Virus record (IMG/VR): IMGVR_UViG_3300008952_000281
Location: 1 to 24,954 of that record
Source: a virus
Length of the DNA: 24,954 nucleotides
Strand: one strand, 5' to 3'
Shown here: piece by piece, positions 1 through 24,954 of the stretch
How positions within the stretch are numbered: the stretch's first letter is position 1
How the letters are laid out: every line of letters begins with the position of its first letter
Translations under genes and position numbers: made by a program
Notes under the pieces: model-generated
What the model was told of the DNA's origin: nothing
The model's input: the letters and a program-made list of their open reading frames with translations, nothing else
Databases searched by the model: none

Positions 1-1
1 T

Positions 2-541
2 AAGAAAAGTAGAATACATTGGTTCGCAGAATTTCAAGATAGTCTTGATAACATACCAGATAATTTAATAACCAAATACTCTACTTATCATGTACATATA
101 AATTATCCTTGGGGTAGAGAAAAAACAAAGCTTGATCAAAACACTAGAGCAGGGGGTGATTTTGACTACATTAATGAAGAATGGGTTTATGCCGCTGCAG
201 ATAACTCAATGATAAATAATCCTGTTAAGTATAGCTCGTATGGATCACCAGGAGCAGCTGTACAAGAGCTTGCAGAAGAATTAAAAGATGAAGCTGAAGG
301 TTTATGTAAAAAAATTATTAAACATAGACAAGAAAAAGCCAAGATGGAGGCGTATTTAGAAGATGTAATAAATAAAAATAAAACACATAAACAATTAAAA
401 GAAGTACTTTCCTCTAGTCTTCATAAATATTTACCTCCAGAACCAATTAAAAGAAAATCTATTAAAAAAGAAGCAAGACAAGTAGAAACTCCAGATTTTC
501 TAGGAGAACGTCAAACAATCAACTTATTGGAGGATAACTAA
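2..541 (+). CDS. Hypothetical protein, 5' truncated by window edge
   Basis: The frame is open from base 2 to the TAA at 539-541, so this is the C-terminal 179 residues of a protein that begins upstream. The internal ATG at 209 is in the same frame and is probably not the start. The upstream stretch reads as normal protein (KKSRIHWFAEFQDSLDN...) and no Shine-Dalgarno stands before 209. The visible part has an aromatic-rich N-terminal portion. A long, highly charged, probably helical or coiled-coil stretch follows (about residues 85-130 of the visible part), then a basic tail. I recognise no family. The stop overlaps the next gene's ATG by one base (TAATG), with a Shine-Dalgarno TTGGAGG at about 527-533 inside this gene, so translation is probably coupled to the AAA+ gene. 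Confidence 0.75.
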   Translation, partial: KKSRIHWFAEFQDSLDNIPDNLITKYSTYHVHINYPWGREKTKLDQNTRAGGDFDYINEEWVYAAADNSMINNPVKYSSYGSPGAAVQELAEELKDEAEGLCKKIIKHRQEKAKMEAYLEDVINKNKTHKQLKEVLSSSLHKYLPPEPIKRKSIKKEARQVETPDFLGERQTINLLEDN

Positions 542-1584
542 TGTTTGAAATTAATGCAGATGAGCTAAAAGTAGCTCTGATTGCAGATTTTAAAGCTGGA
601 TTGACTCCCATGGTTGCATCTAGTCCAGGCATGGGAAAGTCAGATATTATTCGTTCTATAGCTAAACAATTCAATCTAAAAATTATAGATTTTAGAGTAT
701 CTCAATGTGAACCAGTGGACATGCAAGGGTACCCTGGAACAATTAATGATCCAAATGTGGATAATTTAATGAGAATGACTTTTCATGTTCCAGAGTATTT
801 TCCTATAGAAACAGATAAAGTACCCAATGGATATGAAGGATGGTTGCTATTTCTTGATGAATTTAACTCAGGAACTAAACAAACTGAGGCCGCAGCTTAT
901 AGGCTTATTTTAGATAGAGAAGTATATAAACATAAACTTCACGATAAATGCCTTATTGCAGCAGCAGGAAATTTAACTACAGATAGGGCCATAGTAAATA
1001 CTCAAAGTACAGCTATCACATCCAGACTTAATCATTATCGTATGAGAATAGATCATGAGGTTTGGATTAACTGGGCTAATGAAAATAAGATAGATCATAG
1101 AATTATCTCATTAATTAAATTTAAACCAGAAATTCTACATAAATTTAACCCAGCAACTAATGAATTAACTTTTCCATGCCCTCGTACATGGGCATTTGCT
1201 TCTAAAGTAATTAAACCTTACGACAAAATAGATCGTATCACTAAGATTAGATTAGCTGGAACTGTCGGAGAAGGAGCTGCAGTTGAATTAGCTACTTTCT
1301 CTGAAATTTATCAAAATCTACCTACTATAGAACAAATTCTAGCAAGTCCAAGTAAAGGATGGAGAGTTCCAAAAGAACCTAGTGAAAAATATGCTGTTAC
1401 TACGTTATTAGCACATAATTGTAATGCAGATACTGTTGATAAAATAGTAACTGCTAATAGAAGATTAGCAACAGAATTCCAAATAATTACATTAAGAGAA
1501 ATTTATAAAATGAACCCTGATTTAAAAGAGCATCCAGCTATTAAACAATGGCGTTTAGATCATGCTGGAGAACTATTTACATAG
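541..1584 (+). CDS. MoxR-like AAA+ ATPase
   Basis: A 347-aa AAA+ ATPase of the MoxR/dynein-related type. Walker A is SSPGMGKSD at residues 27-35 (K33), Walker B is LLFLDEF at 102-108, sensor 1 is AAGN at 141-144, and the arginine-finger segment SRLNH is at 161-165. MoxR-family ATPases usually work with a VWA-domain partner to remodel protein complexes. The likely partner here is the VWA protein at 4939-6069, which is separated from this gene by the ligase, the tas gene and the TIGR array. AAA+/VWA pairs are, as far as I recall, conserved in N4-like phages, with unclear function. The ATG at 541 overlaps the previous stop and has TTGGAGG 8-14 bases upstream. The gene ends in TAG. ATPase class is certain; biological role is not. 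Confidence 0.9.
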   Translation: MFEINADELKVALIADFKAGLTPMVASSPGMGKSDIIRSIAKQFNLKIIDFRVSQCEPVDMQGYPGTINDPNVDNLMRMTFHVPEYFPIETDKVPNGYEGWLLFLDEFNSGTKQTEAAAYRLILDREVYKHKLHDKCLIAAAGNLTTDRAIVNTQSTAITSRLNHYRMRIDHEVWINWANENKIDHRIISLIKFKPEILHKFNPATNELTFPCPRTWAFASKVIKPYDKIDRITKIRLAGTVGEGAAVELATFSEIYQNLPTIEQILASPSKGWRVPKEPSEKYAVTTLLAHNCNADTVDKIVTANRRLATEFQIITLREIYKMNPDLKEHPAIKQWRLDHAGELFT

Positions 1585-1595
1585 AAAGGGAACTA

Positions 1596-1760
1596 ATGAC
1601 TGATCTAGAAAAATTAGAGCATATTCAGGCTGTATTAGAAGAAGCATTAGAATTAAATATACGACTCACTCGAAGTAAATATCCAGATATCACAAAGGCT
1701 ATACACTTTGTTGATGAACTTAAACAACCACACATTGTTGAGGTAAAGGAGGAAGAATGA
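1596..1760 (+). CDS. Small hypothetical protein (54 aa)
   Basis: A 54-residue acidic protein starting MTDLEKLEHIQ. I place the start at ATG 1596 because GAAAGGG lies just upstream at 1584-1590. The in-frame ATG at 1548 lies inside the AAA+ gene and would add a poor leader. The first half looks helical (LEHIQAVLEEALELNIRL). No family is recognised. Its TGA stop overlaps the next ATG (ATGA at 1757-1760), so translation is coupled along this run of tiny genes. Confidence 0.7.
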   Translation: MTDLEKLEHIQAVLEEALELNIRLTRSKYPDITKAIHFVDELKQPHIVEVKEEE

Positions 1761-1969
1761 AATACGTACTAGCAAGAATATGTCAAAGTGATTGTAATGA
1801 ACTATCATATCTAACAAATAAAGATGGAAAGCTTGAATTTGATTCAAAAGCAGACGCGGTAGAATATAAATTAGATTTAATAGAAGGGGAACTTGAAGAA
1901 GGTTCTGATTATACAAAAGAAGAACTAGAAAATGAAATCATGATAGTCCCATCAAAGGAGGCCCAATGA
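1757..1969 (+). CDS. Small acidic hypothetical protein (70 aa)
   Basis: A 70-aa, strongly acidic protein (MKYVLARICQSDCNELSYL...) with many Glu and Asp in its second half. It overlaps the previous gene by four bases (ATGA) and has the Shine-Dalgarno AAAGGAGG at about 1746-1753. It overlaps the next small gene by four bases at 1966-1969. No domain is recognised. It resembles the small accessory proteins common in phage early regions, and no function can be read from the sequence. Confidence 0.7.
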   Translation: MKYVLARICQSDCNELSYLTNKDGKLEFDSKADAVEYKLDLIEGELEEGSDYTKEELENEIMIVPSKEAQ

Positions 1970-2106
1970 ATCAAGTAGAAGCGTTAGAAAGTTTTTTAGC
2001 ATGGTTAAAATCTTGTCCATTTATTTATACTATCTCTTCCATGCAAGGAAGTTTTGTGCATGTTAAATTTTTTCTAAAACCTACAGGTAGTAAGGGGGAA
2101 GAATGA
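1966..2106 (+). CDS. Very small hypothetical protein (46 aa)
   Basis: A 46-codon frame, MNQVEALESFLAWLKS... ending GSKGEE and TGA. It exactly bridges the genes on either side with four-base ATGA overlaps at 1966-1969 and 2103-2106. The upstream AAAGGAGG at about 1956-1963 fits its ATG. It is short, but the tight double overlap, the Shine-Dalgarno and the lack of a competing frame make it a credible gene. It has a hydrophobic centre (SCPFIYTISS). Function unknown. Confidence 0.6.
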   Translation: MNQVEALESFLAWLKSCPFIYTISSMQGSFVHVKFFLKPTGSKGEE

Positions 2107-3011
2107 CTTCAATTCCTTTTATTGGAAAACCTATGTTAGCTGGGAAAGCTGACGATGATCAGATAGAAAGGCTATTGAATAAAGGAGCAATGATAGGATC
2201 TCCTAAGTTAGATGGTATTCGTTGTCTAATTCAAAATGGAATAGCCTTATCTAGATCTTTAAAAGAAATACGTAATAAATATGTTCAAACTATATTAGGT
2301 GTTCCAGAACTTAGTGGATTAGATGGTGAATTAATTGTAGGAGCTCCTACAGATACTGATGTTTATAGAAATACAACTAGCAATATCATGAGAGAAAAAG
2401 GTGAGCCTAAGTTTACTTTTTGGGTATTTGATCACTTTTTAAAAAATGATGTATACATAAATCGTAAAAAAGAACTTAATTTATTTAATAAACATATGCC
2501 AAAAATTATAAAAATTCTTGGTAGTCAAGTTATTAATAATATAGAAGAGCTTAGAGAATACGAAATGGATTGTCTAAGCATTGGCTATGAGGGAGTAATA
2601 CTCAGGGATCCCAATGCTATGTATAAGCATGGCAGATCTACAGCTAAAGAAGGTGGCTTAATAAAAGTAAAACGATTTAGCGATTCCGAAGCAAGAATAC
2701 TTGCTATGGAAGAGCAAATGAAAAATAACAATGAGAAAAAAGTTAACGAATTAGGACGAGGTCAACGCTCATCGCATAAAGCAAATAAGAGCCCTAAAGG
2801 AACTTTAGGAGCATTGGTAGTAGAAGACGTATATAGCGGAGTTCAATTTAATATTGGAACAGGATTTACTGATAGTGTTAGAGATCAATTATGGAAACAT
2901 AAAGAAGATTTAATAGGTACTACTGTTAAATATAAATACTTTGATATTGGTGTCAAAGAATTACCAAGACATCCAGTATATTTAGGAATTAGAATCCCGG
3001 AGGATATGTAA
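2103..3011 (+). CDS. ATP-dependent DNA ligase
   Basis: A 302-aa nucleotidyltransferase-type ligase that seals nicks in replicating or recombining phage DNA through an enzyme-AMP intermediate. Motif I is KLDGIR at 35-40, with K35 the AMP-accepting lysine. Motif III is LDGEL at 73-77, motif IIIa FWVFD at 106-110, motif IV EGVILR at 163-168, and motif V IKVK at 187-190. The remaining roughly 70 residues fit an OB-fold domain. The size is that of a compact phage ligase such as the T7 type, with no extra domains. GGGGGAAG upstream supports ATG 2103. It overlaps the previous gene by four bases and the downstream tas gene by one (TAATG), which suggests the ligase and tas are co-translated. Confidence 0.95.
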   Translation: MTSIPFIGKPMLAGKADDDQIERLLNKGAMIGSPKLDGIRCLIQNGIALSRSLKEIRNKYVQTILGVPELSGLDGELIVGAPTDTDVYRNTTSNIMREKGEPKFTFWVFDHFLKNDVYINRKKELNLFNKHMPKIIKILGSQVINNIEELREYEMDCLSIGYEGVILRDPNAMYKHGRSTAKEGGLIKVKRFSDSEARILAMEEQMKNNNEKKVNELGRGQRSSHKANKSPKGTLGALVVEDVYSGVQFNIGTGFTDSVRDQLWKHKEDLIGTTVKYKYFDIGVKELPRHPVYLGIRIPEDM

Positions 3012-3871
3012 TGTCAAATATTAGAACATTAGTGAGAGGAATATATAATATTCAAAAACTAAGAGTACAAATGGGGAACAGACTTGTAGGTAATTTTAAG
3101 GTTAAATTAGGACAAGCTCCAAGTGAACCAGAAGGTACATTAGATAAGCAAGATGAAGCATTTCTTGCTCGATTAAGAAAAGACTTTTTAAAAATTACAG
3201 ATGGAGTACTTACTCTACCTACACGTAAGAAATTTAAAAGTGAAGGAGTAATTGATAATTACACGGAACTTTGTCTTGTGTCTTCTTACGTTAATTTAGC
3301 TGAAGAAGAACAAAATCAATTTAAATATTTAGGTAAAGTATTAAGTGATTTTCCAATATGGACTAAATTTCTAAAAAGCGTAAAAGGAGTTGGGCCAGCT
3401 ATGGCTGGAGTCCTTCTTAGTGAAATTGATATTAGTAAAGCTAAATACCCATCTAGTTTATTTAAACTTGCTGGAATAGATGTAGCATCAGATGGAAAAG
3501 GACGATCTAGAAGAAGAGAACATCAAGTCGAGGTTGAATATAAAGATAAAGATGGTAAAACAGCTACTAAAAAAGGGATTACTTTTAATCCTTTTTTAAA
3601 AACAAAGTTATGTGGAGTATTAGGTGGAGCTTTTCTTAAAGCAGGAGAAAAAAATAATCCATATAGAGAAGCATATTATAATTATAAAACTAGACTAGAA
3701 AATCATCCAGATCATTCTCTTAAATCAAAAGGACATCGTCATAATATGGCGAATCGTTATATAATTAAGTTATTCTTAATAGATCTTCATATGAAATGGA
3801 GAGAACTAGAAGGACTACCAGTAAGTGTACCGTATCATGAAGCTAAATTAGGATTAAAACATGCAAGTTAA
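3011..3871 (+). CDS. tasA: TIGR-associated protein, nuclease-less (TasA-like, Nop/IS110-like core)
   Basis: A 286-aa protein directly upstream of the 36-bp array, proposed as the RNA-binding effector of a TIGR-Tas system. Residues 1-115 are mostly helical, as in the coiled-coil part of Nop proteins. Residues 122-170 hold KSVKGVGPAMAG (123-134), a YPS segment (146-148), LAGID (153-157) and a Gly/Arg-rich loop (162-169). This series matches the helix-hairpin-helix region of IS110-type transposases (Transposase_20), to which Tas proteins are related. The basic C-terminal part (188-270) continues that fold, including GHRHNMANRYIIKLF. No RuvC/DEDD acidic motif and no HNH motif is visible, so it fits TasA rather than TasR or TasH. 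In the family, Tas binds array-derived 36-nt guide RNAs and uses paired spacers to recognise DNA. GGAGG precedes the ATG, and the stop abuts the array. Assignment rests on motif reading plus array context; no profile search was run. Confidence 0.85.
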   Translation: MSNIRTLVRGIYNIQKLRVQMGNRLVGNFKVKLGQAPSEPEGTLDKQDEAFLARLRKDFLKITDGVLTLPTRKKFKSEGVIDNYTELCLVSSYVNLAEEEQNQFKYLGKVLSDFPIWTKFLKSVKGVGPAMAGVLLSEIDISKAKYPSSLFKLAGIDVASDGKGRSRRREHQVEVEYKDKDGKTATKKGITFNPFLKTKLCGVLGGAFLKAGEKNNPYREAYYNYKTRLENHPDHSLKSKGHRHNMANRYIIKLFLIDLHMKWRELEGLPVSVPYHEAKLGLKHAS

Positions 3872-4914
3872 TCATTATTACCAAGTAAACCAAGTAAACC
3901 GAGTGAGTCATCCACTTGTAGTAAACCAGAGAAAAAAAGCGAGTCATCCCCATTCAGAAAACCAAGATAAAAAAACGAGTCACGATCTTTAAGAAAACTA
4001 AAATTATTCAGCGAGTCACGATATTAGAGTAATCCATTAGATCAAAACGAGTCACAACTTTAGAGAAACCCAACTTGAATCAGCGAGTCACAACAATTAA
4101 GAAAACTAGTTTAGATTAGCGAGTCAGAGAGTACGAAGTAAACCAGTACCGTACAGCGAGTCAATATAGAAAAGAAAGCCAAGATACAGAAGCAAGTCAA
4201 ATGGCAAAAGGAATCCAATCACTGGTAGCGAGTCAACCCTCTGTAGAAACCCACTGCGCCAAAGCGAGTCAAATATTTGTAGTAAACTAAAATTACAAAA
4301 CGAGTCACATTTTCCTAGTAGCCCATATAAGGAAAACGAGTCATTTGTTGGAAGAAACCCAAGAGTGGCAAACGAGTCATCGAACAAAAGAAACCTAAAA
4401 TTCATTAACGAGTCATAACTGATTAGTAACCCAGTGCTTTTAAACGAGCCAACAGTCAACAGAAAACTAATATTTTAGAGCGAGCCAGCGGGCAGTAGTA
4501 AACCAAATTTTAAAAGCGAGTCATTGGCCCCAAGAAACCCACTATGTTGTAGCGAGTCATATTAAGAAAAGAAAATCATAAAATGTAAACGAGTCAAAAA
4601 AACAAAGAAAACCATTATCCGTGAACGAGTCATCAAAAGACAGAAAACCAAAATTAATCAACGAGTCATGGGGAGCTAGAAATCCAACGTCCCCAAGCGA
4701 GTCAAACGATGATAGAAAACCAAATGTAACAAGCGAGTCAATTCTACCAAGTAAACCAGGAAGGTTTAACGAGTCAGGGCCTTTTAGAAACCCATTAAAT
4801 TAGAACGAGCCAAATATTTGTAGTAGCCCATTATAGGTAAGCGAGTCATTCGGACATAGAAAACCACAAATACAAAACGAGCCACAAGATATTATAAAAC
4901 CCACAAACTAGAAG
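3872..4914 (+). repeat. TIGR array (tandem interspaced guide RNA array), about 29 units of 36 bp
   Basis: Noncoding array with unit: repeat A ARCGAGTCA (9), spacer A (9), repeat B AGWAAMCCA (9), spacer B (9). Repeat A starts at 3902, 3938, 3974, 4010, 4046, 4082, 4118, 4155, 4191, 4227, 4263, 4299, 4335, 4371, 4407, 4443, 4479, 4515, 4551, 4588, 4624, 4660, 4696, 4732, 4768, 4804, 4840 and 4876. The period is 36 throughout except at 4118 and 4551, where a spacer has 10 nt; the last unit also has a 10-nt spacer A. An extra leading repeat B lies at 3884, and a degenerate leading repeat A (…TTAATCA) overlaps the tas stop. Variants include CGAGCCA in units 16, 17, 26 and 28. Spacers differ almost everywhere. 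Known TIGR arrays are processed to 36-nt tigRNAs with two short spacers. It is co-directional with tas and has no promoter of its own that I can see. Confidence 0.93.
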
Positions 4915-4938
4915 CGTATATAAGAAAGGAATAATAAA

Positions 4939-6069
4939 ATGTCAACAGACCTAGAAAGCAAACTACTTAAAGCTAAAGTAGAGCTAATGACTAGGTCAGC
5001 TTTTATATCTACTATAGCGTTAAGCTTAACTCATATTATTACAGATAAATGTAATACAGCTGATGTTTGTGGCACTACTGTTAGATATAATCCAGAATTT
5101 ATTACAAAATTAACTGTACCTCAATTTGCTGGATTAATAGCTCATGAGTCCTGGCATGTAGCATTTCAACATATGGCACGTAAAGGAACTAAAGATCATA
5201 TTATTTGGAACTGCGCAGGAGATTATGTAATTAATCATATGCTAAATAAAGCAGGATTTGAAATTCCTACTGGAGGATTACTAGATAAAAAATATGATGA
5301 CGAATGGTCTACTGATCAAGTTTACAATGATCTAATGAAAGAAAATAAAGATTTTGACACCGCAAAATTGATGCTAGACCTTCGTGAAGAAAAAGGCCAA
5401 ACCAAAGAAGAAACTCTTTCAAGAGATTCTGCTGTTACTAGTGTAGTTATTAGAGCTAAAACTGCAGCAGAAATAGCTGGTAATAAAGCAAAAGGAGAAA
5501 TTCCTAATGAAATATCTAGAATAATTGAAGAATTAATTAACCCTAAGATACCATGGCAAGTTGTATTACATAAATTTCTCGACCAACGAGTACGCGAAGA
5601 GTACTCGTGGGCAAGAAGAAATCGTAGATATGCATCAAATACTTATATGCCAAGTCTACATAGTCATGGTTTAGGGCACCTAACATTTGCTATTGATACT
5701 AGTGGAAGTATAGATGACACTCAGTTACAAGAAATGCTTAGTGAAATTAAAGGAATACAGCAAATATTTAATCCAGAAAAAATGACAATTATTGACTGCG
5801 ATTCCCAAATTCACGGAATACATTCAGTTGATCAAAATACTGATATTATGTCATTAAAATTTCATGGAGGGGGAGGCACATCTTTTATGCCTGTTTTAGA
5901 ATACATAGAAGAAAATCCAACTCAAGCTCTTATATATTTTACTGATTTATATGGAGAAGATGATTTAGAACCAGTAGATTATCCTATTTTATGGATATGT
6001 AACTCAGACCATAATCCGGCATCTATAGGAGAAACTGTTTATGTCGATCACTACAGTACTGCTGTATAA
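4939..6069 (+). CDS. VWA-domain protein with HExxH metallopeptidase-like N-terminus (DUF2201-like)
   Basis: A 376-aa two-domain protein. Residues about 60-105 carry AHESWHVAFQH, with an HExxH motif at 69-73, then NCAGDYVIN, as in the putative metallopeptidase domain of DUF2201-type proteins. The C-terminal half is a von Willebrand A domain: the MIDAS DTSGS is at 253-257, GGGGTSF at 310-316 (T314), and an acidic FTDLYGE at 335-340. VWA proteins of this type pair with MoxR ATPases, and the gene at 541-1584 is the obvious partner. Whether the HExxH is catalytic is unknown. GAAAGGA at about 4924-4930 supports ATG 4939. Its 3' end overlaps the polymerase gene by 29 bases. Confidence 0.88.
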   Translation: MSTDLESKLLKAKVELMTRSAFISTIALSLTHIITDKCNTADVCGTTVRYNPEFITKLTVPQFAGLIAHESWHVAFQHMARKGTKDHIIWNCAGDYVINHMLNKAGFEIPTGGLLDKKYDDEWSTDQVYNDLMKENKDFDTAKLMLDLREEKGQTKEETLSRDSAVTSVVIRAKTAAEIAGNKAKGEIPNEISRIIEELINPKIPWQVVLHKFLDQRVREEYSWARRNRRYASNTYMPSLHSHGLGHLTFAIDTSGSIDDTQLQEMLSEIKGIQQIFNPEKMTIIDCDSQIHGIHSVDQNTDIMSLKFHGGGGTSFMPVLEYIEENPTQALIYFTDLYGEDDLEPVDYPILWICNSDHNPASIGETVYVDHYSTAV

Positions 6070-8506
6070 AGAAACACCTAACGATACTTTACAATTTGAT
6101 AAAATTAAAGAAATTAGAAAATATTATTTAGAACCATTAGAACAAGAAGGGATTGCACAAGAATCTGTACTTTTACTACCTCTTCTATACAACACTCCTA
6201 CTAAAATAATAGCTAAAACAGCCAAAGCTTATTTAATAAAATTAAAAAGTAAGATTCCAGATACAGTTACTAATTTAGTTATAGCTGATAGTAATTATTT
6301 TAAATTTATTACTAAAACCAGCAAGGTATCTAATAACTATGGAACTGTCCTAAAAGGAGCTGTTTCTAAATATACTGACTATGATTGTGTATATGTTCCA
6401 AATTATAAATCTCTATTTAAACAACCAGAAAATGACCAACTAATAACTTTAGGAATTAAAGCAATAGCAGGAAAATCTGCAGATATTGTAATTAACTCAG
6501 AAGAATATGGATTTACTCATGGATCTGATAGAGAAATATTAGATCATTTATATCAACATCCAATTCTAACTGTAGATATAGAAACTACAGGATTAGATTT
6601 AAAGGATGAAATAATTTCCATAGCATTCGCTTGGAGTAAGCATGATGGTGTAGCTATAGATTTATCTATTAATGGAACATATTATCTCAAAAAATTCTTT
6701 GAAAATTACAAAGGAAGAATCGTATTTCACAACGGTTTATTTGATGTAAAAATGTTGGTTAGGGATATATGGATGAAACGCCCTACTGACTACGCTGGAC
6801 TTCTTAAAGGATTACACTACCTTAGAAATTTTGATGATACTATGGTATTAGCTTATTTAGCTAAAAATGCTACTACTCAAATATCCCTAGGGTTAAAAGA
6901 TATAGCATTAGAGTACGTAGGTAACTATGCCATTGAGCTAGAAAATATAAGTAAATACACTAAAGGACAAATATTAAAATATAATTTAATTGATGCCTTA
7001 GCTACTTTTTATGTATATGAAAAATATAAAAAAGAAAGGCATTCCAGGCCGTATCAAGAAATATTTAAACCAAGTCTATACACTCTTACTAAAATGATGT
7101 TAATAGGGCTACCTATGAACTCAAATAGAGTAGAAGAAGTTCATAATATTTTAAAAGTAAAAGCTAAAGTATTAGCTGAACAAATACAGGAAAATAAACA
7201 TGTAAAAGACTATACTAAAATATTACAAGAAGAAACTTGTAGAATTGCTAATTCAAAACTTAAAAAACTAGTTAAAACTATAGACGACTTTGGACATGTT
7301 GAATTTAATCCAAGTAGTCATCCTCAATTAGGTAGTCTATTATTTACACATTTAGAACTACCAGTTCTAGAAAAAACTAAATCTGGAGCTCCATCTACAG
7401 GGGCAAATGTATTAAAAGATTTAGCTAACCATACTACAGATGAAGAGACGTTAGATTTATTAGACTGCGTCCAAGAATTAGCTGATGTAGAAAAAATTAA
7501 TGGAACATTTATCAAAGCATTTATGAAAGAAAAAGATTTCTTACATGGAAATCTAAAATTAGGAGGTACTCAATCAGGAAGATTATCTAGTAATTCCCCT
7601 AACCTAACAAATTTACCTGCTCATGGATCCATGGGCAAACTTGTAAAGAGTTGTATTGTAGCTCCTGATGGATGGCTATTTGCTGGTGCAGATTTTGCTG
7701 CATTAGAAGAAAGAATAGGAGCTATTCTTAGTAAAGATCCTAATAGAATTAAAGTATACACAGATGGTTATGATGGGCATTCCCTGAGAGCACAAACTTA
7801 TTTTGCAGATCAAATGCCAGATATAGATCCAACAGATGTAGCTAGTATTAACTCTATTGAGCGTAAATACCCAGAACTAAGACGTAAATCAAAGGGACCT
7901 ACCTTTGCCCTACAATATATGGGAACAGCTTATACTCTTCATAAAAGAACTGGGTTCCCAATGGCTCAAGCTATTAAAATAGAGCAAGCATTTCATGAAT
8001 TATATAAAGTATCTAAAGAATTTAATGATAAAAATAAAGAATTCATGGAACAACACGGGTATGTAGAATGTGCCTTTGGATTAAAATTACGTACTCTTAT
8101 TGTAGAAAAATGCATTTTAGGAAATTCTAAAACTCCACACGAAGCAGATAAAGAAGTACGTAGTGCTAATAATGCAATAACCCAATCTTGGGGGATGCTA
8201 TTGAATAGAGCTATGAATGCTACTAATCAACGAATTGAAGAAGCTGGATATGGTACGGAAATACTTCCATGTAACATGATTCATGATGCTGGATATTTTT
8301 TAGTTAAAAATACTCCAGAACATATTAAATTTTTAAATGATGTTCTTATAGAGGAAATGGAATGGAATGATGATGATGCTATAAGATCTATTGATGTACC
8401 TATGAAAGCATCGCTAGAAGTAGGAAAATCTTGGGATACCTTAGCCCCTTTAAATAATAACGCAACACTAGAGGAGATTTATGAAATTTTCGCAGGATCA
8501 AATTAA
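6041..8506 (+). CDS. DNA polymerase, family A (3'-5' exonuclease + polymerase)
   Basis: An 821-aa replicative polymerase. Residues 1-170 are a poorly recognised N-terminal part with no 5'-3' exonuclease. The proofreading domain shows DIETTG (D179, E181), FHNGLFD (229-235) and YNLIDAL (314-320). The polymerase domain shows GTQSGRLSS (509-517), motif A GADFAALEERI (549-559, catalytic D551), motif B as R614-x3-K618-x3-F622-x3-Y626, and motif C MIHDA (746-750, catalytic D749). Motif C ends in Ala where Escherichia coli Pol I has Glu. Phe at 622 matches the deoxy-selective, ddNTP-discriminating form. The ATG at 6041 has AGGAG at about 6027-6031 and lies inside the VWA gene, so the two overlap by 29 bases. 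The helicase gene overlaps its end by 26 bases. Confidence 0.96.
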   Translation: MSITTVLLYKETPNDTLQFDKIKEIRKYYLEPLEQEGIAQESVLLLPLLYNTPTKIIAKTAKAYLIKLKSKIPDTVTNLVIADSNYFKFITKTSKVSNNYGTVLKGAVSKYTDYDCVYVPNYKSLFKQPENDQLITLGIKAIAGKSADIVINSEEYGFTHGSDREILDHLYQHPILTVDIETTGLDLKDEIISIAFAWSKHDGVAIDLSINGTYYLKKFFENYKGRIVFHNGLFDVKMLVRDIWMKRPTDYAGLLKGLHYLRNFDDTMVLAYLAKNATTQISLGLKDIALEYVGNYAIELENISKYTKGQILKYNLIDALATFYVYEKYKKERHSRPYQEIFKPSLYTLTKMMLIGLPMNSNRVEEVHNILKVKAKVLAEQIQENKHVKDYTKILQEETCRIANSKLKKLVKTIDDFGHVEFNPSSHPQLGSLLFTHLELPVLEKTKSGAPSTGANVLKDLANHTTDEETLDLLDCVQELADVEKINGTFIKAFMKEKDFLHGNLKLGGTQSGRLSSNSPNLTNLPAHGSMGKLVKSCIVAPDGWLFAGADFAALEERIGAILSKDPNRIKVYTDGYDGHSLRAQTYFADQMPDIDPTDVASINSIERKYPELRRKSKGPTFALQYMGTAYTLHKRTGFPMAQAIKIEQAFHELYKVSKEFNDKNKEFMEQHGYVECAFGLKLRTLIVEKCILGNSKTPHEADKEVRSANNAITQSWGMLLNRAMNATNQRIEEAGYGTEILPCNMIHDAGYFLVKNTPEHIKFLNDVLIEEMEWNDDDAIRSIDVPMKASLEVGKSWDTLAPLNNNATLEEIYEIFAGSN

Positions 8507-9773
8507 TGCTATAGACGGTATCTGTGATGAATTAGTTCACGGAGCTATACTAGACCAACATTCAATAGCAGTTCTTACAGGATCAGCAGGTACTGGTAAA
8601 ACTACTGTTGTAAGAGAACTGATTAACAAAATAGAAACAGAATCCCCAACTACTACTATTGCATTGTGTGCAACTACACATAGAGCAGCAACTGTTTTTG
8701 AAGGAATAGTAGGACATAAAGTAACTACTGCGCATACTCTATTTAAACTTAGACCTACTGCAACTAAAACTGGTAAAGAAGTACTTACTCCAACATCTAA
8801 ATGCGACATACCTACAGGATCTCTAGTAGTTATAGATGAAGCATCAATGATAGGTAATGAATTTCTAAAAGCAATTGTAGATATTGTTAAAGAAAAGTTT
8901 CTAAAAATATTATTTATTGGAGATCCTTTTCAATTACCTCCTCCAAAAGATAAATGTAGTATCTTTGATGGATCACTTCATACTTTTCGACTTACAACTA
9001 TTCATAGACAAGCAGGAGGTAATCCTGTTTTAGACAAAGCAAATGAATTTAGAGAATACATGGAAGGAATTAGAACAGAAGAACCTGTTATAGAAACATG
9101 TATAAATAATAAAGGAGAAGGTATTCATATGTTATCCCACAAAGATTTTGTTAATAAATTTGTAGGAAAATATATGGATTACTCCGCCGGAGCAGAAGTA
9201 GATATCCCATTATGTACATTTACAAATGAATCTGCAATTAGCTATAACAATATGATTCGTAAAGCGGCATTCTTTTTAGATGGTGTTATTCAACCATTCT
9301 ACGAAGGAGAAAGATTAATATCTAATACTGCTGTTATGGAATCGGATAAAACAATACTTACAAATAATGAAGTAGTTTACGTTCAGGAATACGTAGAAGC
9401 AACTAAACATGATATCCCTGGATATTTAGTAACTGTTCATGGGGACTATGATAAATATCTTCGTTCAAATGTTAAAGAAGTATTTGCTCCAAAAAATAAA
9501 AGCGTAGTAGATCAAGTTTTATTTAAACTTAAAGGAGAAGCTATTAAAAGTAAATCTAAACATATCTGGAAAGAGTTTTATGCAGTAAAAAATTCATTAG
9601 CAGATCTACGTCCACCATTTGCAGGTACAACTCACAAAGCTCAAGGAGGAACATTTCCGGCTGTATTTATAGATAAAACAAATATAAACAAATGCCGTAA
9701 TAAAGCTACTAGAGCTAGATTATTTTATGTAGCTTTAACTAGAGCAAGTGAAAATGTCTATATCAATTCATAA
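8481..9773 (+). CDS. Superfamily 1 DNA helicase, Dda/RecD-like
   Basis: A 430-aa SF1B-type helicase. Motif I is GSAGTGKT at 34-41, Ia is ATTHRAA at 64-70, motif II is VVIDEAS at 116-122, motif III is GDPFQLPP at 147-154, followed by TTIHRQ (172-177). Near the C-terminus come TTHKAQGGTF and LFYVALTRA, the RecD/Dda-type motifs V and VI. It would unwind DNA in the 5'-3' direction at the replication fork or in recombination. The size is close to T4 Dda (439 aa). GAGGAG six bases before ATG 8481 fixes the start, inside the end of the polymerase gene. Confidence 0.93.
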   Translation: MKFSQDQINAIDGICDELVHGAILDQHSIAVLTGSAGTGKTTVVRELINKIETESPTTTIALCATTHRAATVFEGIVGHKVTTAHTLFKLRPTATKTGKEVLTPTSKCDIPTGSLVVIDEASMIGNEFLKAIVDIVKEKFLKILFIGDPFQLPPPKDKCSIFDGSLHTFRLTTIHRQAGGNPVLDKANEFREYMEGIRTEEPVIETCINNKGEGIHMLSHKDFVNKFVGKYMDYSAGAEVDIPLCTFTNESAISYNNMIRKAAFFLDGVIQPFYEGERLISNTAVMESDKTILTNNEVVYVQEYVEATKHDIPGYLVTVHGDYDKYLRSNVKEVFAPKNKSVVDQVLFKLKGEAIKSKSKHIWKEFYAVKNSLADLRPPFAGTTHKAQGGTFPAVFIDKTNINKCRNKATRARLFYVALTRASENVYINS

Positions 9774-10026
9774 CACAAAATATGTATGCATTGGAAATAA
9801 CAAAATAAAAGCTGAATGGCTTCCTAGATGGTATGGCGTACCTCACGAAGAATGTATATTTTTTAACAATTCATGGGAATTTGAACACATCTGCAATATT
9901 ATCCAAGGAAGAGTAAGACACCAGGATTGTATTATTTTAACTCCATTACGTGAAAGCAGTGACTATAAACAAAAACTTAAAGAACTTAAACTGGAGAAAT
10001 TACTAAATGGCAATGACATACGGTAG
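9754..10026 (+). CDS. Hypothetical protein (90 aa)
   Basis: A 90-aa basic protein, MSISIHNTKYVCIGNNKIK..., overlapping the helicase end by 20 bases. An in-frame GTG at 9748 is an alternative start two codons earlier; the spacing to the weak AGAG at about 9741-9744 does not decide. The C-terminus is Lys/Leu-rich (QKLKELKLEKLL). No family is recognised. It lies in the helicase-nuclease run and overlaps the next gene by 20 bases. Confidence 0.65.
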   Translation: MSISIHNTKYVCIGNNKIKAEWLPRWYGVPHEECIFFNNSWEFEHICNIIQGRVRHQDCIILTPLRESSDYKQKLKELKLEKLLNGNDIR

Positions 10027-10246
10027 TATTGATAAATCAAAAGATAAAATAACTTTAAATTTTACAAAAGGGGAAGTGTTGTTTATACGAGAATCATTAC
10101 AGGAATTGCGTAATAATATCGGATGGCGCCAAAGTGCAGCACAATACGTCATGAAATACGAAGATGTTGAATTTAATGATGATTGTGATTACGATGCACA
10201 ACTCCAAGTATTAGAGAAAATGATAATAAAATTTGAAACTGCATAA
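10007..10246 (+). CDS. Hypothetical protein (79 aa)
   Basis: A 79-aa acidic protein beginning MAMTYGSIDKSKDKITLNF. CTGGAG at about 9990-9995 is a usable Shine-Dalgarno for ATG 10007, and a second ATG two codons later is also possible. A central segment (GEVLFIRESLQELRNNIGW) looks helical. No domain is recognised. Overlaps on the upstream side suggest coupled translation. Confidence 0.65.
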   Translation: MAMTYGSIDKSKDKITLNFTKGEVLFIRESLQELRNNIGWRQSAAQYVMKYEDVEFNDDCDYDAQLQVLEKMIIKFETA

Positions 10247-10265
10247 TAATTTAAAGGATAACCAC

Positions 10266-11273
10266 ATGGCATTTGAATTTACAAATAAAAATAATATTTC
10301 ATTACCATTAGCTGTATTCTTAATGCATGACAGTTATAACTATGATGGAAGACCTAATGTAATTAGTGCTACTAAACTAATTAAGCCTCTACGTTCATTA
10401 GTTCTATTAAAACAAAATCCACAATTAGCAAAAAGCATAGATATAGCTGATTTAATAAGTCTACGTATGGGGACTGCTATACATAATGCTTGTGAAAGTG
10501 CATGGACAGATAGAAATAATGTAATAGAAGCTCTTAAAGTATTTGGAACATCTGAAAGTGTAATGGATAGTTTACGTCTTAATCCAGAAGAAGTAATGCC
10601 AGGAGAAACTGCCATATACATAGAACAACGAGCTGAAAAAGAAATTAACGATTTTATAATTACCGGTCAATACGATTTAGTACTTGACGGCGAAGTTCAT
10701 GATTATAAATCTTCTATATGTTGGTCATTTATCAATGGAAGTGGAATAGATGATTACATAAAACAAGGAAGTATTTATAAATGGTTAAATCCAGAAAAGA
10801 TTACTAGTGATTATATTACTATTCATTATATTTTTACTGATTGGAGTAAATTAGGTACTGTTAAACATAAAAAACAACCTCATCATAAAGAAGATTATCC
10901 CGCTCTAAAAGTAATGACTAGACGGTATCCTTTATGGACTGTAGAAGAAACAGAAAAATGGATAGTAGATAAAACTACTAGTATTAAATCTCTATTAGAT
11001 ACTGATCAAGAAGATTTACCAGAATGCACTAATGAAGACCTATGGATTAAGGATCACGATAGTGTATACAAATACTATAAAGATCCTAATAAAACTACTA
11101 GATCTACTGGTAATTTTTCCACCATGGATGAAGCATTACAAAAACAAGCTGACAATAATGGACAAGGTATAATTAAGCATGTTCAAGGAGCTGCAAGAAG
11201 ATGTAGCTATTGCGATGCTGAAGAAATATGTGCACAAGCACAATTACTATTAATGGAAGGTAGAAGAGAATGA
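10266..11273 (+). CDS. PD-(D/E)XK nuclease, RecB/Cas4-like
   Basis: A 335-aa nuclease of the PD-(D/E)XK superfamily. The N-terminal helix carries GTAIH (69-73, H73). The active site is QYDLV (D137) then HDYKSS (D146-x-K148), the D...(D/E)-x-K pattern. The C-terminus has C313-x2-C316-x5-C322, the spacing seen for the last three cysteines of the iron-sulfur cluster in Dna2, AddB and Cas4. A fourth could be C76, although in those families the first cysteine usually lies before the His motif. It probably processes DNA ends for recombination with the Sak4/SSB genes downstream. I chose ATG 10266, preceded by AAAGGAT at 10252-10258, rather than the TTG at 10233. Confidence 0.85.
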   Translation: MAFEFTNKNNISLPLAVFLMHDSYNYDGRPNVISATKLIKPLRSLVLLKQNPQLAKSIDIADLISLRMGTAIHNACESAWTDRNNVIEALKVFGTSESVMDSLRLNPEEVMPGETAIYIEQRAEKEINDFIITGQYDLVLDGEVHDYKSSICWSFINGSGIDDYIKQGSIYKWLNPEKITSDYITIHYIFTDWSKLGTVKHKKQPHHKEDYPALKVMTRRYPLWTVEETEKWIVDKTTSIKSLLDTDQEDLPECTNEDLWIKDHDSVYKYYKDPNKTTRSTGNFSTMDEALQKQADNNGQGIIKHVQGAARRCSYCDAEEICAQAQLLLMEGRRE

Positions 11274-11632
11274 TTTCTGGTATAAAAATTTATAATGGAA
11301 ATGGAACATTAAAACAAGAAATTAGCAAAGAAAAAGCGAAACAATTGTATAATGATAATAACAGAGATGCATGGGATTTATCGCCTACTGAAAGAAAACG
11401 GTGGAATAGCTTAATAACTGAAGACCCAACTCCCTATATAAGTAGTGGAAATGGAAATCGTAATGGTATTAAACCATGGATCAAACGTAATCACAAATGG
11501 AATAAACAATATAAACTTAAATGTGTTATATGTGAAAAAGAAATTATTAGAGCTAATTCCCAAGCAAAAACTTGTAGTAATGAATGTAAAAACGCTCGTT
11601 ACAGAATTATGCGTAAAGAAAGACGTAGTTGA
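11270..11632 (+). CDS. Small zinc-ribbon protein
   Basis: A 120-aa basic protein. The C-terminal third has CVICEKEI and later CSNECKNARY, that is CxxC...CxxxC, a probable treble-clef or zinc-ribbon site. The N-terminal part, with KRWNSLITED and a Gly/Asn-rich segment, is not recognised. Zinc knuckles of this form are common in small phage DNA- or RNA-binding proteins and in the N-terminal part of some HNH enzymes, but no HNH signature follows here. It overlaps the nuclease gene by four bases (ATGA at 11270-11273). A strong hairpin begins right after its TGA. Confidence 0.7.
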   Translation: MISGIKIYNGNGTLKQEISKEKAKQLYNDNNRDAWDLSPTERKRWNSLITEDPTPYISSGNGNRNGIKPWIKRNHKWNKQYKLKCVICEKEIIRANSQAKTCSNECKNARYRIMRKERRS

Positions 11633-11715
11633 CGCATCTATAGCCTAGCTTTGATAGGTACTTGAGTATTGATTCTTGTTGAAGAAAAAGAATGCCTTAT
11701 GCAGCTATAGGTGCG
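11633..11715 (+). ncRNA. Long imperfect hairpin, possible structured RNA
   Basis: Bases 11633-11644 (CGCATCTATAGC) pair with 11704-11715 (GCTATAGGTGCG) as 12 consecutive pairs, one of them G-T. Inside, ATAGGTA can pair with TGCCTTAT (one bulge), and ATTCTT with AAGAAT. Together these make a nested, roughly 83-nt stem with internal loops. There is no T-run, so it is not a classical terminator, and no T-loop, so it is not a tRNA. It sits between the zinc-ribbon stop and the Shine-Dalgarno (AGGAG, 11731) of the next gene. It may protect or process mRNA, control the next gene, or be a small RNA; which is unknown. Confidence 0.5.
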
Positions 11716-11742
11716 TTTCAATTTCTATCTAGGAGACTCATA

Positions 11743-11970
11743 ATGGATGGTAAAAAATTTGACTTTATAAAAGAAGTAATTATAGATCTTCAAGAATTTC
11801 TAGCTAGCTTTAAAAAAGACGAAGTACCTGAAAACTGTATAGAAGATTTAACGAAAGTTCTAACATATGTAGAAGATGAATGTCCAGATAAGCTAGAACC
11901 AAACCATCTACCTCAAACTAGTATAGATATATTAAAAAAGAAATATGGTCGTAACAAACCTACAGAATAA
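11743..11970 (+). CDS. Small acidic hypothetical protein (75 aa)
   Basis: A 75-aa protein starting MDGKKFDFIKEVIIDLQEF, with AGGAG at 11731-11735 setting ATG 11743. The in-frame ATG at 11692 lies inside the hairpin described at 11633-11715 and has no good ribosome site, so I do not use it. The protein looks all-helical with acidic faces. No family is recognised. A short palindrome, CCTTA-CTA-TAAGG (11971-11983), follows its TAA and separates it from the tRNA. Confidence 0.7.
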   Translation: MDGKKFDFIKEVIIDLQEFLASFKKDEVPENCIEDLTKVLTYVEDECPDKLEPNHLPQTSIDILKKKYGRNKPTE

Positions 11971-11996
11971 CCTTACTATAAGGGTGTAATACTTAT

Positions 11997-12071
11997 GCCC
12001 TTGTAGCTCAATTGGTAGAGCGACTGTTAATAGAACAGTGGTAGGTGGTTCAAATCCGCCCAAGGGCACCA
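11997..12071 (+). tRNA. tRNA, anticodon uncertain (odd anticodon loop), CCA encoded
   Basis: A complete cloverleaf can be drawn. The acceptor stem is GCCCTTG/CAAGGGC, the D-arm GCTC-AATTGGTA-GAGC, the anticodon stem ACTGT/ACAGT, a four-base variable loop, and the T-arm GGTGG-TTCAAAT-CCGCC. A discriminator A and encoded CCA follow. The anticodon loop reads TAATAGA, which puts A rather than the near-universal T at position 33 and gives AUA at 34-36. The loop-closing T and A could also pair, shrinking the loop to five. The decoding identity therefore cannot be stated. It lies between two small genes of the same strand. Confidence 0.85.
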
Positions 12072-12090
12072 CTTTGTTTAAGGAGGTTAA

Positions 12091-12534
12091 ATGAAAAGAG
12101 AACTATTAAATAAACTATTTCCTAAAAAAGCATCTGATTATCAAATGACTTTAGGAAGTTTAACTAAAGCATTACGAAAAGAAAGAAGTAGTCTACCCGT
12201 AGTAATTAGCGGGCATGCTGAATTATCTCCAGGAATACCTCATAGTTATTATAGTAAACCTAATGAATTAGCTTTTACTCCTACTGATACTCCTATAAGT
12301 GTAGCTAAATTTATTGAAGTATGTGAAAGCTGTTTTAATAAATCATTTATAGCTGCTACGGAAGTAGATAGTTTTTATAAAGATTTTATTATGCATTCTA
12401 GTTCCCCTGTTTGGGTATCTGAAATAGATACTGCTAGCAATCTAGCTATTATAGATGTGATTTCAAAAAACGATACAATACAGTTAATTACAAAAGAAAT
12501 AAAGGAAGAGGAGGCTTCCGATGCCACTAAGTAA
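12091..12534 (+). CDS. Hypothetical phage protein (147 aa)
   Basis: A 147-aa protein behind a strong AAGGAGG at 12079-12085, close to the tRNA 3' end. The N-terminal stretch (MTLGSLTKALRKERSSLPVVISGH) resembles the opening of small phage proteins that begin with a helix and then a PVVI-type strand. I cannot name a family with confidence. The C-terminus is Glu/Lys-rich. The next gene starts inside its last codons. Confidence 0.75.
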   Translation: MKRELLNKLFPKKASDYQMTLGSLTKALRKERSSLPVVISGHAELSPGIPHSYYSKPNELAFTPTDTPISVAKFIEVCESCFNKSFIAATEVDSFYKDFIMHSSSPVWVSEIDTASNLAIIDVISKNDTIQLITKEIKEEEASDATK

Positions 12535-12661
12535 TGAACAAAAATTAAAATATGTACAAGTAATATTGGAAGAATGTTCTGATTCAGAACTAGAACAAGT
12601 ATTAATTGATGTAGCTGTACATTTTTTAAAAGAATTGCAGGAGGTAAAGAATGACCGATGA
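12521..12661 (+). CDS. Very small hypothetical protein (46 aa)
   Basis: A 46-codon frame, MPLSNEQKLKYVQVILEECS..., ending KNDR and TGA. The Shine-Dalgarno GAGGAGG at 12508-12514 is ideally placed for ATG 12521. It overlaps the previous gene's end by 14 bases and the next gene's start by 11. It is probably an all-helical acidic peptide. The good ribosome site and the packing between neighbours support it. Function unknown. Confidence 0.6.
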   Translation: MPLSNEQKLKYVQVILEECSDSELEQVLIDVAVHFLKELQEVKNDR

Positions 12662-12938
12662 TGAAATGACTGATGAACAAATCTTGGAAGATAGAGAATC
12701 CAAGTATGGCCCTCCTAAACGCTGCTTTGAAACATGGGCAATCATGTGCGAAACCCTTAATCAATACGCTAAAGAATCAGGTAATGTAAATCTTGCCCAT
12801 TTGTATTCATTAAAGATGAATCTATTAAAGATTGTACGTTCTGCATGGAACCCAAATATAGAAGATAATTATAAAGATGGTAGGAACTACTTAACTATAG
12901 CTGAAATGTGCACCAAGAAAGGAAATCATGGAGGATAA
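12651..12938 (+). CDS. DUF6378-like phage protein
   Basis: A 95-aa protein. It has the pattern RESKYGPPKRCFETWAIM, then YSLKMNLLKIVRSAWNPN and NYKDGRNYLTIAEM. That series (R..YG, a helical middle, lK..R, D..YK....Y) fits the small DUF6378 family of phage proteins, as I recall it. Those have an all-alpha fold, possibly related to MazG/dUTPase-type helices, and no proven function. GCAGGAGG at about 12638-12645 supports ATG 12651. Family name is from memory and should be checked by a profile search. Confidence 0.75.
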   Translation: MTDDEMTDEQILEDRESKYGPPKRCFETWAIMCETLNQYAKESGNVNLAHLYSLKMNLLKIVRSAWNPNIEDNYKDGRNYLTIAEMCTKKGNHGG

Positions 12939-13104
12939 TAAATTAACTATTATAGTTCATACCCAACAAGGTGTAGTATCACAAACCTATTATGTTACTA
13001 ACATGCCAGCATGGTACGAATTGCTGGGAATATTCTCCCTTTACGCCATCATAGCCATGACTGTATTTTACAGCGGTTTATGGATAGCAAGTAGGTACAA
13101 ATGA
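12928..13104 (+). CDS. Small single-pass membrane protein (58 aa)
   Basis: A 58-codon frame starting MEDNKLTIIVHTQQG and ending IASRYK with TGA. Residues about 32-54 (LLGIFSLYAIIAMTVFYSGL) form one clear transmembrane helix, followed by a short basic tail, which would place the C-terminus inside. AAGAAAGGA at 12915-12923 sits five bases before ATG 12928. The gene overlaps the one before by 11 bases and the helicase-primase by four (ATGA). No family is recognised. A lysis or superinfection-exclusion role would be guesswork. Confidence 0.65.
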   Translation: MEDNKLTIIVHTQQGVVSQTYYVTNMPAWYELLGIFSLYAIIAMTVFYSGLWIASRYK

Positions 13105-15263
13105 AAAAATATCATCCATTTTCTGAAAAGATAGTAGATATACTAGTACGTAAAGTTAACAACGATAATAGACATTTTTTTAGACTTTTAACAGGATACT
13201 ATCTATGTAAAGTCGCATCCATGATGAGATGTAACATTATGTATGCAGGAGACGTAATACCAGTTAATACATACGTACTTAATTTAATGGTATCAGGAAC
13301 TGGTAAAGGGCATTCTACTAATATATTAGAAAGAGAATTTATACATTATTTTAAAAAAGAATTTCTAACTAAAGTATTCCCTAAGAAAGCAGAAGAAAAC
13401 ATAGCTACTCTAGCAGCCGAAAGAGCTCAATGGAGAGTTAATATTGGTCAAAGTCTCGTACCTTATAATGAAGAATACGATTCATGTTTAAGAAAATTCC
13501 AAACTCATTTTGAAAATTTAGGAGAACTAGCTTTTAGCTTTGATAGTGGAACTACTCCAGCAGTTAAACAAATGAGAGAGAAGCTTCTATTAGCTTCAGC
13601 AGGATCCATGAATCTAGAGTTAGATGAAGTTGGATCTAATATGTCAGCTAATGCGGATGTACTTAATACATTTCTGGAATTATACGATGTAGGTTTAGTA
13701 AAACAAAAGCTCATTAAAAATACTCAAGATAATATTAGATCAGAAGAATTAGAAGGAAATACCCCAACTAATTTAATGATGTTTGGTACACCAACAAAAT
13801 TATTAGATGGAGGAAAAATAGAAGAAGAATTTAAACAGTTCTTAGAAACAGGATATGCTCGTAGACTATTATTTGGGTATACAACAGATAGCCATCGAAC
13901 TAAATACGCATCTCCAGAAGAACGATATAAAATGATGACAGATCCCGGTTTAGCTACGGAAATGCATTCTATTCAACAAGAATTCGTAAACTTTGCTAAA
14001 AGACCCTTTGGGCCTGTACTACAAATGACAGATGAAAATTCTATTCATCTATTAGCATATAGAATGAAATGTGAAGAATTAGCAGATGATATGAAAGATC
14101 ATATGGCTATTCAAAAAACTGAAATGATCCATAGATACCATAAAGCTATTAAATTAGCAGGTGCTTACACGTTTATGGATAATTCTACAGAAATATCTAA
14201 AGATCATTTAGATTACGCGATTAATGTAGTAGAAGATTCAGGCGAAGCTTTTCATTCTCTTATGCGTAAGCAAGGACCTTATGAGAGATTAGCTCATTAT
14301 TTAGCTGATGTAGATAACGAAGTAACTCAACATGAACTAATGGAAGAATTACCATTTTACAAAGGATCAGAAGCTCATAGAAAAGATTTAATGACTCTAG
14401 CTACTTCATTTGGCTATCGTAATAATATAATTATTAAGAAACGAATGTTAGACGAGATAGAGTTTTTCCAAGGAGAAACTTTATCAGAAACAAATTTAAA
14501 TAAATTAACAGTTAGTATAAGTAAAGATATTGCATATGGGTATAAATTAGAACATCCGCCATTTGATAAATTACATATGCTAACAGCATCAGATAAAGGA
14601 TATCAGTATACAGCTCATGGGTTTGTTAATGAACACCGTAAAAGTGAGAATGTAATTCCAGGATTTGATTTAATTATATTAGATTGTGATGGAGACGTTA
14701 GTATATCCACAGTTAAAATCCTATTAGAAGATTATACTTTTTTAATTTCTACAACTAAAAGACATACAGATGAATTAAATAGATTTAGACTTATTCTTCC
14801 TATATCTCATAGGATTAAATTAAATAGTCAAGAATATTCAAAATTTATGCTTAATGTATTTGAGTGGCTTCCTTTTCCTGTAGATGAAGCAGCTAAAGAT
14901 ATTGCTAGAAAATGGGCATCACATCCCGGATTCTATGAATACAATGAAGGAAGTGTTATTGACGCTACTTTATTCATTCCAGAAACTAAAAGATCTGATG
15001 AGATAAAAGCTACTATAAGTTCTACCGGCGTAAATAATATTGAACGCTGGTTTAAAAACCATACTACTAAAGGGAATAGAGCTAATCATCTTTATAGATA
15101 TGGCATGGTAATGATTGACGCGGAATTACCATTAGGAGAAATAGTAGAAAAACTAGATTCATTTAATAATGGTCTAGAAGTTCCACTTCCTGAAGATCAA
15201 TTTAGAAACAGTATTATTAAATCTATTAATAAAGAATTTCAAAGAAAGGTAGGAACGATATAA
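13101..15263 (+). CDS. Helicase-primase: DUF3987-like ATPase plus AEP-type primase-like domain
   Basis: A 720-aa two-part protein. The N-terminal half has a Walker A-like SGTGKGHS (65-72) and a Walker B-like LELDEVG (172-178), as in DUF3987-type phage helicase/primase ATPases. About 390-480 is a helical linker, probably winged-helix. The C-terminal third resembles an archaeo-eukaryotic primase palm: ILDCDGD (526-532, D528 and D530), STTKRHTDELNRFRLILP (550-567) and DEAAKDIARKW (595-605), matching the D-x-D, S-T...H/RfR.vlP and D....aR motifs of that superfamily. The primase-like part follows the ATPase; in many phage primase-helicases it precedes it. This is the position of the primase in N4-like maps. 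The ATPase call is firmer than the primase call. Confidence 0.82.
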   Translation: MKKYHPFSEKIVDILVRKVNNDNRHFFRLLTGYYLCKVASMMRCNIMYAGDVIPVNTYVLNLMVSGTGKGHSTNILEREFIHYFKKEFLTKVFPKKAEENIATLAAERAQWRVNIGQSLVPYNEEYDSCLRKFQTHFENLGELAFSFDSGTTPAVKQMREKLLLASAGSMNLELDEVGSNMSANADVLNTFLELYDVGLVKQKLIKNTQDNIRSEELEGNTPTNLMMFGTPTKLLDGGKIEEEFKQFLETGYARRLLFGYTTDSHRTKYASPEERYKMMTDPGLATEMHSIQQEFVNFAKRPFGPVLQMTDENSIHLLAYRMKCEELADDMKDHMAIQKTEMIHRYHKAIKLAGAYTFMDNSTEISKDHLDYAINVVEDSGEAFHSLMRKQGPYERLAHYLADVDNEVTQHELMEELPFYKGSEAHRKDLMTLATSFGYRNNIIIKKRMLDEIEFFQGETLSETNLNKLTVSISKDIAYGYKLEHPPFDKLHMLTASDKGYQYTAHGFVNEHRKSENVIPGFDLIILDCDGDVSISTVKILLEDYTFLISTTKRHTDELNRFRLILPISHRIKLNSQEYSKFMLNVFEWLPFPVDEAAKDIARKWASHPGFYEYNEGSVIDATLFIPETKRSDEIKATISSTGVNNIERWFKNHTTKGNRANHLYRYGMVMIDAELPLGEIVEKLDSFNNGLEVPLPEDQFRNSIIKSINKEFQRKVGTI

Positions 15264-15998
15264 ATGAATAATGATCATTTAGTATTAATTTCAGGTAAAG
15301 CAAGTTCAGGTAAAAGTGCTAGTTTAATGTTTATGGATAAACCTGAAGGAGTACTTTACTTAAATTGTGAAAATGGAAAGAAATTACCATTTAAAAGTAA
15401 ATTCCAAGAATATAAAATTGTAGATCCACCTCAAGTTTATGAAGCTTTTAAAGAAGCAGAAAAAAACGATAAAATAAAAAATGTACATACCATAGTTATT
15501 GATAGTCTCACATACTTAATGGATATGTATGAAAGTGTTAAAGTATTAAATTCGACTAATACAATGCAAGCATGGGGACAGTATGCTCAATACATGAAAG
15601 TACTCATGTCTCAAATAGTAGCTCAGTCTACTAAGAATGTAATATTCCTAGCTCATACATCTGATATTCTGAATGAAGCAGAAATGGTAAATGAAACAAT
15701 GGTTAAAGTTAAAGGATCTCTAATGAATCAAGGAATTGAGAGCTTCTTTACCAATGTCATATCTACTAAAAAAGTAGCTTTAAGTAAGCTAGATGACAAG
15801 GTTGCTAAATCTCCTTTGTATACTATTAATCCAGAAGAAAAAGCCCTTGGATTTAAGTATGTATTTCAAACTAGGCTTACAAAAGATACCGTAAATGAGC
15901 GAATGAGATCCCCTAGAGGTATGTGGGATATAAAAGAAACCTACATAGATAATAACCTTCAACATGTTATTAATCGCCTCCAAGAATACTATAAGTAG
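15264..15998 (+). CDS. Sak4-like RecA-fold ATPase (phage recombinase)
   Basis: A 244-aa RecA-fold ATPase. Walker A is GKASSGKS at 11-18, Walker B is HTIVIDS at 75-81, and FLAHTSD lies where the sensor segment of RecA-like proteins is expected. Size and motifs fit the Sak4 family of phage single-strand annealing ATPases, which act with a dedicated SSB. An SSB-like gene lies two genes downstream. The ATG directly follows the previous TAA. GAAAGGTAGGAACG at 15244-15257, within the end of the upstream gene, can serve as ribosome site. It ends with TAG, followed by a structured leader. Confidence 0.85.
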   Translation: MNNDHLVLISGKASSGKSASLMFMDKPEGVLYLNCENGKKLPFKSKFQEYKIVDPPQVYEAFKEAEKNDKIKNVHTIVIDSLTYLMDMYESVKVLNSTNTMQAWGQYAQYMKVLMSQIVAQSTKNVIFLAHTSDILNEAEMVNETMVKVKGSLMNQGIESFFTNVISTKKVALSKLDDKVAKSPLYTINPEEKALGFKYVFQTRLTKDTVNERMRSPRGMWDIKETYIDNNLQHVINRLQEYYK

Positions 15999-16098
15999 TG
16001 TCCACTAGATCCTCCTATGGACATAACGGAAGCGTTATAAAATACTAGTCCTCCTCGTGCTCCGGAGGAGGCATCCTCTATTATTGAAAGGAACTTCT
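15999..16098 (+). promoter_or_regulatory. Structured leader with competing CCTCC/GGAGG pairings
   Basis: The 100-base gap holds GTCCA/TGGAC (16000-16004/16018-16022), AACG-GAAG-CGTT (16025-16036) and CCTCCTC/GAGGAGG (16050-16056/16065-16071, loop of eight). CCTCCT also occurs at 16011-16016 in the first loop, so GGAGGAGG could pair with either tract, a switch-like arrangement. No T-run follows, so it is not a standard terminator. The gene at 16099 has its own site, GAAAGGA at 16086-16092. Regulation is inferred only from structure. Confidence 0.4.
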
Positions 16099-16293
16099 AT
16101 GGATAATAAAAGAGCTAATCTTGTTCAAAAAGTAGTATTTGCTGCTACAGAAGTAGGTCTTGCTGTTGCACAAGAAGTTGCAGAAGCCGCTTTAAAAGAA
16201 AAGCCGGGTATGTTACTTAAAGAATTTACAAAAGTATTAGATAATTATGTACAAAAACAAAAAGAACAACCAGACCTAGAAATAAATAAATAG
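16099..16293 (+). CDS. Small hypothetical protein (64 aa)
   Basis: A 64-aa Lys-, Ala- and Glu-rich protein, MDNKRANLVQKVVFAATEV..., probably one or two helices. GAAAGGA at 16086-16092 sets ATG 16099. The longer frame from GTG 16057 would start inside the hairpin and is not used. No family is recognised. It lies between the Sak4-like and SSB-like genes and is followed by a 52-base AT-rich gap. Confidence 0.7.
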   Translation: MDNKRANLVQKVVFAATEVGLAVAQEVAEAALKEKPGMLLKEFTKVLDNYVQKQKEQPDLEINK

Positions 16294-16345
16294 TATTAAG
16301 CTATTAACGTATGATTATTATAAACAATTAAATTAAGAGGTAATT

Positions 16346-17074
16346 ATGAGTGATTGGGAACTGCCTAGTGACATAGAAATGCCATCCATTGAACGAATTG
16401 GTGGAGGTGGATTTCTATGGGAATCAGGTGTATATGATGCAGTTATTAAAATGGTCTATTTAGATCAAACAGAATCAGACGCAGTAAGCTTTAATATTGA
16501 ATTAGTTAACTCTGATGGTAAAACATTAGAAGAAGCTTTCTGGATTAAATCTGGAAAAGCTAAAGGAAATAAAGTTTGGTATACAGGAAAGAATGGTAAG
16601 AAGATGCCTATTCCAGGATACCTATCTGCAGATCATTTATGTAGAGCTGTTTTAGGTCAAAATCTAGAGACAGTAAGACAAACTGCAGAAAAGAAAACTG
16701 TTAGTGTTTATAACAAGGAACAAGGTAAGAAGGTTCCTACTGAAAGACCAGTAATTACACAACTATTAAATAAACCCGTTAAAGTAGCCGTACATCAGAT
16801 TATTGAAGATAAGCAGGCTAAAAACGGTAATGGTCAATATGTTCCTACTGGAGAAACTAGAAATGTTAACGAATGTAAGTTTTTTGGTAATGTAGAGAAT
16901 GGGAAAACTGCCGATGAAATCAAAAAGAATCAGCCAGCAACCATGTTCGAAAGATGGTCTACCAAAAATACCGGTATCGTTATTAATAAAAGTGGCAAAA
17001 CTAAATCTGATACTTCTGCCGCAAGCATTATGGACAGTAAACCAACGGATCCTACAGATTCGTTATTTAAATAA
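16346..17074 (+). CDS. Probable single-stranded DNA-binding protein
   Basis: A 242-aa protein assigned mainly by position and layout. It sits between the Sak4-like ATPase and RuvC, where N4-like phages encode their SSB. The first 150 residues fit a beta-rich core, with GGGGFLWESGVYDAVIKMV (18-36) and WYTGKNGKKMPIPGYLS, like phage DUF669-type proteins. A low-complexity, Ser/Thr/Lys-rich linker then leads to a short tail, DPTDSLFK, that resembles the acidic, Phe-containing docking tails of SSB proteins. AAGAGG at 16334-16339 supports ATG 16346. The end overlaps ruvC by one base (TAATG). Confidence 0.7.
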   Translation: MSDWELPSDIEMPSIERIGGGGFLWESGVYDAVIKMVYLDQTESDAVSFNIELVNSDGKTLEEAFWIKSGKAKGNKVWYTGKNGKKMPIPGYLSADHLCRAVLGQNLETVRQTAEKKTVSVYNKEQGKKVPTERPVITQLLNKPVKVAVHQIIEDKQAKNGNGQYVPTGETRNVNECKFFGNVENGKTADEIKKNQPATMFERWSTKNTGIVINKSGKTKSDTSAASIMDSKPTDPTDSLFK

Positions 17075-17568
17075 TGCTAATAGCAGGTATAGATCCGGGG
17101 ACTAATGGGGCAATCGCTGTACTGGACTCAGAGAGTCCAGACAGCGTTGCCCTGTTAGATTTAAAAAAGAAAAACCCTACAGAGATTTATGAATGGTTTT
17201 ATTATGACATATGTTCTACGGAAGCAACTGACACTCCAGATATAGTTTATATATGGATAGAGGATGTCCATTCTATGCATGGAATGTCAGCTAAATCTAA
17301 TTTTGGATTTGGTAAAAATGTAGGAATGATTAATACTGTTGCAGAACTGGTAACAAAAGATTCACCTAATATGGTTACTCCTAAAATATGGCAGAAATAT
17401 ATAGGTGTAACTGTTAAAGGTAAAGCTATCAAAAAAGAAGTAGCTAAGATAGCTCAAGGCTTATATCCTAACGCTGAACTATATGGTAAACGTGGAGGTC
17501 TACTAGATGGTAGAGCCGATGCATTAATGATTGCTCACTATGGGTTAAAACATATAGAGGAATTATGA
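17074..17568 (+). CDS. ruvC: RuvC-like Holliday junction resolvase
   Basis: A 164-aa RNase H-fold resolvase that cuts four-way junctions during recombination or before packaging. Visible catalytic residues are D7 (GIDPG, 5-9), E63 (WIEDV, 61-65), and D145 and D149 (LLDGRADALMIA, 143-154). The segment MSAKSNFGFGKNVG (71-84) is the usual S.F.FG....G region. The length fits RuvC (about 160-175 aa). The ATG overlaps the SSB-like stop, and the last codons overlap the next gene by four bases. Confidence 0.95.
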   Translation: MLIAGIDPGTNGAIAVLDSESPDSVALLDLKKKNPTEIYEWFYYDICSTEATDTPDIVYIWIEDVHSMHGMSAKSNFGFGKNVGMINTVAELVTKDSPNMVTPKIWQKYIGVTVKGKAIKKEVAKIAQGLYPNAELYGKRGGLLDGRADALMIAHYGLKHIEEL

Positions 17569-17816
17569 AATTACCAAAATACAACTCAAATAAAACTTAT
17601 AAACAATTAATTACGAAAATTAAAAATCATAAATGTGCCATCGCAAGTGGTGATACTGAAGGTAATTGGAGTAGATTAGACGGTTTAGAAAAGCATATTG
17701 TAAATTTTGCTCTTGAATATTTAATTTTAAATTTAAAAGATGAAACAGCATACGAGGCATTATATGATTATGTAAGATATAACGATCCTACTGCTGTAAC
17801 TTCTAAATTTTATTAA
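17565..17816 (+). CDS. Hypothetical protein (83 aa)
   Basis: An 83-aa protein, MKLPKYNSNKTYKQLITKI..., overlapping ruvC by four bases (ATGA) with GAGGAA upstream at about 17557-17562. Basic N-terminus, acidic C-terminal half rich in Tyr (YEALYDYVRYND). Probably helical. No family recognised. Confidence 0.7.
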   Translation: MKLPKYNSNKTYKQLITKIKNHKCAIASGDTEGNWSRLDGLEKHIVNFALEYLILNLKDETAYEALYDYVRYNDPTAVTSKFY

Positions 17817-17838
17817 ATGACCTGTTAATGGAGGAAGA

Positions 17839-18240
17839 ATGAAAATAGAGATAGATATAGATATTGAATCTATAGTAAAAGAAGCACTTAAAAAACAACA
17901 ATCAGGAGAAACAATTTCTATTCCTGTAGAGACTTCTAATAGTAGATCTAAATGGGAATATGGCCGTAAAAACGGTAGAAGGCGTACTCCAGAAGAAATG
18001 GCTTTACATGACCTAGAAAGAGAGAAAGGTCGTAGGCTTACCCCTGAAGAAAAGGGAGAAGTTAAAGCTAAAGTTCAACTAGATGAATCTGCTGAAAATA
18101 AAGCTAGAGACGATGCAATTAAACAAGCTCGTATTAAAGAATTAACTAATGAAGGTGCAGAAGAGCCTGTTAAGAAAGCAGAAGAACCTGAGATACCAGA
18201 AGTTGAACCATTAGATAATATAGATTCATTATTCCATTGA
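17839..18240 (+). CDS. Charged protein with SSB-like C-terminal tail
   Basis: A 133-aa highly charged protein. Residues 33-75 contain two RxTPEE-type segments (RRRTPEEMALHD and GRRLTPEEKGEV), which look like a short internal repeat. The end is acidic and finishes EPLDNIDSLFH, nearly the same tail as the SSB-like protein at 16346-17074 (DPTDSLFK). This suggests both bind the same partner by their tails. AATGGAGGAAG at about 17827-17837 gives a strong start at ATG 17839. No named domain is recognised. Confidence 0.72.
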   Translation: MKIEIDIDIESIVKEALKKQQSGETISIPVETSNSRSKWEYGRKNGRRRTPEEMALHDLEREKGRRLTPEEKGEVKAKVQLDESAENKARDDAIKQARIKELTNEGAEEPVKKAEEPEIPEVEPLDNIDSLFH

Positions 18241-18248
18241 GGATTATT

Positions 18249-18443
18249 ATGAAAGAATTATGGGTAAATACACGTAGTTTTATTTATACAGGATTAACTC
18301 TTGGAGGAGTTTTAATTATATTTTTAGGATCTGTAGTTATTCTTCCAGTTATAATTGGGATAGTAGTTGCTTTAGTTATTTTTTATATGTGTAAAGCTTA
18401 TATTAATGAAAAAGCAGAATATGAAAAAGAAAACGATAACTAA
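18249..18443 (+). CDS. Small two-helix membrane protein (64 aa)
   Basis: A 64-aa protein, MKELWVNTRSFIYTG..., with one long or two close transmembrane helices spanning about residues 13-48. A turn lies near the Pro of VVILPVIIG, and the charged tail is EKAEYEKENDN. GAGG at 18239-18242 precedes ATG 18249. The in-frame TTG at 18237 is rejected as start. It is the last plus-strand gene; its TAA (18441-18443) overlaps the stop codon of the opposing polymerase gene. Function unknown. Confidence 0.7.
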   Translation: MKELWVNTRSFIYTGLTLGGVLIIFLGSVVILPVIIGIVVALVIFYMCKAYINEKAEYEKENDN

Positions 18444-21400
18444 TTAAATATGTCCCCAAGGTATTGTGCTAATAAATCATATCCTGTTGGATTATTTGCT
18501 TCATCAAATAATTCATCTAAATACATTACATTAGGTGATATATCTCCAACTAAGAATGAACTATCTAAATTTCCTAATGTAGGAATTCCTGTACTATATT
18601 GAAATGCCCCAGATGTTAATACACCTGTAGGATTTGACATTGCTAGTTTACGTGATGCTCTTTGATTACGTAAGAAATAAGACATAAATACAGTAGTTCC
18701 TGTAGCATCTAATGCTTCTAATGCAGGGTGCAATGCTTCATCAAATAATACAAAAGCATCTAATGATTCGTGTGCTATTGTATCAAAATCCATTCCTCTT
18801 ACTTCCATCCCATGCTCAATCATTACATATCTAGCTAAAAAGTCAGTTAGCTGAACAATTTTCCGCATTAATGCATAAGGTCCAGTATTCCTCATCATGA
18901 ATATACTAGAAACTAGTGGCCCAGCTATATTAGGAACTGCATCATTTCTGTTATACCATTCATTAGCTTTAAGATATCGTCTTGCCCTCGTTGCATATCC
19001 ATCCAAAGCAGCATCATTTAAATCTTCCACAATAAGAGAATTTAATCCCCATAAACTCATTCTATTTATTCTATTATTTTTTATTTGAGTATCTAATGCG
19101 CGTACTTGTACAGCTTCAGGACTTCTAGTTCGATCTAATTTTTTAATTGCTATTTGATTAAGTAAACGTCTACGTTCATCAACAGCTTTACTATAAGCTT
19201 CATATTCATGAAATCCTTCTATTATTTTATAAACTGTATAACTTAAAGGAATATTTCTCATTGTTAATTGTGAAATATTAGAAAACGCATTATAGAGCCA
19301 TACTTGAGGCATAGCGATAACTATCCTATCTTTACCATAACCTACAATCTGTCGAAGCATATAATGAAATAACCCAGCAAAACGCTTTATATGCCGCATA
19401 GATGGATGCTGTAAAAAGAAAACATTTCTAAAATCGCTGGCTTGATAGCCGAATACTTTATTAATAGCATCTTTTCTAACCATGAATTTACCATTTTTAC
19501 TAAATTGGTCTATATACATACGTACTTCTTTAGGAAGCCGATAGTATCTATCAATAAATCCTTCTTCAGGATCTAAAAAGTCGATAAATTCATTAGGATG
19601 GGATGGAAATCTTTCCTCTTGTTCATATACCAATAATTCTACAGTTCTTAGATCATTCTTTAAAGTTTCCTTACGATCAATGTAAGAAGACTGCATATGA
19701 GCAAATACATTTTGTATTTCTAAATCCGGATCTAGAAGTCGTTCTTTACTCTCATGATTCATAATTATACGAAAATCAGTAATATTATCTTTATCGTCTC
19801 TAACAGGACGTAAATTTAAATCAGGATTTGTTGCTAATTTAGAAGATTTAGCTTCTTCAAGTTGAGCTTGATAAATTTGCTTAATAGCTTGCTTTATCTT
19901 TTTAAAATTAGGCTCATTAGGAGATATTTGATATTCAGGATCTTGAGCCAAAATATCTGATAATGATGTACCCATATGCCGTTTGTTTGTCGTAGACATG
20001 ATTGCAGATACATACGGTACTGGAGGCACATTACGTCCAATAAATAAGGTGTCATTTGATTTATTAATGCCAGGAATAGGTCCTAATGAATATGGTTCAT
20101 GATAACCATCAGCTGCCATTTCTCTTTTTTGGCCAATTTGTCCTGCTTTTATGTCAGTTAAATTATCAATTCTTTCAACTATATATCCTTTAACCATTTG
20201 AGTACGATTATTACTAAATAAATCTTGATACGATTTATTAACATATTGGATATGAGAATCGAGTAAATCTATAAATCCATTTTCTGTAGCATTAACATTA
20301 AATTCATTATCTACTAAGCTTTTTACAGAAGAAGTCTTAGAATCATCTAATGTACCTAAAGCAGTTAACGTAGCGTATGCATCTAGTAAAGCAAGTTCTT
20401 TATTAGTTGGATTAGCTATGTAATTAGTTGCTATAGTAAATGCGTTCATATGAGATAAATTTAAATACGTTTTACCTGTAACTATATGATTACCTAATTC
20501 CTCAGCGTATTTTACTGCCCAACTAATATTTTTATTTTTTACAGGAGTTAAATTTAAAATTTGTCTTTCTATTCTTGCTTTTTCTAATTTAATTTTATTT
20601 CTATCACCAATAAAACTTGCAATTTTTGCATGAGAATACCCCATAGAAAGTAAACTAGATAAGTCCGTTTTAAATATAACTGAAGTTAAATTTCTTCTTA
20701 AATCAACAGACATTCCTTTAGGCTTCGTAGCATCTACTGATTTCCATATACTATTAAACCATTCCGTAGTAAATCGTTCTGTTTCCTGACGAGCTTTAGA
20801 TATTCTTACTTTAGATTGTAATAATTGTTCAATTAATCGTTTGCCTAATATACCTTCACCAACTTCCGTAGCTAAGCTTCTAAGAACCGAACCCATAGTT
20901 TCGTATACAGCTTGTCTACTATAGAGAGTCTGCGCATTTTTACTAAGAATATTGTAACCAGTAGCAGTAGTAATTCGTATAGCTTCTTTAAATTTATTAG
21001 TAGTAGGATCTTCCTCCATTATATCTAATGCTTTTCTCTCAGCAAAAGTACGTAAAAACGTATCTCCTGCATCAAAAGTTTGAGCTACTTTATCTTGTAG
21101 TATTTGAAGTGCATTTCTGTGCTTGCCTTGAATATCAAGTAATTTTTCTAGAACTGCTAACATCTCAGTTTTACTACTTGCTCCAAATCCGCCTCTTTCA
21201 CCAAATAGCCTTAATGCAATATCTGTAGCAATTTCAATAAAATAAGTAAACACATCTAGGGCTCTATTAAATAATTTCTCTTCTTTTCGATATTGAAGAT
21301 GAATTTTAGATGTAGTACCAGAAAGATACTGAACAAAATTCTTATTAGTTACAGCAAATGCTAAAAATTCATCTAATCTCCATTGCTCATTTTCTGGGTT

Positions 21401-24400
21401 ATTAAAAATATAATCATATTGTTTTTTAGCAATTTTATGTTCTGTTAAAGTTGCCTTTCTTCCACCAGGAATAGATTGTAAGAATATTCTTCTATATCCT
21501 CCTCGTTCGGAGGTTTCTTTTTTAGTTTGTTGATATAATTTTTCAATTCTACGTTTTAATAAAGGACTTTTAGCTAAAGCAGCAGTAACCAACGCATGTA
21601 CAGTTTCATGTACATATACTTCCTGCGGCGATTGTGCATTTAACCCTTTAGGCGGTTTCGTGCTAAGTGATACGGTTAATCTATTAGCTAAAGGAGCAAA
21701 TTCTCCCTCCGTAATACTATCTACTTCCTCCTGGAGAAATTCTATAGAAGTCGCGGAGGTCATTTTATCAGCTATTTTACTAATTATAGATTCTAATTCA
21801 GCTGTATGATCATTTTGATCTGCGTCAGATGCATAATAATTACTAGAAGCATTAACCATATCTTTAAATAAAGACATGACATTATCTTTAGTTAAATCTC
21901 CAGTGAGTACTTTTACAGGATTAACTTTTTTCCTATCTTTCACAGTTCCTAATGCTTCATTAGCTTTAGGATTTTTATTAAGATCTTTTCTAAAGCTATC
22001 TGCTATATTTTCTACTTGCTCATCGGTAAGTAAACTAGATTTATCTAAATTTACTGGTTTAGGTACATCACCTAAATAATGTTCTATTGCCGGGTCTAAA
22101 ATTGGACTATAACTAGCAGGCGAATCTTTATCCTCAATTTCTTCTAACCCGTCTTCTAAAGCATCATCCGGTTTAGGCATATACAACTGTTGAGAAAATA
22201 CTCCTCCTCCTGCTTGAGCAGCTTTTTCAATTTCTTTTTCAACAGCCTCTCGAGCTTCTAATATTTCATTTCTGTTATTTTTAATATCAAGTACTAACTT
22301 GTTAAAACTTTTTTTCTTATCTTTTTTATTTTTATTTACAAATGCATTATCAAGTGTCCATTCTTCTATTGCACCCATTAAATTAGTGCCTTCTTGTTTA
22401 TCTTTTAATTTTGTATTTTGTATAACTTCTTCTAGGCGTTCATAAATAGTATTTAGTACGCTAAATTCTCTATTAATAGATAAATAAAGATTATTATAAT
22501 CAGTAGAAGCTTCTTCTAATATATCTGGACTTCCCATAATTGCGTCATGCAATGGCAATACATCAGGATGATTAGCTAATGTTTGAGTTAATATAGATGA
22601 ATCTATATTTATAATCATACGAATTAGTGCACTAACTCCTGGCTCTACAAATTGAATTCCTTTTGAAGTTGCTGTAGCTTTGGCATCAGGATTAGTAACT
22701 TTATTAAAATCTATAGTAACTCTTCCCGCGTCATTTTTTATATCCGCCCGGATTCTTTTAGTTAAATCAATAAAAGCTCCATCCTCTTGCATAAGAGGAC
22801 CTTTATATTGCGGAAAGAATTCTAATAACTGTAATTCAATAAGATCTTCTATTTCTTGTTCTGTTAACCCAGGTCTCTTTGCAGGAGTACCATCTTTATT
22901 TAAAATAGTTCTCCCATTTTCTTTAATAGTGATCATCTCATCATAAGCTGCATTATAATGAGTTAAGAAAACTGCATGCAGTAATTCTCCCGCTTGCACA
23001 GCAGCTTCTCTAGCTTTTTGTGTCCCACCTAGCATGGACGTTAATGCTTTATTTAATCTAGGTAAAAGAACACTAGCTATTGCATCCGTCCCTTTAGTAG
23101 AAAATTCTACCTCTTTAGATGTATTACTTTGTATTTTACCTTGTATGGCTTTCGCGTCTTTAAGCGTAACAACTTCTAAGGTAACTAAGTCCGTTAAAAA
23201 TGGTTGTACGGCGTTCTCTATAAATTTACCTTGAGCAGTTACTCCTTTTTGCTCATTATATTCCCTTTGAAGCATTTCTAAGGATACATATAATTCAGCT
23301 TCTATTTCACTTGCTACTCCATCAGCTATACTAGAAGGACCTCCTCCATACATAAAAATAAGAAAAGGATATTTAAGTAATTTACGTGTATTCCCTTCTG
23401 CTAAAGGTTTGTATTGTCTAGTTAATGCTTCATTTATTCTATTGTATTTATCATGATCAAATCTGCCATTTTTATTAAAAGTTCCAAAGGGTTTATATAT
23501 CCATTTTTTATTTTGTAAACCAAAATTATTTTCTTTATAGAATTTCTCAGCAGTATCAGAATTAGCTGCATCTTTTTCTGCAGCTGTTCCTAAATCTTCA
23601 TAAGCATCTGTTTGATATGGATCGTATGAATCTATTGCTCCAATTGTAGTTCCAGTTTGATTACGTCTTTTTTCATTGTCATCACCATACATAGGAAATT
23701 GAAAAACATTTTGGGCAAATCCATTAGATATCCCGTCAATTTCCAAAATAATATCAGAGGAAAAAGATGTTTTTAATGTAGGAACAATGAAAGCACTACC
23801 TCGTTCATCTATATCACTTTTAAGCGATATTCCTTCAGCTAATCCTTGTAGTCCTTGTAATATAGAAGAACCATGATCAGGTTGACCAATAATGTTACTA
23901 TTATGAATAATAGGCAATAATTTAGCTAATTCTTCTACAGGTCCTCTATCATCTCTACTAAGAGATGAATCATATAATCTTGTATTTTTAATACTTTGTA
24001 TTGCATTAACAGCATCTAAAACATCCTGATTTTCCATTAATACATCGTAAGCTGCTAAAGCAGCTTCAAGATTATTTTTATCTATTTTGAAACCAAAACT
24101 AGCTACAACAGCTAATTTAAATTTCCATAATTTCTTTTTAGTATATTTAACAGAGCCATTTGTAGGTCTTACATAATAACGATCAACTCCACTTCCTTGA
24201 GGATTAACAGTTCCAGAAGACTTTTGCATAATACGATGTTGATTTTGTAACTCGTATTTAAAGTAAAATTCTTTTAATAAGTTACCTTCTGGATCGTTAT
24301 AAGCTGCTAATAAACCATCTATTGCATTAATTTTGTCTGCATTAGATGTTTCAAGGGATTCTTTTCTAATTAAATTGGTATCATCATCTATATGCTGTAC

Positions 24401-24954
24401 ATCAGCTAATCCATATAGTACATCTCTAAATCCTGCTTGATCTAAAACATTAGCTATACGAAACGCCTCCGTGTTAGTCCAAGAAACATTATGTAATTTA
24501 CGTAACATATTGTCTACTGTAAGAGGAACTCCTCCTAAAAATCCTTTTACCCTAGTAACAACTTCTTTAAATGGCTTTTGAGCAGGTTTACTAGTATCCC
24601 CTTTAAGTTCTATTTTAAGAGTATCTGTTAAATCTTTATGTGCATTTGTGAGATTTTCAGGTAATTTAAAGGGAATATCTTTTTCATTTTCTTTATTTTC
24701 TAAATTAATCTTAATATGTTTATATGATTCACCGTGTTCACGAATACGACCTTCTTTATTTATTTTTTTAAATTGCCATTTAGTTTGTTCAATAATAAAT
24801 CTAGGTTTATCTTCTTTATTATCCCCCCAAATCTGATCTATTTTAGAACTTTTAAGTTTGCCTATACCTCTAACCTTCGCTGTAGTTAAAGAAGTAGGAG
24901 AATTACTAGTGGGTCCATGCTCTACTTGTAAAGCCAACATACCTAAAGCTGGTA
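18440..24954 (-). CDS. Virion RNA polymerase (N4 vRNAP-like), 5' end outside window
   Basis: At least 2,166 residues and open to the window edge. The ATG at 24940 is preceded by in-frame codons without a stop, so the N-terminal part probably lies outside. Counting from that Met: motif A EIDGISNGFAQ at 400-410 (catalytic D402); motif B R519-x3-K523-PFLIFMYGGG (Y531); motif C PLHDA at 796-800 (H798, D799). These are the key residues of T7-type single-subunit RNA polymerases. The T/DxxGR counterpart probably falls around 235-260. N4 carries a 3,500-aa RNA polymerase of this kind in the virion, injected with DNA to transcribe early genes. The C-terminal part (about 820-2,166) would be the encapsidation region. 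It contains VYVHETVHALV, an HExxH motif at 1111-1115. The gene converges with the plus-strand genes. Confidence 0.88.
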   Translation of the reverse strand, partial: PALGMLALQVEHGPTSNSPTSLTTAKVRGIGKLKSSKIDQIWGDNKEDKPRFIIEQTKWQFKKINKEGRIREHGESYKHIKINLENKENEKDIPFKLPENLTNAHKDLTDTLKIELKGDTSKPAQKPFKEVVTRVKGFLGGVPLTVDNMLRKLHNVSWTNTEAFRIANVLDQAGFRDVLYGLADVQHIDDDTNLIRKESLETSNADKINAIDGLLAAYNDPEGNLLKEFYFKYELQNQHRIMQKSSGTVNPQGSGVDRYYVRPTNGSVKYTKKKLWKFKLAVVASFGFKIDKNNLEAALAAYDVLMENQDVLDAVNAIQSIKNTRLYDSSLSRDDRGPVEELAKLLPIIHNSNIIGQPDHGSSILQGLQGLAEGISLKSDIDERGSAFIVPTLKTSFSSDIILEIDGISNGFAQNVFQFPMYGDDNEKRRNQTGTTIGAIDSYDPYQTDAYEDLGTAAEKDAANSDTAEKFYKENNFGLQNKKWIYKPFGTFNKNGRFDHDKYNRINEALTRQYKPLAEGNTRKLLKYPFLIFMYGGGPSSIADGVASEIEAELYVSLEMLQREYNEQKGVTAQGKFIENAVQPFLTDLVTLEVVTLKDAKAIQGKIQSNTSKEVEFSTKGTDAIASVLLPRLNKALTSMLGGTQKAREAAVQAGELLHAVFLTHYNAAYDEMITIKENGRTILNKDGTPAKRPGLTEQEIEDLIELQLLEFFPQYKGPLMQEDGAFIDLTKRIRADIKNDAGRVTIDFNKVTNPDAKATATSKGIQFVEPGVSALIRMIINIDSSILTQTLANHPDVLPLHDAIMGSPDILEEASTDYNNLYLSINREFSVLNTIYERLEEVIQNTKLKDKQEGTNLMGAIEEWTLDNAFVNKNKKDKKKSFNKLVLDIKNNRNEILEAREAVEKEIEKAAQAGGGVFSQQLYMPKPDDALEDGLEEIEDKDSPASYSPILDPAIEHYLGDVPKPVNLDKSSLLTDEQVENIADSFRKDLNKNPKANEALGTVKDRKKVNPVKVLTGDLTKDNVMSLFKDMVNASSNYYASDADQNDHTAELESIISKIADKMTSATSIEFLQEEVDSITEGEFAPLANRLTVSLSTKPPKGLNAQSPQEVYVHETVHALVTAALAKSPLLKRRIEKLYQQTKKETSERGGYRRIFLQSIPGGRKATLTEHKIAKKQYDYIFNNPENEQWRLDEFLAFAVTNKNFVQYLSGTTSKIHLQYRKEEKLFNRALDVFTYFIEIATDIALRLFGERGGFGASSKTEMLAVLEKLLDIQGKHRNALQILQDKVAQTFDAGDTFLRTFAERKALDIMEEDPTTNKFKEAIRITTATGYNILSKNAQTLYSRQAVYETMGSVLRSLATEVGEGILGKRLIEQLLQSKVRISKARQETERFTTEWFNSIWKSVDATKPKGMSVDLRRNLTSVIFKTDLSSLLSMGYSHAKIASFIGDRNKIKLEKARIERQILNLTPVKNKNISWAVKYAEELGNHIVTGKTYLNLSHMNAFTIATNYIANPTNKELALLDAYATLTALGTLDDSKTSSVKSLVDNEFNVNATENGFIDLLDSHIQYVNKSYQDLFSNNRTQMVKGYIVERIDNLTDIKAGQIGQKREMAADGYHEPYSLGPIPGINKSNDTLFIGRNVPPVPYVSAIMSTTNKRHMGTSLSDILAQDPEYQISPNEPNFKKIKQAIKQIYQAQLEEAKSSKLATNPDLNLRPVRDDKDNITDFRIIMNHESKERLLDPDLEIQNVFAHMQSSYIDRKETLKNDLRTVELLVYEQEERFPSHPNEFIDFLDPEEGFIDRYYRLPKEVRMYIDQFSKNGKFMVRKDAINKVFGYQASDFRNVFFLQHPSMRHIKRFAGLFHYMLRQIVGYGKDRIVIAMPQVWLYNAFSNISQLTMRNIPLSYTVYKIIEGFHEYEAYSKAVDERRRLLNQIAIKKLDRTRSPEAVQVRALDTQIKNNRINRMSLWGLNSLIVEDLNDAALDGYATRARRYLKANEWYNRNDAVPNIAGPLVSSIFMMRNTGPYALMRKIVQLTDFLARYVMIEHGMEVRGMDFDTIAHESLDAFVLFDEALHPALEALDATGTTVFMSYFLRNQRASRKLAMSNPTGVLTSGAFQYSTGIPTLGNLDSSFLVGDISPNVMYLDELFDEANNPTGYDLLAQYLGDIFN

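What the first reader, a model, noticed from the sequence alone, without database searches (positions are those of the whole stretch)
3902..4903. About 56 different 9-nt spacers: a readable target list
Pairing spacer A and spacer B of each unit gives about 18 nt of specificity per guide. Examples: 4480s unit, GCGGGCAGT with AATTTTAAA; 4227 unit, ACCCTCTGT with CTGCGCCAA. Sets of two half-sites found together at fixed spacing in one genome would reveal the target. Single 9-mers are uninformative by chance.
Basis: inference. Interest (0 to 1): 0.8.

Follow-up and report, generated by a model that had tools for sequence, protein, structure and literature searches.

The report
Phage TIGR guide array, targets unfound
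A marine N4-like phage fragment carries a TIGR-TasA system, a known kind of RNA-guided DNA-binding system with two short guides per RNA; its 9-base guides can be read, but no natural target could be found, and comparing about 170 related arrays shows that the two guides of a unit are linked at one base and are sometimes reshuffled.

Summary
The array is real: 28 units of 36-37 nt at 3902-4912, plus a degenerate 29th at 3866 that begins in the stop codon of the upstream gene. That gene (3011-3871) is a nuclease-less Nop-domain protein, so this is a TIGR-TasA system (Faure et al. 2025). In such systems spacers A and B pair with opposite, abutting DNA strands, so each unit predicts a target reading 5'-A + revcomp(B)-3'.

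The "readable target list" did not pay off: no excess over shuffled pairs in 1.4 Mb of this phage and its relatives (2.5 Mb with all TIGR loci), and IMG/VR scans for three units gave about 7 perfect sites where about 7 are expected.

Three things not reported in the discovery paper: (1) The last bases of spacers A and B are Watson-Crick complementary too often: 178 of 1010 units vs 124 expected (z 7.5); held-out arrays 58 of 189 vs 42 (0/5000 shuffles). G-T combinations are depleted, suggesting that some pairs share a central base pair (17-bp target). (2) Spacers are re-paired within arrays (51 half-shared unit pairs vs 0.7 expected), so some A/B pairs are chimeric. (3) The module is an insertion absent from relatives, with fast whole-unit turnover.

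The parts
3011..3871 (+). tasA: 286-aa solo Nop-domain protein (TIGR-associated protein without nuclease domain)
   Evidence: profile of 52 homologues matches TasR 9mty (E 1.9e-48) and TasH 21kl (E 4.2e-41) only from their Nop part on; AlphaFold model, pLDDT 85.5, best fold matches TasH and TasR complexes, E 6e-9 to 2e-5
3866..4912 (+). [quoted passage not shown]
   Evidence: architecture as defined in PMC12045711
3866..3901 (+). degenerate first unit; its edge repeat AGTTAATCA contains the last codon and stop codon of tasA
   Evidence: sequence; same arrangement in L003 (1671, AGTTAGTCA), L006 (GAATAGCCA) and L007 (GCGTAGCCA)
4227..4262 (+). unit ACCCTCTGT / CTGCGCCAA; predicted target ACCCTCTGT+TTGGCGCAG (18 bp) or ACCCTCTGTTGGCGCAG if the central base pair is shared
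   Evidence: conserved in L003 and L013; scanned in IMG/VR
4335..4370 (+). unit TTTGTTGGA / AGAGTGGCA; predicted target TTTGTTGGATGCCACTCT, present exactly in treble-clef (DUF4379) genes of large phages
4660..4695 (+). unit TGGGGAGCT / ACGTCCCCA; no exact predicted target in IMG/VR
4804..4839 (+). unit with spacer A identical to that of unit 4263 but another spacer B: likely half-unit recombinant
4876..4912 (+). terminal unit with decayed loop repeat, followed by truncated edge AGCG; identical in L003 and L013
2103..3011 (+). ATP-dependent DNA ligase gene, left border of the inserted module
   Evidence: Pfam; directly abuts DUF2201 in module-free relatives L016 and L024
4939..6069 (+). DUF2201 metallopeptidase/VWA gene, right border of the module
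   Evidence: Pfam; synteny

Best explanation
The array is the guide store of a TIGR-TasA system on an N4-like phage. Shown here: the array anatomy, the nuclease-less Nop-domain protein, the module's insertion between ligase and DUF2201 genes, its turnover by whole units, and the linkage of the last bases of the two spacers. Inferred from the TasR/TasH work: the array is transcribed, cut into ~36-nt tigRNAs bound by a TasA dimer, and each tigRNA directs TasA to a DNA site whose two strands pair with spacers A and B. Inferred here: because TasA has no nuclease, it probably acts by binding and bending DNA of other mobile elements (blocking transcription or replication), with rapid array turnover driven by changing competitors; in a fraction of units the two half-sites share the central base pair.
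For: Edge/loop repeats, 9-nt spacers and 36-nt period match the published definition. Profile hits to TasR and TasH; fold hits. The only Pfam match is Transposase_20, and the aligned region starts after the nuclease domains of TasR/TasH, so it is a solo Nop protein. Geometry from PMC12045711. Closely related arrays share 11-12 of 28 units while tasA is 94-100% identical. Empty site in relatives (L016 ligase ends 6881, DUF2201 starts 6884) and TasA 94% identical next to a MoxR only 73% identical in L071, which indicates mobility. A9-B9 complementarity: discovery z 7.5, held-out z 4.5, genome set 46 vs 39.
Against: No natural target found, so the role (competitor control, self-regulation, host control) is unproven. 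No intrinsic terminator and no clear promoter seen near the array, so expression is assumed. DNA targeting is inferred from TasR/TasH; for TasA the paper shows tigRNA binding (PMC12045711).
Confidence: 0.85

Rival explanations
1. The linkage of the last bases of spacers A and B (A9-B9) reflects a base pair inside the tigRNA, across the pseudo-two-fold axis of the complex, and not a base pair shared in the target DNA.
For: Only position pair 9-9 is affected among 81, and these bases meet at the centre of the complex. Most units carry purine-purine there, which cannot share a base pair in the target.
Against: G-T and T-G combinations, tolerated in RNA pairing, are depleted (T-G 17 vs 30 and G-T 18 vs 22; G-T 4 vs 9.9).
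Confidence: 0.4
2. The spacers target the phage's own genome or close relatives (gene regulation or exclusion of sibling phages).
For: TIGR-free relatives with the same gene order exist and would be natural competitors.
Against: No exact match and no excess over shuffled pairs in 1.4 Mb of this phage and its N4-like relatives, with any gap from -1 to +2.
Confidence: 0.15
3. Unit 4335 targets a conserved codon stretch (KEWHPTK) of treble-clef zinc-finger genes carried by large phages.
For: The exact 18-mer TTTGTTGGATGCCACTCT occurs in four unrelated contexts, all at the same motif of DUF4379 proteins with a C-terminal domain that looks nuclease-like (the nuclease reading is mine, not a Pfam hit). 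The unit is unchanged in all three sibling arrays.
Against: The motif is very common, so one chance hit brings many contexts. Counting each motif family once, perfect sites over three scanned units are at the chance level (about 7 observed, about 7 expected, my count). No other unit of 1596 encodes this motif. Whether the hit contigs share the phage's habitat is unknown.
Confidence: 0.1
4. The array is an ordinary CRISPR array or a decayed tandem repeat.
For: Interspaced repeats with variable spacers.
Against: Two alternating 9-nt repeats, 9-nt spacers and a Nop-domain partner; no cas operon among the window proteins scanned. Spacers are near-identical in shared units between siblings (4 of 216 bases differ), so the array is maintained and not decaying.
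Confidence: 0.01

Closest known systems
TIGR-TasA systems (e.g. FpTIGR of Flavonifractor plautii; Faure et al. 2025, PMC12045711)
   Same: dual-repeat array with 9-nt spacers and 36-nt units next to a solo Nop-domain protein; phage-borne
   Different: AG/CCA-type box motifs; the array starts inside the tasA stop codon; A9-B9 linkage and chimeric spacer pairs documented here; inserted in an N4-like phage replication cluster
TIGR-TasR (PDB 9mty) and TIGR-TasH (PDB 21kl, 9w04)
   Same: homologous Nop domain, same fold class, same array logic
   Different: no RuvC or HNH nuclease domain here
IS110-family bridge-RNA transposases (IS621, PDB 8wt6)
   Same: distant homology of the RNA-binding domain (E 1.9e-4); Pfam and PHROGs label tasA a transposase
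   Different: no DEDD transposase domain matched, no bridge RNA; a repeat array instead
Box C/D snoRNP Nop5/Nop56
   Same: two guides per RNA and box-like motifs, by analogy in PMC12045711
   Different: only weak fold matches here (E 0.2 and worse); no fibrillarin or L7Ae; DNA rather than RNA target inferred

Membership tests
TIGR-Tas (dual-repeat type) | alternating edge and loop repeats of 8-12 nt separated by 9-nt spacers, ~36-nt unit | tested here: met
   9/9/9/9 nt, 36-nt step, a few one-base deviations
TIGR-Tas (dual-repeat type) | adjacent gene for a Nop-domain Tas protein | tested here: met
   directly upstream, stop codon inside the first edge repeat
TIGR-Tas (dual-repeat type) | box C (CCA) and box D motifs shared by edge and loop repeats | tested here: met
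   both repeats begin A[GA] and end in CCA/TCA; box D reads AG where TasR has UG, so the motif class differs
TIGR-Tas (dual-repeat type) | truncated edge repeats at both ends, rho-independent terminator after the array | tested here: inconclusive
   truncated edges present; no terminator-like site found in 3700-5100
TasA subtype | no HNH or RuvC nuclease domain | tested here: met
   286 aa; no nuclease match in Pfam; profile aligns from residue 64 (TasH) or 109 (TasR) on
TIGR-Tas (dual-repeat type) | array processed to 36-nt RNAs bound by Tas | not testable with these tools
   needs RNA-seq of the complex
TIGR-Tas (dual-repeat type) | spacers A and B target opposite abutting DNA strands | tested here: inconclusive
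   no target found; the A9-B9 linkage is indirect support that A9 and B9 meet
CRISPR-Cas | single long repeats (25-36 nt) with one spacer class, cas genes | tested here: not met
IS110 transposase | DEDD catalytic domain and bridge RNA at element end | tested here: not met
   only the C-terminal Transposase_20 stretch matches (residues 120-171)

The most novel reading that the evidence does not exclude
In TasA-type TIGR systems the two spacers of a unit are read against a site in which they share the central base pair (17-bp footprint) in a sizeable fraction of units, while arrays diversify by recombination at loop repeats that re-pairs spacers. If so, the published view of independent, non-overlapping spacers is incomplete, and natural targets should be searched as A + revcomp(B) with a one-base overlap.
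Probability: 0.4. Interest if true: 0.7.

Novelty: new member of a known kind. Interest (0 to 1): 0.55.

Why it matters
Natural targets of TIGR systems are unknown, and the discovery paper calls the origin of their spacers an enigma. The A9-B9 linkage gives a concrete, testable geometry for target searches. The re-paired spacers and whole-unit turnover show how arrays change without any acquisition genes, and warn that some A/B pairs never described one site. The lineage, with sibling arrays and module-free relatives, is a natural test bed.

Tried and rejected
Targets in own contig and N4-like relatives: no exact match at any gap; 1-2 mismatch hits at shuffled level. All-vs-all, 1105 units against 2.5 Mb: no exact hits; one-mismatch hits with one-base overlap 11 rows (9 sites) vs 4.0 shuffled, but real pairs are 1.4 times more often overlap-compatible and the set is dominated by relatives, so not claimed. 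IMG/VR scans for units 4227, 4660, 4335 allowing overlap -1 to gap +2: 68, 15 and 48 stretches; perfect sites about as expected. Cluster of phage hits for unit 4227 (centre C, not T) and a cluster for 4335 (centre TAT): imperfect, treated as chance. Recurrent predicted targets across independent arrays: 12 shared 12-mers vs 12.2 shuffled. CRISPR and IS110 membership rejected on anatomy.

Full report
What is there. The window is a 24,954-base virus record. Its genes are those of an N4-like phage: virion RNA polymerase (PHROG 2206, E 1.4e-152), primase, exonuclease, SSB and a family A DNA polymerase. That it is marine is my inference from the sample names of its relatives, not a tool result. Between a DNA ligase gene (2103-3011) and a DUF2201 metallopeptidase/VWA gene (4939-6069) lies a two-part module: a 286-aa protein (3011-3871) and an array of 36/37-nt units (3866-4912). 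A degenerate 29th unit begins at 3866 inside the stop codon of the upstream gene.

What it is. The protein has only a marginal Pfam match, to the IS110 C-terminal domain. A profile of 52 homologues from array-bearing loci matches TasR (9mty, E 1.9e-48) and TasH (21kl, E 4.2e-41), in both only from the Nop part on. The AlphaFold model (pLDDT 85.5) has TasH and TasR complexes as its best fold matches. With the array anatomy this is a TIGR-TasA system as defined by Faure et al. 2025 (PMC12045711).

How the list should be read. In TIGR-Tas, spacer A pairs with one strand and spacer B with the other, abutting, with 1-2 bp gaps tolerated and 8-nt 3' overhangs when a nuclease is present. From the stated cut rule I derive that one strand of a target reads 5'-A + revcomp(B)-3'. 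The paper reports no natural targets and no obvious A/B covariation.

Target search. In the phage, its relatives and other TIGR-bearing phages (1.4 Mb) there is no exact site; hits with 1-2 mismatches are at the level of shuffled pairs. All 1105 units against 2.5 Mb: no exact site. IMG/VR was scanned for three units that siblings conserve, leaving the two central positions open and allowing an overlap of one to a gap of two. Counted by hand as distinct contexts, about 7 sites have the correct centre and about 7 are expected from base odds. The best lead is unit 4335, whose exact 18-mer lies in the KEWHPTK codons of DUF4379 treble-clef genes in four contexts; the motif is so common that this is not evidence by itself. 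So the target list is not read.

Linkage of the two spacers. A pattern scan returned over 100 array-bearing viral stretches. In 1057 distinct 9/9 units, position pair A9-B9 is complementary in 183 units against 128 expected from within-locus shuffles (z 7.3); no other of the 81 position pairs exceeds z 3. After removal of near-duplicates: 178 of 1010 against 123.8, z 7.5. In held-out loci from a second scan: 58 of 189 against 42.0, z 4.5, 0 of 5000 shuffles. In bacterial and archaeal genomes: 46 against 39, about p 0.04. The excess is A-T, T-A and C-G; T-T is nearly absent and G-T combinations are depleted. It holds without the window family (158 vs 116). Because A9 and B9 meet at the target centre, the simplest reading is that some units address 17-bp sites with a shared central base pair; an RNA-internal contact is the rival. 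Most units have purines at both positions and cannot share a base pair, so this is a rule for a fraction of units.

Array evolution. Sibling arrays L003 and L013 share 12 and 11 of the window's 28 units as whole units, with 4 of 216 and 3 of 198 spacer bases changed; one unit (4479) is out of order in L013. Within 172 arrays, 51 unit pairs share only spacer A or only spacer B against 0.7 expected for identical spacers by column shuffling. Loci L323 and L341 show consecutive units A1B1, A2B1, A2B2, the product expected from unequal crossover at loop repeats. The window has one such half-shared pair (4263 and 4804). Some A/B pairs are therefore probably chimeric.

Mobility. In relatives L016 and L024 the ligase gene ends two bases before DUF2201 with no module; L071 carries a 94% identical TasA beside a MoxR only 73% identical to the window's. 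The module is an accessory insertion that appears to move between N4-like phages.

Verdict. Observation confirmed; identity as a TIGR-TasA guide array well supported; the target-list promise untested in the right habitat and negative in what could be searched. The spacer linkage and chimeric pairs are the new results.

Noticed in passing
window 2103-6069; L016 6881-6884; L071: TasA plus array is an insertion between ligase and DUF2201 genes; relatives have the empty site, and a near-identical TasA sits in a more distant N4-like phage, which suggests horizontal transfer.
   Followed up: yes
L323, L341, L192 arrays: Consecutive or nearby units share one spacer but not the other (A1B1, A2B1, A2B2), a sign of crossover at loop repeats.
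   Followed up: yes
arrays in L005, L006, L102, L107, L153: In many TasA arrays the last base of both spacers is nearly always a purine, as if it belonged to box D, leaving 8 free bases.
   Followed up: partly
window 3866-3874; L003 1671; L006 10901; L007 11027: The stop codon of tasA lies inside the first edge repeat in several lineages.
   Followed up: partly
L148, L164, L118, L326, L346, L348 arrays: Duplicated units often differ by a few bases in one spacer only, in several cases at its 5' end, as if one half-guide were being adapted.
   Followed up: no
L029 8862-12236: The DNA polymerase gene of an N4-like relative is split by about 1 kb of inserted DNA (intron, intein or homing element).
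   Followed up: no
window 11997-12068: A tRNA gene (Rfam RF00005, 57 bits) within the phage replication cluster.
   Followed up: no
Genome-contig loci L276-L315: TIGR arrays of the same repeat class occur in named bacterial and archaeal genomes, including records such as Acidobacteriaceae KBS 96 (L312), useful for target searches with a known host.
   Followed up: partly
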